From NCBI RefSeq assembly GCF_000812465.1, contig NZ_JWMA01000028.1:1-64000 (forward strand): DNA of 64,000 nucleotides. Reading direction: 5' to 3'. A model generated the notes under the pieces. The model was not told the DNA's origin. It saw only the letters and a list, made by a program, of their open reading frames with translations, and did no database searches. Of the stretch, positions 1-64,000 are shown piece after piece (the stretch's first letter is position 1; every line of letters begins with the position of its first letter). Position numbers and translations under genes: made by a program. This stretch comes from Cupriavidus sp. IDO (GTDB lineage: Bacteria; Pseudomonadota; Gammaproteobacteria; Burkholderiales; Burkholderiaceae).

Positions 1-812
1 CCATGTTGTCGAGGACATTACAAACAGCAGGGCCCCTTCGCTCCACCGGCGTTACCCGGCTTCACAGCTACTACGGACCCATCCGCCACCCTCTCGCCTT
101 CGACCCACTTCCCGGGTTCGCCGGTTATAGGGCCTACCTTGCTCCGGCGATTTCGCGCCGGGACGAGGAGGGCTTCTCCAGTTGCTCAGCGTATCCTTGT
201 CAGCATGCCGTCGGTTTCACCCCGCCGGAGGCATACGACGCATCAGTCAGGTTGCGTCGTATGCTGTTGTCTTCGCCCGATTTTTGAAGGCTCGACCTCC
301 GGGGTAGCAGCTATCGAGGCCACATCTCCGTTTACTTGCGTTACAGCCTACTGACTCGCGATCGCCCCAAGGGCGACTTTGTCGATGGGCTTCAGCGTCC
401 CAGTTTCCCGAGTACGCTGCCATCCAAGCTACGGGGCTCTGACTCTTACCCCGGCGGGCTTTCTTTCCCGCTGAATACGCCAGCCTTCGCTGGACGCACA
501 AAAATCCGCCACATCCCTGGCAACCCATTGGTTTATCGAGGGAATCTAGCCTTTCCAGCACCCGGATGGCAAGATGCGTCGCAGCGGCAGTGCTCGATAT
601 CCGCGATGTTGCAGCGACTCCATTCCCTTCCATTTAGCCGCTGGGGATCGCCCTTACCCTGCAGTCGACCCCCGGCGTACTCTTACCGCAGTTTTCTGTC
701 ACCCGCTTCACGGCCAACATCTTGCCGCTGCGCGATCGGGTCAGCGGACGTTGCAAGGCTAGGCTTGCACCTCGCCCCATCTGCCTTCCATTGTTGCCTT
801 GGCGATACGCAC
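1..812 (-). mobile_element. Group II intron, 5' RNA portion (partial, runs off the window)
   Basis: No credible gene lies here. Read on the minus strand, bases 76 to 32 translate as VVAVKPGNAGGAKGP, a phrase that recurs just upstream of bacterial group II intron reverse transcriptases, and 100-780 is dense in GC hairpins as expected of intron domains I-IV. A GTGCG at 812 to 808 (minus) is a candidate 5' splice end; that boundary is a guess. The reverse transcriptase and catalytic domains V-VI would lie left of base 1. Short ORFs on both strands are probably spurious. Confidence 0.6.
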
Positions 813-1763
813 CTGAACTCGCTTCACGTCCTCGCATCTCATGGCGAAATGCGGCATTCGTGAAATAGTCGATCAGGAAGTGGCAGCACGCGCTGAACCG
901 CGGCGAAGCGGTGCACATCGTTCAGCGGGTGATCGCTCGTCGAGCGTGTGCGATTCGCGGGCATCCTGTCGCATCCAAGCTGCGTGGCCAACCCAATCGC
1001 CTGCCGTCAACCGGGTGAGGCCAGATATTCGCACGCACAGACCTGATGCGCATAAACCTTAGGCTGTCGCCGAACTATTGTGCGCAGCGAAGCGATCGTC
1101 GGCCTCGGACACCGAGTCTTGTGCCCAGATATCGCCAGGAACAGGAATCCCCTACTTCGAAGGGTTCGGCGCCTCCAGCGCGCGGGTAAAATCAGATTGC
1201 GGCGCACAATAGGGCAAGAATGCGCTTCGCTCAGGGTCAATACTTCACTGCTAAGCCGCGATGGTCTATTTGCTAACGTTCGTCGCCTTCGAGGCGGCAT
1301 GGTTCGTTCCATTCCGCGCTGTGTTCAGGTCTGCGCGTTTCGGCCTTCTTGAAAGGGAAAGCCACACGAAGGCGCCATGACGAAGAGGAAGCCGCTGGTG
1401 TGGAGGACCTGGACTTCAGCGCCAGGAAGAAGGCGCTGTGAGAGGCCAGCCCAAATCGCGCCCGCATGCATTCGAGCCTGCTTTACACAAAATTCCGACA
1501 ACTGATCGAGGCGAAATGCCACCGGGCAAGCATCGAACTGCTCCGAATTAATCCAGCCGACACGTTGACCATCGGGCAGCGCAATACGCCTCGCGAGGTG
1601 GCTGGAGCGTGCAGGCTGCCGCGTCGGAGGTAACTGCGCGCCGCAGGCAGAAGTTGTGGGCTGAGCCATTGAGACGACGGATCAGGGAGATGGCCAAGCC
1701 GATCATTGATAACGAGTTGCGGAAGCTAATTGAACCACTAAACACTCAAAAGGAACACCGGAC
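813..1763. other. Gene-poor stretch ahead of galU
   Basis: I see no gene that I can support. ORFs on both strands are short, overlap each other and lack recognisable motifs. The last bases before galU (AAGGA about 9 bases upstream of its ATG) form its ribosome binding site. The stretch may be decayed insertion-element DNA, but no transposase motif is readable. Confidence 0.5.
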
Positions 1764-2660
1764 ATGGACAACCGCGTTACCAAGGCCGTCTTCCCCGTCG
1801 CGGGACTGGGCACCCGCTTTCTCCCCGCCACCAAGGCGAGCCCGAAGGAAATGCTGCCGGTGGTGGACAAGCCACTGATCCAGTACGCCGTGGAGGAAGC
1901 CATGGCCGCTGGCATTACCGAGATGATCTTCGTCACGGGCCGCTCCAAGCGCGCCATCGAGGACCATTTCGACAAAGCCTTCGAGCTGGAAGTGGAGCTC
2001 GAGGCCAAGAACAAACAGGCGCTGCTGGACGTGGTCCGTTCTATCAAGCCGGCCAACGTCGCGTGCTACTACGTGCGCCAGCCCGAAGCACTGGGCCTGG
2101 GCCACGCGGTGCTGTGCGCCGCCAAGCTGGCGGGCGACACGCCTTTTGCCATCATGCTGGCCGACGACCTGATCGACGGCAATCCGCCGGTGATGAAGCA
2201 GATGGTCGAGATCTACAACCACTACAACTGCTCGGTGCTGGGCGTGGAAGAGATCGCGCCGGAGCAGAGCCGCTCCTATGGCGTAGTCGACGGACGCGAA
2301 TGGGACGAGGGCGTCATCAAGATGTCCGGCATCGTAGAAAAGCCGGCGCCGGAAGATGCCCCCTCCAACCTCGGCGTGGTCGGCCGCTACATCCTGACGC
2401 CGCGCATCTTCGACCGCCTGCGCGAACTGAAGCCGGGGGCCGGCGGCGAGTTCCAGCTGACCGACGGGATCCAGTCCCTGCTAAGCCAGGAGCAGGTGCT
2501 GGCCTATCGCTACCAGGGCCGCCGCTATGACTGCGGCAGCAAGCTGGGCTACTTGAAGGCCACTGTCGAGTATGCGCTGAAGCACCCGGAAGTCGGCGCC
2601 ACCTTCCGCAGCTACCTGGAGCAGCGTGACCATCATCTGGCTGACAGCGTGGTTGCCTGA
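1764..2660 (+). CDS. galU: UTP-glucose-1-phosphate uridylyltransferase
   Basis: Makes UDP-glucose from UTP and glucose-1-phosphate in the cytoplasm. The 298-residue length is usual for bacterial GalU. The nucleotide-binding signature [18 protein letters not shown] is at residues 14-31, [12 protein letters not shown] follows at about 35, the metal-binding region LADDL sits near residue 133, and a [17 protein letters not shown] segment lies near 195. The ATG has an AAGGA upstream. UDP-glucose is the substrate of the UDP-glucose dehydrogenase encoded at 11.9 kb, so this gene probably feeds the exopolysaccharide locus as well as general envelope sugar metabolism. It is bracketed by group II intron pieces, but the reading frame itself is intact and has normal high-GC codon use. 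Confidence 0.95.
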
Positions 2661-2850
2661 CAAGGCTGCCTGCCATTGAGTATGGTGAGGGGTACCCCCT
2701 CAGCCCTCTCACATCACCGTACGTGCGGTCCCGCATACGGCGGTTCACAAACAAGACTGCAAGCGTCACTGCGTAGGGTTGGTCCTGTTTTCGGCACGGT
2801 TGGAGCTGAGATAAACATGCTGATCAACTTCTCGTAGTGCACGCGAGAAG
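2661..2850 (-). mobile_element. Group II intron 3' end (domains V-VI), fragment
   Basis: On the minus strand, bases 2754 to about 2722 fold as GCCGTATGCGG...CCGCACGTACGGT, the compact hairpin typical of group II intron domain V, followed by TGATGTGAGAGG and a GGGGGTACCCC hairpin near the end. This abuts the galU stop codon. No reverse transcriptase is readable upstream on the minus strand, so this is a detached 3' remnant. Its boundaries are approximate. Confidence 0.65.
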
Positions 2851-2875
2851 AACCCCGTCGTTTTCCTTCATCCAA

Positions 2876-3127
2876 TCACAATTCAATACAAACGGCGCGC
2901 GAATCCCCGTCTGCTTCCGCAGCTTCTTCGGAAACATGGCGATTCTTCAGGCGGCTGTGCATAGCCTCGCATCGCTTCAACAGCGTTGCGGTGGGCTCCT
3001 CTGCAGGGCTGGAAATGCCAGCCGTAGTGGCAATGCGCAGATATGCTTGCCGGAAGACTACGGCCACGATAACGATGAGCGTACCGATGCTCAATGCTCG
3101 AACTGCAAGCTGGATGTATTGCGACAT
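2876..3127 (-). CDS. Small single-pass membrane protein, function unknown
   Basis: An 83-residue ORF starting 42 bases after the end of the outer-membrane protein gene on the same strand. Residues about 6-26 (QLAVRALSIGTLIVIVAVVF) form one clear hydrophobic segment, followed by a polar tail rich in charged residues (KRCEAMHSRLKNRHVSEEAAEADGD). I do not recognise a family. The single membrane span and the position behind a same-strand gene argue that it may be real. The lack of a recognised domain and its closeness to intron debris argue for caution. It could be a spurious ORF. Confidence 0.4.
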   Translation of the reverse strand: MSQYIQLAVRALSIGTLIVIVAVVFRQAYLRIATTAGISSPAEEPTATLLKRCEAMHSRLKNRHVSEEAAEADGDSRAVCIEL

Positions 3128-3169
3128 AGCGAAATCGGCAAAGAGAAGGACCGAGCCTGGATCTCGAAT

Positions 3170-4291
3170 TCAGAACCCAGAGAAGCGAATGCCGATCGAG
3201 CCGTAGCCGTAGTACCGGTCCAGCTTGCCAGCGGTCGTGGCGTTATAGAGGAACGGGATGGTGCCGACGAAGTTATACAGCGACGCCTGGCCGCGCAGGA
3301 ACACCTCCACGTTCTTCACTACCGCATACGATAGCTCCAGCCCCAGCGTATGGTTCGAGCGAATCGGCGAGTAGCCATAGGTTTTCGCGCGGCTATCGAC
3401 ATTGCTGCGCAGCAGGTATTGGAACTGGTAGCCCAGCCGCGCGGCGAAGTTCTCGTACTTCCAGCGCCATGAGCCGCCCAGGTTCAGGTAGCCGGCGGTG
3501 TAATTGAAATCGTCGTTGAAATTGATCCCGAACCGGCTGGCATCAACTGCGAACGAGGCCGACTGGAGGGTGGCATTGCCAGCGCGGCACGGTGCGGCCA
3601 GCGCGCCGTTGGCGATATTGTCAGAGCCGATGGAGACATTGAAGTTGCAATTGCCTTGCTGCAGACGGGTATTGATGCTTCCGATGCTCACACGGCCGAT
3701 CCCGAGCCCGACGAAACCCGTGAGCTGATTGCGCTCGGTCAGATCGCCCGAGAAGATGACGTCGGCCTGGCCCTGGACGTCATTCGCGTTGTTCACCGTG
3801 AGGCTGTTGAAGGTCGTGTTGCGAACCGTGACCGGCGTCGTGCGGTTCAGGCTGCCGGCGTGGTCTCCCCATAGCGAGAAGCGAAGCATGATGCGATCGC
3901 GCGCGCCGGGCTCGGCCAGCGGGTCGTAGTGCATGGCCAACATCCAGCTGTCGATCTGGTTGTGGTCTTGTCCGTAATCAATACCGCGGCGCCAGTAGGT
4001 GGCCGACCCCGACCAGGACGGCGAGAACTTGTAGCCCAGCATCAGCTTGCCACCGCGATAGTCGCCGGCGTTGTCCGACACGGGGCCCTGCCGCCCGCGC
4101 AGGTTGAAGACATCCACGGTGCGATTGACCATGTCGTAGCTGGCCTCCACCCGCACCGAGGTGAACTCGCCCGTGGCGGGCTCTGCCTGCATGAACACAT
4201 CGTCCGGAGCGGCGCTGGCCGCGCCCGCGCACGACAGGCCCAGCATCAGGGCGCAGGCTTGGTCCAGCCCGCGCTTGCGAAACAGCTGCAT
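3170..4291 (-). CDS. Outer-membrane beta-barrel protein, uncharacterised
   Basis: A 373-residue protein starting at MQLFRKRGLDQ, preceded by GGAG. The N-terminus has a basic start, a hydrophobic stretch and an ASAAP signal-peptidase site near residue 28. The rest alternates aromatic and polar residues as in transmembrane beta strands (for example SATYWRR, RIMLRFSLWGDHAG, FAARLGYQFQYLLR) and ends with IGIRFSGF, whose terminal Phe is the usual assembly signal of outer-membrane barrels. The gene follows a large lipoprotein gene by 167 bases on the same strand, so they may be co-transcribed. An upstream in-frame start at 4462 would overlap the lipoprotein stop and destroy the signal peptide. I cannot name the transported substrate. 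Confidence 0.7.
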   Translation of the reverse strand: MQLFRKRGLDQACALMLGLSCAGAASAAPDDVFMQAEPATGEFTSVRVEASYDMVNRTVDVFNLRGRQGPVSDNAGDYRGGKLMLGYKFSPSWSGSATYWRRGIDYGQDHNQIDSWMLAMHYDPLAEPGARDRIMLRFSLWGDHAGSLNRTTPVTVRNTTFNSLTVNNANDVQGQADVIFSGDLTERNQLTGFVGLGIGRVSIGSINTRLQQGNCNFNVSIGSDNIANGALAAPCRAGNATLQSASFAVDASRFGINFNDDFNYTAGYLNLGGSWRWKYENFAARLGYQFQYLLRSNVDSRAKTYGYSPIRSNHTLGLELSYAVVKNVEVFLRGQASLYNFVGTIPFLYNATTAGKLDRYYGYGSIGIRFSGF

Positions 4292-4458
4292 AGGAAACTC
4301 CGAGGCCGCCGGGCAAGCCTCATGCGTGGCGCGCCCCAGGGGGCTCGACGCAGACACAAAAAGAACCCGGCCACCCGTGGCATTGCCCTGAGGCATGCGT
4401 CCGGATGACCGGGTGCATGGCCTTCCCCATCCAGGCGGAAGGCACCACCACGAGTCGG

Positions 4459-6159
4459 TCACGGATTGAGCGTAACCGTGGTCTTGAGGCCGTCGCCGGT
4501 CACCTTGGCTGCGGCGGTCCTCACCGACGCCGTCTTGGCGTTTTCCACGTTGCCGTCTACCAGCGCACCCAGCTTCACGTCCTTGCCGCTAATACCTGTC
4601 AGCGCAAACGTCACGGGGAACGTGCTGGGCGACCTCGGCGTGAGGGCGTCAGCCTGCGCCTGGCTCAGCGCACCGGCAGACTTCAGCTTGCCGAGGAACA
4701 CGGTGAACGGCAGGTTCAGCGAGCCGCCGTTGGTGCTGTCGAACAGATTGTCCGCCACGGAATTCGTCAGGCTTGCGGCAGCCGACACGTTGCCGCTGAG
4801 CTCGAACGAATAAGTCGTGTTGGCCGGCACCACCACATTCACCAGTTGCGACCCGTTGAACGTCAGCGTTACGTTCTCGATGATGACGTCGACCTGGGTG
4901 CCGCCGTAGGTATAGCTCAGGCCGGCACGCACTTGCGACGGGCCGCCACTGAAGGCATCACCATTCTGCGTCAGCGCGACCTTGATCGAGCTCAGCGTGC
5001 CGCCCGTGACCGAGATCGTGTCGGTGATCGGGTAAGCCTGGCCGTTGATCGTCAGGTTCGACAGCAGGACGTAGTTGGTCAGCTTGACCGCGTTCGCCAC
5101 GTTGTTGATCGCTGTGCTGTCCACCGCGCTGCCCAGGTTCGCGGCTGCATCCTGGATCGCCGTGGTATTGCCGGTCGACACGGCGTCGCCGAGCGCGGCC
5201 AGCTTGGACGCGTTCGACGCATCGGTCAGCGCGGCCGGCGTCACAGCCTTGACCAGCGCCGTGGTCGTCGTGGTCTGTGCGCTCTCTGTCACGACGTTGA
5301 TCGATCCGCTCGCCTTCAGCTTCGACAACGTATCGGCCGGGCTGCTGCTCAGCGCGATGTCGTCCAGCGCTGTGTTCACGCTCGACACCTGGCTCGTGAT
5401 CAGCGGGGCGGCCAGTGCGGCCACGTTGGCTGCCACGGCGGCAATGTTCGACTGCAGGCTCGCGGGCAGGCCGCTCTGGGCGTTCTGCACAGCGCCAGAC
5501 ACCACGGTCGTCACCAGCGCGCTGCTGGTCAGGTCAGCCGTGCCCGACGCGCTGGCCACGGCGTTGGCAACCGCCTTGGCAGCCGCCGCGGCCGCAGCCT
5601 CGGCGGTCAGCGTGCCACCCGTAGCCAGGCCCGTCAGCGTCTTGGTAACCTGGTCGACCAGTTGCTGTACCACGACCGCCGCCTTTAGCGTGGCCGCGTC
5701 CTGCATCGGGTCCAGCGTGGCCAGGTCCTTGCCTGCCAGGCCGAGCTTCGCCGCCAGTGCAGCGGCCTGCGTCGGGCCGAGTTGCGCCACCAGCGTGGTC
5801 AGCGGCGAGATCACCGGTGTCACGCCCTCCTTGTATGTCACCGCCGGTGCCTGCAGCACCCCCGTGAACGGCTGGTTAGTACCGATATCGGTGCCGCCGG
5901 TCACCTTGAGCGCGCTCGTGGTGCAACCAGCAGGGAAGGTGAAGTCGCCGGTTGCATTCGTCGTCGCGGTCTTGTTGCCGCAATCGAGGAAGGTGACCGT
6001 CGCGCCAGACAGGTAGAAGTCCACCGCCTTGCCGCTCACGGTGACAGAAGGCTGGGAAGGCGTGGGCGAATTGTCGCCGCCACCACCGCAAGCAACCAGC
6101 GTTGCTGCGGCGGCAGCCATGATGCCGAGGGTGAGGATGTTCCGGGTATTGGTTTGCAC
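4459..6159 (-). CDS. Large surface or periplasmic lipoprotein, uncharacterised
   Basis: A 566-residue lipoprotein. The best start is the GTG at 6159, because GGAGAGAG lies just upstream and the signal peptide then begins QTNTRNILTLGIMAA and ends in the lipobox LVAC followed by GGGGDN. An ATG at 6201 would add 14 residues. After the signal comes a small beta-rich region (SGKAVDFYLSGATVTFLDC, about residues 38-60), then a long Ala/Thr/Val-rich section with repeated coiled or helical segments and a C-terminal beta-rich part. No catalytic motif is visible. It is transcribed ahead of the outer-membrane barrel gene, so the two may work together at the cell envelope. Low-complexity composition makes family assignment by eye unsafe. 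Confidence 0.65.
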   Translation of the reverse strand: MQTNTRNILTLGIMAAAAATLVACGGGGDNSPTPSQPSVTVSGKAVDFYLSGATVTFLDCGNKTATTNATGDFTFPAGCTTSALKVTGGTDIGTNQPFTGVLQAPAVTYKEGVTPVISPLTTLVAQLGPTQAAALAAKLGLAGKDLATLDPMQDAATLKAAVVVQQLVDQVTKTLTGLATGGTLTAEAAAAAAAKAVANAVASASGTADLTSSALVTTVVSGAVQNAQSGLPASLQSNIAAVAANVAALAAPLITSQVSSVNTALDDIALSSSPADTLSKLKASGSINVVTESAQTTTTTALVKAVTPAALTDASNASKLAALGDAVSTGNTTAIQDAAANLGSAVDSTAINNVANAVKLTNYVLLSNLTINGQAYPITDTISVTGGTLSSIKVALTQNGDAFSGGPSQVRAGLSYTYGGTQVDVIIENVTLTFNGSQLVNVVVPANTTYSFELSGNVSAAASLTNSVADNLFDSTNGGSLNLPFTVFLGKLKSAGALSQAQADALTPRSPSTFPVTFALTGISGKDVKLGALVDGNVENAKTASVRTAAAKVTGDGLKTTVTLNP

Positions 6160-6452
6160 GCTGCTCTCTCCTGAGATCGATACTTCGGTACGTCGATACA
6201 TGGTGGGGAATCCTGCGACGGAATACTGTTGCGCACAGTCTCCGGCGCCCTACGCTGCCCTGTCGTGCCACGCTCCAGCTTGCAAGCGGATCCTGCTGCG
6301 GCAGCTTGCAGTTCGCGCCAGCACACAGATAAACAAATCCCCAAATCGGTGTCACCCCTACTTGGCGGGGGAAAGCCTTTGCTTGCGCGCAGTCCCGTAA
6401 GCCGCCTTGCGGCATCGCCGACGCACGCTCGCCATGACTCACTACGGCCTCG

Positions 6453-7253
6453 CTAACAGGCGTCTGCACCGGAGCAGAGCGCTGGAAAATCGTTCGGTCC
6501 CAGCCAGCCGGCAATGTATTGCCCCATCGCGTCAAGCAACACGTCAGATGTCAGTCCCGTTGCGCCGGCCAGCGCCGGACAGATGATCCAAGTGGTGCCG
6601 TCGCGCTCCAGCACGCGCAAGGTCTTGGGCAAGTCAGCGGGCTGGAGGATGTGGTCGGCGCCGCGCACATCCCCGAGAGCGAACGCCTGCACGAAATCGT
6701 CGGCGTGCCGCTCGCCCAGGCATACCACCACCTTTGGCTTCCAGAGCCGGCGGATCCTGTCGATGAAGGCGAAGCGCTCACCTTCGCGGCAAAGGTCGAC
6801 GTAACGCTGCTTGGGCACAAGCTCCGGCTGGCCGCGGAATGCCTTCGACCACGGTGTCTGGTTAATCAGGCGCGCTGGCAGGGGAAACAGGCTGAGCTTG
6901 AACTCCGCGCCGTCCGGCGCGTACAGATGATGCTCGAAGTAATGCCTCCAGTCCCGCTCGCCCAGGGACGTATTGAAGATATGTGCGCGCGCTGCGGCCA
7001 TGATCCTTGCAATCTTCTGGTGCGACTGCCAGCGCTCCATGTGCTCGCGATGCTTGTGGCGGTACGCAGCGTCCCACGCACCGGGCTGCGCATGCGGAAC
7101 CAGCGGCGCCACCAGCGACTCAGCCCTCGGATGCGGCGAGCTGTCACAGAACCATACCGCCGCGTCCGGATTACCCCCTTCCATCCCTACGTACGACGCG
7201 AAATACTCTTCCAACTGATCACGCGTAAACACTGTATTAAGTTCTTTTTTCAT
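6453..7253 (-). CDS. Uncharacterised protein, paralogue 1 of a three-copy family (possible uracil-DNA-glycosylase-like fold)
   Basis: A 266-residue cytoplasmic protein starting MKKELNTVFT. It shares four blocks with the proteins at 8734-9564 and 28722-29657: GMEGGNPDAAVWFCD (residues 23-37), EFKLSLFPLP, PKVVVCLGERHADDF, and WIICPALAGATGL near the end. The order of a GxxxGNP loop, a hydrophobic strand ending in a G-x-x-H block, and a late strand plus glycine loop resembles the uracil-DNA glycosylase superfamily, but the catalytic residues are not identifiable by eye; the fold is inference. It is divergent from the AraC regulator at 7549 across a 295-base spacer. No signal peptide or membrane segment is present. 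Confidence 0.75.
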   Translation of the reverse strand: MKKELNTVFTRDQLEEYFASYVGMEGGNPDAAVWFCDSSPHPRAESLVAPLVPHAQPGAWDAAYRHKHREHMERWQSHQKIARIMAAARAHIFNTSLGERDWRHYFEHHLYAPDGAEFKLSLFPLPARLINQTPWSKAFRGQPELVPKQRYVDLCREGERFAFIDRIRRLWKPKVVVCLGERHADDFVQAFALGDVRGADHILQPADLPKTLRVLERDGTTWIICPALAGATGLTSDVLLDAMGQYIAGWLGPNDFPALCSGADAC

Positions 7254-7548
7254 GCCACTACCGCGTGGTTGAGCGAAGGATGCAAAAACGCCGTGTGTGA
7301 TCAGGTTTTGTGCACCACACAAACTATGCGGTCCCGGATTCTGCACGCTAATCGGCCTGTTTTCACCCCCCGTTCGAGGGATACGTTGTCATCTCGTTTC
7401 CCTTCTTGAGCGGGGTAACGTTCAACACAACGACGCGGCAAATACGCGCGCGCGAGACGGCCTCGATGACCCTCGCAGCAAGCCAAGGTACGAGCGTCCC
7501 CGCATAACACGCGCGCGCTTTAATCTTGGGTTAAAGTAGCGCTCCCTC

Positions 7549-8703
7549 GTGTGCCAATGTTCTTGCCGATCGGCACACTCACCAAGCTTCGCGTCATCGA
7601 TCGTGTCAAACGCCCCTGCCCCACCGCGCCACGCTACCCGGCCCACGCGCGGCGAACTCGAACGTTTGCCGCACAGCTACTTCGAGGTAGGTGCCGGTGG
7701 ATCACAGGCCGCCCGGGGCCAGATACTTGCGTGGCGACAACGCGTCGGACACGTCATGGACCTGGAAGTCACGCGAGACAGCCTCATCGCGCCCTTCCAC
7801 GGAGCCATCGATCGCTACCTGATCGAGAACATGTCTTTCACGGACTGCCGCTGTGATCGCGTCACGCTGCAACGCAGCCTCGCGCGTATCTCGACTGACT
7901 CGGCACGGCATCACGCGATACAGGTCTTCGTCGAAGGCAGCGCCGGCGTGGTGGCCGGCGAGCGCCGCAATCCTCAGCCGCGCCACGGCGGTATTCTGCT
8001 GACGGACCTTGGGCAGCCTATTCAGATGCGGCGCGAGGCAACACGCGCGCTCTCATTCTTCGTGCCGCGCATAACGATGGATGCGATTTTCATGGAAGCC
8101 GAGGCCGCGCACGGACGCATCGTGGAGACCGACACACCGCTGAGCCGACTGGCCGTCGCACACGCCGTCGCGCTCAGTCGCGATCTGCCAACGATGACAC
8201 CCGAGGCCGCCGTACACGCCATGCGCACCGGCGTGGAGCTGCTGGTCGGGGCCCTGCGCCAGGGCGTGGGCTTGGACGGCAGTACTCGCGCCGCGGTGCG
8301 CAGCGCCGTGCTGGGACGCGCCCGTCGGCTGATCGACGCCGACCCTGGCCAGGCCGGACTGTCACCCGCCAGACTGCTGGCAAAGCTGGAAATCTCGCGA
8401 GCCACCCTTTACCGCTTGTTCGAACCCGAAGGCGGCGTGCAGGCCTATATCCGCAAGAGCCGTCTGCGGGCTGCCGCGCAGGACCTGGTGCGTTACCCTC
8501 ACCTGGCTGTCAACGACATCGCCTACGGCCTGGGCTTCAACAGCCCGTCCGACTTTACGCGCGCATTCCGCCGCACCCTCGGCATGTCGCCGCGCGACCT
8601 GCGGGCCTACGCCGCCGACGCCGGCAACCGTGCCTTCTGGCATGCCGCGAACGCAGTCCAGGGCAAGGATTATCAGCAATGGATGCAGCGTCATGCCGCG
8701 TGA
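7549..8703 (+). CDS. AraC-family transcriptional regulator
   Basis: A DNA-binding regulator of up to 384 residues. The C-terminal third has the two AraC helix-turn-helix units: LSPARLLAKLEISRATLYRLF and, later, NDIAYGLGFNSPSDFTRAFRRTLGMSPRDLR, the second matching the family signature closely. The N-terminal half (HSYFEVGAGG to about residue 190) looks like the AraC ligand-binding domain of the type 2 class. The start is uncertain: GTG at 7549 has no good ribosome binding site and the first 40 residues look unconserved. The gene sits between two paralogues of unknown function, divergent from one and convergent with the other (31 bases apart), so it is a candidate regulator of the first. Confidence 0.85.
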   Translation: MCQCSCRSAHSPSFASSIVSNAPAPPRHATRPTRGELERLPHSYFEVGAGGSQAARGQILAWRQRVGHVMDLEVTRDSLIAPFHGAIDRYLIENMSFTDCRCDRVTLQRSLARISTDSARHHAIQVFVEGSAGVVAGERRNPQPRHGGILLTDLGQPIQMRREATRALSFFVPRITMDAIFMEAEAAHGRIVETDTPLSRLAVAHAVALSRDLPTMTPEAAVHAMRTGVELLVGALRQGVGLDGSTRAAVRSAVLGRARRLIDADPGQAGLSPARLLAKLEISRATLYRLFEPEGGVQAYIRKSRLRAAAQDLVRYPHLAVNDIAYGLGFNSPSDFTRAFRRTLGMSPRDLRAYAADAGNRAFWHAANAVQGKDYQQWMQRHAA

Positions 8704-8733
8704 TGGCACCACGGCGGCGGTGGCCAGACGGTG

Positions 8734-9564
8734 TCACACCGCGGCTTCGGCCTCTTCCTGCGGATGTCGCTCGGGCTCTTCCGGCCGCATCTGGAAGTCG
8801 GCGATCGTCAGCCACTGGCTGATGAAGTGCCCCATCGCATTCAGCAGGACGTCTGATGCCAGGCCGGCAGCGCCGGCCACCGCGGGACAGATGATCAGGT
8901 GCGTGCCCTGGTCCTGGTAGACGCGCAGTACCCGCGCCTGGTCGGCCGGCTTCAGCAAATGGTCGGTGTACGGCAGGCCGCGCATGCCAAACGCGTGCAG
9001 GTAGTCATCCTCGTGACGTTCGCCCAGGCAGATCACTACCTTGGGGCGCTGGCGCCGGCGCAATGCCTCGATAAAGCGGAAGCGCCCCCCGTTGCGGCAC
9101 AGTGACAAGTAGTTGACCTTGGGGTTGAGCTGAAGCTGCGCACCATACAGCCGCTTCCAGGGCAGCCCGTTGTCCGCGCGAATCGGCAGCGGAAACAGGC
9201 TCAGCTTGAACTCCCACCCGCGCGCACGGTAGAGATACTCGGCAAGATAGCGCTGCCAGCTGCAGTTATCGCGCCGGCCGAACAACACCATTTCCCAGGC
9301 CGCCGAGATGATGCGCGCGATGCGCTGGTGCGTCTGCCACCTTGCCATATCGCGTGCATGAGCGACACGAAAATGCGCGTCCCAGGCGTTGGGAACTCGC
9401 TGCGGAGCCAGCGGCGCCTCCAGCGGCAAGCCCACCGTGGTAGGTACATGATCGCAAATCCAGACCGCTGCCGCCGGGTTGCCTCCCTCCATGCCCACGA
9501 AGGAAGAAAAATAGGCGTCCAGCTCATCGCGGGTAATAACGTTCCCTTTCATGTCTTGCTGCAT
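8734..9564 (-). CDS. Uncharacterised protein, paralogue 2 of a three-copy family
   Basis: A 276-residue protein (or 272 if it starts at MKGNVITRDEL, 9552). The same blocks as in the copy at 6453-7253 are present: GMEGGNPAAAVWICD, EFKLSLFPLPIRADNG, PKVVICLGERHEDDYLHAF and LIICPAVAGAAGLASDVLL. A Glu-rich tail (EEPERHPQEEAEAAV) is specific to this copy. Conservation is strongest in the glycine- and histidine-containing loops, which suggests an active site rather than a scaffold. It ends 30 bases from the AraC regulator's stop codon, tail to tail. Function unknown; a nucleic-acid glycosylase-like fold is a guess from block order only. Confidence 0.75.
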   Translation of the reverse strand: MQQDMKGNVITRDELDAYFSSFVGMEGGNPAAAVWICDHVPTTVGLPLEAPLAPQRVPNAWDAHFRVAHARDMARWQTHQRIARIISAAWEMVLFGRRDNCSWQRYLAEYLYRARGWEFKLSLFPLPIRADNGLPWKRLYGAQLQLNPKVNYLSLCRNGGRFRFIEALRRRQRPKVVICLGERHEDDYLHAFGMRGLPYTDHLLKPADQARVLRVYQDQGTHLIICPAVAGAAGLASDVLLNAMGHFISQWLTIADFQMRPEEPERHPQEEAEAAV

Positions 9565-10080
9565 CCTGCTGAAGATTGCCGTGACACCGGCTTGAGATCG
9601 GCACTACCGCGTTGCGCGCAATGCCGACGCAAGATTTTAGCCGTGGCGGTCCCTTGCACTTGACCATGCGTCTCAAAATGGTAGGGCACGATGCAAAGAT
9701 GCCACGCAAACATCGCCACGCTTTCCCTTCTCATGCAGGGTACCGACGGGTCACGCTGCACCGCACTATTCGCCCCTGAAGACACAAAGCACACCGGCGC
9801 GAGCGCGCCGGCAGGAAGAGAGCGTTGCAGTTCCAGGGACGGCCCTCAAGGATGCGGCCGGTGGCCGGTCACTAGCTGACCGCGGCCACACCATGAAACC
9901 GACTGCCGCAAAGCAGTCCCGCACGACTCTGCTGTGTCCGCGCCAAGAGCATGCACACCAAGATGCATGCCAGCGACGAGCCTGGCTGCCACTGTGCGCG
10001 GCCTGCAAGTTCGGAGGAGACAACAAGAGGCATGGGCACTCGCTTGAGCGCCCATTACGCGAACGCTTCAGGGGAAGCAA
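9565..10080. other. Intergenic region upstream of the exopolysaccharide plus-strand block
   Basis: No gene is supported in these 516 bases. The spacer should hold the promoter and a long untranslated leader for the polysaccharide genes starting at 10081. Scattered short ORFs on both strands show no conserved motif. Confidence 0.5.
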
Positions 10081-11478
10081 ATGGGTGTCTATCGCGATAT
10101 GTTTGCCAGGCATCACGATCAGCTCGCGCTGATGGTTCGCCTGCTCGACGCCGGCGCCATCTGGCTGGCGGCAATACTGGCCACCGAAGCGCGCTTTGCC
10201 AGCGCGCACGCCCCTATCCACCTGTTCGTCCAGTACTTTGGTTGTGCGATCGCCTTCATTGTGTTGCCCGGGTTCGACCTCTACAGCTCATGGCGCGGCC
10301 GCAGCCTGTTCTCGCTCGCCACGCGCCTGCTGTCCGCGTGGAGCCTGGTCTGGCTGATCAGCATTCTGCTGACCTACCTGTTGCACCAGGCCGACTCCCT
10401 CTCCCGCTTGTGGATGGTGTACTGGTACGCCTTCTCGCTGGCCGGCCTGCTGGCCCTGCGTGTTGCCAGCCGCGTCGTGCTCAACCTGGTGCGCGTCACC
10501 GGCGCCAACAGCAAGCGCGTGCTTATCGTTGGCTATGGCCGTACCGGGCAGGAAATGTACCGCCGCGCGACCGCCAGCCACGCCACCGGATACAAGATCA
10601 GCGGCATCTACGCGACCGAAGGCGAGCCCACGCCGGAAGGACGCCGCCGCATCACCGACAGCGCCCAAATCGCCGATTTCGCGCGCGAGCATGAGATCGA
10701 CGAAATCTGGCTCACCCTGCCGATGAGCGAGTACCGCCTGATGCAGGAGATCAACTTCTCCCTGCGCAATGACTTCATCGACATCAAGTGGATGCCGAGC
10801 GTGCTCGACTTCGACCTGCTCAACCACAACGTCGGCAACTTCCTCGGCATGCCCGCGGTGGAAATGAACAGGCCGCCCGCGCTCGGCGTGCGCGGCACGA
10901 TCAAGGCCATCTTCGACCGCGCCTTTGCCGCGCTCGTACTCATCGCCCTGTCGCCGCTGTTCCTGATCATTGGCATCCTGATCAAGCGCGACTCCCCGGG
11001 CCCCGTCTTCTTCAAGCAGGAGCGCCTTGGCATGGACGGCCGCGTCATCCACGTCTACAAGTTCCGCAGCATGAAGGTCCACGCCGAGCATGGCACCGTC
11101 ACGCAAGCCACCAAAGGCGATAGCCGCATCACGCCGATCGGTGCCTTCCTGCGCCGCACCAGCCTGGATGAGCTGCCGCAGTTCATCAATGTGCTCAGGG
11201 GCGAAATGAGCGTGGTAGGCCCCAGGCCGCACGCCATGGCGCATAACAATATGTACAAAGAGCAGTTGGACTTCTACATGATGCGTCACCGCGTCAAGCC
11301 CGGCATCACGGGCTGGGCCCAGATCAACGGCTACCGCGGCGAGACCGACACCCTGGACAAGATGGCCAAGCGGGTGGAGCACGACATCTTTTATATCCGG
11401 AACTGGTCGTTCTGGATGGATGTGAGGATTATTTTCTGGACGGCGTTCAAGGGATGGACGGGGCGTAATGCGTATTGA
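10081..11478 (+). CDS. Undecaprenyl-phosphate sugar-phosphate transferase (initiating glycosyltransferase, WcaJ type)
   Basis: Starts exopolysaccharide repeat-unit synthesis by moving a hexose-1-phosphate, probably glucose, onto undecaprenyl phosphate at the inner membrane. The 465-residue protein has several N-terminal membrane spans (residues about 15-130), a nucleotide-binding-like middle domain starting KRVLIVGYGRTGQEMYRRA near 142, another hydrophobic segment at about 280-305, and the bacterial sugar-transferase domain with SPGPVFFKQERLG, YKFRSM, TSLDELPQFINVLRGEMS (from about residue 360) and VVGPRPH. Length and layout fit the polyisoprenylphosphate hexose-1-phosphate transferase family. 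It is the first gene of the plus-strand block and overlaps the next gene by 11 bases. Confidence 0.9.
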   Translation: MGVYRDMFARHHDQLALMVRLLDAGAIWLAAILATEARFASAHAPIHLFVQYFGCAIAFIVLPGFDLYSSWRGRSLFSLATRLLSAWSLVWLISILLTYLLHQADSLSRLWMVYWYAFSLAGLLALRVASRVVLNLVRVTGANSKRVLIVGYGRTGQEMYRRATASHATGYKISGIYATEGEPTPEGRRRITDSAQIADFAREHEIDEIWLTLPMSEYRLMQEINFSLRNDFIDIKWMPSVLDFDLLNHNVGNFLGMPAVEMNRPPALGVRGTIKAIFDRAFAALVLIALSPLFLIIGILIKRDSPGPVFFKQERLGMDGRVIHVYKFRSMKVHAEHGTVTQATKGDSRITPIGAFLRRTSLDELPQFINVLRGEMSVVGPRPHAMAHNNMYKEQLDFYMMRHRVKPGITGWAQINGYRGETDTLDKMAKRVEHDIFYIRNWSFWMDVRIIFWTAFKGWTGRNAY

Positions 11479-11941
11479 TCCGTCGCGTCCGAGCCACAAA
11501 GCTACAGGGCTGGTCACGCCGCGGGGCAGGCTATATCTTGCGGCCGCCATCGCGTTCTTCCTGACCATGCTTGTGGTGGGAAGTATCCCGGGCAAGGCGC
11601 AGGCGCTCAACCGGGAGTATGGCGACAAGCTGATGCACCTGTGCGCGTACGCCTGCCTGGCTGGGGCCATTTTCCTGGCCTTTTCGCGGCACCGGGCCGT
11701 CATCACGCTGGCTAGCGTCGCCATGCTGGGCAGCCTGGACGAAATCATCCAGGGCTTCTTTCCATACCGCTCGTCCAACCTGGCCGACCTGCTTACGGAC
11801 CTGGCGGCAGCGTTAGCCGCCATTGCCGTGCTCTCGCTGGTCAATGCATTCGTAAACGCAATGGCGCGCAAAGACGCCGGCGCTTCATATCGATCTCCTC
11901 CTCCCTCGACCTGCGCACATGAAGATCACCATCATCGGTAG
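11468..11941 (+). CDS. VanZ-like family membrane protein
   Basis: A 157-residue protein with about four hydrophobic segments. It carries the VanZ-like family features: a first span ending VVGSIPG, the conserved [14 protein letters not shown] block (about residues 54-67), [26 protein letters not shown] (about 94-119) and a last span. VanZ-like proteins occur in many polysaccharide loci but their biochemical role is not settled. The gene overlaps the transferase before it by 11 bases and the dehydrogenase after it by 23 bases, which indicates tight co-translation. The His-rich end (HEDHHHR) comes from the overlap with the next gene. Confidence 0.8.
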
Positions 11942-13370
11942 TGGTTATGTAGGCCTTGTTACCGGCACCTGCCTGGCTGAGCTCGGCAACGATGTCCTTT
12001 GCCTGGATCTTGACGCCACCAAGATCGAGATGCTCAACGCCGGCGAAGTCCCCATCTACGAACCCGGCCTGAAAGAACTCATCGCGCGCAATCATGCCGC
12101 CGGCCGCCTGCGCTTCACCAGCGACATCGAAACCAGTGTCAGCTTTGGCGATATCCAGTTCATCGCCGTGGGCACCCCGCCGGACGAAGACGGCTCCGCG
12201 GATCTGCGCTACGTCCTTTCCGCCGCCCGCAATATCGGGCGATACATGACCACCCCGAAGGTCGTGGTGGACAAGTCGACCGTACCCGTGGGTACTGGGG
12301 CCAAGGTCAGGGACTGCATCGCCGCGCAACTGCAGGAACGCGGCCTGCCGGCGCTCGACTTTGCCGTGGTCTCGAACCCCGAATTCCTCAAGGAAGGCGC
12401 CGCGATCGAGGACTTCATGCGCCCCGATCGCATCGTCATCGGCACTGAGCCCGGTGTCTCCGGACAAAAAGCATGGGAAATCATGCGCTCCCTGTATGCG
12501 CCCTTCACGCGTAACCATGACCGGATCCTCAATATGGATGTTGCGTCAGCCGAATTCACCAAGTACGCCGCAAACGCCATGCTGGCCACCCGTATCTCCT
12601 TCATGAACGAGCTGGCCAACCTGGCGGAAGTGGTTGGCGCAGACATTGAACTGGTGCGTCAGGGCATTGGCTCTGACCCGCGTATTGGCTATAGCTTTCT
12701 GTATGCGGGAACTGGCTATGGTGGCTCGTGTTTTCCTAAGGATGTCCAGGCGCTGGAGCGTACTGCGGCTGAGTATGGGCAGACGTCACGCATCCTGGCC
12801 GCTGTTGAGGCGGTGAACCAAGACCAGAAGCGCGTCTTGGTACAGAAGATTGTCAAGCACTATGGCGAGGACCTTACTGGCCTCACGTTTGCGCTCTGGG
12901 GCCTTGCCTTTAAGCCCAATACCGATGACATGCGCGCTGCGCCAAGTCGCGTGATTATTAAGGAGCTGGTACAGCGTGGCGCCCGCGTGCAGGCCTTTGA
13001 CCCGGTGGCAATGGAAGAGGCGAAAAAAGCCGTCCAGAGCGATTTGGTTTCCGAGCCGCGTGCGATAAATCGCGTGCGTTTTATGCCAACCCAGGAGACC
13101 GCCCTGGAAGGCACGGACGCCCTGGTGGTAGTAACCGAGTGGAAGTCATTCCGGTCCCTAGATTTTAAAGCGATTAAGGAATCCCTTCGCTGCCCCGTGA
13201 TCTTTGACGGACGAAATCTATATCCGCCCGAAGAATTAAAAGCTGCGGGCATAGATTATTACCCGATAGGTAGAAGCACAATCTTGACGCAAGCGACATC
13301 GGCCTCCGAAGAGCTTATGTCAGTAACAAGCAAGTCGCACGCACGCATATATACCGGAACCACCGACTGA
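11919..13370 (+). CDS. ugd: UDP-glucose 6-dehydrogenase
   Basis: Oxidises UDP-glucose to UDP-glucuronate with two NAD+ in the cytoplasm, providing an acidic sugar for the polymer. The Rossmann motif [17 protein letters not shown] is at residues 7-23. The catalytic cysteine is Cys271 within [12 protein letters not shown], and the family blocks [26 protein letters not shown] and [13 protein letters not shown] are all present. Length (483) is slightly above the usual 430-450 because of a C-terminal extension after YYPIGRS. The start overlaps the VanZ-like gene. From about base 12650 onward the codon use becomes AT-richer, marking the transition into the variable part of the locus. Confidence 0.95.
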
Positions 13371-13377
13371 GCTACTA

Positions 13378-14502
13378 ATGACGATCAGAGTATTAATGGC
13401 TGGTCCAGCCCTGAACTCTAAGGGTGGAATGGCTTCGGCAGCTCGAAACATAATTTCCGCGGTCGGCGACGACTGCGAAATCACCTTTGTCGAAACGCAT
13501 CATACAGGCAGCCAATTCACAAAGTTAGCGGGTTTTACTAAGCGAATGGCTTCCATCCCCTCTCTAATCCGCCGCAGTCATTTCGATCTAGCGCATCTGC
13601 ACGTAGCGAAAGGGGGAAGCATCGTCCGGAAGGCCTTGCTGCTAGCGCTTCTCCGAGCCCATGGAATACCAACAATATGCCACTTTCACTCAGGAGCAAT
13701 CGAATCCATCTCAAAGAGATCGGCAGCTACTCGACTGCTTCTAAGGATCATTACAAAAGCAGCGTCTTTCAACATCGCTTTGAGTCCACACTGGGGAAAG
13801 TTCTACGCGAACTTCTGCGCAGAAACTAAGATTAAAATAATAAGAAATTGCGTTCCGGAATCTTCCCCTCTCCCGGTAGCTTCGGATAGAGCTTTCGCTC
13901 GCCCACTATTTTTCTTTGCCGGTACGCTAGTCTCCGCAAAAGGGATCCATGAGCTAATTGACGCCGCGCAAGGACTTTGTTCATCCGGCATCAAATTTGA
14001 CCTCATAATAGCAGGCGAAGGTATCGAACGATCTGATTTACTGTCGAAAATTTCCAAGCGAGATCTGGCAGGACAAGTACACCTCGTTGGTTGGCTGGAC
14101 CAACAACAACGCGATGAGTACATAAATAACGCCACCGCAGTGCTCTTGCCGTCCCACTTCGAGGCACAGCCGATGATAATCATAGAGGCATTCGCTCTAG
14201 GTACACCCGTGATCGCTAGCCGCGTCGGCGGAATCCCTGAGCTTTTCGATAATTGCGAACCTGGCATACTAATTACCCCACGGTCGGTACCGGCACTACA
14301 GGGGGCAATGCTTGAACTTATAGAAGACCCCACAAAGCGAACTTCAATGGGTAACGTGGCCCGGCATCTATATGAGGTACATCACTCGTTTTCGAGTACC
14401 CGATCAATTCTGATTGACCTTTATCGAACGATCTCAGAAAAGACACATACGCCGCCAGAGAATCCAGATGAAAATTCGTTGATCGCCTCGCAGAATACGT
14501 AG
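13378..14502 (+). CDS. Glycosyltransferase, GT4 family
   Basis: Probably adds one sugar to the lipid-linked repeat unit on the cytoplasmic face of the membrane. The 374-residue protein has the GT-B layout: an N-terminal half with a GGMASAARN glycine loop (residues 17-25), and a C-terminal half with RPLFFFAGTLVSAKGIHELIDA, HLVGWLDQQQRDEYINNATAVLLPS and the GT4 signature EAQPMIIIEAFALGTPVIASRVGGIPEL, whose glutamates bind the donor. It starts 7 bases after ugd, so it is in the same operon. AT-rich codon use contrasts with flanking genes. Donor and acceptor cannot be told from sequence. Confidence 0.85.
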   Translation: MTIRVLMAGPALNSKGGMASAARNIISAVGDDCEITFVETHHTGSQFTKLAGFTKRMASIPSLIRRSHFDLAHLHVAKGGSIVRKALLLALLRAHGIPTICHFHSGAIESISKRSAATRLLLRIITKAASFNIALSPHWGKFYANFCAETKIKIIRNCVPESSPLPVASDRAFARPLFFFAGTLVSAKGIHELIDAAQGLCSSGIKFDLIIAGEGIERSDLLSKISKRDLAGQVHLVGWLDQQQRDEYINNATAVLLPSHFEAQPMIIIEAFALGTPVIASRVGGIPELFDNCEPGILITPRSVPALQGAMLELIEDPTKRTSMGNVARHLYEVHHSFSSTRSILIDLYRTISEKTHTPPENPDENSLIASQNT

Positions 14503-14518
14503 TCGACTCGACTTTTCA

Positions 14519-15658
14519 ATGATCTCGAAGACCAAACGAAACAACTCGGTAGTCGCATTTTATCTACCGAACTTATGTCATGGGGGCGCGGAGCACGTGG
14601 CCGTAACGCTCGCCCGCGAGTTCGCCGCAAACGGAATCTCGGTGTACTTTCTATTACAGGAGGCACGTGGCGAACTCATTGCAGAAGCCCGTACATTCTC
14701 CAGAGTTATCGATCTCGAAGCGACATCGACAAAGGCCTCCATCATTCCGATTATCAAATCAGTGAGGACCTATGGTATTACTCACCTGGTATCGTTTCTG
14801 ACCCACCAAAACATGCTCGCAGCGGCTATCGCAATGCTTGGCCTGCTAAAATGCAAGATATATCTTACGGAGCATAGCGCCATTGAGCATTGGCAAGATC
14901 TTTTCGGGCGAAAACACAAGCTCTTCCTATACGCCGCTAGATTTCTATTTAGGTTCGCGGATAATTTAATATTTGTCTCCCACGGAATTTCGAGAGATTT
15001 TGCGCAACGGGGTTTTCATAGAATCCCCTCAACAATAATACACAACCCCCTAAACAAGGCGAAAAAATCAAAAACGTTCGAAGCATCGAAAGATAACTCC
15101 GTGCCCACCGAACTCAAGAATAAGACCATACTCTTCGTCGGACGCTTAACTTTCGTCAAGAGAGTAGATTTACTTCTTCATGCCTTGGCGAAGATAATTC
15201 CCGAGTTTCCATCCGCACGACTTCTAATCGTTGGAGATGGCCCAGAGGCGCAGAATCTTAAGACCTTGGCACGCGAACTAGCGCTGGAGAACTATGTATC
15301 TTTTGAGGGATTCCAAATTGACACGCGTTGGTACTACAGCACATCGGACGTATTAGCCCTTACATCCGACCATGAAGGTCTCTCAAACGTCTTGATCGAA
15401 GCGCTGTCAGTTGGAATAAGAATTGTCTCGACAAACTGCCCACATGGTCCCTCAGAAGTACTCCTGGATGGAAAGCTCGGTACCCTGGTCGAACCAGGAA
15501 ACGTCGACGCTATTAGCGAGGCTATTCTAAAAAGTCTGAGAGACAATGACATGACGTCAAAGACCTCTCTCTTCCAGAAGCAGAAGGCACGTGCACTCGA
15601 CTTCGAATCCAGCCGTATTGCCGTTCGTTATTTGCAGACCCTCGGGATTCCCATCTAA
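14519..15658 (+). CDS. Glycosyltransferase, GT4 family
   Basis: A second GT-B enzyme of the locus, 379 residues. The N-terminal domain begins FYLPNLCHGGAEHVAVTLAREF, the GGAE(H/R) acceptor-side loop common in GT4 proteins. The C-terminal domain has NKTILFVGRLTFVKRVDLLLHAL, LLIVGDGPEAQNLKTLA and DHEGLSNVLIEALSVGI followed by NCPHGPSEVL, the E-x7-E donor-binding region of N-acetylgalactosamine- and related transferases. It lies 16 bases behind the previous transferase and touches the next gene (TAATG overlap), consistent with one transcript. AT-rich codon use as in its neighbours. Sugar specificity is unknown. Confidence 0.85.
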   Translation: MISKTKRNNSVVAFYLPNLCHGGAEHVAVTLAREFAANGISVYFLLQEARGELIAEARTFSRVIDLEATSTKASIIPIIKSVRTYGITHLVSFLTHQNMLAAAIAMLGLLKCKIYLTEHSAIEHWQDLFGRKHKLFLYAARFLFRFADNLIFVSHGISRDFAQRGFHRIPSTIIHNPLNKAKKSKTFEASKDNSVPTELKNKTILFVGRLTFVKRVDLLLHALAKIIPEFPSARLLIVGDGPEAQNLKTLARELALENYVSFEGFQIDTRWYYSTSDVLALTSDHEGLSNVLIEALSVGIRIVSTNCPHGPSEVLLDGKLGTLVEPGNVDAISEAILKSLRDNDMTSKTSLFQKQKARALDFESSRIAVRYLQTLGIPI

Positions 15659-16104
15659 TGAGAAAGAAGACTTTGCTAGTATGCTCTGGCGGTGGACATC
15701 TAGTGCAGCTCTCCCTGCTCTCGGAAGCATTCGCGCAGCATGATGTAGTTTGGGCTGTTGCGGATGGTAGCCAGCCGCCAGAAAGGATTTATAAGTATTG
15801 CCTAGTGGATGCCAATAAAGAAACACCGGCAAAGTTAATCAAACTCGCTTTCCAGGTACTGCGAGTGGTACGATGCGAAAAGCCTCAGTTGATTGTATCG
15901 ACAGGAGCAGCCCCGGGACTATTTGCAATCCTATTCGGAAGAATGTTGGGAGCGCAGACACTTTGGCTCGACAGCATTGCCAACTCCGCACAGGTCTCGT
16001 TGTCCGGCCGTCTTGCAAAACACTTAGCCAACGTAACCCTAACGCAATGGCCGCACCTTGCAGAACAAAACAAAAAAATGGACTATTGGGGCCAAGTCTT
16101 ATGA
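15658..16104 (+). CDS. PssD/Alg14-like glycosyltransferase subunit
   Basis: A 148-residue protein resembling the membrane-anchoring subunit of two-part glycosyltransferases (Alg14 in eukaryotes, PssD-type in rhizobial exopolysaccharide loci). The N-terminus has the typical LLVCSGGGHLVQLSLL loop (residues 5-20), followed by PQLIVSTGAAPGLFAILFGRMLGAQTLWLDS, matching the family's STG(A/S) and P-x-x-hydrophobic segment. Its stop overlaps the start of the next gene as ATGA, so the two halves are translationally coupled. Together they should form one active enzyme at the inner membrane. I cannot infer the sugar. Confidence 0.85.
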   Translation: MRKKTLLVCSGGGHLVQLSLLSEAFAQHDVVWAVADGSQPPERIYKYCLVDANKETPAKLIKLAFQVLRVVRCEKPQLIVSTGAAPGLFAILFGRMLGAQTLWLDSIANSAQVSLSGRLAKHLANVTLTQWPHLAEQNKKMDYWGQVL

Positions 16105-16589
16105 TACTAGTAACTGTGGGAACTCAGAAATCATTTGATCGCCTGATTCGTCTAGTAGACTCTTGGGCGTCGTATAAGACACTCCCTCCAATATACGCTC
16201 AAATTGGCAATGGTGGAGACTACATCCCATCGATGTTCCCCTATCACCCCTTCCTCCCAAAGTCTAGGCTCGAAGAACTCACTCAGCAAGCGACCCTAAT
16301 AATATCGCATGCCGGTATGGGCAGCATCTTGACCGCGCGTCAGCATCGTAAGCCAATCCTCGTAGTCCCCAGACGCGAGGATCTGAATGAGCATCGCAAT
16401 AACCATCAATGTGATACTGCTCGCAGCCTAGAGGACACTCCGGGACTTTATGTGTGCTGGAATGACAAGGACTTCGACAACATTGCCGAATCTGCCCTTT
16501 ATGCGCCACGTGACTTATTCAACCATCAATACTCAACGCAGCTAGGCACTCTGATTAACAAACTCAAAAACTGGGCGAATGCAACATGA
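16101..16589 (+). CDS. PssE/Alg13-like glycosyltransferase catalytic subunit
   Basis: A 162-residue protein starting MILVTVGTQKSFDRLIRLVD, the standard Alg13/PssE opening, with a C-terminal half carrying ISHAGMGSILTARQHRKPILVVPR, the UDP-sugar-binding region, then LNEHRNNHQ. The length matches the catalytic half of the split GT28-type enzyme. The start chosen gives an ATGA overlap with the PssD-like gene; a longer reading frame from 15873 is only the other frame of that gene. The pair likely transfers a sugar, commonly glucuronate or glucose in rhizobial homologues, to the growing lipid-linked oligosaccharide. That specificity is inference. Confidence 0.85.
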   Translation: MILVTVGTQKSFDRLIRLVDSWASYKTLPPIYAQIGNGGDYIPSMFPYHPFLPKSRLEELTQQATLIISHAGMGSILTARQHRKPILVVPRREDLNEHRNNHQCDTARSLEDTPGLYVCWNDKDFDNIAESALYAPRDLFNHQYSTQLGTLINKLKNWANAT

Positions 16590-16654
16590 TTCCATTTTCT
16601 TAATTCTTAAAGATCCTCGGTAAACCGCCACAAGCCAAGTAAATACGCAATCAA

Positions 16655-17227
16655 ATGATTGTTATGAAGCGCTCCATAGATCTTATTAAAAGTGATTTAT
16701 ACCGCCACGCTGGAAATACGAGATTTTCCGCTTTTCTAAGGCACTACGTTCTTACCGCAGGCTTCAATTACATGGTCTGGCATAGGCTCGGCTCACAAAC
16801 ATCGTTCAAGCCACTACGAGCAGCATTTTTTTTTATACTTCAACGGAAACAACTACGCTTCGGAATACAGATTCCCCTTCGGACAAAAATTGGCTTCGGA
16901 TTCTATATTGGACATTCTGGAAATATCGTTGTTAGCTCAACGGCAAGTTTCGGCAGTAATTGCAATATATCGCAAGGGGTTACGGTTGGTTCAAATCTCG
17001 GCAAAGCGGCAACAATTGGTAGTGGAGTTTATATTGGCCCCAACGCGTGCATTATCGAAGCGGTATCGATAGCCGACAATGCGACCATAGGTGCTGGAAG
17101 CATCGTGACGAAAGATGTACTCGAAGGCGCTACCGTGGCTGGTGTGCCAGCGAAAACAATTCAATCGAGATCCAATGATTCCGGACCTGGCAGGTTCATT
17201 CAAAATCCATGGCCGACCAATAAATAG
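16655..17227 (+). CDS. Serine-acetyltransferase-like hexapeptide acyltransferase
   Basis: A 190-residue protein of the left-handed beta-helix type. The N-terminal 60 residues resemble the helical lead of CysE-like enzymes (DLIKSDLYRHAGNTRFSAFLRHYV), and the C-terminal part holds imperfect hexapeptide repeats: IGFGFYIGHSGNIVVS, FGSNCNISQGVTVGS, IGSGVYIGPNACIIEAVSIADNATIGAGSIVTKDV and VAGVPAK. Homologues in exopolysaccharide loci acetylate sugar residues rather than serine, which fits this position. It is the last plus-strand gene of the block, 65 bases after the PssE-like gene. Low GC. Free cysteine synthesis is a less likely role here. Confidence 0.85.
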   Translation: MIVMKRSIDLIKSDLYRHAGNTRFSAFLRHYVLTAGFNYMVWHRLGSQTSFKPLRAAFFFILQRKQLRFGIQIPLRTKIGFGFYIGHSGNIVVSSTASFGSNCNISQGVTVGSNLGKAATIGSGVYIGPNACIIEAVSIADNATIGAGSIVTKDVLEGATVAGVPAKTIQSRSNDSGPGRFIQNPWPTNK

Positions 17228-17447
17228 CGGCAAAGAATGGCACTTCAAAAACAACTCAGCGCTCGAGCCATACTTCTCACCGGCTACCAAGTTAGCCGCA
17301 AATCTCGCCCCTCCGGAGTGGCATCAATTACAGGCCGTCATTAAATATTTGACTTGGATCGCCTCTATGACATGTCAATGTTCCGTCATATAAATCTTGG
17401 CGGCAGAAAAGTTGCATGGCCACATCATGAAGGAAAGGATACTTATT

Positions 17448-18227
17448 TCACTCCCTGCACCTAGTTACACTCAACGGACCATAAAATAATTCGCGGTCAT
17501 CAATATCAGACGGGCTATATTTCCATGCCCACTTGTAGATACCGATTTTTAAATATGCTTGTCTGTCCGCAGGATAGGAGTTTGCAATATCTTCCGCTTC
17601 AAAAAACAGCTTCCCAGCACGCCATATAGAGACTCCCCCGTGCAATCCACTTTCCTCTGCACGGTAGGTCATACTCCATTTGCCCCATCTACCCCGGTCA
17701 GGCCAAATACTACCGAGCCAAAACGCCGCACGCTTTTGGGCCCGGGCACCGCCGCGAATCTCGAGCATATAGTCATCACCCTTCAATAAGATGGCAAATG
17801 GGGGAGGACCATTTCCCTGTCCCTGGTGTATTTGAAGCATACTCTCGGCCTGCGCCATATCGAAGGTGAAATTCGATGGAATGTACACTTCCCATTCGAT
17901 TCTATATACCCAACCCGGTGAAAAATGAAATAACTCGGAGAATGAGATTTCAGCACGAGGCACTCCATTCGCTACACGCGAGAAATCATCTCCTCTGTTA
18001 ATGTGGAAGCGAAGTGCTGGCGATCGACCACCAGTAGGCCGAGTAATAGCAAGAATGGCTTCTGGCATCGCCTTTTGCTGGCCAAGTCGGTCTTCAATAC
18101 CACCTGCCCAATTCGACGCAAAAACTTCCTCTTGCGGGCAGCTAGCGGCTATCACCCCACCTGAACCAGAATATATTACAAGAGCGACCGCAAAATAGCC
18201 CGCAGACTTTAACCTGGTAGATCTCAT
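17448..18227 (-). CDS. Secreted polysaccharide lyase (heparin-lyase-like), putative
   Basis: A protein of about 259 residues, the first that the minus-strand block meets when moving inward from the convergent point. MRSTRLKSAGYFAVALVIYSG...IAASC gives a plausible signal peptide. The mature part, with PRAEISFSELFHFSPGWVYRIEWEVYIPSNF, MLQIHQGQGNGPPPFAILLKGDDY, GKWSMTYRAEESGLHGGVSIW and a YLKIGIYKWAWKYSP block, matches the jelly-roll heparin lyase I-like family seen in many capsule loci. It would trim or release the polymer in the periplasm. The start is uncertain: the frame stays open to about 18350, and no start has an ideal ribosome binding site. Confidence 0.7.
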   Translation of the reverse strand: MRSTRLKSAGYFAVALVIYSGSGGVIAASCPQEEVFASNWAGGIEDRLGQQKAMPEAILAITRPTGGRSPALRFHINRGDDFSRVANGVPRAEISFSELFHFSPGWVYRIEWEVYIPSNFTFDMAQAESMLQIHQGQGNGPPPFAILLKGDDYMLEIRGGARAQKRAAFWLGSIWPDRGRWGKWSMTYRAEESGLHGGVSIWRAGKLFFEAEDIANSYPADRQAYLKIGIYKWAWKYSPSDIDDRELFYGPLSVTRCRE

Positions 18228-18494
18228 CGGATCGACTGTCAGCATAGGAGGAGGTGGATACGTTTTCGAGCCGGCCATCTGGTATGTGGACTTTCCCCAC
18301 ATCCTGAGGAAGTAATGAATCCTCATCCTCCCTAAAACATATGGAGGCAAATCATATGCATTGTCATCAATCTGGCGAGCCGCATCGGGCCGCGATCGCG
18401 CACGCCCTGAGGAGCCGTCGGAATTCAGAGTACTTCTTGGTTGCTACATTCCTTAGATGGTTGAATCCATTTTGGCTTTCACGCGACACCTCCT

Positions 18495-19763
18495 CTAACA
18501 AAGCGAAGGGGGAGCAAATAACTTTCGCTCCCGAATATTTGAATAACTCGGTGACACAATAGCAATGAGGTAGCTAAAAATTATTAGCAGAACAGCGCTC
18601 TTAGTCGCCAATGAATTATTGGTCGCGGATAAAACCATAAACGCCCAGATCGCCAAACATATTCTATTCCGCAAACTACCCTTCAAACCACCGATGATCG
18701 TGAAGAATGGAGCGCAAATCGAGAACAACAACAGTATGCTCGCGATCACGCCGTAATTAAAAAGATAAAATAAAAGATAATTTTCGATAATATCCACACG
18801 AGCATTCCAAAGCAGAGCTTCAAGCTTTTCAGCTGGCAATCCAAGCAGATAGTCTGACGGAGTAAAGCCTGCCAGCACTTGCCATACATCCAGTCTCACC
18901 ATAGCACTGTCATCAAGGAGGTCTGCAGTTGGTATTCGCGCATCCACCCCGCCCAAAATTCCTGAAAAAAGCGCAAAACTGACAGCCCCCGCAAATAGAG
19001 CGATGATACTCACTTTGAATGCAAACATCTCCTTCCAATAGACATTACTTCTTGGCAAGGCTAGATAGAGGCCCACAGTTAGAAATATAAGTGACGCCGC
19101 CCTTGCTCCAAAAGCTATCAGCGACGCTATACCGAAAATATAGACGAATAGCCGCCCCATAATCTTCGCGGACGAAGCAAGGTAAATGAGCCCTATGCCA
19201 ACGGTTATTAATGCATTATTCAAAGGATGCCCATGCAGAGCCGTTGCCCGAAAGTATTTAGAGCTTTCATACAGAACGTTCACAAATGCCGTTTTCGTGC
19301 TAAATTCCAGAATAGCAATCGATCCATTTATGAAGAAAAAAATCAAAATCAATCTGGCCAAGATGACCCCAATGTTGAGCCGCCTCCGACCAACCAATAT
19401 CATAAACGCCGATGGCGCGACAATGGTATCAAGGATATAACCGACGCCTTGGGCCCCTTTTAGCAACCCTACGCCAATCATTATTGCTAGAGCGATGCAC
19501 TGGCCGATTACTACCTTACGAACCCGCATTCCCGGTGCAGACCACGGGTTTTTACCTGAAAACAAGAGGACCAATATTATTGCGGCACATATCCAACTAT
19601 ATGGATGTATTTTTTCAATCAACGTCCCCGACACATCCCCCGAATAATTCATGCCGGCCGTATTTAGCACATCACCGCTGATAAAAGTCGCCGTGAACAC
19701 AGCGATTATTACAAGAACATCAACGATTAGCATGCTGAACTCCGCCGCCATGAAGAAAGACAT
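18495..19763 (-). CDS. Polysaccharide polymerase or ligase, O-antigen-polymerase-like membrane protein
   Basis: A 422-residue inner-membrane protein with roughly ten hydrophobic segments across its length (for example VDVLVIIAVFTATFI, WICAAIILVLLFSG, FVYIFGIASLIAFGARAASLIFL, ENYLLFYLFNYGVIASILLLFS). A larger soluble loop lies at about residues 268-325 with RIPTADLLDDSAMVRLDVW, typical of the periplasmic loop of Wzy-type polymerases. As the only such protein in the locus it is the likely repeat-unit polymerase. Sequence identity between polymerases is low, so the call rests on topology and context. The start codon is uncertain by a few residues. Confidence 0.75.
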   Translation of the reverse strand: MSFFMAAEFSMLIVDVLVIIAVFTATFISGDVLNTAGMNYSGDVSGTLIEKIHPYSWICAAIILVLLFSGKNPWSAPGMRVRKVVIGQCIALAIMIGVGLLKGAQGVGYILDTIVAPSAFMILVGRRRLNIGVILARLILIFFFINGSIAILEFSTKTAFVNVLYESSKYFRATALHGHPLNNALITVGIGLIYLASSAKIMGRLFVYIFGIASLIAFGARAASLIFLTVGLYLALPRSNVYWKEMFAFKVSIIALFAGAVSFALFSGILGGVDARIPTADLLDDSAMVRLDVWQVLAGFTPSDYLLGLPAEKLEALLWNARVDIIENYLLFYLFNYGVIASILLLFSICAPFFTIIGGLKGSLRNRICLAIWAFMVLSATNNSLATKSAVLLIIFSYLIAIVSPSYSNIRERKLFAPPSLC

Positions 19764-20088
19764 GTACTGCCGAAATTTCAGCAGATTTTTTTCCCGCGGA
19801 CAAGAATTTACCTTTCTCGTTGGTATTTTTCATCTCACCACTATCCACGAATCACGACGCCAATGTCGGCTTATCCCAGTAGCGAACTCACTCGATTGGC
19901 TCGAAAACTGGATATTTCAACCCTGAATTATAAAAACTAAACAGTCAGTGTATTCTGCTTAATAGCTCCTAGGAAGATCGCAAGCCGCACTCATTGCCAT
20001 TCACTGGATAACCATTAGACTGCGTCCAGTTGCGGCTTCTCCCCTGCACCATTCGAAAATTAAATAAAAGAAATGCAACCCTCGCTGT
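19764..20088. other. AT-rich spacer between polymerase and flippase genes
   Basis: No gene is visible in these 325 bases. The GC content is low, as in the flanking polysaccharide genes. The spacing suggests that the polymerase may have its own promoter, but no convincing promoter boxes could be fixed by eye. Confidence 0.5.
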
Positions 20089-21441
20089 TCATCTCGATGC
20101 GGAGTTGGATGATCGCGATATAAGCATATCAGTCTGAAACCCAGGAAATGCCGGAATGCCGGCACGCCAAAGGGCCCATCCCAAGGCAACAGTGCCAAAC
20201 AGCACTGTCACAAGGAGGCTGATAGCAGCTCCGAGGGCTCCCAGCCACCATGTCGACGGCCCAATTAGCACTAGATTGCATACTGCTGCGTACATGGCAG
20301 TCGCTCTGAATTCTCGGACCATCCCAAGAGGGATCATAAGTTGCGCACCCCAGACGTTGTGTATGGCAGCCAAAAATGGAATCCACGCCATGCAATAGAT
20401 GAGGGGGACGGCACTTAGAAACGAGGGACCCATCGCTATCTCAACAATCTGACGAGCGCCAACACAGAGACCAAGCGCAACGATAAATGTAATCGCGCCC
20501 TGGATGACAAGCAATCTCCGAGCAAAGGCGTAACCGCGAGCGGGCGACTCCTGAAGTAACCACGATAGCCGCGGATATACTGTGTTGCTTATTGGCGCAA
20601 CCAGTCCGAGTGCGGCTGCTCTAATCTTATCGGAGCCAACATAAAGGCCCACAGCAGCGGGGCCCGCGATGACGCCCAAAATGACTGTAGTACTGTTGGT
20701 GTAAAGGCTTATAAGTGCGGTGGATAGAAAAACTTCCCTACCCTCTCTCAACTGTGCGAGGATTGCCCCTAGCGAGATCTTAGGCTTTCCGACCAGTCGA
20801 AGCCTCGCTACTAAATAAAGAGAGGAAACAGCACATACTATTCCACCGACCCCTTGTATCGCCACGGCTGTGGCAACGTCTTTAGATGATGTTACAAACG
20901 CGTATGTAAGGGGAACTGTTATAGCTTTACCTATCAAAGCAGCCAGAGCGAATCTTCCCATACGCTCGAGCCCCTGAAGGAACCAACTTGCGGTAAAGAC
21001 AGCTGCAATAACAGTAAGCCATGCTGCAAAGAGCACGGGAGCGATGGATCCTAGTTTCTCACTAAAAAGAAGTGCAGCGAAAAGTAGAACTAATGTAAAT
21101 AAAGATAAAATAGCTTTGGCCGCAATTGTATTCCAAAAATATAGCGTGAGCTTATCTGGTTCCGTGCGAGCTTGTGCGATCTGTTTAGAGGCGCTCAGAT
21201 TAAAACCCCAGTCGGAAAACAATACGCCATACATTGCAATGGCTAACCCTAGACCTATTAGTCCATAGCCTTCTGGACCAAGGACTCGAGTGAGATATGG
21301 AAATGTCAGGAAAGGAATTAAATAGCTGCTAGCTTGCCAAACAGCCATGGCAAGAAAGTTCCTCACCAAGCCGGCGTCCCATGCGAGCCGAAAACTTTTA
21401 TGTGCCACAGCTCTACTCAGTAAAGTTGCTTGCCAAACCAC
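20089..21441 (-). CDS. Polysaccharide flippase (Wzx-like, PST family)
   Basis: Moves the lipid-linked repeat unit across the inner membrane. The 450-residue protein has 12-14 hydrophobic segments and the characteristic opening AVWQASSYLIPFLTFPYLTRVLGPEGYGLIGLGLAI (about residues 33-68), whose PYL-x-RVLGPEGYG core is diagnostic of the Wzx/PST family. SASKQIAQ and a later LYVGSDKIRAAALGLVAPISNTVYPRLS block also fit. The GTG start at 21441 adds about 30 residues before the first span; an ATG at residue 32 is possible. Codon use is AT-rich. It lies on the same strand as the wza-wzb-wzc genes upstream, after a 306-base gap. Confidence 0.85.
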   Translation of the reverse strand: MVWQATLLSRAVAHKSFRLAWDAGLVRNFLAMAVWQASSYLIPFLTFPYLTRVLGPEGYGLIGLGLAIAMYGVLFSDWGFNLSASKQIAQARTEPDKLTLYFWNTIAAKAILSLFTLVLLFAALLFSEKLGSIAPVLFAAWLTVIAAVFTASWFLQGLERMGRFALAALIGKAITVPLTYAFVTSSKDVATAVAIQGVGGIVCAVSSLYLVARLRLVGKPKISLGAILAQLREGREVFLSTALISLYTNSTTVILGVIAGPAAVGLYVGSDKIRAAALGLVAPISNTVYPRLSWLLQESPARGYAFARRLLVIQGAITFIVALGLCVGARQIVEIAMGPSFLSAVPLIYCMAWIPFLAAIHNVWGAQLMIPLGMVREFRATAMYAAVCNLVLIGPSTWWLGALGAAISLLVTVLFGTVALGWALWRAGIPAFPGFQTDMLISRSSNSASR

Positions 21442-21747
21442 AGGCCTTCAGAGGCGATTGCCACCCAGGACAGGGTAGCCAATGTCCACTCTTTCGGCAT
21501 TTTTTGCCGTCTCGAAGGGTAAAACAACAGCGTCTGCGGCATTTCCTGCTCGCATCGCAACACAGATTCTGCACGTATCGACACTCTCTGGGAGAGTTTT
21601 GGCCATACAATTTTTTGAGCGCAACTCTCCGACTAAACTTCGTGCGTTACGATAGCAACATCAGTTCGACGCCAAGTAAGTTCCCCGTGTCAAGACGCCG
21701 GTGATTGCTAGGACAACTCACCTTCACCTATTTGAGACAAGGCTTGC
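21442..21747. other. Spacer between wzc-like and flippase genes
   Basis: I see no gene here. Composition shifts from the high-GC wzc-like gene to the AT-rich flippase gene within this spacer, so it may mark the edge of the exchangeable sugar-specific segment. Confidence 0.5.
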
Positions 21748-24009
21748 CTATTCTCCATCCCGTTTTTCTACTGGGTGTAACTCGCTTGCATAGCCGTAGT
21801 ACGCATATCGATACCGCCCATACTTCGAGCCATAGCCGTAGCGATACGCATTCGGATCCAGGCCATTGAACACCACGCCGTTCACATCGGCATGAGCCTG
21901 GCGCAGTTGTTTGGCGGATTCGGTCACTTCGCCGATGGTGGTCTTCTCGAAGCGCGTCACGAGGAACACCGTGCCGCAGCGTGCAGCGAGGATTGCGGTA
22001 TCGGCAACTGCCAGCACGGGCGGCGTATCAATCAGGACAAGGTCGTACTGGCGACCCAACTCATCAAGAAGCTTTACCATGCGATCGTTCAGTAGCAGCT
22101 CAGCGGGATTCGGGGGGAAGCCGCCGGTACTGAGAAAGTCCAGGTTCTCAAAAACCTCGCGATGTACGGCCTGGTCAAAGCCTACCTTGCCGAGTAGCAC
22201 GTCCGCCAGCCCGTTGTTCCGGCCCTTGCCAAAATACTGGTTCAGATGGCCCTTGCGCATGTCTGCATCGATCAGCAGTACGCGCTTGCCGCCCGAGGCC
22301 ATCACCACGGCTAGGTTGGCCGAGATAAATGACTTACCGACACCCGGTGTGGGGCCCGTCAGCAGCACGCGGTTATTGTCCGCGTCGAGCATGGTAAACT
22401 GAAGAGCGGTGCGCAGACTGCGCAGACTTTCGATCGCAGGCTCATTGGGATTGCGGTCTGCGAGCAAGAATTTGCCGCGCTTGCGCTGGCGGATGTCTAC
22501 GGTGAGGAGAGCCTGAGCGCTCGACAATGGCACCGTAGCATAGACGCTCAGACCCGCATGCTGTTCGATGTCTTGCGAATCCGTGATACCGCCGTACAGC
22601 GCATTGCGCACGAAGGCCACGACGACACCAATCAGGACGCCGAGAATAGCTGCTAGCGCAATGATCAGAGCCTTCTTGGGCTTAATGGGTTCCTCGGGAA
22701 CCGGAGCGTTGTCGAGCAGGCGCACATTGCCGACCTTGCCTGCCTTGACAAGCTTCAGCTGCTGCATATTGTTCAATAGGCCAACGTAGAGATCATTGTT
22801 GACCTGTACGTCGCGCATCAATCGCAGTGTGTCTTGCTCCACGCTTGGGAAATTCTTCATCCGGCCTGCCAGGCTGGCCACCTTTGCACTAAGGGCAGCG
22901 ATTTGCTGCTCCACCGCCTGCACAGCCGGATGGGAAGCCGCGAAGCGCGTCTTCAACTCTGCGCGCTTCTGCTTTAGTTCGAACAGGCCGGCTTCCGCGG
23001 TGACGCTCTCCTGTAGAAACGCTTTGCCTTCCTCGCTGAGGTTGAACGTATTGCGCTTATTGCGCATCTCGTTGTACTTGACCTCAGCCCGCTCCAGCTC
23101 GCTCTTGAGCTGGGGCAACAGGTCTCCCAGGAAAGCCAGCGATTTCTCCGCTTCGGCGGCTTTTCGCCTGATATTCTGGGCTACATACTCTTGGCCGATT
23201 TCGTTAAGAATGCTCGCGGTAAGCAGCGGGTCGGAACCATCGAGCGAGGCACCGATGATGCCGCTCTGCTTTCCCTTCTCTGCGATCTTGAGGTCATCCT
23301 GAAGCTTCTCGATCGTCTTCAGCTGAGAGTCCCGCACAATGTTGAAGACAATACCCGGCTTTGCCTTGATATCACTCACTAGCAGCGCGAAGCTACCCAC
23401 ACTCTGCGCGCCTTCCAGCGGCTGCCCCACACGTCCCTCCAGCGGCACATCGAGGCTCGATTGATCCAAGCGGTAGCGGCCATCCTTCAGCACCGTCAGT
23501 GTGAATTTTTCTCCCTCAAGCGATTCCGGCACGTCAAATCGTTCAACGTTGATGGACTCCTTGGCCCATGCGAAGCCACCGAAGCCAAAGAGCCCTGGTT
23601 CGGACAATCCCTTGTCGCGATTGGCGATCCATGTGCCGACGAAAGGAAAATACCTGGGCGTCGCCTTAGTGTAGAGATGCAGGTTCTCCACTGCCCTACT
23701 TACGACCATACGAGAGCGAATAATCTCTATCTCGGCCGTGGCCTGGGCCTTGACGTCGAACAAGCTGGACACGTCTCCCAACAGACTACTAGCGCTATTC
23801 GGGTTGTCCTCGACCTGCACCAAGATATCCGCCTGATACACCGGCCGCGCCAGGAACGCGTAAGCCACCCCAAGCGCTAGCACTACGCCTGCAATCGACG
23901 CGATCAGCCAACGACTGGCGAGCAGTACATCCAGGTACCGGACGAGGTCAATCTCGTCCTCCGGGGGGCCAGCCACAACGACTGGATGGGAAGTCTGGGT
24001 CATCTGCAT
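21748..24009 (-). CDS. Polysaccharide co-polymerase with tyrosine autokinase domain (Wzc-like)
   Basis: Controls chain length and export at the inner membrane by cyclic autophosphorylation. The 753-residue protein has an N-terminal Wzz domain with first span near residues 35-55 (SRWLIASIAGVVLALGVAYAFL), a long periplasmic coiled-coil region (about 280-400), a second span near 450, and a cytoplasmic BY-kinase domain with Walker A GPTPGVGKSFISANLA (about 551), Walker A' VLLIDADMRKG (about 577) and Walker B LVLIDTPPVLAV (about 653). Nine tyrosines fall within the tail segment AYRYGYGS to AYYGYA just before the C-terminus, the autophosphorylation cluster. Lies 14 bases after the phosphatase gene. 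Confidence 0.95.
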   Translation of the reverse strand: MQMTQTSHPVVVAGPPEDEIDLVRYLDVLLASRWLIASIAGVVLALGVAYAFLARPVYQADILVQVEDNPNSASSLLGDVSSLFDVKAQATAEIEIIRSRMVVSRAVENLHLYTKATPRYFPFVGTWIANRDKGLSEPGLFGFGGFAWAKESINVERFDVPESLEGEKFTLTVLKDGRYRLDQSSLDVPLEGRVGQPLEGAQSVGSFALLVSDIKAKPGIVFNIVRDSQLKTIEKLQDDLKIAEKGKQSGIIGASLDGSDPLLTASILNEIGQEYVAQNIRRKAAEAEKSLAFLGDLLPQLKSELERAEVKYNEMRNKRNTFNLSEEGKAFLQESVTAEAGLFELKQKRAELKTRFAASHPAVQAVEQQIAALSAKVASLAGRMKNFPSVEQDTLRLMRDVQVNNDLYVGLLNNMQQLKLVKAGKVGNVRLLDNAPVPEEPIKPKKALIIALAAILGVLIGVVVAFVRNALYGGITDSQDIEQHAGLSVYATVPLSSAQALLTVDIRQRKRGKFLLADRNPNEPAIESLRSLRTALQFTMLDADNNRVLLTGPTPGVGKSFISANLAVVMASGGKRVLLIDADMRKGHLNQYFGKGRNNGLADVLLGKVGFDQAVHREVFENLDFLSTGGFPPNPAELLLNDRMVKLLDELGRQYDLVLIDTPPVLAVADTAILAARCGTVFLVTRFEKTTIGEVTESAKQLRQAHADVNGVVFNGLDPNAYRYGYGSKYGRYRYAYYGYASELHPVEKRDGE

Positions 24010-24023
24010 TACTACCGAATCAG

Positions 24024-24461
24024 TTATCGAAGCGCCTGGATGCGCGGCACCCAGGCTTCCACGCCGCGTTGGATCAACTGCAGCACGTTCTCGAAGGCGG
24101 GACGGGCCTTACGATAGGGATCGGGCACGTCGAACTTGGCGAGTTCACCCATGCGGAAAACACGGCCGGTGGTGGCCGGGTGCAGGCGCTGGATTTCTTG
24201 CCGCTGGGCGTTGTCCATCACGAGAATGAGGTCCGCACTTATCGCGGTAGCGCGGCTCAGTTGCTGGGCATGATGGCCAGTGATGTCCACGCCGAGCTCC
24301 CTCATGAGTTCGATGGCGTGTGCATCGGCCGGATGGCCCGTGAGCGCACCAAGGCCGGCGGAGATGACGTTGGCATCGGGCAATGCCTGCTTGAGAAGCC
24401 CCTGCGCCATAGGGCTCCTGCAAATATTCCCGATGCAGACCACGAGTACAGTCTTGATCAT
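24024..24461 (-). CDS. Low-molecular-weight protein tyrosine phosphatase (Wzb-like)
   Basis: Dephosphorylates the tyrosine cluster of the kinase encoded next, which is needed for polymer export cycles. The 145-residue protein has the active-site loop CIGNICRSP starting at Cys9 with Arg15 (C-x5-R) and the general-acid motif DPYR near residue 113. SAGLGALTGHPAD and ADLILVMDNAQRQEI are standard family blocks. Its start overlaps the stop of the export lipoprotein gene by 4 bases, and the kinase gene follows 14 bases later, the usual wza-wzb-wzc order. Confidence 0.95.
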   Translation of the reverse strand: MIKTVLVVCIGNICRSPMAQGLLKQALPDANVISAGLGALTGHPADAHAIELMRELGVDITGHHAQQLSRATAISADLILVMDNAQRQEIQRLHPATTGRVFRMGELAKFDVPDPYRKARPAFENVLQLIQRGVEAWVPRIQALR

Positions 24462-25633
24462 TTGACCGCGTTCGCCGTGGACGTGAAGAAATTCCCGCTC
24501 GGCAGCAGTTGGTTGATCACGCGGCTCCAGCGGACCACACCTGCGGCATCCACGTAGACGACGTCCTTCGGCTTCAGCTCGAACGACTCGGCCAAGGCAA
24601 AGGCGACAGGGGACTTGCCGTCGAGGTGGAACACCTCGGCTTCGCCATCGTTGCTCTTGCGGATAACGTAGAGTTCCTTGGCGTTGGCCGAGAGGGGGTT
24701 GACGCCGCCGGCTTCACCAATGGCCTCGTTGAGCGTCAGGCGGCCGTTGCGCGGCAGAACGGCGACAGGACGCACGACTTCGCCGGTCACGAATACCTTG
24801 CTGTCCTCGCGTTGTTCCACGCGCACGATGTCACCGTTGCGCAGCAGGATGCGGGCGGGGTCGATACCTCGCTGCAGAAGCGCAGGCAGGTTGACGACGT
24901 AGTTCTTGCCCTCGCGGGAAACGCGGATGCGGCTGTTGTCGCCCGTCAGGACGTTGATACCGCCGGCGCGGTTGAGCGCTTCGACCAGGGTCATGGGTAC
25001 GTCGTCGATGTTCTGGGGGCCGGGCGTCTTGACTTCGCCGTCCAGGTAGACGCGCTTGCTGCGGAAGGCGAGCACGCGTACGGTGACCTGTGGCATGTTG
25101 ACGACAGGCTTGAGCTGGGTGCTCAGCTGTCCGCGGATTTCGTCCGGCGTGCGGTCGAGAACCTTGAGCACACCGGCATAAGGAAACTGGATGGTGCCCG
25201 CGGGACTGACGACGTAGCCCGGCACGTTCGCCGCGCCGCTGTAGTTCGGGATCTCGTAAGCCGTGCCAATCGAGTACGTTTGCGTGGGGAACACAAGTTC
25301 CGGGTGGTCCCACACAACGATCGAGAGAATGTCACTCGCGCCTACCGTGTAGGGCTTCGGGTCTGCGAACAGTTCCTCCACCCCAGCATTTGCTGGCTGT
25401 GTGGATGCCTTAAGCGTACGCACCAGCGCCGGCGTGATCTGCGTGATTTTGGGCACCGATTCCGGATCCTCCGGATCGAGCGGACGCTGCGGATCGAAGC
25501 GCATCCCTGGCGCTAGTGCGCAGGAGGCCAGCAACGGAACGATCCCCAGGCACATTACGGCCCTGCCAAACGTCAGCCTGCTTGAAAGCTTTAGCACGTC
25601 TCGATTATTCCCTTGATACAAGAAGGCCCGCAT
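24458..25633 (-). CDS. Polysaccharide export outer-membrane lipoprotein (Wza-like)
   Basis: Forms the outer-membrane channel for polymer export. The 391-residue protein from MRAFLYQGNNRDV has a lipoprotein signal ending LLASC (Cys at about residue 37), then the polysaccharide export domain with YTVGASDILSIVVWDHPEL, GTIQFPYAGVLKVLDRTPDEI and LAFRSKRVYLDGEVKTPG, followed by SLBB-type repeats (TLVEALNRAGGIN, VFVTGEVVRPVAVLPRNGRLTLNEAIGEAGG) and a C-terminal helix region. A longer frame to 25780 would bury the signal peptide under a basic extension and is rejected. First gene of the minus-strand export operon. Confidence 0.93.
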   Translation of the reverse strand: MRAFLYQGNNRDVLKLSSRLTFGRAVMCLGIVPLLASCALAPGMRFDPQRPLDPEDPESVPKITQITPALVRTLKASTQPANAGVEELFADPKPYTVGASDILSIVVWDHPELVFPTQTYSIGTAYEIPNYSGAANVPGYVVSPAGTIQFPYAGVLKVLDRTPDEIRGQLSTQLKPVVNMPQVTVRVLAFRSKRVYLDGEVKTPGPQNIDDVPMTLVEALNRAGGINVLTGDNSRIRVSREGKNYVVNLPALLQRGIDPARILLRNGDIVRVEQREDSKVFVTGEVVRPVAVLPRNGRLTLNEAIGEAGGVNPLSANAKELYVIRKSNDGEAEVFHLDGKSPVAFALAESFELKPKDVVYVDAAGVVRWSRVINQLLPSGNFFTSTANAVK

Positions 25634-26295
25634 TGCCCGCCGTCTCCTGAGCGGGCTGTGTCGCGGCGATTCCGCTTGTCCGACATGGCACCTGCTGGTG
25701 CCTTTCCGCTTGTTTGTGCTGCCTGCGGATTTGAACCTGGCGGTGTTGGCTTCGCGTTGCTCTGCGCGGTGGTGCGCCATTTTTGCACTGCGTCATTATG
25801 CGAACGACCGGCGAAGTGTATTGCTCCAGAGGCTACATCTTCAAGGCACAAAGGGCATTTTTAGCGAGTTTTCTATCCCCCCATAAGAGTGGATTCGCAA
25901 AAGGGAGAGATGCCCGCGCAGCGGCATCGAGCAAGAATACGTGCCTCGTCGAGCGTGGGAAAATCCGTCACACAGCTCCGCATTTCATCCTGGGCCAAAC
26001 CGGCTTGCTGCTGTTCTTTCAGGTGTGCTCCTGGCCTGTTCGATCTTCTGATCCCGCGCATTCTTGCCCACTAGATTTCCGGACGTCTCTATACTTACGC
26101 CCTTCTTTCCGCAATTTGCCAAAGCCCAAAAAAAGAAGGTGTAGGCACAGGGAGGCCTACACCCTAACGGGTTAGGCAAGGGGTCAGGCTTGCCGGGGTT
26201 GATTATTGATGGGGGTGGGACCGGGTCTTTCCCTGCTTTGGTGGGCCCCACGCTTAGGTGGGGAAAGTCATGAATTGGAGCATTGACGGTTGAAG
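25634..26295. other. Divergent promoter region between wza-like gene and MHS transporter gene
   Basis: No gene is supported. The region separates two divergent genes and must contain both promoters. It also holds one copy of a GTGTAGGC-type inverted repeat (26139-26163). Small overlapping ORFs on both strands look spurious. Confidence 0.5.
26139..26163. repeat. Inverted repeat, GTGTAGGC type, copy A
   Basis: GGTGTAGGC, 7 bases, GCCTACACC: a perfect 9-bp stem. Closely related hairpins occur at 27773-27805 and 51409-51447, so this is a dispersed element rather than a chance palindrome. Confidence 0.7.
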
Positions 26296-27570
26296 ATGGG
26301 GGAAGGAGACACTCAGGCAAGCGAACACCGAAAGACTGTTGTCGCAACGTCTCTCGTCAGTGGACTGGAAACGTTTGACTTCACCATGTTCGGATTCTTC
26401 GCGGCAATGATCGGAGATCAGTTCTTCCCGGCGGAAGACCCTCTGACTTCGTTGCTGATGGCAGTGGGCACGTTCGGCGTTGGCTTTCTCATCCGGCCGC
26501 TTGGCGCGCTGACGATCGGTGCTTATGCCGACCGTGTCGGACGTCGCGCGGCGATGACGAGAACCGTCGGCCTGATGACCATCGGGACGGCGGCCATCGC
26601 CCTCTGTCCGCCGTTCGCAATGATCGGTGAGGCTGCGCCGCTCATCGTCATCATCGGTCGGGCGCTGCAAGGTTTTGCCGTCGGCGGCGAAATTGGCGTC
26701 GCCTCGACATACGTGATGGAAACCGTACCGGTGTCGAGTCGTGGCCGCGTGGTCAGCTGGCAGTCCGTGAGCCAGGGCGCGGCTGCGTTGCTGGGCGCAT
26801 CCCTGGGCGCGCTTCTCACGAAGGTGATGTCGCCGGAGGATCTGGCTTCGTGGGGCTGGCGCCTTCCGTTCCTGATCGGTCTTCTGATCGCGCCAGTCGG
26901 CCTCTACGTTCGCCGTCAGCTTCGCGAGGCGCCGCTCGTCGACACAAAGGGCAGAGATGCCGCCACACCGCTCGGCGAGCTGTGGCGCGAGCATCGCAGG
27001 ACCATGCTCCTGGCGATCCTGATCAGGATGGGTTCAACGATCCCGGTCTACGTCATCGTCTACTACATGCCAAGTTATCTGCATCGCGTGATGCACGTAC
27101 CTGCCAGCACAGGATTCCTGGCAGCGACATTGCCCGCGCTGCTGCTGACTATCATCCCGCCGCTGTCCGGCCTTCTCATCGACCGGCTGCCCTGCCGCAA
27201 GCCGCTGGCCCTCTTCACTGCGGGATGCAAAGTGCTGCTGGTCTTCCCGGTCTTCCTGATGATTGTGCGTGCTGATGGCACGCTGCCAGTCCTGGTTGGC
27301 GTCGGGCTTATCAGCGCAATGGTGGCACTTGGCGCCGCCGTAGGCACCCTGCTTGTGCTCGAAGCATTTCCTGCACGGGTGCGCGCCAGCGGCGCCGCGA
27401 TTTCGCATGCGCTGAACGTCGCGCTGTTTGGCGGCACCGCGCAGTTCATCGTGACGGGAATGATCAAGTTGACCGGCAATCCCATGTCGGCGGCCTGGTA
27501 TATGGCAGCGACATGCATGCTGAGTTTCGGTGCGGTCGTTCTGATCAAGGAGAAGCGCTTGGAAATCTGA
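26296..27570 (+). CDS. MFS transporter, metabolite:H+ symporter (MHS) type
   Basis: A 424-residue inner-membrane carrier with 12 predicted spans. The opening LVSGLETFDFTMFGFFAAMIGDQFFP and the loop YADRVGRRAAMTRT after span 2 fit the MHS family of organic-acid symporters, as does GRALQGFAVGGEIGVASTYVMETVP in span 4 and the SWGWRLPFLIGLLIAPVGLYVRRQLREAP segment before the central loop. The substrate is likely a carboxylate but cannot be named. The start is the ATG at 26296; a TTG two codons upstream is also possible. It stands alone on the plus strand, with a GTGTAGGC-type hairpin about 200 bases after its stop. Confidence 0.85.
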   Translation: MGEGDTQASEHRKTVVATSLVSGLETFDFTMFGFFAAMIGDQFFPAEDPLTSLLMAVGTFGVGFLIRPLGALTIGAYADRVGRRAAMTRTVGLMTIGTAAIALCPPFAMIGEAAPLIVIIGRALQGFAVGGEIGVASTYVMETVPVSSRGRVVSWQSVSQGAAALLGASLGALLTKVMSPEDLASWGWRLPFLIGLLIAPVGLYVRRQLREAPLVDTKGRDAATPLGELWREHRRTMLLAILIRMGSTIPVYVIVYYMPSYLHRVMHVPASTGFLAATLPALLLTIIPPLSGLLIDRLPCRKPLALFTAGCKVLLVFPVFLMIVRADGTLPVLVGVGLISAMVALGAAVGTLLVLEAFPARVRASGAAISHALNVALFGGTAQFIVTGMIKLTGNPMSAAWYMAATCMLSFGAVVLIKEKRLEI

Positions 27571-27772
27571 ACCGGCCCTCCCGGTCGGGGAAGCAATCGC
27601 CTGCGGCGGGGCAGTACGACTACACGTTAACGCCTCTGATCCTTCCTCGGCATATCCAGCCAGAATTCCCCCACGCTTCAGCCCGGCGAGTTCGTACGTC
27701 CCAACGCATGAGGGGTACCGATGGTGCTGCGATGCAGCACAATGCCAAGCGGCACCCCGTTGCCAACTTAAA

Positions 27773-27805
27773 GGGTGTAGGCGTATCCCTGTGGCGCCTA
27801 CACCC
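27773..27805. repeat. Inverted repeat, GTGTAGGC type, copy B
   Basis: GGGTGTAGGC, 13 bases, GCCTACACCC: a perfect 10-bp stem with CTCTTT after it. It could act as a weak terminator for the upstream transporter gene, but the same stem appears at two other places in the window. Confidence 0.7.
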
Positions 27806-28039
27806 TCTTTCTTCGCCCAGCAGGACGATGTGTCCTGCCGCCGCTCAAGCCCGCGTGGTTGTACTTTGTCGCGGGCCTCGAAGGCATTCACACCATCGCG
27901 CCCCATTTTCGCGGCTACCAGCGGCTCAAGCGCATCGTGCAGGCGGCTGCCCGGACCGCTATCCATGCCTCGCACGGCGAACAAAGCTGCCACGCTCGCA
28001 TTGCTCGCAGAGCGCGCACCGTTCAGGCGTCCGCATTTC

Positions 28040-28059
28040 ATCCCCTCCATGGAGGGGAT
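28040..28059. repeat. Perfect 20-bp palindrome
   Basis: ATCCCCTCCATGGAGGGGAT is its own reverse complement. It lacks a T run, so it is not an obvious terminator; a protein-binding site or cruciform-prone sequence is possible. Confidence 0.6.
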
Positions 28060-28721
28060 TAAAAGCAGGCAACCCCAGAAATATCGCAATGCAGCAAAGT
28101 CACTTATGTCAGACCTTAAAAGATTGGAATTCCTATTTCCGGCAGGTTTTGTTAAATTGAACTCAACTGCAGAGGAATCGGGATAAGAAAGCAGCCAGTC
28201 TGGAATGACGCGTGGCTGTGCGTTTGGAAAAATCTTGATTTTGTCTCCTTAGCGCGCGCCATCGATAAGCGGATACTGCCAAGGCAATACAAAAGTAATA
28301 TCAGTTTGCCTCGGTAAAAACAATCACATAAGAACGAATATAGCCTGACCCGTCGAAAGGGCCAGCTTGCATTTTGTTATTCAGTCGACGTTGCTTTTAC
28401 GTTATCGGCAGCCACGCTACTGTATTTCTGGCAGCGCGGCATGCGGGTACTGGCCTGCCCCTGTGATTGAGCAGGCAGACCAGATATCGCCGGTATTAAG
28501 GAACGACTAGCAGGCAATTACCGGTGACACGGCACCGGGTGGGGCATTACACCAAGAGCCCATCGGCACAAGGATGCCGCCCGCGAGGGCGCACTGATCC
28601 CGTTCACACCCCGCCTGCAGAAAAAAATTTCTAAACGACCGCAGTGGCACGCGCGCCCCAGAGGCGGCGGCATGCTGCGGCATTGGATGTATGGGGGTCC
28701 CACCAGGTAGCAAGAGATAAT

Positions 28722-29657
28722 ATGCAGCATTCAGGGGTATTCGCGCGTCAGGAACTGGATCGTTATTTTGCCTCGTACGTGGGCATGGAAGGAGGCAACC
28801 CAAGAGCTCCCGTCTGGATATGCGACAGAAGCCCGCGCGCCTGGTTGGAGCCCCTCGTTGCGCCGCTGCAGCCGCGTGTGGCGCCACCCGCCTGGGACGC
28901 GGTGTTCCGCCACCAGCAGCGGGAAAACATGGGCAAGTGGCTCGGCCCTCAGTACATCGCCCGCATCATGGCCGCCGCGCGGGCTGAGGCGCTGCGCGTT
29001 CGGCTCGGGGACAACGACTGGGAACAATACTACTGGCGCCATCTCTACGCGCCTGGAGGCGCCGAGTTCAGGCTCAGCCTGTTTCCCCTGCCCGCCCAAC
29101 TCGATGGACGAACGCCTTGGTCCACAGCGTTCCGAGGCCAGCCCGAACTCGTCCCACAGACGCGCTACGAGGATCTGTGCCGGCACGGCGAACGCTTCCG
29201 CTTCCTCGCAAAGACCTGTGCCCGCTGGCGCCCGAAGCTGGTCGTTTGTCTGGGCCATCGCCATACCGACGAATACCTCGAAGCCTTCTCGCTAGGCGGG
29301 CTCGCCGGCGAAGACCACGCAATCCAGCCGGCCGACCAAGTCAGGCGCTTGCGCATCTTCGCCAAAGACGGCACGACGTGGATCATCTGCCCAGCGCTCG
29401 GCGGCAGCGCAGGACTGATCTCGCAGGTTCTGCTCGATGCGTTTGGCAAGTTTCTAGGCACGCGCCTGGCAGCGAGCGACTTCAAACACTGCCTCGATCT
29501 CGATGCCGTCGACAACGCCCCGTGGGCGCGGCTGGAGTTCTTGCCCGATCCGTACCAGAGCAGCAAGCTGCCTCCCGACGCGGCTGGTTGCCGTACGGAG
29601 GAACGTGCTCGGCCAGTGTTTCCTGGGAGCGATCACGCTCGGGCGGGCACTCGTTAA
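28722..29657 (+). CDS. Uncharacterised protein, paralogue 3 of a three-copy family
   Basis: A 311-residue member of the family at 6453 and 8734, starting MQHSGVFARQELDRYF with AAGAG upstream. Shared blocks are GMEGGNPRAPVWICD, EFRLSLFPLPAQLDG, PKLVVCLGHRHTDEYLEAF and TTWIICPALGGSAGLISQV. It is closest by eye to the copy at 6453 (RGQPELVP, FKLSLFPLPA and the WIICPAL block match best). About 45 extra C-terminal residues beyond the family core (after LAASDFKHCLD) look unstructured. The three copies lie in different contexts but on either side of the exopolysaccharide locus. Function unknown; a nucleotide- or DNA-handling enzyme is only a guess from its motif layout. Confidence 0.75.
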   Translation: MQHSGVFARQELDRYFASYVGMEGGNPRAPVWICDRSPRAWLEPLVAPLQPRVAPPAWDAVFRHQQRENMGKWLGPQYIARIMAAARAEALRVRLGDNDWEQYYWRHLYAPGGAEFRLSLFPLPAQLDGRTPWSTAFRGQPELVPQTRYEDLCRHGERFRFLAKTCARWRPKLVVCLGHRHTDEYLEAFSLGGLAGEDHAIQPADQVRRLRIFAKDGTTWIICPALGGSAGLISQVLLDAFGKFLGTRLAASDFKHCLDLDAVDNAPWARLEFLPDPYQSSKLPPDAAGCRTEERARPVFPGSDHARAGTR

Positions 29658-29686
29658 TCCTTCGCTTAATATGGGGGCATGCGAAG

Positions 29687-30019
29687 ATGGAAGAATCCGC
29701 TGTCACCTTCGCAGCCTGCTGTGTCTTGCTCGCCTTCGTATTCGGCGCAGGCATCGTAAGCGACCAGTTCTTCCACCTTGAATCGATTGAAGCGATGAAG
29801 CATCGCACCCGCGAAGGAGGATCGTGGAGACGATGGATCAAGTGTCGACAGTTGAGCGGCCGCGCCGGCGGGAGTACAGCACCGAATTCAAGGCGATGTC
29901 AGGCCCTCACGCCGGAGGACGTCTTGGCACTGGCGCAGCAGATGCTCGCGCACATCCTGGAGCAGGAACGCGAGATCAAGTTCAAGGACGTCAAGATCGA
30001 GAAGATCACGAACAAGTAG
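29687..30019 (+). CDS. Short membrane-segment ORF fused to an IS66-type transposase fragment
   Basis: A 110-residue frame. Residues 1-30 (MEESAVTFAACCVLLAFVFG...) include one hydrophobic segment and may be the beginning of a small native membrane protein. The last 36 residues (PEDVLALAQQMLAHILEQ and EREIKFKDVKIEKITNK) match the N-terminal coiled coil of IS66-family TnpC. The middle is read out of frame through the TnpA fragment. Probably a chimera produced by insertion and deletion; whether it is expressed is unknown. Confidence 0.3.
   Translation: MEESAVTFAACCVLLAFVFGAGIVSDQFFHLESIEAMKHRTREGGSWRRWIKCRQLSGRAGGSTAPNSRRCQALTPEDVLALAQQMLAHILEQEREIKFKDVKIEKITNK
29824..30019 (+). mobile_element. 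IS66-family remnant (TnpA start joined to TnpC start)
   Basis: ATG at 29833 begins MDQVSTVERPRRREYSTEFKA, the start of an IS66-type TnpA. After about 20 codons it breaks, and in another frame PEDVLALAQQMLAHILEQ and the following Lys/Glu-rich helix match the start of TnpC, ending at a stop at 30017. The middle of TnpA and all of TnpB are missing, so this is an internally deleted copy. Terminal inverted repeats were not resolved. Confidence 0.7.
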
Positions 30020-30416
30020 GTGATGCCGCCGCCAAAGCTGGTGTTGGGGGGCGATTGTAAGGGGATATTCTCCCATAGCAGCCGCCTGCTATGCATAGCT
30101 AACTCGAAAAGGATCACCTGGAGCCGGCCCTCCAGGGAAATGAAGTGGGGCGATGTCATCGCCGGCTCCAGCCCAGACGCCATCGCGCACCCGGTCCAGC
30201 CCCGCCCCTGGGTTTTCCCCCTCATTTTTTCTATTTATTGCGTCTTTGTGTTTTCGAATAGATGACGCCGTTCTCAAAAACGGTAGCATTATCGGCGAAT
30301 GCAGTCAAAGCTATAACGTGTGGTAACCAACAGACGAAAATGGCTGGTGGCCGGGCCTTCTCGTTAGTCCGCGTCGGCGGTGTATTTTGCTTTCCATAAC
30401 GAAGAGTACTCAGACC
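30020..30416. other. Intergenic region, no gene seen
   Basis: About 400 bases between the IS66 remnant and the phaB-type gene (which ends here). A GCCGTT-CTCAAA-AACGGT hairpin near 30267-30284 could terminate transcription. No coding region is supported. Confidence 0.45.
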
Positions 30417-31160
30417 TCACTGCATGTGCTGACCGCCGTTGATGGCGATGTTCGCACCCGTCACGAAGGCCGCCTCATCCGAGCATAGATACGCAATCAA
30501 TGCCGCCACCTCTTCCGGCTTCCCAAGACGGCCAACAGGAATTTGCGGGATGATTTTGGTATCGAGAATCTCCTGTGGCACGGCAGTCACCATCTTGGTG
30601 CCAATGAAGCCAGGCGAAACGGTGTTGACCGTCACACCACTCTTCGCAACTTCGAGTGCCAGTGACTTCGTAAAGCCATGCATCCCGGCTTTGGCTGCAG
30701 CGTAGTTGGTTTGGCCGAAGCCGCCTTTGGAGCCGATGATGGAGGATATGCTGATGATGCGGCCCCAGCCTCGCCTCACCATCTCCTCGCACACCGGCTT
30801 CGTCATATTGAACACCGAATCGAGATTGGTTCGCATGACCGCATCCCAATTGACTTTGTCCAACTTCTTGAAGCTGGCGTCGCGCGTGATGCCGGCGTTG
30901 TTAATCAGAATGTCGACTGAGCCAAGCTCCTCCCGAATTGTCGCCACACACAGTTGGCACGACTCGTAGTCGGCGACGTCAACGGGATAGGCGTGGAACC
31001 TGCGCCCGCTTTCCTCCATCTTTCCCAGCCACCTCGCGACGCCGCTATTACCGGGGGAATGCGTGACAGCCACCGTATTACCTGCGTCATGCAGCCGGAC
31101 GCTGATAGCCTCACCGATACCGCCCATGCCGCCTGTGACAACGGCAACTTTGTTGGTCAT
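30417..31160 (-). CDS. phaB: Acetoacetyl-CoA reductase (PhaB-type SDR)
   Basis: Reduces acetoacetyl-CoA to (R)-3-hydroxybutyryl-CoA with NADPH, the second step of polyhydroxybutyrate synthesis. The 247-residue protein has the SDR cofactor motif TGGMGGIGEAI (residues 9-19), the NNAG motif at 87-90 and the catalytic Ser140, Tyr153 and Lys157 (NYAAAKAG). NSGVARWLGK, HAYPVDVADYESC and PQIPVGRLGKPEEVAAL are PhaB blocks. It starts at MTNKVAVVTG; a longer frame to 31229 lacks family sequence. It lies 128 bases behind the phasin gene on the same strand. No phaC or phaA is nearby, so it may be an extra copy as known in Cupriavidus. Confidence 0.9.
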   Translation of the reverse strand: MTNKVAVVTGGMGGIGEAISVRLHDAGNTVAVTHSPGNSGVARWLGKMEESGRRFHAYPVDVADYESCQLCVATIREELGSVDILINNAGITRDASFKKLDKVNWDAVMRTNLDSVFNMTKPVCEEMVRRGWGRIISISSIIGSKGGFGQTNYAAAKAGMHGFTKSLALEVAKSGVTVNTVSPGFIGTKMVTAVPQEILDTKIIPQIPVGRLGKPEEVAALIAYLCSDEAAFVTGANIAINGGQHMQ

Positions 31161-31288
31161 GTCTCCAATCCTCTGAGCAATGGTACGCATAGATGATGCG
31201 GGGCCCAACGACTCTCCAAGTCCCGTCATCTTCCAGAATTTGGTTGCCTCCGGGGTACCTCGAAGGCACCACCGAGGGTCCGACCGAA

Positions 31289-31852
31289 TTACTTTGCAGC
31301 TACCTGGGAGGCCTTTGCTGCACGACGTGGCATGCCTTTTGAGGCTGCCGCTGCAGTGTTGAAACTGCTCTCGGCTACTTGCACGGCCTGCTTTGCCGTC
31401 GTTTGCATCGACTCATAGAACGTCGTGGTCGCCTTGACGGCCTCCTGCCAGGCGGCCAACGGCGCCGTTGAGCCTGTCGGCGCGTTGCTCACTGCGCTTT
31501 CCATGAGACCCTGCAGGCCGCGCTTGCCTGTTGTGTATTGGACCTCAACGACCTTCTCGAACTCAGCCTGCATATTGGCCAGGATGTCATGCATTTGACG
31601 GCGATACGTCAGTACGTTGTCGACTGCAGGCTGAAAGAATGCAATCTGCAACTCGGTGAATTCCTTCCCATCCTTAGCCGATAAGGCCTTCTTTGTGCCT
31701 TCCCGTGTCTCTGCCAGCGCCGCTTTCATCGTTTGCAGATTCAACTCCAGCAGTTTTTCGAAGCCCTCAAACGCCTTGCCGGTTAGCCCGGCCAATGTTT
31801 CAAGGCCTGCCATTTGCACCTTACTGAATTGCTCGGGGGACCACTGAGTCAT
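31289..31852 (-). CDS. phaP: Phasin, polyhydroxybutyrate granule-associated protein
   Basis: Coats the surface of polyhydroxybutyrate granules in the cytoplasm. The 187-residue protein begins MTQWSPEQFSKVQMAGLETLAGLTGKAFEGFEKLLELNLQ, which follows the phasin family pattern of an amphipathic helix with LELNLQ and then TMKAALAETREG. The remainder is helical and Ala-rich (NNVLTYRRQ-like block, EFEKVVEVQ) and ends in a basic AAKASQVAAK tail. AGGAG precedes the ATG at 31852. Upstream of and probably co-transcribed with the PhaB-type reductase. Cupriavidus species carry several phasins; which one this is cannot be told here. Confidence 0.9.
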   Translation of the reverse strand: MTQWSPEQFSKVQMAGLETLAGLTGKAFEGFEKLLELNLQTMKAALAETREGTKKALSAKDGKEFTELQIAFFQPAVDNVLTYRRQMHDILANMQAEFEKVVEVQYTTGKRGLQGLMESAVSNAPTGSTAPLAAWQEAVKATTTFYESMQTTAKQAVQVAESSFNTAAAASKGMPRRAAKASQVAAK

Positions 31853-32015
31853 TTTGCATCTCCTAAGTGCGGCCGCGCCACTGAGCCGTCGGATGAGAGC
31901 TCCGATGGGGCGGGAATCGAGGGAATAAGGATTGCACCCTTGAGACTTGGCGGGCCACGCCGATGGGGCGCAAGAGCGCCAACGCCGGCAGTCTCTAAGG
32001 GTTATAGCATTGCGC

Positions 32016-32246
32016 TCATTGAGAGGCCTGGCGCGCTCGACAATCGCTTGCGCGGACACGCCCGAAGGCCTGGAGAAAAGCATAGCCTTGGGTTGTGACT
32101 CGAGGTCGGCTGTGATTTGGCCCAAGACGCTCAAGCCTAACCAGTTGACGCGCGCACAGTGCCTCCACATCTGCGCTGTCCAACTCCGCAGGGTCAGAGC
32201 TGTCGTTTACGAGTACCAGGGTGGCGAATTCATGATGACTCAGCAC
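32016..32246 (-). CDS. Small protein, possibly winged-helix-like, unknown function
   Basis: A 76-residue ORF with a GTG start and a good ribosome binding site (AGGAG, 6 bases before GTG). The core ADVEALCARQLVRLERLGPNHSRPRVTTQGYAFLQAF has the rhythm of a short winged-helix unit (helix, then beta wing with TTQG), as seen in small regulators. It sits 163 bases upstream of the phasin gene on the same strand, so a role in controlling or accompanying the polyhydroxybutyrate genes is possible but unproven. No named family recognised. Confidence 0.45.
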   Translation of the reverse strand: MLSHHEFATLVLVNDSSDPAELDSADVEALCARQLVRLERLGPNHSRPRVTTQGYAFLQAFGRVRASDCRARQASQ

Positions 32247-32866
32247 AGTCGTCTCCTAAGCTATTGGTCTAATAGTGCTATGGGACTTCACTACCGTCCG
32301 TGACAGCTCGTCTGGTTCATACAGACGGCTGCCCTCGGATGCCAAGTCTGGCTGGGGAGCACTTGTTTGCGCTCCGAAAAGACATCTTAGCTACTCGCCA
32401 TCGACAGTTCAATACAATTACCAGACATATCCGTGATAGTCCCTAGTTACTCTTCTCGTTCGCTCCCATGAGCGTAGGGGGCTTTCAGGAGTGGCCCCAC
32501 GATATGTCGCGACATGATATGAGCTCCACGCCAGCAGGTATTCTCCGACCGACCGGACGGCTTGCATTAGCGCTACCGCTGAGGTCTGATGAGGTGAGGC
32601 TCCTCAGGGAGGGCGCGGCGGATCAGGTCGAAAGAAGGAATGAGCCGCTAGACGGGCTAAAAAAGGAATCTGCTCGCCGTGCTTACCCGGCTTGTAGTAG
32701 GGCTTCGTAGCAAGTCTGTATTGACTTAGAATTCTCTCAGGTCAGAATTAAGTAAGCTTGACTCACGTCAAGTACGTTGGCGAAGGCGAACAGGGCAACA
32801 TTGAGTCGACGGGCGGTAGCAAACCGGTTGCGCGGGCGCCGGACGATGATGAGAGTGGAGGCAGGA
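32247..32866. other. Intergenic region with a palindromic promoter site
   Basis: No gene is supported in these 620 bases. CTTGACTCACGTCAAG (32757-32772) is an inverted repeat with a 4-base centre lying about 95 bases ahead of the plus-strand gene at 32867, and could be an operator. An AGAATT direct repeat lies just before it. Confidence 0.45.
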
Positions 32867-33241
32867 ATGACGACGGCTCGAGCTGGAACCAAAGGGGAAG
32901 CCATTAAACTCTTGGGTGCTCCGGGAGTAGCACGAGTCGAACTCGACTATGAGTGGGGTTGGCAAGATGCTATTGAACTCGGGCGCTTGGGCCAGAAGAC
33001 CGGCGTCCGCGTGACGTTTCGTGGGCATGAGAACATCGCGGTGAAGTCACGCGCTGCACTCATTGCATGCCTTACTCGCCCGAAGATGTCCTTCCGGCAA
33101 CGGAACCTTTATTGCGAGTTTGCATTGGACCAGCTGGCAGCCAACGAATTGACGGCCCTGGAGACAAAGGCTATGAAGCTTGGAGATTACATCCTCGCCG
33201 GGCACCTACTGCGGGGCGTCGACACCGTTTGGACGGAATAA
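32867..33241 (+). CDS. Uncharacterised 124-residue protein, paralogue A
   Basis: Starts MTTARAGTKGEAIKLLGAPG with GGAGGCAGGA upstream of the ATG; an earlier in-frame start at 32777 lacks conservation with its twin. It is a near copy in length and pattern of the protein at 34835-35209. Shared blocks are VELDYE.GWQDA(I/V)ELGRLGQK, RGHENIAV(K/R)S, FRQRNLYC and KLGDYILAGHL followed by (W)TE at the end. The alternating small domains and the strictly kept WQDA, GHENIAV and FRQRNLYC motifs suggest a folded soluble protein. I recognise no named family. It precedes a cold-shock gene. Confidence 0.65.
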   Translation: MTTARAGTKGEAIKLLGAPGVARVELDYEWGWQDAIELGRLGQKTGVRVTFRGHENIAVKSRAALIACLTRPKMSFRQRNLYCEFALDQLAANELTALETKAMKLGDYILAGHLLRGVDTVWTE

Positions 33242-33488
33242 CCTCCGCTTATGCAATTCCTTGGTTTCCTCAGCTTGCAATTTGCGGAACTAATCCGTCT
33301 CGCAACTCGCCGGGTCTCATCATCAAGTCTTTAGAAAAGGTAAACCCTGAGATGAAGCCAGCACCTCTTCGGTTATGCTGGCAGCTGGAGTACCCTACTA
33401 CATTCAACCATATTGTGGCGGTGCGCAGCGATTCTGGGACAGGGGTGTCCTCGCACGCAGCCTGTGTGCACCAAATTTCGAGGATGAG

Positions 33489-33692
33489 ATGGCAACTGGC
33501 ATTGTGAAGTGGTTCAACAATGAGAAGGGCTATGGGTTCATCACGCCGGATGATGGCGGCAAGGACTTGTTTGCTCATCACAGCGAAATCCAAGGCACCG
33601 GCTTCAAGTCGCTAGAGGAAGGTGCGAAAGTAGAATTTGAAGTGACGCAAGGTCAGAAAGGCCCACAAGCGTCAAAGATTCGCAGACTGTAG
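33489..33692 (+). CDS. Cold-shock protein, CspA family
   Basis: A 67-residue nucleic-acid chaperone, a single cold-shock domain. The RNP1 motif KGYGFITPD (residues 14-22) and RNP2 DLFAHHSEI (27-35) are intact, and the protein opens [17 protein letters not shown] as typical for proteobacterial CspA-like proteins. GAGGATGAG precedes the ATG. A strong hairpin terminator follows at 33722. It is a stand-alone gene between the two 124-residue paralogues. Confidence 0.95.
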
Positions 33693-33721
33693 TCTGCTGC
33701 GCACCGTTGAACAGTTTGAAC

Positions 33722-33759
33722 AACAAAGCCCTCCGCTAACGCGAAGGGCTTTGTTGTTT
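33722..33759 (+). terminator. Rho-independent terminator of the cold-shock gene
   Basis: AACAAAGCCCT, a 12-base loop, then AGGGCTTTGTT followed by GTTT. It lies 30 bases after the cold-shock stop codon. Confidence 0.8.
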
Positions 33760-34248
33760 CCGGTGCGCAGCGGCTCTCCCTTGGCATCCCCCATTCGCAG
33801 CGCGGAGTTGACCGAAACAAGTGTTCCCCGGCCCAGTGCTGCCTATCTCAAACCTCTCCTACGGCGAAATCACCGCAGCAGCGCATCTGACAATGACTGC
33901 GCTTCTGGCATGGACACTCAAGCTCAACTGGCGCGGGGGGCTCTAATCGTGTCATCCGAGTCAGCCGAACTTCCGTAGTCACGAGCAGTTCCACATTTTC
34001 TACGCCAAGACACCCGTCGAATTTGGCGTATTGGGCGAGGCAGACTCTTGAACACACCCACCTTGCTGTACAAAGGCTATGGTTATCGCCGCCGGGAACG
34101 GTGAATTTTCATCCCCTGAGCTGGAATTGCCCGAGAAGATGAGTCTGTCTGCGGATTTCGTGCGGAGGTTTGGTATTCGTCGAAGGTCGAAGCTTTCCGT
34201 CGAACAGCCGCAAAGTGTCCCTCCGCACATGCAGCTATGCGCTCCCTG
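33760..34248. other. Intergenic region, no gene seen
   Basis: About 490 bases between the cold-shock terminator and the end of the H-NS gene. No reading frame with recognisable motifs on either strand. Confidence 0.5.
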
Positions 34249-34575
34249 TCAGGCCTCTGCAATCAGAAATTTCGTGCGGTTTTTGCCAAGCCAGGTGGGT
34301 GCTCGTCCACGGCCAGACCAAGTCGCACCAGTCTTCGGGTCCATGTACTTTGCCGGCAGCGCTGACTTTGCCTTGGCAGCTGGCTTGGCCACTTTACCAG
34401 CAGCTAGCGGGCGACCACGCCGACGCTTTGGTGCAATGTCGTCAGCGGTAAGCTCATACTCTGCCATCAGCCCTTGGATTTTCTCGATAACGCCAGCGAT
34501 TTCGGTCGCGCGAACCTCGGCCAGTTGGGCTTCGAGCGCTTCCTTTTCCGCCATGAGCTGCTTGTATGTGGCCAT
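34249..34575 (-). CDS. H-NS family nucleoid-associated protein
   Basis: A 108-residue DNA-binding protein that silences AT-rich, often acquired, DNA. The N-terminal oligomerisation helix region MATYKQLMAEKEALEAQLAE runs to about residue 45 (coiled coil). An AT-hook-like KRRRGRP (about 50-56) and an Ala/Lys linker follow. The C-terminal DNA-binding block KYMDPKTGATWSGRGRAPTW contains the H-NS core (W-x-G-x-G-R-x-P). This is the usual Burkholderiaceae form. CCAGGAGG-like sequence precedes the ATG. A broken second copy lies at 63079-63342. The AT-rich polysaccharide genes in this window are plausible targets. Confidence 0.9.
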   Translation of the reverse strand: MATYKQLMAEKEALEAQLAEVRATEIAGVIEKIQGLMAEYELTADDIAPKRRRGRPLAAGKVAKPAAKAKSALPAKYMDPKTGATWSGRGRAPTWLGKNRTKFLIAEA

Positions 34576-34834
34576 TTTTTCCTCCAGGAATGTGTACGGG
34601 CAATCCTAAATTATTTCTATTTCTGGCGCCACCTGTTTCGTATTTCACAAAGATTGGGATGACACTGCTTCAATCGACTCGCCGAGCCAGACCCCGCAAG
34701 GAAAGCGGTTCCGCCGCTTACAATATCGCCGTGCAACATGCGAGCAGGGTCAAGGTGGCGACAGAACAATTACGCGCTACGACGGAGGCGGCCCAATAGG
34801 GATACATCCGCCGAGTGGTGCTGTGGAGGACTGG

Positions 34835-35209
34835 ATGGCGACAGCTCGAGCTGGAACCAGAGGGGAGGCACTAAAGCTCCTGGAGACAGAGGGAGTAACG
34901 GTGGTCGAGTTGGACTACGAGTCAGGTTGGCAGGATGCAGTTGAACTCGGCAGACTCGGCCAGAAGGTTGGGATACGCGTCGAGTATCGCGGGCACGAGA
35001 ACATAGCCGTCCGCTCGCCGGCTGCGCTCATTGCCGGCCTATTGCGACCAAAGACAACGTTCCGGCAGCGGAATCTGTACTGTCAGTTTGAGCTCAACAA
35101 CTTGCCAGCAGATGAGCTAGAGAGCCTGGAGGCAAAGGCGGCGAAGTTGGGGGACTATATTCTCGCGGGGCACTTGATGAGGGAGGTGGATGCACAGTGG
35201 ACAGAGTAA
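34835..35209 (+). CDS. Uncharacterised 124-residue protein, paralogue B
   Basis: Starts MATARAGTRGEALKLLETEG, preceded by GGAGGACTGG. Same length as its twin at 32867-33241 and roughly two-thirds identical by eye, with VVELDYESGWQDAVELGRL, YRGHENIAVRSPAALIAGLL, TTFRQRNLYCQFELNNLP and KAAKLGDYILAGHLMREV. The substitutions are mostly conservative and the frame is intact, so both copies look functional. It is divergent from the H-NS gene (259 bases apart). Family and function are unknown to me; the identical register of the two copies points to a segmental duplication with later divergence. Confidence 0.65.
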   Translation: MATARAGTRGEALKLLETEGVTVVELDYESGWQDAVELGRLGQKVGIRVEYRGHENIAVRSPAALIAGLLRPKTTFRQRNLYCQFELNNLPADELESLEAKAAKLGDYILAGHLMREVDAQWTE

Positions 35210-35362
35210 GCTGGTGCGGTCTGCCCTTTCGACAATGAACGGTTCGCTGTAGGGAAGCTCGGGTGGCGAGCAATTGCTGGATCGGTTGGCTAGGGAGGCT
35301 AGCGCATCGGCTGAAGCCCGTCTCGAGACCGCGCGCCCTGCCTGCACTCCCTGAGCATCACT

Positions 35363-35683
35363 TCACCTCCGCTGCAGCATCACGGGGACCGGATTTTGGG
35401 GACGTAGCCGGGCGGTCAGCATGTCACGCAGGGGTGGCAAGCCGAAGAGCCAGCCATTGTGCACGACGTCAGCCGCAGGGACCAGGTCGCCGGGGTGTTT
35501 GAGAAAATGACGGTCACTTGCCGCCATGAGCTTGGCCGATTCCGCCGGCAATCTGGACTGGATGACCATCGCGCCCAAGCGAAAGACGTTGGCCTCCCGC
35601 TGATTCCCAGCCACAAGCAGATCCCCGTGCGCCGCGGCCACACACCGGTCGAGCATCGTACTTTCGTCATCTCTCGATGTCAC
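35363..35683 (-). CDS. Uncharacterised 106-residue protein
   Basis: A GTG-start ORF with an excellent ribosome binding site (TTGGAGG, 6 bases before GTG). The protein, with LDRCVAAAHGDLLVAGNQREANVFRLG, PAESAKLMAASDRHFLKHP and VHNGWLFGLPPLRDM, has no membrane segment and a soluble, mixed composition typical of a real protein. I recognise no family. It stands alone, tail to tail with the 124-residue paralogue upstream in coordinates and same-strand behind the chemoreceptor gene, 308 bases away. Confidence 0.5.
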   Translation of the reverse strand: MTSRDDESTMLDRCVAAAHGDLLVAGNQREANVFRLGAMVIQSRLPAESAKLMAASDRHFLKHPGDLVPAADVVHNGWLFGLPPLRDMLTARLRPQNPVPVMLQRR

Positions 35684-35991
35684 CGCAAGCCTCCAACGTC
35701 CGATCCGGACCGCTCGCGACTATTAGTGCCGCTCGGAGCGGCGACGAGCGGGCGATGGCGGATACCTTGGTGCATAAGGCCAATGTTACGCGTAAATCAT
35801 GTTACCGCTACAACCATTCTGTCTGTCTGTCTGTTCCTGCGCATAAGAGTTAAATTTATCAAGTCAGGCCCCGCTACCGAAGCTCTCGCAGTCCTTCGAG
35901 TGAAGGTGGCTTGGATGTCGGCGCAATCCTGCGCCATGCGTCTGGATCTTCCGGCGCTGAACGCCGGGTAAGCCTGGTGCGGCCGCGCCGG
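35684..35991. other. Spacer with a short TCTG repeat
   Basis: No gene seen. Four tandem TCTG units lie at about 35819-35834, a tetranucleotide tract of the kind that can slip during replication, but no gene reads through it. Confidence 0.5.
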
Positions 35992-37941
35992 CTAGGCTCC
36001 CACCTCTGTCCGGAACACCGCCATCGCCTGCTGCATATGCAGCGCCTGCTCCTGCAGGGACTGCGCCGCGGCGGCCGATTGCTCCACCAGCGCGGCGTTT
36101 TGCTGCGTGACCTGGTCCATTTGCGCAATCGCCTGGTTGACCTGGGCGATGCCCGTGCTCTGCTCGCGCGAAGCGTGGCTGATCTCGTCCATCATGGCGG
36201 TAACCTGCCGGATTGCGCTGACGGTCCTCTCCATGGTCGCGGCCGCATCCAGTGTCAGCGTGTTGCCGGATGCCACCCGGTCGGCAGACTGCGAGATCAG
36301 CGCGCGGATCTCCTTGGCCGAGCTGCCCGCGCGCTGCGCCAGTCCGCGCACCTCGGTCGCCACCACGGCAAAGCCGCGACCGGCCTCGCCGGCTCGCGCG
36401 GCTTCCACCGCTGCATTCAGCGCCAGGATATTGGTCTGGAAGGCGATGCTGTCGATCACCGCAATGATCTCGACGATGCGGCGCGAATCGGCCTCGATCT
36501 GCTGCATGGTCTGCTGCATGCGGCCCACTGCCTCGCCGCCGGCCAGCGCGATGCCGGAGGCTTCGCGCGCCAGCTCGCTGGCCTGCCCGGCGCTGCCGGC
36601 GTTCTGCTGCACGGTGGCGGTGAGCTGCTCCATGCTGGCCGCGGTCTGCTCCAGCGAAGACGCCTGTTCCTCGGTGCGCTGCGACAGGTCGAGATTGCCC
36701 TGCGCGATATCGCTAGCGGCCGCCAGCACATTGTACGCACCGGCCTTGGTATCACCGATCAGCGCGCGCCAGCTGTCCACCAGGGACAACAGGTGCCGCT
36801 TGACCTCGCTGAACTCGTCGCGGCCGCGCACCGCCATATGCAGGCCGAGGTCGCCGGCATTGATGCGTTCGACCATTCCGGCCACCTCGCGCACGTCCTT
36901 GCGCATGCCGCGGCTGAACCCAATGAACAGGTAGAACGCGATCGCCACCGTGACCAGGGCTACACCGGCGAGCAGCGCAAACTCCCGCTTCTGCGCAGCG
37001 ATGCGCTGCGCAAGCATCGCGCCGGCGATGGTGGAGAATTCCGTATTGGCCGCCAGCACGCCGTTGATCGCCGCGCTTCCCTCATCAAAATAGGCCTTGG
37101 CCTCGATGTCGATGCCGCTAGCCCCTAGCATCCGCACCTTCAGCGTGCGGTGGAAGTTGTCCATCGCCGCCAGCTTGGCCAGCGCCGCATCTATCTGCGA
37201 CTGGTAGGCAGGTGCGCTGTGGCGCACGCGTGCAATGTCGCGCCGCACCGCTTCCAGCCCGTCGCGGATCTGCTCGGCCAGCGCGCCAAGGTCGGCCTGC
37301 TGTGCCGCATCGGCATAGCCGCCCTGCGCAATGATGCCGGCGCCGCGGCCGCGAGCCAGCGCGCTCTGCTCGGCCAGCCGGGGCATCGGGCCCACCAGCA
37401 GGCTGATCAGGTAGTACGAGGCGGCTTCGCCGTCCAGCGCCAGTTCGGAGCGGTCGGCCACGTCGCCAATGTAAATCTGCGTCTGCCTGACCAGCGCACT
37501 GTGCCGCTCGAAGAGCGGCCCGGCCGGGGTGTTCAGGCCCAGCCTGCGGATCTGTTGCCAGGCCTGCTCCAGCTTGCGCGCTCCGGCATCGAGGTCGAAG
37601 GCGGGGTTTTCGGCGGTGGCCTGGATCAGCTGTGCCAGATCGGCGGCCGCCTTGTTATCCGCACTGTCGAAGGTCGAGCGGAAGCTCGTATTGCCCGCCA
37701 GCACTGCATTGGCCGCGCCGCGCCGCACCTGCGTTTCGCGCATGAAGTCGAGCGCATGGCCGGCCACGGCAAGCCCGCGCATTTCGTTGTCAGTGGCGCG
37801 GATCGCATGCGCCGAACCACTTAGCACGACACACATCGCGCCGCTTAGCGGCACCAGGAACAACACCGCGATCAGCGTGAGCTTCTGGTTGATATTCAGT
37901 CGCGCCATCAGGCGCTCGGCATGGCGAAAAACGGAGGTCAT
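35992..37941 (-). CDS. Methyl-accepting chemotaxis protein
   Basis: An inner-membrane chemoreceptor of 649 residues. Span 1 is at about 19-41 ([20 protein letters not shown]). The periplasmic part (about 45-315) is helical with no obvious PAS or cache core, similar to nitrate-sensor-like four-helix domains. Span 2 is at about 320-340 ([19 protein letters not shown]), followed by a HAMP-like segment ([14 protein letters not shown]). The signalling domain has the conserved hairpin [20 protein letters not shown] and [20 protein letters not shown] (about 495-540). The C-terminus (FRTEVGA) has no CheR-docking pentapeptide. Ligand unknown; it is adjacent to the aromatic catabolic stretch, so an aromatic or organic acid attractant is possible. 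Confidence 0.92.
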
Positions 37942-38340
37942 GGATTGAAGATCGGGATTCGGATTCCCTTCCTAACGGCCGTGTTCTCGCGGGCTAAAGT
38001 GCGTTCGGAAAAAGTCTTTGATGACGCTCAAACGGGGTGCATGAAATGCCCTCGGGTGGGGCGCGATGCACGGATCTGGAGCGAGAAACCGGCGCCTTTT
38101 CGCCCCTGGCGCCCCTCAGCTCGCGCGCGGCTGTGCGGGGAGAGAACGCAGCATTTCCGCATTGGCATCAGCCCCCTTCGGATCGGTGTGGGCGATGGCG
38201 CCCGTCATGGAATGACGCGCGCAACACTCTTCCTCGATTGATGATCTAAAGGCTCAGACTCGAAGCAGACGTTCTCTCTATGTACCAAAAAAGCCGGCGC
38301 TCTTCTTAAAAATACCTGCTCGCCCTGCGACAAGCGACAA
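37942..38340. other. Intergenic region before the left 22-bp repeat
   Basis: No gene is supported. A GC-rich segment with GCGCGCGGCTGTGCGGGGAG near 38110-38145 resembles the dispersed hairpins common in Burkholderiales intergenic DNA. Confidence 0.4.
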
Positions 38341-38362
38341 GGCCCCGTTATCGTGCCTTATC
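38341..38362 (+). repeat. 22-bp direct repeat, left copy
   Basis: Begins GGCCCCGTTATC and ends GTGCCTTATC. An exact second copy in the same orientation is at 51520-51541, 13.2 kb away, with weaker similarity (CNNCNTCCCG) continuing to the right of both. It may mark the ends of an inserted segment. Confidence 0.75.
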
Positions 38363-38405
38363 GCAGCGTCCCGACTCGCCGGCCTCATGTTCTTTCTGAC
38401 CCCCT

Positions 38406-38744
38406 TCACGTATCCATCTGCGGGAGGCATTGTGCCACTTTCCACTGGAACGCGGTCAAGCCTTCGGCATTGCGGTGGAGCACCTCGGCTTGCGCTTCAT
38501 ATCTCGCACCCCACTCCAACAGGCTGATTACCAGCAGGAAGACACCGAACGTGGCGGCCATCGCTCGGCTCGAACGTGTGACTTCGTCAATGATGCTTTC
38601 AGTCATCCGGATTTGCGGCGCCTTCTTGGTCAGGCAACGTCCGGCCTGGGGTCGCTCATTGTCCAAATAGCCCCACCAATTCCAACTCCCGTTGAGATTC
38701 GGCTTCACCCAGCTTGAGTCGGCAATGGAAAAGGCCGGAGGCAT
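38406..38744 (-). CDS. SLATT-domain protein, apparently truncated
   Basis: A 112-residue ORF starting at MPPAFSIADSSW with GAAGAGG upstream. Residues about 62-95, FGVFLLVISLLEWGARYEAQAEVLHRNAEG, match the second membrane helix and following Y-x3-AE-x-LH-x-NA block of SLATT domains, which are effectors thought to form pores in bacterial conflict systems. The first helix of the domain is missing: the upstream half (VKPNLNGSWNWWGYLDN) is unlike it, and the end (CLPQMDT) is abrupt. So this looks like a fragment rejoined to other sequence. It ends 43 bases from the left 22-bp repeat. Confidence 0.5.
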   Translation of the reverse strand: MPPAFSIADSSWVKPNLNGSWNWWGYLDNERPQAGRCLTKKAPQIRMTESIIDEVTRSSRAMAATFGVFLLVISLLEWGARYEAQAEVLHRNAEGLTAFQWKVAQCLPQMDT

Positions 38745-38881
38745 TGCGCACACCTCTTCACTAGAGGGAGCGCTACCGGTTCGAGCGCGGAATAGATGAC
38801 GATGACTTGGTAATAGTCCGCCCAGTTGTTGTAGCCGACAGTATTGGCAAACTCCTTCGGGATAAGGGGAAACCGCGGCGC
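38705..38881 (-). pseudogene. Fragment of an unidentified gene upstream of the SLATT fragment
   Basis: In a different frame, the minus strand reads PRFPLIPKEFANTVGYNNW, then ADYYQVIVIYSALEPVALP, then a stop at 38705. The composition is clearly protein-like but there is no start codon, and a stop sits just upstream. It is probably the tail of a partner gene of the SLATT protein or a frame-shifted part of it. Confidence 0.35.
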
Positions 38882-39032
38882 TCAGGCTGCTGAACGAGAT
38901 GCCTGGCGCCACATGGATGCCACATGGATGATCACGTTTTCCTTTTTCTTGTGGATGGGTGAATCGAATCCCGTGCGATAGCGGGCGTCTGCCCGCCCGC
39001 CGACGCGGTGGCCTGCGCTGGCTCGGCTCGGC

Positions 39033-40448
39033 TCAGACCTCCGCGCCGACGGTGCCCGGCGCATTGTGGGCGTTGCCAGTCTTTACGCGCGCCGCAAGCA
39101 GCGCCAGCGACGCGCCGAAGGCCGGCACCGCCAGCAGCCCGAAAATCGTCATGAAGCTCCACCCCAGCCCGACAAGCTGGGCCCCGAGCAGCGCCCCGCT
39201 GATGCCACCGAAGCGGCCCATGCCGAGCATCCAGGACACGCCGGTGGCGCGGCAGTTGGTCGGATAGTGCGCTGCGGCCAGCGTCGGCATGGAGGACTGC
39301 GCCCCGTTCATGCAGATGCCGGCGCCAAAGATCAGGGCGCCCAGCAGGACCAGGTGGCCGGCCCCGTAGCCCACCGCGAAGATCAGCAGCCCTGCCACCG
39401 CGTAAGCCCGCGCAACCACACGATATGGGCTGGCCCGGTCCATCAGCCATCCTGCCGCCACGGTGCCGAGGCAGCCGCCGAGGGGGAACAGCGCGGTGAT
39501 CACCGCAGCGCTACGGATCGGGACGCCGGTGTCCGTGATCAGGGTCGGCAGCCAGCTGGTCAGCAGGTAGAAGACCAGCAGGCCCATGAAGTAGGTGACC
39601 CATAGCATCACCGAAGCCAGCGCGAACTTTTGCGAAAGGACCTGGCCCAGCGGCGAGCATTGCGTGGTTTCCGCCTGTTCCCTGACGACGAAGATCTCAG
39701 TGCCGGTCAGCCGTCCCGGCGCGATACGCGCCAGGACCCTGGCGATGCGGGCGCCTTCGGATCCCCGCGTCACCATGAAACGCACCGACTCGGGAAGCAT
39801 CGCGACGAGGGCGACGGCCAGCAGCAGCGGGGCAATGCCGCCGACCAGCAGCACGGACTTCCAGCCGTACGCCGGGATCAGCCACGCTGCGACGAAGCCG
39901 CCCGCAGATGCGCCCAGCGTGAATCCGCAGAACATCGTGTTGACGGCCAGTCCGCGCCGCGTGGCGGGCGAATACTCCGACATCAGCGTGACCGCGTTGG
40001 GCATCGCGGCACCCAGGCCCACGCCGGTCAGGAAGCGCATCACCGTCAGCGCCTCGATCGAGCCAGCGAACGCCGATGCCAGGCTCCAGCCGCCGAACCA
40101 CACGATCGAGACAACCAGCACGATCCTGCGCCCTACCCTGTCCGCCAGCGGGCCGGCCAGCAGTGCGCCGGCGGCAAGCCCGAACAGGGCGGCGCTCATG
40201 ACCGGGCCCAGGTCGGCCTTGCTGACGCCCCATTGCTTGACCAGCGCGGGCGCGATAAAGCCGATCGCGGCCGTGTCGAAGCCGTCAGCGGCGAGAATCA
40301 GGAAGCACAGGACCAGGATGGTCCACTGGAAGCCAGAGAATTTATGCGAATCGATGAAGGCCTCGACGTCGACTTCAGTGGCGCTCGCGGCGCGCGAGCC
40401 AGGTAGCGACAACGAGGTCGCGCCGGCGGGGAATGAGTAGCTCGTCAT
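39033..40448 (-). CDS. MFS aromatic-acid:H+ symporter (AAHS family)
   Basis: Probably imports the aromatic acid used by this cluster. The 471-residue protein begins MTSYSFPAG after GGAGA and has 12 spans. The first span carries the AAHS signature LILAADGFDTAAIGFIAPAL (D-G-F-D), followed by ADRVGRR after span 2 and MRFLTGVGLGAAMPNAVTLMSEYSP in span 4, matching the PcaK/BenK group closely; the second half has YFMGLLVFYLLTSWLPTL. It is the last gene of the minus-strand array, 579 bases behind the GntR regulator, so it may have its own promoter. The substrate in this family is usually a benzoate-type acid. Confidence 0.9.
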   Translation of the reverse strand: MTSYSFPAGATSLSLPGSRAASATEVDVEAFIDSHKFSGFQWTILVLCFLILAADGFDTAAIGFIAPALVKQWGVSKADLGPVMSAALFGLAAGALLAGPLADRVGRRIVLVVSIVWFGGWSLASAFAGSIEALTVMRFLTGVGLGAAMPNAVTLMSEYSPATRRGLAVNTMFCGFTLGASAGGFVAAWLIPAYGWKSVLLVGGIAPLLLAVALVAMLPESVRFMVTRGSEGARIARVLARIAPGRLTGTEIFVVREQAETTQCSPLGQVLSQKFALASVMLWVTYFMGLLVFYLLTSWLPTLITDTGVPIRSAAVITALFPLGGCLGTVAAGWLMDRASPYRVVARAYAVAGLLIFAVGYGAGHLVLLGALIFGAGICMNGAQSSMPTLAAAHYPTNCRATGVSWMLGMGRFGGISGALLGAQLVGLGWSFMTIFGLLAVPAFGASLALLAARVKTGNAHNAPGTVGAEV

Positions 40449-41027
40449 GAGCGTTGTCTCCGGTTTGGAGGCGTGTGGCAGCCCGGCTGCGTGCCCCTCT
40501 GTTTTCGACTGATATCGACATGCATCGCGTGCGGGGCGTGCCCGCAGGATTGCTGTCGACTTTCGCTGGCCGGCGATGGATGGCGCGGGGTTGCCAGGGC
40601 AGGGCTCCGCTGCGAGTTTCACAGGCCGGATTCAGTCTATCGAGCGGGACATGGATTGACTTGCATGCGGCGAGTCCCGATTTTGCGCGCGTATCACGCG
40701 TTGAATTCGCGCGTGGACCCCTGCGCGGGACATGACGCCGAGGTGCGTGCCAGGCATGAACGCCGCCATCAACAGGGCCGTGGCATTGACCGCGGCCTCA
40801 GGGTGCTGACAAACCATTGGAGTAGCCTCCGGCCGGCGCAGTAGTAAGGCGTTCGTCGACCAGCGCGCTGGACCTAAGCCGCCATCCCCGGTGATCGCTC
40901 CCCTCCCGCGCAGTGGGGAAAGGGGAGCAAACCGGCAGCGTGTGAAGGTTGTCAGCAATCTGAGGCCGCGGCCTTCACCGCGGCCTGACTGCAAACTTAC
41001 AGGTGAAGAGGGTCTGGGAGCCCGACG
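40449..41027. other. Spacer between MFS and GntR genes
   Basis: No gene is firmly supported. A hairpin CTCCCCTCCCGCGC...GGGGAAAGGGGAG at 40896-40927 probably terminates the GntR transcript. A minus-strand ORF through 40632-40994 is doubtful because it reads through that hairpin. Confidence 0.45.
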
Positions 41028-41756
41028 CTAGGCCGCCGTCACGAACAGCCGCATCGCAGGCATGACCTGCGAGGCTTGCTCGGGGCGGTCTAGCGCGGTT
41101 TCGAGATTCAGGCGGGCAACATTGACGTGCTCGGTCGCCAGAGCCTGGGCGCGCGTGCCTTCGCCACGATTCATGGCATCGAACAGGCTGTGGTGCTGCC
41201 GATGCGCGTAGACGAGCCATTGCTGGCCTTCCTGGACCGCGGACTGCATCGGCAGCATGGCGCTGGCCGCGGCAAACGGCAGCCGGTTGTTCAGTTCGAT
41301 GGCGCGTGCCAGCGCGCTGTTGCCGCTGCCCTCAACGATCAGCGCGTGGAAGCGGTCGTTCATATTGCTGTACGCGACATAGTCGTCATAGTCGAGCTGC
41401 GCCTTGGTCAGGACCCGGTCGCCCTCGCGCAGGCAATCCTGCAGGTCCAGCGACAGTTGCCGCGACAGCCCGTGCTCGGCGACCAGCCGCGCAGCCATGC
41501 CCTCCAGGTGCCCCCGTACCGCGATCGCATCCTGGATCTCGCGCGGGGTGAAGCGGCGCATCATGTAGCCGCTGCTGGGCGAAGGCTCGATCAGGCCTTC
41601 CTGTTCCAGCGAGGCAAGCGCCAGCCGGACCGGCGTGCGGGAGACGCCGAGCTTTTCGGCCAGCGGGATCTCGGCCAGACGCGCGCCCGGCTCGAATTCG
41701 CCCTTCAGGATCAGGTCACGCAGTTGAACCAGGACACGTGTCTGGTGGGATTCCAT
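41028..41756 (-). CDS. GntR-family transcriptional regulator (FCD type)
   Basis: A likely repressor of the aromatic cluster. The 242-residue protein starts MESHQTRVLVQLRDLILKGEFEPG. The winged helix (about residues 5-72) contains LAEIPLAEKLGVSRTPVRLALASLEQEGLIEPSPSSGYMMR, the GntR signature. The C-terminal FCD domain (about 80-225) has a helical fold with metal-ligand-type His residues in RFHALIVEGSGN and YAHRQHHSLFDAM. The gene lies 95 bases behind the reductase gene within the array. Candidate operators with TGCATACA half-sites lie in the 47.1-47.5 kb intergenic region. Confidence 0.9.
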   Translation of the reverse strand: MESHQTRVLVQLRDLILKGEFEPGARLAEIPLAEKLGVSRTPVRLALASLEQEGLIEPSPSSGYMMRRFTPREIQDAIAVRGHLEGMAARLVAEHGLSRQLSLDLQDCLREGDRVLTKAQLDYDDYVAYSNMNDRFHALIVEGSGNSALARAIELNNRLPFAAASAMLPMQSAVQEGQQWLVYAHRQHHSLFDAMNRGEGTRAQALATEHVNVARLNLETALDRPEQASQVMPAMRLFVTAA

Positions 41757-41851
41757 TGCACCCTCTTGAGATGGTGGCCACGGCCGCATTGCATACGAGA
41801 TCGGCCAAGCTGCATGCAGCTTGCGAGATGGTACACCAGACCAGCCCGCCC

Positions 41852-43087
41852 CTACGCCGACAGCAGCGACTTCAGCGCCACCGCTTCGTCCGCCAGCACG
41901 GCGGGATCCGGACGCACCCTTGCGGCCACCAGGCGCCGCGCCGCCATGTGGTCCTGCGGGCGATTGACCGAATGGGCGCCGACAACCGTGCCGTCCTTCA
42001 GGTAAAGCGCCGTGAAGCGCCCCGCGGCCACATTGCCGCGCACCACCGCCTGGTCGTGGCCCGCGGAAAATCCCGTCATCTGCAGCTTGTAGCCGTACTG
42101 GTCGGACCAGAACCATGGCACCGCTTCATAGGGCGAGAGCCGGCCCGCGACGGTGGCGCCGGCGACCTTGGCCAGGTCGTTCGCGCTCTGGATCGATTCG
42201 ACACGCACGCACCGGCCACCCAGCGTACTGCCCGGCGCCCAAGGATTGGGATAAGCCGCGCAATCACCCGCTGCGACGATGGCCGGGTCGCTGGTGCGCG
42301 CGAACCGGTCGACCACGATGCCGTTGTCCACCGTCAGGCTGCAAGCCTCGGCCAACTCCACGTTCGGCATCACGCCCAGGCCAGCGACGACCATGTCTGT
42401 TGGCAGGATCTCACCGGTCTCCAGCTCCACTCCGGTGACGACATCGTTGCCTCGGAGCTGGCGGATGCAGGTCGCCAGCCGGAAGCGTACGCCCTCCTCT
42501 TCATGGGCCTGCTGCAGGAAGGTCGAGATCAGCGGCGGCACGGCACGCTGCAGCAGGCGTTCCTGCAGTTCAATCACCGTCACGTCGAGACCGAGCGTGC
42601 GCAACGATGCCGCCACCTCCAGGCCGATAAAGCCGCCGCCGACGACCACCGCGTGCCTTGCCTGACGCGCGCGCGCCTTGATCTCGTAGGCATCGGCAAG
42701 ATCGCGCAGGTAATACACGTGGCGCAGCTGCGCACCGGCGCATGGCAGCGGCCGGCAGCGCGCGCCGGTGGTCAGGGCCAGCGCGTCGTAGTGCAGCCGG
42801 CTGCCGTCGGACAGGGAAACGACCTGCGCCTGCCGGTCGATGCCGCTGGCCGTAACGCCCGTGCGCAGCGCGATGCGCTCTTCGAGGAATCGCTCCGGCG
42901 ACTGCAGCGGCAGGCTTGAGGCGTCCACCGCATCGCAGAGGAAGCCCTTGGACAGCGGCGGCCGCTGGTAAGGAGCGTGCGGCTCGGCGCCAATCATGGT
43001 GATACTGCCGGCGAAGCCGTTCGCGCGCGCGGCCAGCGCGAGCTGGGTGCCCGCGTATGAGGCGCCGATGATGACGAGTCCGGCCAT
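41852..43087 (-). CDS. FAD-dependent ferredoxin reductase (Rieske oxygenase electron transfer)
   Basis: Transfers electrons from NAD(P)H to the ferredoxin of the oxygenase. The 411-residue protein starts MAGLVIIGASYAGTQLALAARANGF (FAD-binding GxSxAG loop). The pyridine-nucleotide motif HAVVVGGGFIGLEVAASLRTLG is at about residue 145, and VAAGDCAAYPNP lies near 270 for the second FAD contact. Length and layout match the rubredoxin/putidaredoxin reductase-like class with a C-terminal reductase domain. Three bases separate it from the ferredoxin gene, so the two are translated together. Product specificity is inferred from its neighbours. Confidence 0.92.
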   Translation of the reverse strand: MAGLVIIGASYAGTQLALAARANGFAGSITMIGAEPHAPYQRPPLSKGFLCDAVDASSLPLQSPERFLEERIALRTGVTASGIDRQAQVVSLSDGSRLHYDALALTTGARCRPLPCAGAQLRHVYYLRDLADAYEIKARARQARHAVVVGGGFIGLEVAASLRTLGLDVTVIELQERLLQRAVPPLISTFLQQAHEEEGVRFRLATCIRQLRGNDVVTGVELETGEILPTDMVVAGLGVMPNVELAEACSLTVDNGIVVDRFARTSDPAIVAAGDCAAYPNPWAPGSTLGGRCVRVESIQSANDLAKVAGATVAGRLSPYEAVPWFWSDQYGYKLQMTGFSAGHDQAVVRGNVAAGRFTALYLKDGTVVGAHSVNRPQDHMAARRLVAARVRPDPAVLADEAVALKSLLSA

Positions 43088-43090
43088 GGT

Positions 43091-43414
43091 CTACCCCTGC
43101 GTTTCCGGGACATGCACGACCAGGCCGTCGAGCGCGTCGTTGACGACGATCTGGCAGCTCAGCCGGCTGGCCGGCCGGCGTTCGGCGGCCACGCCGTCCA
43201 GCAGTTCATGCTCCATGTCGTCGGGCGCGGGCAGCAGCTCCGCCCAGGGCGCATCGATATACACATGGCAGGTCGCGCAGGAACAGCAACCGCCGCACTC
43301 GGCGTCGATTCCGCGCACATTGTTGGCGATCGCAACTTCCATCAGCGTCTTTCCGCTCGCTGAAGCCACGTCTTTGCGGCTGCCATCTTTCAGGACATAG
43401 ATAATTGTCGGCAT
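43091..43414 (-). CDS. 2Fe-2S ferredoxin (adrenodoxin/putidaredoxin type)
   Basis: Carries electrons from the FAD reductase to the Rieske oxygenase. The 107-residue protein has cluster ligands Cys40, Cys46, Cys49 and Cys87 in the pattern C-x5-C-x2-C...C (AECGGCCSCATCHVYID and RLSCQI), as in vertebrate-type ferredoxins. The motif EHELLDGVAAERRPASRLSC between ligands 3 and 4 is also typical. It lies between the glutamine-synthetase-like gene (21 bases) and the reductase gene (3 bases), in the same operon. The plant-type (C-x4-C-x2-C) spacing is excluded. Confidence 0.93.
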   Translation of the reverse strand: MPTIIYVLKDGSRKDVASASGKTLMEVAIANNVRGIDAECGGCCSCATCHVYIDAPWAELLPAPDDMEHELLDGVAAERRPASRLSCQIVVNDALDGLVVHVPETQG

Positions 43415-43435
43415 GACATCCTCACTGCGGTTTGA

Positions 43436-44872
43436 TCAGAACGTATCGAAGTACTCGCGCTGCTCCCAGTCGCTGACCTCGAGGTTGAATCGCGCTATCT
43501 CTGCCTGCTTGATGTGGCAGAAGTAATCGACGAACGCACTGCCCATGCCCTCGCGCAGGGCATCGTCTGCCTGCAGGCAAGCCAACGCTTCCTCGAGCGT
43601 CCGCGGCAACTGCGGCGCCGGGGTTTCGTAAGGCGAATCCGCCGACGGGCCCGGGTCAAGGCGGCGCTGGATGCCGTCGAGCCCGGCGATCACCTGCGAC
43701 GCGAGATAGAGATAGGGATTGGCAGCGGGCTCGCCGACGCGGTTTTCAATCCGTGTGGCCACATCGCCCGGCCCGCCCAGCACGCGCAGCATGGCGCCGC
43801 GGTTGTCGCGCGCCCAGATCGCGCGGTCCGGCGCCAACGAATACGCGCGGAAGCGCTTGTAGCCATTGATGGTCGGCGTGGCGAAAGCTGTCGCCGCGCA
43901 GGCATGTTGCAGCAGGCCGGCCAGGTAATGGCGCCCGACCTCGGACAGGTCCTGGCCGACGGCGTCGGGCATCATTGCGTTCCCGCCGTCGCCCAGCCGC
44001 GTCAGCGACTGGTGCAGGTGCCAGCCGCTCGACACGACATTGCGGATTTTGGGGCGGCACATGAAGGTCGCATGGTAGCCATGCCGCTTGCATACCTGCT
44101 TGACGGCACTGCGGAACAGCACCATCGCATCGGCCGTGGCGACCGGCGTCGCGGGCGCAAAGGTGAATTCGAACTGGCTGGGGCCGAACTCGATCTCCAG
44201 CGAACGCACCGGCAGGCCAAGCTGCTGCACGTTCTCGCGGATCAGCTCGATCACGGTCTCGGTGGCGTCATAGCGCAGCTCGGTCAGGAACTGGTAGCCG
44301 TGCGACAACAGCTCAACTTCAGGCGGCTCGCCGGGCTGGCCGGCATCGTCCGGGGTCATGTGCTCGCGCACCAGGCGGAACACATGGAACTCGACTTCCA
44401 ATCCGGTGACAAGCTGGTAGCCGGCCGCCGCCAGTTGCTCCTCCGCGTTGCGCAGGATACGGCGCGTGGCGAACGGCACGGGCCGGCCATCCTGGAAATA
44501 CGGGTCGCACAGGATCCACCCGGCCTTCGGCGACCAGGGCAGCACCCGGAAGGTCGACGGATCGGGAATGAGCGTCACATCCGCCCCGCCCTGCATGCCG
44601 GGCATGTCGAAGCCGCCGCCCGCGCTGAACACGGGAAAGACCGTGCGGTGCGATGTGTCCTTGGCGAACAGCGTGGTAGTCACGTTCACGCCGCCCCGTA
44701 ACGCCTTGATCGCTTCCGATGCGACCAGCGTCTTGCCTCGCAGCACGCCATGCTGGTCCGGGAAGGAAAAACGCACGACTTCGATGTCCCCCGCGGCCAG
44801 CCGCTGCGCGACGTCTGCCGCGGCACGGCCATGGGAATCGGTCCAGAGGCCGAATTGTTCTACAAATGCCAT
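43436..44872 (-). CDS. Glutamine-synthetase-like gamma-glutamyl ligase
   Basis: A 478-residue member of the glutamine synthetase fold, here probably joining glutamate to an amine other than ammonia. It keeps the ATP- and metal-binding blocks: GLEVEFHVF (about residue 155), EIEFGPSQFEFTFAPA (about 226), the HLHQSL catalytic loop (about 283), DNRGAMLRVLGG (about 357) and RIENRVGEPAANPYLYLA (about 372). It starts at MAFVEQFGLW. The genome context, next to a Rieske oxygenase, ferredoxin and reductase, parallels the aniline pathway, in which a GS-like enzyme makes gamma-glutamylanilide before ring oxidation. It is unlikely to be the housekeeping GlnA. Substrate is inferred, not seen. Confidence 0.85.
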   Translation of the reverse strand: MAFVEQFGLWTDSHGRAAADVAQRLAAGDIEVVRFSFPDQHGVLRGKTLVASEAIKALRGGVNVTTTLFAKDTSHRTVFPVFSAGGGFDMPGMQGGADVTLIPDPSTFRVLPWSPKAGWILCDPYFQDGRPVPFATRRILRNAEEQLAAAGYQLVTGLEVEFHVFRLVREHMTPDDAGQPGEPPEVELLSHGYQFLTELRYDATETVIELIRENVQQLGLPVRSLEIEFGPSQFEFTFAPATPVATADAMVLFRSAVKQVCKRHGYHATFMCRPKIRNVVSSGWHLHQSLTRLGDGGNAMMPDAVGQDLSEVGRHYLAGLLQHACAATAFATPTINGYKRFRAYSLAPDRAIWARDNRGAMLRVLGGPGDVATRIENRVGEPAANPYLYLASQVIAGLDGIQRRLDPGPSADSPYETPAPQLPRTLEEALACLQADDALREGMGSAFVDYFCHIKQAEIARFNLEVSDWEQREYFDTF

Positions 44873-44955
44873 ATGGGTCCGGCCCACCGCATCGAGCAAC
44901 GCGGTGCAGCCGCCTCGGTTGGTTAATCTCGATGCGTCGGTCCTGTCGCCGCCAC

Positions 44956-46269
44956 TCAGCCGCGCGAGGCCCATTCCGATTCGGTCCTACGCCTGGCATC
45001 GGCCCCGATCCAGTACTCGTCAGCCGGCTGGTTCACGCTGACGCCATCGATCGATGCCGGCCCGGTCAGCGTTGCCGCCTCGGCGGCGTCGACCATCATC
45101 AGCGCCTTTTCGCCCCGCTGGTGGGCATCGATTGCCGCGACCAGCTGCTTGCGGTAGGCGATGATTCCCTTGTCGGTTGTGCCCAGGTGCTCGCGAGTGC
45201 GGTCCTGGATCGGGCCCTGCGATTCGACTGCCCACTGGTCATGGACGTTGATGTCGTGGCCCATGCCCGTGTAGGTCTGCGTGCGCTGCTCGTAGGGGTT
45301 GAAGTCATAGTGATTGCGCTTGTTCTGACGCGGCCGGTAGTCCGGCAGTTCGTACAGCGCCAGGCGCTGTTCGCGCATCTGCTGCTTGTCGACCGGCGCG
45401 GTGAAGCTGGTGAAGATGGCGTACCAGTAGCAGCTGGTGTCGTCGATGGGCACATGCCATTGCGCGATCGTCATCTCCGCGCTCATTGGGATAATGAAGG
45501 CCTGTGGGAACACCACGTTGGTCACGCGCACATGCCGGTGGCCGTCGCCGAGTTCGCGCAGCGCGGTCAGGCGCATGCCATAGTCGGTCGGCGCGATGCT
45601 GATGTCCGGGCAGTCGTACTCGCGCAGCACCTGCGTGATCGGCATCGCCGAATCGGCCGAGGCGCCGCGGAATTGCTTGCCGTAGCTTTCCGAGACGTCG
45701 TCGTCCTCGAAGAAGCGGTGCAGGAAGGACGCGTGCGCGGGATCGATGCCGACCTCGAGCGCCTGCAGCCAGTTGCACTCAAGCAGCCCCTTGAACGCGA
45801 ACGTGTACGGGTCCGGGGCAATGAAGCAGTCGAAGGCCGGGAATGCCGGCGGCTCGCCTTCACCGATAAAGGCGAACAGCACGCCGCTGCGCTCGACGAT
45901 CGGGTAGGCGATCTGGCGGACGCGCTGGCACAGCTTGCTGCCGGCGGGTTCCGCTGGCGTTTCCAGACACGTGCCGTTGCGAGCGAACAGCCAGCCGTGG
46001 AACGGGCAGCGCAGGCCGCCGTCTTCCAGGCGCCCGAAGCTCAGGTCCGCGCCGCGGTGCGGGCAGTCGCGGTCGAGCATGCCGTACTGGCCGTGCTCAT
46101 CGCGGAACACGACAAAGTCCTGGCCCATCAGGCGAACTGGGCGCACCGGGCGCTCTCCCTCGAACTCATCGACCAGCGCCACCGGCTGCCAGTACTGCCG
46201 CAACAGGCGGCCGCCGGGGGTATCCGCGCCGACGCGCGTCATCAGTTCGTTCTGTTCTCTGGACATCAT
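44956..46269 (-). CDS. Rieske non-heme iron ring-hydroxylating oxygenase, large subunit type
   Basis: Likely attacks the aromatic ring or a substituent. The 437-residue protein starts MMSREQNELMTRVG. Rieske ligands are Cys69, His71, Cys88 and His91 (CPHRGADLS and CPFHGW). The catalytic iron site is Glu172/Asp176, His179 and His184 in LEVGIDPAHASFLHR. Length, absence of a small-subunit gene and the NWLQALE segment fit the phthalate-dioxygenase/vanillate-demethylase-type homomultimeric oxygenases rather than the two-subunit toluene type. It lies 83 bases upstream of the GS-like gene and 110 bases behind the nitroreductase gene. Its own electron chain (ferredoxin plus reductase) follows in the operon. 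Confidence 0.93.
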   Translation of the reverse strand: MMSREQNELMTRVGADTPGGRLLRQYWQPVALVDEFEGERPVRPVRLMGQDFVVFRDEHGQYGMLDRDCPHRGADLSFGRLEDGGLRCPFHGWLFARNGTCLETPAEPAGSKLCQRVRQIAYPIVERSGVLFAFIGEGEPPAFPAFDCFIAPDPYTFAFKGLLECNWLQALEVGIDPAHASFLHRFFEDDDVSESYGKQFRGASADSAMPITQVLREYDCPDISIAPTDYGMRLTALRELGDGHRHVRVTNVVFPQAFIIPMSAEMTIAQWHVPIDDTSCYWYAIFTSFTAPVDKQQMREQRLALYELPDYRPRQNKRNHYDFNPYEQRTQTYTGMGHDINVHDQWAVESQGPIQDRTREHLGTTDKGIIAYRKQLVAAIDAHQRGEKALMMVDAAEAATLTGPASIDGVSVNQPADEYWIGADARRRTESEWASRG

Positions 46270-46378
46270 GATGGGGGTGTCTCCTGCTAAAGCGTCATGG
46301 AAGGTTGTGGACACGGCCACGTCCCTGATTGATGCATGGAAGTCCGGACATACGCGCCCGGCGTGCGGCTTCGACAAG

Positions 46379-47086
46379 CTATGCAGCCGCCGCGTCGAAT
46401 CCCTGGAATGAGGCGAAGGCATCCACTGGCAGCCGGGACTGGCGTATCGCCAGTTCGGGAGCACTGGTATCGGCGTAGCCCAGCGACATGCCGCACAGCA
46501 CGAGCTCATCGTCGGGAATGGCGAGGCAGCACCGCAGCACCTTGTGGAAGCGCGCAATGGAAACCTGCGGGCAGGTATCTAGCCCGCAGGCCCGGGCCGC
46601 CAGCATGACGTTCTGCAGGAACATCCCATAGTCGAGCCAGCTTCCCTGCGCGAGCCTGCGGTCGATGGTGAAGACCATGCCCACCGGCGCGTCGAAGAAG
46701 CGGAAATTGCGCGCTGTCTGCCGGGCCCGCCCTTGTACATCGTCAGGTTGGATGCCGAGGGCCCCGTAGAAGACCTGCCCGAACTGCCGCTTGCGCGAGG
46801 CATACGGCTCCAGGCCAGCGTCGGGGTAATAGGGGTACTCCTCCGCGTGCGCCTCGGCGTGATGGCGGTGCGCCGTCTCGACTTGCGCGCAAAGGGCCGC
46901 CTTGGCGGCACCGGCCACGACATAGACGCGCCACGGCTGCAAGTTGGCGCCACTGGGCGCATGGCTGGCAGTTCGCAGGATGTCGCGGACCACGTCCAGC
47001 GGAACCTGCCCTGGCATGAAGCGACGGACGGCGACGCGTCCTTCGATCGCGTCGCGGGCCGTCATCGGCGCTTTATCTTCCTTCAC
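46379..47086 (-). CDS. Nitroreductase family protein (candidate nitrobenzoate reductase)
   Basis: A 235-residue FMN-dependent enzyme of the nitroreductase fold. The FMN-binding motifs RVAVRRFMPGQVP (about residues 17-29), SHAPSGANLQPWRVYVV (about 41-57) and the C-terminal LCGMSLGYADTSAPELA block are present, as is the dimer-interface QNVMLAARACGLDTCPQ. Such enzymes reduce nitro groups to hydroxylamino or amino groups with NAD(P)H. The gene is first in the minus-strand array and is separated by 398 bases from a divergent AraC regulator. A PnbB-like lyase gene is only 1.4 kb away, so this could be the PnbA-type reductase of a 4-nitrobenzoate route. Family call firm, substrate inferred. Confidence 0.85.
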   Translation of the reverse strand: MKEDKAPMTARDAIEGRVAVRRFMPGQVPLDVVRDILRTASHAPSGANLQPWRVYVVAGAAKAALCAQVETAHRHHAEAHAEEYPYYPDAGLEPYASRKRQFGQVFYGALGIQPDDVQGRARQTARNFRFFDAPVGMVFTIDRRLAQGSWLDYGMFLQNVMLAARACGLDTCPQVSIARFHKVLRCCLAIPDDELVLCGMSLGYADTSAPELAIRQSRLPVDAFASFQGFDAAAA

Positions 47087-47232
47087 TTCTCACCCCTCTT
47101 CTCTGGCCTTTCCGGCTCCGAATGGGCCGGTCGACAGGCTTTTCGCTCCTTTTGTGGAAGCGAGTTCAGGATAGGCAGGCGTGTCCGGCAAATATTGAAT
47201 GAGGCGATCGGAGATTTTTCCCGTGGAGCGCT

Positions 47233-47246
47233 AACTGCATACAGTT
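47233..47246. promoter_or_regulatory. Palindromic operator candidate
   Basis: AACTGCATACAGTT is a perfect inverted repeat around CATA, lying 147 bases upstream of the nitroreductase start. It shares the CTGCATACA core with 47405-47413. GntR-type regulators of the FCD class often bind such TGTATACA-like sites. Confidence 0.5.
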
Positions 47247-47384
47247 CCGCACAATCTACTTTGTAGACGTAGCGAGTGAACAAATTGGAGAGCTCTAAAA
47301 CGCATAAATATCCCGGGAATTCGCAGATAGTGTGGATTTTGCGAGGCAAAGAGCACTCCAGTATGGAGGGTCAGTACTTATATC

Positions 47385-47419
47385 TGTATGCTGCATCTGA
47401 TTTGCTGCATACAATGCAG
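47385..47419. promoter_or_regulatory. Cluster of inverted repeats, operator candidate
   Basis: TGTATGC (47385-47391) faces GCATACA (47407-47413), and CTGCATACAATGCAG (47405-47419) is itself a palindrome. The cluster lies 65-100 bases upstream of the AraC regulator start and resembles the site at 47233. Confidence 0.55.
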
Positions 47420-47484
47420 TGTATCCCGACCTCCGGACAAACCAGCCGAACCGCTGGCATCCGGCCTCGATTGAGGACCCCGCC

Positions 47485-48342
47485 ATGCTCCGCGTCGCCA
47501 ACACCCCCTGCCGCAGCCGCGTCACCGCCTCCTGGGCCGGTACCGAGATCGAGGTGCTGGAATTCGGCCCGCTGGAAGACATCGCGCGCCCGATCGGCTC
47601 AGACAGGCTGTCGTTGCGCGCAGCGCTGCGCGAAGCCGGCGGCCATATCGATGCGCGCCTGCAACCGTGGAAGCCGCTCGACAATGCCTACCACGGCAAC
47701 GACCACCTCAGCCTGATCGCCGGCAGCGCCGAGGCCTATGGCCACACCGAACGCATCGAGCAGTTCCGCTGTGCCGTGGTGCATTTCCCTGACGAGTTGA
47801 TGCGCGACGCGTCCGACAGCGAGCAGATCCACGCCACATTGGGCACGCGGCTGATGTTCGAGCATCGCGCGATGTGGGACATCGCGGACAAGCTGGCGCA
47901 GGAATGCGTCGCCCCGGGGACGGGCCGGCGCCTGTACTGCGAGAGCCTGGTCGGCCTGCTGGCCGTCGAGATCGTCCGCTGGCGGCAGTCACAGACGCGC
48001 GCGGCCAACAAGGGTGGCCTGGCCCCCTACCGCTTACGCCGCGTTTTCGACTACATCGAAGCCAATCTCGGCACCGAGATCGCACTGGTCGACCTTGCAA
48101 CCATGGCCGCACTGAGCCTGCCGCATTTCATGCGTGCCTTCCGCGCCTCGACCGGCGAAGCGCCGCTGCGCTTCATCATGCAGCGGCGCGTCAAGCACGC
48201 GCAATCGCTGCTGCTGAAGGGCAACACGCCGCTGGTCAGCATTGCGCACGACTGCGGCTTTGCCGACCAAGCTCACATGACGACCTGTTTCCGCCGGCTT
48301 GCCGGTACCACGCCGGCGCGCTTTCGGCGGGATCGTTCCTGA
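47485..48342 (+). CDS. AraC-family transcriptional regulator
   Basis: Probably controls the divergent catabolic operon. The 285-residue protein starts MLRVANTPCRSRV with GAGGA upstream; 22 codons before that lack conservation. The C-terminal AraC domain (about 185-285) has ALVDLATMAALSLPHFMRAFRASTGEAPLRFIMQRRVKHAQSLL and then VSIAHDCGFADQAHMTTCFRRLAGTTPARFRR, both helix-turn-helix units of the family. The N-terminal 170 residues are a probable effector-binding domain of unknown ligand. It is read away from the nitroreductase gene, across a 398-base spacer with palindromic sites, and toward the PnbB-like gene 122 bases downstream. Confidence 0.9.
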   Translation: MLRVANTPCRSRVTASWAGTEIEVLEFGPLEDIARPIGSDRLSLRAALREAGGHIDARLQPWKPLDNAYHGNDHLSLIAGSAEAYGHTERIEQFRCAVVHFPDELMRDASDSEQIHATLGTRLMFEHRAMWDIADKLAQECVAPGTGRRLYCESLVGLLAVEIVRWRQSQTRAANKGGLAPYRLRRVFDYIEANLGTEIALVDLATMAALSLPHFMRAFRASTGEAPLRFIMQRRVKHAQSLLLKGNTPLVSIAHDCGFADQAHMTTCFRRLAGTTPARFRRDRS

Positions 48343-48464
48343 GCCGCTACCGCGGCCGGCGCCGTCTTGCACGACGTTCAATTTGAGCTTGAAGCATCAT
48401 CGCTTCCGCAGCCGCAGGGCGTGTGGCATCGTTATTCGCACACACACTGAAGTGAGGATATCCA

Positions 48465-49019
48465 ATGAAGAACGCTCTTCCGGTCGACAACAAGGACGCC
48501 CTGATCGCACGTTGCCTGCCCTTCCTGCAAGAAGTCAGGGACATGACGCCCGGCACCGAAGTCGAGCGCTGGCTCAATGACAAGTACGGCGTGCACAGCG
48601 ACCTCTACCAGGACCTCGCGCGCATGATCACTGCCGGCGTGAAGGAAGGCTGGGCGGCAGATACCGAGATCGCGGGCCGCCGCTATCGGCGCGCGCGCCT
48701 GCTCGCCCCTTGCGAGCAGACTAACTGGTTCAGCATCACCGCGGTGTACATGGACAGCACCGGCAATACGCAGCGCAATCCCGAAGACTCGTTCCGCGGC
48801 GACTACCACAGCCATCCGTATGGCGAGTTCAACATGGTGGTAGCGCTTGACGAAGGCGCGGCGCTGGCCGGCCCGAACGGATGGTGCTACGGGGGGTGGA
48901 CCGCGCCGGAACCCGGCAGTCACCACTACCCGGAAGCCAAGGGCGGCGCCGTCATCGCACTATTTTTCCTGCCCGCCGGCCGCATCGCCTACAACATCAA
49001 GGCCCCCGACGCCCAGTGA
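48465..49019 (+). CDS. pnbB: 4-hydroxylaminobenzoate lyase-like protein (PnbB family)
   Basis: The 184-residue protein fits the PnbB family (formerly DUF4863), which converts 4-hydroxylaminobenzoate to protocatechuate and ammonia. Typical blocks are LPFLQEVRDMTPGTEVERWLN, GWAADTEIAGRRYRRARL, SFRGDYHSHPYGEFNMVVAL (His residues at about 114-116) and the late GWTAPEPGSHHYPEAKGGAVI, which form a cupin-like metal site. GAGGA precedes the ATG. It follows the AraC regulator by 122 bases on the same strand and overlaps the LysR gene tail to tail. Together with the nitroreductase it could open the 4-nitrobenzoate ring route described in Pseudomonas putida TW3. Family assignment good, substrate not proven. 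Confidence 0.8.
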   Translation: MKNALPVDNKDALIARCLPFLQEVRDMTPGTEVERWLNDKYGVHSDLYQDLARMITAGVKEGWAADTEIAGRRYRRARLLAPCEQTNWFSITAVYMDSTGNTQRNPEDSFRGDYHSHPYGEFNMVVALDEGAALAGPNGWCYGGWTAPEPGSHHYPEAKGGAVIALFFLPAGRIAYNIKAPDAQ

Positions 49020-49976
49020 TGCCGCAATGCCCGCAAGTTCGCCACGCAGCCATTGCAGCGCGGGATCGTGTGCATTGCGGGCATGCCAGATCGCACGGAC
49101 CGCGGCAACAGAGGCCGCATACGGTGTGGCGCGGCAGACCCAACCGCCCTGGCTGACGAACGCCCGGGCCAGCGGCCCGGGCACCAGCGCCAGCATGTCG
49201 CTGTTGCGCAGCAATGCGGGAATCGCCAGCGAGTGCGCGACCGATATCCTCAATCGCGGCCCGGCATCCATATCGGGAAACGCCTCCTCCAGTGACTGCC
49301 GGCTGAACATCTCCGACTGACGAGCGAGCCCGCGCTCGGTAATGAAGCCGCTGACCGCCCCCTCTTCCTGGCCACCGGTGGATACCGTCAACAGCGGGTA
49401 TGTGCGCAGGTCTTCCCGCGTCACGGTGCGATGCGCGACTGGGTGTGCCTGCCGCATGAGCAGCACGTCAGCCTGCTCCCACAGTGTCGTCGCGTGGAAC
49501 CGGCCCGGGACGTCGGCAAAGATCCCCACGGCAATGTCGATCCTGCCAAGGTCGATCTGGCCGGCAAGGTCCAGCCGCGTGGATGGGCGGATGCTGACAT
49601 TCACATGCGGTGCCAGCGCCGCCAGGCGCTCGCTCAGCGGTGCCAGCAACAGCCAGGTGATGTAGTCATTGGCAGCGACGACAAACTCGCGCCTCGCGGC
49701 ATCGGGCACAAACGGCTCGATCCCGAGCGCGGCCTCGATCTGCCGCAGTGCGCTGCGCAGCGGCTCCGCCATGCTCATCGCGCGTGCTGTCGGCTCCATG
49801 CCCCGGGCTGTGCGCACGAACAGGTCGTCGCCTAGCAGGTCGCGCAACCGGCCCAGCGCATGACTGACCGCGGACTGCGTCACGTGCAGCCGCTTGCCGG
49901 CGAGCAGCAGGTTCCTGTCCTCGAAGATCGCGTCGAACACGCGCAGCAGGTTGAGATCGACTCGCCCTAGGTTCAT
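48960..49976 (-). CDS. LysR-family transcriptional regulator
   Basis: A 338-residue regulator. The N-terminal winged helix (VDLNLLRVFDAIFEDRNLLLAGKRLHVTQSAVSHALGRLRDLLGDDLFVR, residues 6-55) is the LysR signature. The effector domain follows with FVVAANDYITWLLLAPLSERLA, IDIAVGIFADVPG and HSLAIPALLRNSDMLALVP. It is convergent with the PnbB-like gene, and the 3' ends overlap by 60 bases, so the two transcripts are antisense there. The pnb genes of other bacteria are accompanied by a LysR regulator, which fits. Target and effector unknown. Confidence 0.92.
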   Translation of the reverse strand: MNLGRVDLNLLRVFDAIFEDRNLLLAGKRLHVTQSAVSHALGRLRDLLGDDLFVRTARGMEPTARAMSMAEPLRSALRQIEAALGIEPFVPDAARREFVVAANDYITWLLLAPLSERLAALAPHVNVSIRPSTRLDLAGQIDLGRIDIAVGIFADVPGRFHATTLWEQADVLLMRQAHPVAHRTVTREDLRTYPLLTVSTGGQEEGAVSGFITERGLARQSEMFSRQSLEEAFPDMDAGPRLRISVAHSLAIPALLRNSDMLALVPGPLARAFVSQGGWVCRATPYAASVAAVRAIWHARNAHDPALQWLRGELAGIAASLGVGGLDVVGDAAGGQEK

Positions 49977-50161
49977 CTAGACACTCCACCAGACCAGTGG
50001 CAAGTGTGTGGCGAGCCGCGGAGGCGCGTCTTGTGCGCTGTGCGCTCGGATTTTGTGGTATTAGCGTTAGAGCAAAATTTCGGGGTTGGGCGTTGTGTGC
50101 AAAAAAGTATGCGTCTAAGCCTCAGCCCATTAGGCCCTGCCCCCTTCGTGCCCCACCGGAA

Positions 50162-51298
50162 TCAGGTCTCCGGCGCAGGCTCCTGACGCTTGCGAATCCA
50201 CTCGGCAAATGCTTCATCTTCGATGCGGTAGTCGCCCATAGCCAGACGGGTCACGACGTTATCGGCCAGCAAACGGCGTAGTGCATGGGCCGTGGTGTTC
50301 CGGGTGGCGGGCTTGCCAAGCATGGTACCGAGCTTTTCCAGTGTGGCGCAGGAGTGCAAGTCAGACTCACCGCGTGCCAGCAGATATAGAATCGCTCGGT
50401 CGGCAGGCTTAAGCTTGCGCCAGTGAGCGAGCGAGTGTTCGTCTGAGAACACTGAAGCCTTTGTGTAGGCAAGCGCTGCGACGTCTCCCTGCGGTTGATA
50501 GAGCATGTACCTTTCGACAAACCGCTTGAAGAACTCCGGGGTGCGATGCAGTTCGTCGAACGCGCGCATACCCTGCTCCAGCGTTAGCTTCTGGCGCGCC
50601 ATGCTGTTCAGGAGCTTAACTGTGAAGGCAACGAACTCGTCTCCAAGCAAGGGGAACGGCTCGAGAGGGGCCCAGTTGAAAAACGGCTCCGAAGCTCTCG
50701 CAAACATGGCGCGAAGGGTCGTCTCGGAACTGCCGGCGAAAATAACTTTGACGCGATCCTTCCGGATATCGAGCGCCGCGCGCAGGGCGTGAGCGAAATC
50801 GCTGTGGTCCGCGCCGGCCAGAACCTGGGCTTCGTCAATAACGAGGAGCAGTGGCTTTTTGGTGCGATCAAGCTGCTTTAGTACTTCGTGCAGCGCCGCA
50901 GTCCTGTCCACGCCAGCTTTTTCTAGTTCGGCTTCCAATGAGCCTTCGAACCCACCCGGAATCTTCGCGCTGGCTTTCATCTTTTTGACCGGTGCGCGAA
51001 GCCTGGACAACATTGCGGCGGCTCCCTTGGGTTCGAGTGCGTCGCTAAGTGCCGCCACAAGGGCCGTTTCAGGCGAGGTACGGTTATCCCAAAGGTTTGT
51101 GTACGCTGTGAGGTAACCATGCTCAACGGCGGACGGCATCAGATCACGGCGCAGAAACTCGGTCTTGCCCATGCGACGGCGAGCGAACAGTCCGCGGGCT
51201 GCGGATAGTTTCAAGTCAAAAGCATGCAGATACGCGTTCGCCAGCTCGGGGCGACCAAAATGCCAGGGATCAGGCAACACTTTCTCGTCAGTTCTCAT
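50162..51298 (-). CDS. AAA/STAND-like ATP-binding protein with C-terminal winged helix
   Basis: A 378-residue P-loop ATPase standing alone. The Walker A-like FARRRMGKTEF is at residues 38-48, Walker B LLLVIDEAQVLAG near 150, and a sensor-like VIFAGSSETTLR near 198, the arrangement of archaeal-type or MNS-clade ATPases. The last 120 residues have a winged-helix pattern (KPADRAILYLLARGESDL, TRNTTAHALRRLLADNVVTRL). Such proteins occur with mobile elements and as regulators or stress switches. It lies just inside the right 22-bp repeat and is not linked to the catabolic genes by function. Effector unknown. Confidence 0.8.
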   Translation of the reverse strand: MRTDEKVLPDPWHFGRPELANAYLHAFDLKLSAARGLFARRRMGKTEFLRRDLMPSAVEHGYLTAYTNLWDNRTSPETALVAALSDALEPKGAAAMLSRLRAPVKKMKASAKIPGGFEGSLEAELEKAGVDRTAALHEVLKQLDRTKKPLLLVIDEAQVLAGADHSDFAHALRAALDIRKDRVKVIFAGSSETTLRAMFARASEPFFNWAPLEPFPLLGDEFVAFTVKLLNSMARQKLTLEQGMRAFDELHRTPEFFKRFVERYMLYQPQGDVAALAYTKASVFSDEHSLAHWRKLKPADRAILYLLARGESDLHSCATLEKLGTMLGKPATRNTTAHALRRLLADNVVTRLAMGDYRIEDEAFAEWIRKRQEPAPET

Positions 51299-51408
51299 GA
51301 GCTGTGAGAGTTCTCAAAATTCATGAGAAGTTATGATACAAGCCCCTCTGCATCGCGTAAAGGGATACGTGCGCGCGCAGACTCTTTTGCACTGAGCCGA
51401 TCGCGCCA

Positions 51409-51447
51409 GTGTAGGTGCGCCCAGATCGGGTGGGGGCGCCTACACCC
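51409..51447. repeat. Inverted repeat, GTGTAGGC type, copy C
   Basis: GTGTAGGTGCGCCC, 10 bases, GGGGCGCCTACACCC. The outer GTGTAGG/CCTACAC stem is shared with copies A and B. It lies behind the ATPase gene's start side, so a simple terminator role for that gene is unlikely. Confidence 0.65.
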
Positions 51448-51519
51448 ATCGTGTGTAGATCGCGACTAGATCCAGAGATGGTGGCGCGGTAGACACCTCG
51501 ATCCGGATGATCGACGTAG

Positions 51520-51541
51520 GGCCCCGTTATCGTGCCTTATC
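51520..51541 (+). repeat. 22-bp direct repeat, right copy
   Basis: Identical to 38341-38362 over 22 bases and in the same orientation. It lies between the ATPase gene and the ABC-F gene. Flanking sequence is otherwise different. Confidence 0.75.
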
Positions 51542-51872
51542 CCCGCCTCCCGCGTTGCTGCGTCACCTTCATCCGAACGCCGCTCGCTGAGGCACCCCGT
51601 TCCTTGTCCGAGTGGATGGGAAACGCGACGGCGGCATCCGGCAAGAGCCGACCGCTTTGCGGCTGACGGAAGTCGCTTCCCAGCCAGGAGCCATCATTCA
51701 CCGCTATGTTCGCTGGCCCCGCAGCCGGAACGCCCGGTGCGCCAGGGGCTCCTTGCTTTGTGGCCCGTGGGCGCCGCAAAGCGCAAGCGGCTCTTCACGC
51801 GTGCGGCCAGAAAAGAGACAGCCCTGCACGTCCGGTCGGCTATCATGCCAATCCCCTCCGAAGTGGCTCCCT

Positions 51873-53537
<1,665 letters not shown>

Positions 53538-54267
53538 AAGGTCATCGCCTGAAATGGTGGGACAAAGGGCGGGCCTGAGCTTCACAGGATTCAGCGTAAA
53601 GGTCGCCATCGAGCGCCTCGAGACATACGAACTTAGGCGCCGAGATCGATCACGAGGGTCCGCTGTCCGAATCCAATAAAGAACTTCTGCGGGGCGCGGT
53701 GCGGGAATCGCCCGCTGCCAAGACTTTGTCCAAGCAAGTTCGTGTGAAACTAGCCCACACCCCATTCGATCTTTGAATGGGCGCTTCCTGAGTTATTCAC
53801 CGGCCACTTTGGGTCTATCAGGGACGGTCGAAGTATCGGGACGAGCATTGGTCCGAGACCGGCCAGAAGCGGTCTTCGGCCCGCCTGTCTGTGCAGGCGA
53901 TCTAGCGTCGCTTACACCCAGACAGCAGTCATTCGCGCCGTATGTGTGCGTCGTCTTATTGGCCTTCTCTGGCGTTGACGCGTTGTTTGCCAGATGACTA
54001 AAATGGCCACGAAGTAGGAGCCGTTCGAGCTACTCGAAGGCAATGCCCGCTTCAGGCTTTTCATTTGTGCATTCAGCGTCTGGATCCGGCTGAAGGCTTT
54101 ATGCCGTCGAATCCATGCACGGTGAGCTTCAGCTCATCTACGAGCGAGTCGATTATCCTGATGGGTTGTCCTCGGCAATGAAATCATCGAGGCATTCAGG
54201 CAGCAGCGTTACCTGCCTGCGGTCCTCCCGCACGCCCGCGCCCAAACCGCTCATACCCATGTCGGAC
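53538..54267. other. Intergenic region between ABC-F and cupin genes
   Basis: Over 700 bases without a supported gene. Small plus-strand ORFs (such as one at 53773-53997) have no ribosome binding site or recognisable motif. Probably old decayed DNA plus a terminator for the ABC-F gene. Confidence 0.5.
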
Positions 54268-54738
54268 TCACGGATGCGGATGAATGGGATCGACCCAATA
54301 GACTTCTTCCGGTGGCTCGGCAGGTTCGATATCCAGGTTAATGACAATTGGATCTTGACCGCTGCGGACCACCACGCAACTGAGAACCTCAGTCTTGCTC
54401 GCATTGATCTCTTGATGAGGTACGAATGGCGGAACGTAGATGAAATCGCCAGGCCCTGCCTCTGCGACAAACTCCAGATTTTCACCCCATCGCATACGTG
54501 CCCGGCCGCTCACAACGTAAATGACGCTTTCCAATTCGCCATGATGGTGAGCCCCCGTTTTGGCATTGGCATCAATGGTGACCGTGCCTGCCCAAAGTTT
54601 GCTAGCCCCCGCCCGCGCATTTGTGATTGCGGCCGCTCTCATCATGCCAGGCGTTTGAGGTGTATTGAGATCGAGTTGGGAGCCAGGAATGATCTTGACC
54701 CCGTGATCGCGCCAGTTTGGCTTTGACTCAGAACGCAT
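54268..54738 (-). CDS. Cupin-domain protein
   Basis: A 156-residue single-cupin protein. Metal-binding cupin motif 1 is GAHHHGELESVIYVVSGRARMRWG (about residues 62-85) and motif 2 is PGDFIYVPPFVPHQEIN (about 95-111), with conserved His residues in both. The rest is beta-rich and short, as in small cupins that bind a metal and an organic acid or sugar. It lies just upstream (22 bases) of a universal stress protein gene read in the same direction, so they are likely co-transcribed. Reaction unknown; isomerase, dioxygenase or sensor roles are all possible. Confidence 0.85.
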   Translation of the reverse strand: MRSESKPNWRDHGVKIIPGSQLDLNTPQTPGMMRAAAITNARAGASKLWAGTVTIDANAKTGAHHHGELESVIYVVSGRARMRWGENLEFVAEAGPGDFIYVPPFVPHQEINASKTEVLSCVVVRSGQDPIVINLDIEPAEPPEEVYWVDPIHPHP

Positions 54739-54760
54739 TTCATCGCTCCAGCCCGCGTTG

Positions 54761-55195
54761 CTACCGATAGACCAGCACCGGGATCTTGCTATGCGTCAGA
54801 ACTTTTTGCGTCTCACTACCGATTAGCAACCCCTTCACGCCTCGTCGCCCGTGAGATGCCATCACAATCAGATCGCACTTCTCGCCTTCGGCCGTACGAA
54901 TGATGGCATCGTAGGGGTGATCATCGACAACATAGGTCGTGCTGCAGCGCACGCCAACGTTGCTGGCCTGGTGCTGGAGGCTTTCAAGATATCTCCGCGC
55001 TTCCTCCTTGGCCCCTCTTGTGTACTCTTCACGAGAATCACTGAGCGGCTCGACGTAGGAAAAGACGTGATAGTCCGGGCAAGCTCGGACTACGGTGATC
55101 TCGGCATTAGTCTCGCTAGCGATTTCCACAGCCTTGGTAAAGGCCGCTTCGGCCAATGGAGACCCATCGACCGCTACCAGAAGATGCTTGAACAT
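54761..55195 (-). CDS. Universal stress protein, UspA family
   Basis: A 144-residue protein of the UspA fold. It opens MFKHLLVAVDGSPLAEAAFTKAVEIA, and the nucleotide-binding tail is MASHGRRGVKGLLIGSETQKVLTHSKIPVLVYR, with the G-x2-G-x8-G-S pattern of ATP-binding Usp proteins (GVKGLLIGS). Between them lies a helix-strand region with CPDYHVFSYVEPLS. Upstream of the cupin gene on the same strand. Usp proteins of this type accumulate during growth arrest and stress. Confidence 0.92.
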   Translation of the reverse strand: MFKHLLVAVDGSPLAEAAFTKAVEIASETNAEITVVRACPDYHVFSYVEPLSDSREEYTRGAKEEARRYLESLQHQASNVGVRCSTTYVVDDHPYDAIIRTAEGEKCDLIVMASHGRRGVKGLLIGSETQKVLTHSKIPVLVYR

Positions 55196-55594
55196 CTTGC
55201 CCTCCTAGTGCACTGACAGATGCCTCACTTCAAGTGACGTGGCGTTGGCATGGAAGCTGCAAGTTCCACGGATTCCGGCCAGCCACCGATTACTGGGAAA
55301 TGCTTCTGATCAATGCAAGTTTAGGTGGCTAGCCCAGAAAGCGCAGGCTTCCACCGCCATGCCTGCCCGTTGTGCCATGACGATGCCTGTTGTTACCCAC
55401 GCGCGCGGTCGTGACATCGGGCCAGGATCCCGGAACACCTTCTGGTTTGCTGGCTGGCACACGCGGCGGTAGAATTTTTGCGGACCCCGCTGCTCTTCGC
55501 CGGCCAAAGAACAACTCGCGTACCGGATACCAATTCGCTCAATGAATGTGCAGCATCCGATTCATTTGAACGGGGGTAACCGACGAGGGAAACC
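55196..55594. other. Divergent spacer upstream of lactate permease
   Basis: No gene is supported in these 399 bases. It carries promoters for the stress-protein genes (minus strand) and for the permease (plus strand). An AACGGGGGTAACCG segment precedes the permease ATG, with GAGGGAAACC as its ribosome binding site. Confidence 0.5.
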
Positions 55595-57409
55595 ATGTAC
55601 CAGCAGACGTACGATCCGCTCGGGAACGTGTTCCTTTCCACAGTGGTGGCAGCGATCCCGATCCTTGTGCTCTTGTACTTCATCGCCCTGCATCGGCACC
55701 GCGATTCACAAGGCAACGTGCACCTCGGCATCTCCGCGCCCTATGCGGCGTTCTATGGCGTCATCGCAGCTTTCCTGGTCTCCTGCATCGTCTTCAGGAT
55801 GCCGCTTGCCTCCGCGGCGTCAGCCTTTGCGCTCGGGTCGCTGTCCGGCTTCCTGGGAATCATCTGGATCATCCTGGCCGCGATGTTCCTGTACACGATG
55901 ACCGTGGTAACGGGAAAGTTCGAGATTGTGAAGGAGTCCATCATCCATATCTCGTTCGATCGGCGGCTGCAGTGCGTGCTGATCGCGTTTTCATTCGGGG
56001 CGATCATCGAGGGAACCTCGGGCTTCGGGACGCCGGTGGCAATCGCCGGTGCGGTGATGGTTGGCTTGGGATTCAAGCCCTTCCAGTCCGCCGTCCTGAA
56101 TCTTCTGGCCAATACCGCGCCGGTCGCGTGGGGAGCAATTGGGACGCCGATCGTCACGCTGGCCGCGGTGAGCGGCCTGGACCAGGTCACGCTGTCCGCA
56201 ATGGCCGGCCGCCAACTGCCCTTTGTCTCGATCCTGGTCCCGTTCTGGCTTGTTGCCACGTTCGTGAAGATGGAAGGCGGCACCTGGAAGGAAGCATTCG
56301 AGGTGTGGCCGGCGGCGCTGTGCGCGGGGGCATCGTTCGCCGTCATCCAGTGGTTCGCGTCAGGAACCAACGAGTTCCACCTGATGACGGACGTGGTCTC
56401 CGGCGTCTTCTCGGTCATCTGCACTGCGCTGTTCCTGCGCTTTGTGTGGCATCCGAAGACACGCTTCCTGCTCAGGGCCGAGCGCGAGGCGCTGGCTATT
56501 GCCGGCAAGTCCAGCGCGACTGCCACAGTCGACAGTACCGAGTGGAAGTACTCGTACACGACCCGGGAGACAGTCTACGCATGGCTGCCCTGGGTGATCC
56601 TGATCCTTTGCTGCGCCATCTGGGGCATGCCGGAGTTTAAGAAGTATCTGAACAACCTGTTCTCCTCGGTCACGTTTTCCACAGCCCTGCTCGGCTCACC
56701 GTTCTCAGGAACGCTCTCGCTACCGGTCTGGGACATGCCGGCCCTGCACAACCTGGTGCAACGGATGCCGCCGGTGGCGCCGGTCAATGCCAAGCCGGAA
56801 GTGGCAAGGTTCACCATCAACTGGCTCTCGGCCGCCGGGACCGGCGTATTCGTGGCCGCGATCCTGTCCGGCCTGGTTCTCAGGCTGAGCGCGGCGCAAT
56901 GGAAAGCGGCTTTCGCCCAGACCCTCCAGCGCATGAAGATTCCGGTCCTGGTGATTGCGCAGGTCCTTGGACTCGGCTTCCTGACGCGGTACGCGGGTAC
57001 TGACGCGGTGCTCGGCCTCGCGTTCACCGGGGCCGGCTTCCTATATCCCTTCTTTGCCGCCTACCTGGGCTGGCTAGGCGTCTTCCTGACGGGCTCCGAC
57101 ACGGCTTCCAATGCCCTGTTCGGTAGCCTGCAGCGAATCACTGCCCAACAACTCAATTTGAATCCGATCCTGATCGTCGCCACGAACTCGACCGGTGGCG
57201 TGATGGGAAAAATGATCGACGCGCAGTCCATCATGGTGGCCTGCGCGGCATGCTATGACGAGCCAGAGGAGAGATCGCATGCGCTGGGACCGATCTTCCG
57301 CACGATTTTCTGGCACTCAATCGCCGGAGCCGCGGTTATCGGTCTGATAGCGCTTCTGCAAGCCTACGTCTTCCCGGGGATCATTCCGATACCACCGGTC
57401 GGAAAATGA
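55595..57409 (+). CDS. L-lactate permease, LctP family
   Basis: Imports lactate and related 2-hydroxy acids with protons. The 604-residue inner-membrane protein has about 12-14 hydrophobic segments. Family blocks are LTYDPLGN-like TYDPLGNVFLSTVVAAIPI at the start, SFGAIIEGTSGFGTPVAIAGAVMVGLGF (about 128-155), NTAPVAWGAIGTPI (about 170) and, near the end, FLTGSDTASNALFGSLQ (about 500) and IVATNSTGGVMGKMIDAQSIMVA, all typical of LctP/GlcA transporters. It is a little longer than E. coli LctP. No lactate dehydrogenase gene is beside it, so it appears to be a single-gene unit. Confidence 0.93.
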   Translation: MYQQTYDPLGNVFLSTVVAAIPILVLLYFIALHRHRDSQGNVHLGISAPYAAFYGVIAAFLVSCIVFRMPLASAASAFALGSLSGFLGIIWIILAAMFLYTMTVVTGKFEIVKESIIHISFDRRLQCVLIAFSFGAIIEGTSGFGTPVAIAGAVMVGLGFKPFQSAVLNLLANTAPVAWGAIGTPIVTLAAVSGLDQVTLSAMAGRQLPFVSILVPFWLVATFVKMEGGTWKEAFEVWPAALCAGASFAVIQWFASGTNEFHLMTDVVSGVFSVICTALFLRFVWHPKTRFLLRAEREALAIAGKSSATATVDSTEWKYSYTTRETVYAWLPWVILILCCAIWGMPEFKKYLNNLFSSVTFSTALLGSPFSGTLSLPVWDMPALHNLVQRMPPVAPVNAKPEVARFTINWLSAAGTGVFVAAILSGLVLRLSAAQWKAAFAQTLQRMKIPVLVIAQVLGLGFLTRYAGTDAVLGLAFTGAGFLYPFFAAYLGWLGVFLTGSDTASNALFGSLQRITAQQLNLNPILIVATNSTGGVMGKMIDAQSIMVACAACYDEPEERSHALGPIFRTIFWHSIAGAAVIGLIALLQAYVFPGIIPIPPVGK

Positions 57410-57926
57410 AGCATGAAGAGGAGATTCGACATAGACCAGCCGGCGTCCGTTGATCGGGCCACTCATTGTGGGAGAACAGCACTTTGTATATGTTGACTGG
57501 CAGCGTCGCACATTGAAGCTGCCAGCCAACTACCAACCGGCCAGCGTCTGGGAAGGCCGACCAACTGCCGGAGCGAATGTGTGCGCGGATGACCGTTGGA
57601 TCCGGATAACCGCCATCGAGGGAGCGAAGACTCGAACGGCGCAAAGGGGTCGGGCACGGTCGGTCTGCTCTCGAAAATGGCCGTCGCGTGCCCGCCCAAG
57701 CGGAGGGCACTGGCTGCAGTCGTTCGAACGAGCCAGGTCGGGTGCAAATCCGTCATCAAGGCGATTCGGTTGCGCAGGACAGACAAATACGGACCTACAA
57801 GGCCTGACGTATGGTCGGCCAGCAGGATGACAGAGCGAGGAAGCGCAGTAGCTTCAGCTCGTTCGCAGCTCGGGGTGGCGGGAGGCGACTCGCTACTGCT
57901 CCATGGCGTGACAGTTCGTCCTGCGG
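57410..57926. other. Intergenic region, no gene seen
   Basis: 517 bases between the permease and the NnrU-like gene, which ends here. ORFs present are short and unconserved in pattern. Confidence 0.5.
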
Positions 57927-58619
57927 CTACAGCCAATGCCAGATGCCCGCCGCCCGACCGGTGACTGGGGTATGTGCCCAAGTCGCTACGAGCCAGACGA
58001 CGAGGCCGCCCAGAAGCGCATGCAAGCCGAAGCCGCCCAGCCGGGCACGGCCAGCGACAATCGCCGCGAATGGCAAGTAGCTCGTCTTTGACTCCCATGC
58101 GGGCCAGAGATCCGGCTGGAGCCGCTCCTTCTTCCGGTCCTGCAATGCGGCGCCGACGAGTGCGAGGACGACAATAGCCGCTGCGACTATCATGTTCTTG
58201 GCCACCGGGAACACTGCGACGTGGCACAGCCCCCAGAGAGCGAACGACCACATCATAGGGTGGCGCGTCACCGCATACACGCCGCGCGCCGCTTCGGGGA
58301 ACGAGCCGGGCCGGCCGCCTGTCGGAAACGCCGGGTTGCGGATCAGAGAGCCCATCAGGAGGATCGACGCAATCAGCATGAACGCGGTCACAACCGCCCA
58401 AAGCCCGTTTCCTACCGGCCATAGTGGTGCCGAAAGGGGCGCCTTTCCATAGGCCATCACCATCCACCCGAGTGTCAAGACCGCAACCAGCGAATAGGCG
58501 CCCAGAAACCCCGCTTCGCCAAGTGCGCGGACCAACCGCCGGCGGAGCGGATGGGACAAGAGAAAGTGGCTGCCCACGAAGGCCACTGCCGCCGCCGCAA
58601 CTGCGTAAGTGCTTCCCAT
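57927..58619 (-). CDS. NnrU family membrane protein
   Basis: A 230-residue membrane protein with about six spans. It begins AVAAAAVAFVGSHFLLSHPLRRRLVRALGEAGFLGAYSLVAVLTL, the NnrU opening (SHFLLSH-P-x-R). GVYAVTRHPMMWSFALWGLCHV in the middle contains the conserved TRHPMMWSF motif, also seen in isoprenylcysteine-methyltransferase-like proteins. NnrU was named from nitrite/nitric oxide metabolism, but most members are uncharacterised. It stands alone, with no denitrification genes around, so no pathway can be assigned. Confidence 0.85.
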   Translation of the reverse strand: MGSTYAVAAAAVAFVGSHFLLSHPLRRRLVRALGEAGFLGAYSLVAVLTLGWMVMAYGKAPLSAPLWPVGNGLWAVVTAFMLIASILLMGSLIRNPAFPTGGRPGSFPEAARGVYAVTRHPMMWSFALWGLCHVAVFPVAKNMIVAAAIVVLALVGAALQDRKKERLQPDLWPAWESKTSYLPFAAIVAGRARLGGFGLHALLGGLVVWLVATWAHTPVTGRAAGIWHWL

Positions 58620-58850
58620 TACCCCGGCTCCTCAAGTCATATTGTCGGCTCACAGTACTGCGCTCATGTCGAGGCGCGGTACAGGAAATTCCACTGGCCC
58701 TCGATCTTGATTCAGTTTTCGTCCATCCGCCACTCTTGCACACCAGGTGTTGCGCTCGCGAAATGCCGCTTGCGAACAGCAGCAAGGCGTGATCACGCCG
58801 CGATGCCCGCCCGAATGCATTCACACGGACGTTCGAACGTCGGCCCACTT

Positions 58851-59012
58851 TCAGAAAACGGACCTTCGTGCCCCTTCGGCCAATGCCTCACAGAGATGGC
58901 CCGCGTGGCAGGCGCTGAGCGTCGAGGGCCGCGCGGAGCGGCTGCGCAAAGTCGCGCGGCGCATGACCGCAATGCCGCTGCCGGCACCAGTTACCAAGAC
59001 AACTTGCTTCAT
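58851..59012 (-). pseudogene. SDR gene fragment, N-terminal end
   Basis: Begins MKQVVLVTGAGSGIA, the cofactor-binding start of a short-chain dehydrogenase, then diverges at once from the SDR pattern (AVMRRATLRSRSARPS) and stops at 58851. This is an aborted copy, perhaps after an internal deletion. Confidence 0.6.
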
Positions 59013-59020
59013 GATCGAAC

Positions 59021-59207
59021 TCACTGTTCAGTGACGATTGATGGCTTCGAGGGTGCGCCCGGTCGGGCGACGCCGCCATTGACACGCAGGATCTGGCCGT
59101 TCACCCAGCCCGCATCAGGGCCAGCGAGAAACGACACCACGCCGGCAATGTCCTCCCAAGCGCCCACACAATGGATGGGTTGTGTGGGCGCCAGTTCCGG
59201 GTCGAGT
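59021..59207 (-). pseudogene. SDR gene fragment, C-terminal end
   Basis: Minus-strand frame ...PTQPIHCVGAWEDIAGVVSFLA followed by GPDAGWVNGQILRVNGGVA, the usual SDR C-terminus (a WVNGQ-x-LRVNGG ending), with a stop at 59021. It has no start and runs into the 3' end of the NmrA-type gene. It belongs to a different SDR than the fragment that follows it. Confidence 0.65.
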
Positions 59208-60089
59208 TTATGCTTCGAAGGCTTCGCGATTGGCCTCTACAAATTCAGCGACCGTCTGCGGCGCCCTGCCCGTGATCTCCTTAATGACGCCGTCAGTACC
59301 GGAGAAGATACCGTTCTGGTAGTCGACTGCGGTAGCCAGGAAATGCTGGATCACGAACTCCGGCAGGTTGTACTTCTCCAGATGCTCACGATATTGCTCA
59401 AGGGTCGATGGCGCATAGGTGATCTTGCGTCCCAGCACCTTGCCAATCTCCTCCGCGATTTCTTGCTGATTCAGCTCGACAGGGCCAAAGAGGGAATAGG
59501 TCTTGCCGATATGATCCGACGGTTCAGTAAGGATATTTGCGATCAGACGGGCCTGGTCCTCGGCGGCGATCGGTGCATGACGGCCGGCACCATAAGGCAA
59601 CGTGATCTTGCCTTCCTGCACGAGGGGATCGAGCACCCACGGAAAAATCAGCCACTCGGAGAAGTAGGTCGGGCGAATATGGACGGCCGGCACACCGGAC
59701 CAGTCGAGCACGCGCTCGGCGATCCAGTGATCGCGAGCAGCATGGCTCTCCGAATCGTCCCGCGCCGAGATTTGCGACATCTCGATGACGACCTCTACGC
59801 CGGCGCGCTTGGCGGCATCGGCAAAGTATGAGGTGGCCTGAATGTAGCCCGGACGAACCGGGTAGCAGAGATACGCTCCCGCAACGCCTTCCATGGCGCG
59901 AATCACGTCGTCGTGCTCGAGAAGGTCGCCCACGAAGATCTCTGCGCCTTCAGCGCGAAGCGCTGCGCTGCGCTCATCCTCCTGGTGTACGAATGCGCGA
60001 ACCGCGTGTCCCGCCTTGAGCAGAAATCTGGTGGTGTAGACGCCAGTCTTGCCGGTGGCGCCAGTGATGAGATATTTACGCTGTTCCAT
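59208..60089 (-). CDS. NmrA-type NAD(P)-binding protein (atypical SDR)
   Basis: A 293-residue protein of the NmrA/HSCARG-like atypical SDR group. The dinucleotide motif ITGATGKTGVYTTRFLLKAGHAVRAF lies at residues 5-30. It then has GDLLEHDDVIRAMEGVAGAYLCYPV, and PAVHIRPTYFSEWLIFPWVLDP with the NmrA-type substrate-side block. There is no Tyr-x3-Lys catalytic pair of classical SDRs. The ATG at 60089 has GGAGCAATTC upstream, so it is preferred to a TTG four codons earlier. The TetR regulator gene lies just upstream (34 bases) on the same strand, so the regulator and target form one operon. Substrate unknown. Confidence 0.9.
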   Translation of the reverse strand: MEQRKYLITGATGKTGVYTTRFLLKAGHAVRAFVHQEDERSAALRAEGAEIFVGDLLEHDDVIRAMEGVAGAYLCYPVRPGYIQATSYFADAAKRAGVEVVIEMSQISARDDSESHAARDHWIAERVLDWSGVPAVHIRPTYFSEWLIFPWVLDPLVQEGKITLPYGAGRHAPIAAEDQARLIANILTEPSDHIGKTYSLFGPVELNQQEIAEEIGKVLGRKITYAPSTLEQYREHLEKYNLPEFVIQHFLATAVDYQNGIFSGTDGVIKEITGRAPQTVAEFVEANREAFEA

Positions 60090-60123
60090 GAATTGCTCCA
60101 ATCTGTGAATGTGTCCGACAGGC

Positions 60124-60684
60124 TTACATCGCCCCGAGGTGCTGCTTCACATCCTCCAGAATCGCCGTTGAAGCGTCGGAATCTTCAACGACTCTTGACA
60201 TCGTTACGGCCCCAATCATGGCCGCCACTGCGAACACGGCCGACGACCTAGCCTGGCCGCCCATACGCTTGACCAGTACATCGACAAGTTCTTCAAAGCC
60301 TTGCGCGGCGGCTGCCCGTGTCTGCTCATCAGCCCTGGCGAGTTCGCTCCCCATTGCTGCCAGCGGACATCCGCCTGTCTGCGTGTCGCGGTGGTCCTCA
60401 GACACATAGGCATTGACGACAGCGGCAAGCCCGTTGTCCGCATCGCTATCCCGCGCGGCGGCCTCGAGCCCATCGATGACCTCGGTCATCGCCTGCGAAC
60501 ACGCTTCCGCGACCAGTTGATCCTTCGAAGAAAAATGCCGATAAAACCCACCCTGCGTGAGGCCTAATGGCAACATCACGTCGTTCAATCCCGTCGCCTG
60601 AATGCCGTGGAGTCGGAACTCTCGCGCTGCGGCCTCGACAATGCGTCGGCGGGTATCCGCTGCTTCAACCTTGGATTTGCGCAT
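60124..60684 (-). CDS. TetR-family transcriptional regulator
   Basis: A 186-residue repressor. The N-terminal helix-turn-helix is RRRIVEAAAREFRLHGIQATGLNDVMLPLGLTQGGFYRHFSSKDQLVAEA (residues 12-61). The C-terminal domain has TGGCPLAAMGSELARADEQTR, typical of the YxaF/LmrA-like group. It is transcribed first, followed by the NmrA-type gene 34 bases later. An inverted repeat at 60726-60749, about 40 bases upstream of its start, is the probable operator, so the operon likely represses itself until an effector (often a quinone or other electrophile in this group) binds. Effector unknown. Confidence 0.92.
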   Translation of the reverse strand: MRKSKVEAADTRRRIVEAAAREFRLHGIQATGLNDVMLPLGLTQGGFYRHFSSKDQLVAEACSQAMTEVIDGLEAAARDSDADNGLAAVVNAYVSEDHRDTQTGGCPLAAMGSELARADEQTRAAAAQGFEELVDVLVKRMGGQARSSAVFAVAAMIGAVTMSRVVEDSDASTAILEDVKQHLGAM

Positions 60685-60725
60685 CAGCTTGCTCCGGATC
60701 GAGTGTGTGGTCGCTAACCATCTTA

Positions 60726-60749
60726 TTTAGATGGTAGGTAACATCTAAA
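60726..60749. promoter_or_regulatory. TetR operator candidate
   Basis: TTTAGATG and CATCTAAA form a perfect 8-bp inverted repeat with an 8-base spacer, placed 42-65 bases upstream of the TetR start codon. The overlapping CCATCT-ATTTAGATGG repeat extends the symmetry. Confidence 0.7.
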
Positions 60750-60939
60750 CCGAAGTCAAGGAAGAAACGGGAACCTTGCCGAAGGCATTCGGGACGCGAT
60801 ATTGCTCGATGCGCTGTTCGCCCGCCGCCAGGTTGATCCGCTTGACCGTATAGGGGATGTCCGCCTCGTCAAGCGCGATCGCGGCACGGATACAGTTGCC
60901 AGTCAATGCTCCATACAGCTCGATAGAACCGTCCGGCCC
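60745..60939 (-). pseudogene. Glutathione S-transferase gene fragment
   Basis: The minus strand reads IELYGALTGNCIRAAIALD, then EADIPYTVKRINLAAGEQR, then IEQYRVPNAFGKVPV, the N-terminal thioredoxin-like domain of a GST, ending at a stop (60745). There is no start codon (a stop lies just upstream at 60940-60942) and the C-terminal domain is missing. Its end merges with the TetR operator region. Confidence 0.7.
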
Positions 60940-60942
60940 TTA

Positions 60943-61242
60943 CTAAGTTACACCGGCGACATGCATCCCCTGACCGCCGAGCCTTCCGGTCCGACGTGGA
61001 AATCGCAATCAAGTCGGACGCGAGCCCCGTCACCCGGGCCGACCGGGAAATCGAGGCGGAACAAAGGGATACCTACAAAGGGTCACGAGTCATCGGCCAA
61101 TTCGCCAAGCGGGACACAAGTAGCAAGGGGGGGCGCGAAGTAGCATGGGAAGGACGACGACGTCTTGACCTAGGCCGCTGTCCTACGACCAAGCCGTGTG
61201 CGGAATATGGCATGCCAATTATGGAAGGAACATTTGTTCGGC
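60943..61242. other. Spacer, no gene seen
   Basis: 300 bases between the GST fragment and the antitoxin promoter. A short plus-strand ORF runs through but has no motif. Confidence 0.4.
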
Positions 61243-61264
61243 TGTGTCGTCTATGCTTGACACA
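61243..61264. promoter_or_regulatory. Inverted repeat upstream of the XRE antitoxin gene
   Basis: TGTGTC, 10 bases, GACACA, 22 bases before the ATG at 61286, with a TTGACA -35-like sequence overlapping the right arm. Antitoxins of this kind often repress their own operon through such sites. Confidence 0.5.
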
Positions 61265-61285
61265 TCCGATTTGGAGATTCTCGCC

Positions 61286-61789
61286 ATGAACCCCGCCCTC
61301 CTGGGTAATGCGATTCATCGCAAGCGGATTGCCCTTGGCCTGACCCAGCAGCGGCTGGCCGACATGGCCGAACTGTCGCGCCAGTCGCTCAACGGCATTG
61401 AGCATGGCACCGTCAATGCGACGCTCGAGACGCTCGGGCGGCTGATGGACGTGCTCGGCCTGGCGCTTGACGTGCACGATCCTGAAACCAGCCGCCAGGC
61501 CAGGGGCACGCCGACCCGCGCGCTGTGGATGGCCGTGAAGGGCGCAAACGTGAGCTACACGGGCGAGCTCACGCCCGAAGAACTCGAGCGGGCCCTGGCC
61601 ACCGGCGAGGTGCCGTCGGAGTTTCGGCCGCAAGTCGCCCAGGTCCTGGATGAGGCGCCACTGCAACTCGTCACGAAGGTGGTGGCCGAGGTGGCGGCGA
61701 AGCAGCACCGGAAACCGGCCGAGATCTGGAAAAACCTCAGGCGGCTTGCGCAGTCTTTGACGGCGACACGCGGAGGGCTGTGGGCTTGA
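61286..61789 (+). CDS. XRE-family DNA-binding antitoxin-like protein
   Basis: A 167-residue protein with an N-terminal helix-turn-helix of the XRE/HipB type (NAIHRKRIALGLTQQRLADMAELSRQSLNGIEHGTVNATLETLGRLMDVLGLAL, about residues 8-61). The C-terminal half (GELTPEELERALATGEVPSEFRPQVAQVLDEAPLQLV) is a domain often found with nucleotidyltransferase toxins. The stop overlaps the TTG start of the following AbiEii-like frame by 4 bases, the layout of a toxin-antitoxin operon. The antitoxin frame is intact while the toxin frame is broken. An earlier ATG at 61254 would run over the operator repeat and is less likely. Confidence 0.85.
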   Translation: MNPALLGNAIHRKRIALGLTQQRLADMAELSRQSLNGIEHGTVNATLETLGRLMDVLGLALDVHDPETSRQARGTPTRALWMAVKGANVSYTGELTPEELERALATGEVPSEFRPQVAQVLDEAPLQLVTKVVAEVAAKQHRKPAEIWKNLRRLAQSLTATRGGLWA

Positions 61790-62223
61790 AGGTCGAGCTT
61801 CGGGGCGACGTCTGGGAAAGCCTGTTCCCGCACGCCTTCACGCTGATGGAGGAGGTCAGGAAGCACGGGGGCATCTAGCCGTTCTGGACCTTCGGGGGCG
61901 GGACGGTCCTGATGCTCCGGTAACACCATCGCTTTTCACGCGATATCGACCTCTTTGTACCGGACCCGCAATATCTAGGGTTCGTGACGCCCCGTCTGAG
62001 CGAGGCTGCAGAGGGCATCACGAGCGACTATGTGGAGCAGGGGAACTTCGTGAAGCTAGTCCTCGACGCCGGCGAAGTCGACGTCGTGGCCTCGTCCAAC
62101 CTGACCGACGAGCCATTCGAGATCTGGGAGATCATGGGGCAGCCAGTCAAGGTGGAGACCCCATGGAAGCGACGGACGGGATCCGATTCCGTGGCGACAG
62201 GTGCACCGGACTTTCAAGCGTGA
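61786..62223 (+). pseudogene. AbiEii-type nucleotidyltransferase toxin gene with two in-frame stops
   Basis: From the TTG overlapping the antitoxin stop, one frame reads ...FTLMEEVRKHGGI, stop TAG (61876), PFWTFGGGTVLMLR, stop TAA (61921), HHRFSRDIDLFVPDPQYLGF, and on to EVDVVASSNLTDEPFEIWEIMG. The GG-x-VL and SRDIDLF motifs are the nucleotidyltransferase core of AbiEii/MenA-like toxins. After VKVETP the normal C-terminal part is replaced by unrelated sequence ending at 62223. The two stops and the missing tail make a functional toxin unlikely. Confidence 0.75.
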
Positions 62224-62234
62224 AAGCTGAAAAT

Positions 62235-62490
62235 GTGGCGAAACACTTTGCATTTCAACCTGGGCGTTGCACGCGAGGATATCGGCGCTCTGCAGTCAGC
62301 TCTGGCGGCATATGAACGATGCATCGAGCTTGCACCGGACGATGCCGATGCCCACTACAAGGCAGCGCGTTTGCATCAGGAGGTAGGCCACTTCCAGAAT
62401 GCGCTGCGGCACTTCGACGCGTTCTGGAGCTCGACCGTCCATAACGCCAAGTGGGTGGCCGCTCGATCAAGCGGTCACCAGCCCTTCTAG
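62235..62490 (+). pseudogene. TPR-protein gene fragment
   Basis: Reads HFNLGVAREDIGALQSALAAYERCIELAPDD, ADAHYKAARLHQEVGHFQNALRHFDAF, two tetratricopeptide units, then leaves the pattern (WSSTVHNAKW) and stops. No proper start or larger protein around it. Probably the tail of a TPR-containing regulator or scaffold left behind by deletion. Confidence 0.6.
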
Positions 62491-63078
62491 AGCGGACTAT
62501 CGAGCGCGGCCAGCCGCGGCATTGGTGCCGCGCCGTCATGAGCAACGGCGATGCCGTTCGGACGCCATTTCTGGCTGGCCACCCCGTCGAATGGTACGCC
62601 TTCCAAAAGGACGTACAGATCACTTAGTGCAAGAGCTGCGTAGATCATTTTCATGCTTGAAAATGATGGCTCCACTTTCCTGTTGTGCCGCGGGAGCCTT
62701 CTCTTGGGGGAAATGGGTATTAAATTTGGGTTAATTCAGACTTGGGAATTTCTTTCGGCGCCGTATCATGCCTGGGCAGTCCTGCTACCGTCCGCGTCGC
62801 CGCCTCTCTGGTGACGCGGGCTCTTTTTCGGGTGAGCGCCCCTTGTGGACAGGCCGATTGCCTAGCACGGGCGACTAGACGAGACTGGGCACGGGAAACT
62901 CACCAGTTGCCCGATTTCCTTCATGGACGTTCTGCGGCTCTCTGCTACCGGTCGAGAGCCGTCTCTTCCCCGGCCCTCGACCGACGCGCTGCCGCCTGCC
63001 CGGTCACATTGACACGTACAGTCTCGTGGAGAGTCGATTGAGTCGTCGTCGTTCAAGGGACGACGCGCGTGCAATCGT
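62491..63078. other. Gene-poor stretch between TPR and H-NS fragments
   Basis: No supported gene in 588 bases. A minus-strand ORF at 62487-62675 has no recognisable motif. Confidence 0.45.
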
Positions 63079-63342
63079 TCATGCCTGCTGGATAAGGAAA
63101 CGCTCGGGCCGTTTGCCCAGCCACGCCGGCGTCCGGCCACGTCCCGACCAGGTTTTGCCAGTTTTGGGATCCATGTACTTCGGCGGCAGCGGCGCTTTCT
63201 CGGTGGCCGCGGACGCTGTACTTGCGGGCCGGCCCCGACGACGACGCGGCGCCACGTCTTCCGGCGACAGGCTATACCGAACCATCAGCTCGTGCGCACA
63301 CCGGATTCCGCGAGAGGCATCCCGGCCTCGACTGTCCGTGCA
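63079..63342 (-). pseudogene. H-NS family gene fragment (N-terminus lost)
   Basis: The minus frame reads ...RGIRCAHELMVRYSLSPEDVAPRRRRGRP, then KAPLPPKYMDPKTG, KTWSGRGRTPAWLGK, an almost complete H-NS C-terminal DNA-binding half. Upstream the frame is closed by a stop at 63343-63345 and the N-terminal coiled coil is missing. An internal ATG at 63285 could give a 68-residue DNA-binding stub. Confidence 0.65.
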
Positions 63343-63433
63343 TCATTCCACGATTTCGTTCGCACCCCGACAGGCAAATTGACATGCCGTCATGCCCGCG
63401 ACGATCGTCGGCCAACCTGTCGAGGAGAATGTA

Positions 63434-64000
63434 TTGGACAATTCAGTGTCCCGCGTGATCGCGGTTACATCAAAAGCCGGCCGCCGCGCGCCAAAGGAAA
63501 AGACCCAGGCCGTCGCAACACCGCTGGACATCGCGTCAATGGCGCGCCAGGACGAGGAGCGTCAACGGCAGATGCGCGCGCTGATCGCGCTTGGCCGTGA
63601 GCGCGGCTATCTCACCCACGCGGACATCAACGATCACCTGCCCGACAACTTTACGCAAACTGCTGCGATGGAGACGATCGTCAGCACGTTCAGCGACATG
63701 GGGGTGGCCGTGTACGAGCAGGCGCCGGACGCAGAGACGCTCCTGCTAAACGACGCCGCGGCCGCCGTGGCATCCGACGATCAGGCGGACGAGGAAGCGG
63801 AAGCTGCACTGTCGACTGTCGATTCCGAATTCGGCCGCACTACTGATCCGGTCCGGATGTACATGCGTGAAATGGGTGCCAGCGAACTGCTGACCCGCGC
63901 TGGCGAAATCGAGATCGCAAAACGCATCGAAGACGGCCTGCAGGACATGATTCAGGCGATCGCCACGTGTCCGTCGATCGTGTCCACGATTCTTGTCGAT
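63434..64000 (+). CDS. rpoD: RNA polymerase sigma factor, RpoD type (partial, runs off the window)
   Basis: Directs core RNA polymerase to promoters. 189 residues are visible. Region 1.1 includes MARQDEERQRQMRALIALGRERGYLTHADINDHLP and MGVAVYEQAPDAE; region 1.2 starts TTDPVRMYMREMGASELLTRAGEIEIAKRIEDGL. The best start is a TTG at 63434 with GAGGAG 7 bases upstream; an ATG at 63539 would drop 35 residues. The N-terminal lead (35 residues before MARQDEER) is much shorter than in the main RpoD of Burkholderiales, so this may be a secondary RpoD-like sigma factor. The rest of the gene lies beyond the window. Confidence 0.85.
   Translation, partial: MDNSVSRVIAVTSKAGRRAPKEKTQAVATPLDIASMARQDEERQRQMRALIALGRERGYLTHADINDHLPDNFTQTAAMETIVSTFSDMGVAVYEQAPDAETLLLNDAAAAVASDDQADEEAEAALSTVDSEFGRTTDPVRMYMREMGASELLTRAGEIEIAKRIEDGLQDMIQAIATCPSIVSTILVD

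Follow-up and report, generated by a model that had tools for sequence, protein, structure and literature searches.

A Cupriavidus locus with putative parallel branches from 4-nitrobenzoate and 4-aminobenzoate to protocatechuate

A gene block of Cupriavidus sp. IDO is best explained, and in our judgement with moderate probability, as a composite catabolic locus in which two parallel branches, one for 4-nitrobenzoate and one for 4-aminobenzoate, end in protocatechuate. The block lies in NZ_JWMA01000028.1, positions 1 to 64,000 (assembly GCF_000812465.1); this whole stretch of 64,000 nt is called the window here. Gene families, gene order, residues, the co-occurrence of operator and regulator and the linkage between genes are direct observations; that the genes form an operon, what they act on and how each reaction proceeds we infer. 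The features are as follows:

39033..40448, minus strand: AAHS/PcaK-like aromatic acid transporter (MFS_1 4e-47; NF053517 PcaK 4.8e-162)
41028..41756, minus strand: GntR/FCD regulator, predicted to bind TGYATRCA (PF00392 1e-14; PF07729 6e-14)
41811..41818, no strand: TGYATRCA site upstream of gntR; a site is there in 11 of 11 Cupriavidus stretches, window included
41852..43087, minus strand: FAD-dependent ferredoxin reductase, FdR (Pyr_redox_2 PF07992 5e-62; Reductase_C PF14759 2.7e-33)
43091..43414, minus strand: [2Fe-2S] ferredoxin, Fd, in SadD position (Fer2 PF00111 8.8e-9)
43436..44872, minus strand: GS-like ligase of GoaS/SadB type, predicted gamma-glutamyl-4-aminobenzoate synthetase (Gln-synt_C PF00120 2.5e-83)
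44956..46269, minus strand: Rieske oxygenase (RO), single alpha subunit, SadA/LigXa-like, predicted 4-aminobenzoate 3,4-dioxygenase (Rieske PF00355 4e-20; LigXa_C PF19301 4e-27)
46379..47065, minus strand: nitroreductase of FMN type at the head of the array, candidate PnbA (Nitroreductase PF00881 7.8e-28)
47236..47243, no strand: TGYATRCA site, 171 bases upstream of the nitroreductase start; counterpart in C. necator A5-1 at L034:7975
47406..47413, no strand: TGYATRCA site, 79 bases upstream of the araC start at 47485; counterpart in C. necator A5-1 at L034:7817
47485..48342, plus strand: AraC-family regulator (HTH_18 PF12833 1.7e-20)
48465..49019, plus strand: PnbB, 4-hydroxylaminobenzoate lyase, type I (PF16155 5.8e-61)
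48960..49976, minus strand: LysR regulator, convergent to pnbB and a candidate PnbR (PF00126/PF03466, LysR_substrate 4e-23)

The minus-strand array comprises nitroreductase, single-subunit RO, GS-like ligase, ferredoxin, FAD reductase, GntR and AAHS transporter, and it is adjoined by AraC and PnbB on the plus strand and LysR on the minus strand; the gene inventory of an earlier sequence-only reading is thus recovered in full (10/10 genes within 39033-49976, strands as stated). The mechanical ORFs are too long at the 5' end in several genes, and starts were judged by alignment with relatives, which supports RO 46269, GS-like 44872, GntR 41756, MFS 40448, nitroreductase 47065 and AraC 47485, with GTG 47086 (nitroreductase) and GTG 47419 (AraC) as possible alternatives. 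The block is no accident of ORF calling, because it matches C. necator C39 at 97% identity over 12.4 kb and the order RO-GS-Fd-FdR-GntR, for which a search had been proposed, is kept in all 8 further Cupriavidus genomes that have the RO among 60 sampled.

In the nitro branch, the nitroreductase would take the role of PnbA and turn 4-nitrobenzoate into 4-hydroxylaminobenzoate, which PnbB would convert to protocatechuate and ammonia, with the LysR protein acting in a PnbR-like manner. In the amino branch, the GS-like ligase would use ATP and glutamate to form the gamma-glutamyl amide of 4-aminobenzoate; the RO would dioxygenate C3-C4 of this amide, with electrons delivered via FAD reductase and ferredoxin, and the diol would shed glutamine (or glutamate and ammonia) to give protocatechuate. 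The MFS carrier, which scores 540 bits against the PcaK model NF053517 and stays under the model cut-off of 770, may bring in the acids. GntR probably controls the nitroreductase-RO-GS-Fd-FdR array and its own gene via TGYATRCA sites. Ring opening would fall to pcaHG encoded elsewhere: pcaH and pcaG are present above equivalog cut-offs in the same genome. Linkage of pca genes was considered as proof of the product and rejected, with weak PcaH matches in 2 of 101 loci and PcaG in none, and so was linkage to a p-aminobenzoyl-glutamate hydrolase, for which the same 101 loci hold one partial AbgA match (L107). Neighbour genes were clustered with a GC3-weighted frame pick; a longest-ORF pick gave shadow ORFs.

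The ligase groups in our tree with ligases of organic amines and separately from GlnA and PuuA, and therefore the phylogenetic objection that the sequence-only reading had raised against itself, a grouping with ammonia-using or polyamine enzymes, falls away. The group is separated from GlnA at support 100/99, and PuuA joins GlnA on a very long branch (over-long frames L006 and L064 were trimmed to their last 490 residues; L031 and L086 are short frames). Its best solved relatives are 8wwu, 8wwv and 8x6z, which we take to be NpaA1, at 432 bits, the next best reaching 186; identity is 42% to NpaA1 and 48% to the pLME1 protein. In the alignment the 11 catalytic residues for ATP, glutamate and metal are kept, the flap glutamate is replaced (E327 to L) and the adenylylation tyrosine Y397 is lost, roles that we assume partly from general knowledge. 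The Asp50' column holds D in the window ligase, in an N-terminal alignment that is weak and in which GlnA has a gap at the adjacent loop. In the arene loop the ligase has Lys at NpaA1 F75, not a hydrophobic residue as in NpaA1, and Lys replaces Phe in 37 of the 43 rows that have the column, and these 37 are the Sad-type rows (L014 and L203 are the same protein, which enters twice here and in the tree; L031 is gapped in this count, yet its own alignment has Lys). This Lys appears to be a difference inside the organic-amine ligase group and does not seem to exclude the enzyme from it; it makes the amino-aromatic acid that had been proposed as substrate look a good guess. What seems to be new in this ligase is the combination of kept ATP, glutamate and metal residues, lost flap and tyrosine, and Lys for the aniline-type Phe. 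The arene loop is located at the subunit interface.

The Rieske ligands had been placed correctly at C69/H71/C88/H91 and D176/H179/H184, and they are invariant in 8/8 aligned sequences (window and 7 relatives). The neighbours of the RO are the ligase and the nitroreductase, and ORFs and Pfam matches reveal no beta-subunit gene beside it; the nearest solved chains are 7fjl and 7fhr, the latter named a putative phthalate 4,5-dioxygenase. Our comparison of loci uses the best 80 of at least 575 confirmed RO matches, so that its counts are not collection-wide. GS adjoins RO in 79 of these best 80 (L084 stops 307 bases past RO; in L069 and L104 the contig end cuts the GS gene short), and a like ferredoxin gene is present in 45 of them. 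That an oxygenase of one subunit with a ferredoxin of its own may be a new pathway variant, as had been proposed, is not supported: PMC5632844 and PMC3704786 describe this design (SadA, SadB and SadD: single-subunit oxygenase, GS-like protein and ferredoxin) for the Sad system, 4-aminobenzenesulfonate 3,4-dioxygenase, of Hydrogenophaga intermedia PBC, and the same order occurs in a Hydrogenophaga genome. This RO type is found in 46 of 60 Hydrogenophaga genomes, and in 35 of the 38 good ones.

The PnbB-type lyase beside the oxygenase, pointed out before, proves to be a linkage that recurs across genera. Type I PnbB, the type of the window, occurs in 13/17 RO genomes versus 27/299 family genomes overall (p=2e-12, for genomes that are related and not independent) and, within the genus only, in 7/9 RO genomes versus 16/60 (p=8e-4); the type I lists were taken by hand from match spans. 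This association across the family is new. PnbB-linked ROs stand on 4 separate branches, in an analysis that omitted L124 and L129 (copies of L034 and L026) and L025 and L123 (near-copies of the window), in which the PnbB-linked labels of L026 and L130 were set by hand and some 'not linked' labels are unsure, as 28 of 94 fetched loci have less than 8 kb on at least one side. A second PF16155 gene in the same genome (C146) is 31% identical to the window PnbB, which stands apart from it. A like LysR gene accompanies type I PnbB in 16/16 stretches of the genus, the window's own included, and the closest plasmid-collection relatives of the nitroreductase outside Cupriavidus are PnbB-adjacent (Methylobacterium nodulans 54%, Neorhizobium galegae 53%). 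The PnbA/PnbB/PnbR pathway is described from R. pickettii YH105 and P. terrae KU-15; the latter grows on 4-nitrobenzoate and has the locus tags pnbB 35480, pnbR 35500 and pnbA 35570 (PMC9302171), whose gaps exactly fit, by tag arithmetic and not by sequence, the order PnbB-MFS-LysR-GATase-FdR-Fd-GS-RO-GntR-NTR of P. phymatum. We found no published description of the combination of pnb with RO-GS in the open-licence literature.

It is also conceivable, and in our view rather unlikely, that the substrate of the same enzymes is a different arylamine, anionic or para-substituted, such as 4-aminobenzenesulfonate, aminosalicylate or an aminobenzoate isomer, with pnb as a separate pathway stored alongside. 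The sole tested relative, Sad, uses 4-aminobenzenesulfonate (PMC5632844, PMC3704786). The RO shares 63% and the ligase 60% identity with a pair encoded on pSA3 of Novosphingobium resinovorum SA1, which degrades 4-aminobenzenesulfonate; a maleylacetate reductase gene lies close to that pair. Within available flanks, 73 of the best 80 of at least 575 loci contain the core module but no PnbB. Against such a substrate speak the repeated linkage to PnbB, which itself acts on the 4-hydroxylamino analogue of 4-aminobenzoate, and the lack of a PF00775 ring-cleavage dioxygenase on the window's contig.

Regulation bears on how the two branches may be joined. TGYATRCA lies upstream of RO in each of the 44 loci that carry this GntR (identity of 50% or more) and in 1 of the 36 without it, among the best 80 of at least 575, a co-occurrence that is new. 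The window holds 3 such sites versus a chance mean of 3.7, so only their placing is informative. The 14-base palindrome AACTGYATRCAGTT was rejected as evidence: it occurs at one place in its own genome, and a reversed-pattern control also gave one. Promoter and terminator patterns did not rise above shuffles. The sequence-only reading held that the locus couples nitro reduction with gamma-glutamylation, of which shared regulation is likely to stand in view of the operators, but a serial pathway is not supported, as PnbB in its published role takes the hydroxylamine. Such a pathway, implied by that reading, would have the nitroreductase reduce fully to the amine before ligase and RO act, with PnbB as a side branch, and it is improbable. 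The gap of 109 bases between nitroreductase and RO on one strand would suit it, as would TGYATRCA before the nitroreductase and none between; in C. necator A5-1, however, the two genes are parted by a divergently transcribed GATase gene and by operators that belong to the RO separately, and among the best 80 of at least 575 RO loci, some cut by contig ends, the available flanks hold PnbB in 7 and a like nitroreductase in only 3. That the nitroreductase and PnbB have decayed or stand there by chance, with no role beside an amine pathway, is very improbable: the nitroreductase match is split in two pieces in Caballeronia insecticola and C. pinatubonensis HN-2, but the frames are intact in the window, and the family-wide PnbB linkage and its four branches argue against it.

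Several observations count against the two-branch reading itself. PnbB is rare among the best 80 loci, pca is unlinked, and the one tested Sad system uses the sulfonate. In aniline pathways a GATase limits toxic gamma-glutamylanilide (PMC4539516), and 4 GATase queries gave zero matches within the window. A GATase could be supplied from elsewhere in the genome, given 4 partial C26 matches above a lenient cut-off (in frames of 421-609 aa) and a 239-aa frame (C177:21538-21933) with 37% identity to the pLME1 GATase over residues 59-195. Finally, C. metallidurans CH34 reportedly grows on 4-aminobenzoate (PMC8879955), and its genome yields no match to the RO at E<=1e-100, lacks PnbB and contains a single GS match with 33% identity; if the report holds, this phenotype does not need the cluster, which speaks against a general rule.

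Three features, PnbB as a recurrent companion, a charged residue in the arene loop and the operator, make 4-aminobenzoate a specific and testable substrate candidate. In this soil Cupriavidus the genes predicted for both branches stand side by side, which suggests what the natural substrate may be in an enzyme family of which the tested member breaks down a chemical of the dye industry, and the family with this candidate substrate is spread over alpha- and betaproteobacteria. The arene-loop residue offers a one-residue sequence mark that sorts aniline-type from acid-type ligases. The wider proposal, for and against which we see the chances evenly balanced, is that the widespread Sad-type ligase-oxygenase family has 4-aminobenzoate as its natural substrate, a point its discoverers left undecided, and serves to degrade it aerobically through gamma-glutamylation, that Lys marks anionic-arylamine ligases, and that one GntR regulon joins the nitro- and aminobenzoate funnels to protocatechuate.

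Among known systems, the Sad-like Hydrogenophaga stretch L203 (one stretch, from a congener of PBC) has the same order behind a GntR gene, with RO 58%, GS 48% and Fd 46% identical to the window. The Sad reductase is presumably SadC; an FAD reductase gene adjoins in the window, whereas none showed in L203, where TGYATRCA was not found either, and the window adds nitroreductase, PnbB, LysR, AraC and transporter. LigX-type demethylases and phthalate-dioxygenase-type oxygenases share the LigXa_C domain and the nearest solved chains, and are not known to act with a GS-like ligase. The aniline, chloroaniline and 1-naphthylamine systems (AtdA, DcaQ/TdnQ, NpaA1) have a GS-like ligase and a Rieske oxygenase in common with the window, but their oxygenases consist of alpha and beta subunits and a GATase gene accompanies them, in contrast to one oxygenase subunit, separate Fd and FdR, a GATase gene absent from the window and Lys in place of the arene-loop Phe. 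The PnbA/PnbB/PnbR systems, among which we count the 4-nitrobenzoate pathway of P. putida TW3, likewise bring nitroreductase, PF16155 lyase and LysR gene together; in the window, however, the nitroreductase is not directly beside PnbB and heads the oxygenase array, with GntR-type operators.

The genes of the cluster are arranged as the sequence-only reading described them, with seven on the minus strand, araC and pnbB on the plus strand, and lysR again on the minus strand:

39033-40448, minus strand, AAHS transporter
41028-41756, minus strand, GntR regulator
41852-43087, minus strand, FAD reductase
43091-43414, minus strand, ferredoxin
43436-44872, minus strand, glutamine synthetase (GS)-like ligase
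44956-46269, minus strand, Rieske oxygenase (RO)
46379-47065, minus strand, nitroreductase
47485-48342, plus strand, AraC regulator
48465-49019, plus strand, PnbB
48960-49976, minus strand, LysR regulator

The gaps from nitroreductase through GntR (109, 83, 21, 3 and 95 bases) suggest that these genes are likely to form one operon. A methyl-accepting chemotaxis protein gene adjoins the cluster (window 35992-37941, minus strand), and window 1764-25780 carries exopolysaccharide genes (GalU, UDP-glucose dehydrogenase-like, VpsF-like, EPS transport kinase, polysaccharide export protein). The genome (7.9 Mb) is very near Cupriavidus necator, and the cluster block matches megaplasmid p1 of C. necator C39 at 97% identity across 12.4 kb.

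The RO consists of one alpha subunit with a LigXa_C domain, its closest solved chains are phthalate-dioxygenase-like, and its Rieske and mononuclear-iron motifs are intact, as first read. Among the best 80 of at least 575 confirmed RO matches, a GS-like gene adjoins the RO in 79 loci (in two it is cut by the contig end; the 80th locus runs off its contig). A Hydrogenophaga genome (stretch L203) has RO, GS-like and ferredoxin genes following a GntR gene, as in the window; a window-type RO is present in 46 of 60 Hydrogenophaga genomes overall and in 35 of the 38 of good quality, in agreement with the published sad operon distribution (PMC5632844, partial text), and Novosphingobium Rr 2-17 carries the same pair (PMC3704786, partial text). 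The architecture is therefore already known, and the single-component RO with its own ferredoxin is not the new pathway variant initially proposed. Neighbour clustering of 96 RO-GS stretches also revealed an IclR regulator in 26 (e.g. L109:9115-9918), a CHMI-family gene in nine, including pSA3 of N. resinovorum (e.g. L083:5593-5940), and a branched-chain-type periplasmic binding protein gene in 45 (e.g. L061:8599-9822), mostly accompanied by ABC permeases and ATPases and perhaps serving the aromatic substrate.

The window ligase does not resemble an ammonia GS. In the alignment it retains 11/11 checked catalytic residues for glutamate, ATP and metal binding, but S53 is replaced by G, Y179 by F, N264 by V and the E327 flap by L, and a counterpart of the adenylylation Tyr397 is absent; two ordinary GlnA proteins of the same genome have all of these residues. 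Contrary to this pattern, the D50 column is D in the window ligase, at a point where the alignment is weak. The ligase tree does not group it with ammonia or polyamine GS, a grouping that was to count against the sequence-only reading: GlnA and PuuA, the latter on a very long branch, are separate from the organic-amine ligases (support 100/99). The window protein groups with ligases adjoining single-subunit oxygenases. A separate group holds the pLME1 and NpaA1 proteins; a single clade of all Sad-type rows is weakly supported (66/51). The top solved-structure match scores 432 bits, versus 186 for the next.

In NpaA1, hydrophobic residues of the loop V68-M81 hold the arene (PMC11335346, partial text). 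The F75 position is Lys in the window ligase and in 37 of the 43 aligned rows having the column, all 37 of Sad type; the other six have Phe (pLME1, NpaA1, L022), Leu (L023, L024) or Met (PuuA). The S80 position is Arg or Lys in 35/43 rows. At 16 of 20 order-level ligase loci a SadA-like RO (51-66% identity) lies within the stretch, and all 12 aligned ligases from these 16 have the Lys. Locus L007 has it, yet no RO inside 1.5 kb; L022-L024, with weak Rieske matches only, lack it. Such a Lys would fit a ring carboxylate or sulfonate.

PnbB belongs to PF16155, which comprises two subfamilies in Cupriavidus. The 16 type I stretches (L140-L155; 62-100% identity to window PnbB) all have a like LysR gene, and within the 3.5 kb examined eight have a full-length nitroreductase match and two a partial one; type II (30-36% identity) has no like nitroreductase or LysR inside 1.5 kb. 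The window's genome has one gene of each type, the second (G000:C146:38389-38820; 31% identity) from a subfamily common in Burkholderiaceae. Among 299 family genomes, RO occurs in 17, type I PnbB in 27 and both in 13 (Fisher p=2e-12, or 2e-11 minus the window's genome, the genomes being related and not independent). PnbB lies less than 13 kb from RO on the same contig in 13/17 RO genomes (12 type I, plus that of G324, 45% identical) and is missing from that distance in G332, G546, G374 and G415 (in the last two, RO sits where the contig ends); among RO genomes of the genus it is near RO in 7/9, the exceptions being G326 and G332. In the RO tree (95 rows), the 16 PnbB-linked rows are spread over four separate branches (Cupriavidus; Paraburkholderia/Caballeronia; Xenophilus L064; Methylobacterium L030), with eight linkage changes, losses among them, at least seven forced by well-supported branches. 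Gene order varies among the linked loci. That PnbB and RO were brought together more than once favours a functional tie. Within the stretches examined for the best 80 of at least 575 RO matches, PnbB is present in only seven and a like nitroreductase in three. In many hosts, then, the RO-GS module must function by itself. The nitroreductase match is in two pieces in C. insecticola (L028:5672-6360) and C. pinatubonensis HN-2 (L026:6573-7234); in HN-2 another nitroreductase adjoins PnbB (L147).

Of 46 divergent GntR/RO spacers, 36 contain TGCATACA (either strand) and 33 TGCATGCA (shuffle control: 0.15 and 0.1, respectively). TGYATRCA occurs at most 600 bases upstream of RO in 44/44 loci with this GntR and in 1/36 without, again among the best 80 of at least 575 matches, at 141 times the density of the remainder. 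It is absent from four alphaproteobacterial loci without this GntR (L030, L031, L108, L211), from Hydrogenophaga L203 despite a GntR gene, and from before the nitroreductase of HN-2. The window's three sites are no more than chance (mean 3.7), but all lie inside the cluster, two between araC and nitroreductase and one before gntR. In C. necator A5-1 sites precede nitroreductase, RO and gntR, and a divergent GATase gene sits between RO and nitroreductase. Comparison of window 46269-46379 with L124:10289-11478 (A5-1) located about 1.1 kb, holding this gene and the RO operators, that is absent from the window, C39 and G313; without this segment, transcription of RO, ligase and electron carriers would depend on the nitroreductase promoter.

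While the mechanism class of the locus is well supported, 4-aminobenzoate is a likely substrate that we infer. Two parallel branches would converge on protocatechuate, the nitro branch following the published pnb steps (PMC9302171; PMC9590159 and PMC13400229, partial texts), and nitro and amino genes are predicted to share one GntR regulon. Both pcaH and pcaG, elsewhere in the genome, exceed equivalog cut-offs. C. metallidurans CH34 grows on 4-aminobenzoate (PMC8879955, partial text) but lacks PnbB, any RO match at E<=1e-100 and a close GS-like ligase (single GS match, 33% identity); therefore, other routes to such growth exist.

Related Cupriavidus have a GATase gene adjoining the cluster, whereas the 64-kb window has none; outside the window, the genome has partial C26 matches and a 239-aa frame 37% identical to a segment of the pLME1 GATase, and a GATase may act from there. 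P. terrae KU-15 grows on 4-nitrobenzoate and carries pnbB (35480), pnbR (35500) and pnbA (35570), its tags increasing in tens from gene to gene (the twelve nba genes run from 72150 to 72260; PMC9302171). By tag numbers alone, this spacing matches the ten-gene order mapped in P. phymatum, including the RO-GS module. The tested relative Sad, the 4-aminobenzenesulfonate 3,4-dioxygenase system of Hydrogenophaga, acts on the sulfonate, in contrast to the 4-aminobenzoate proposed here; what is new is a Sad-type gamma-glutamylating dioxygenase joined to pnb genes.
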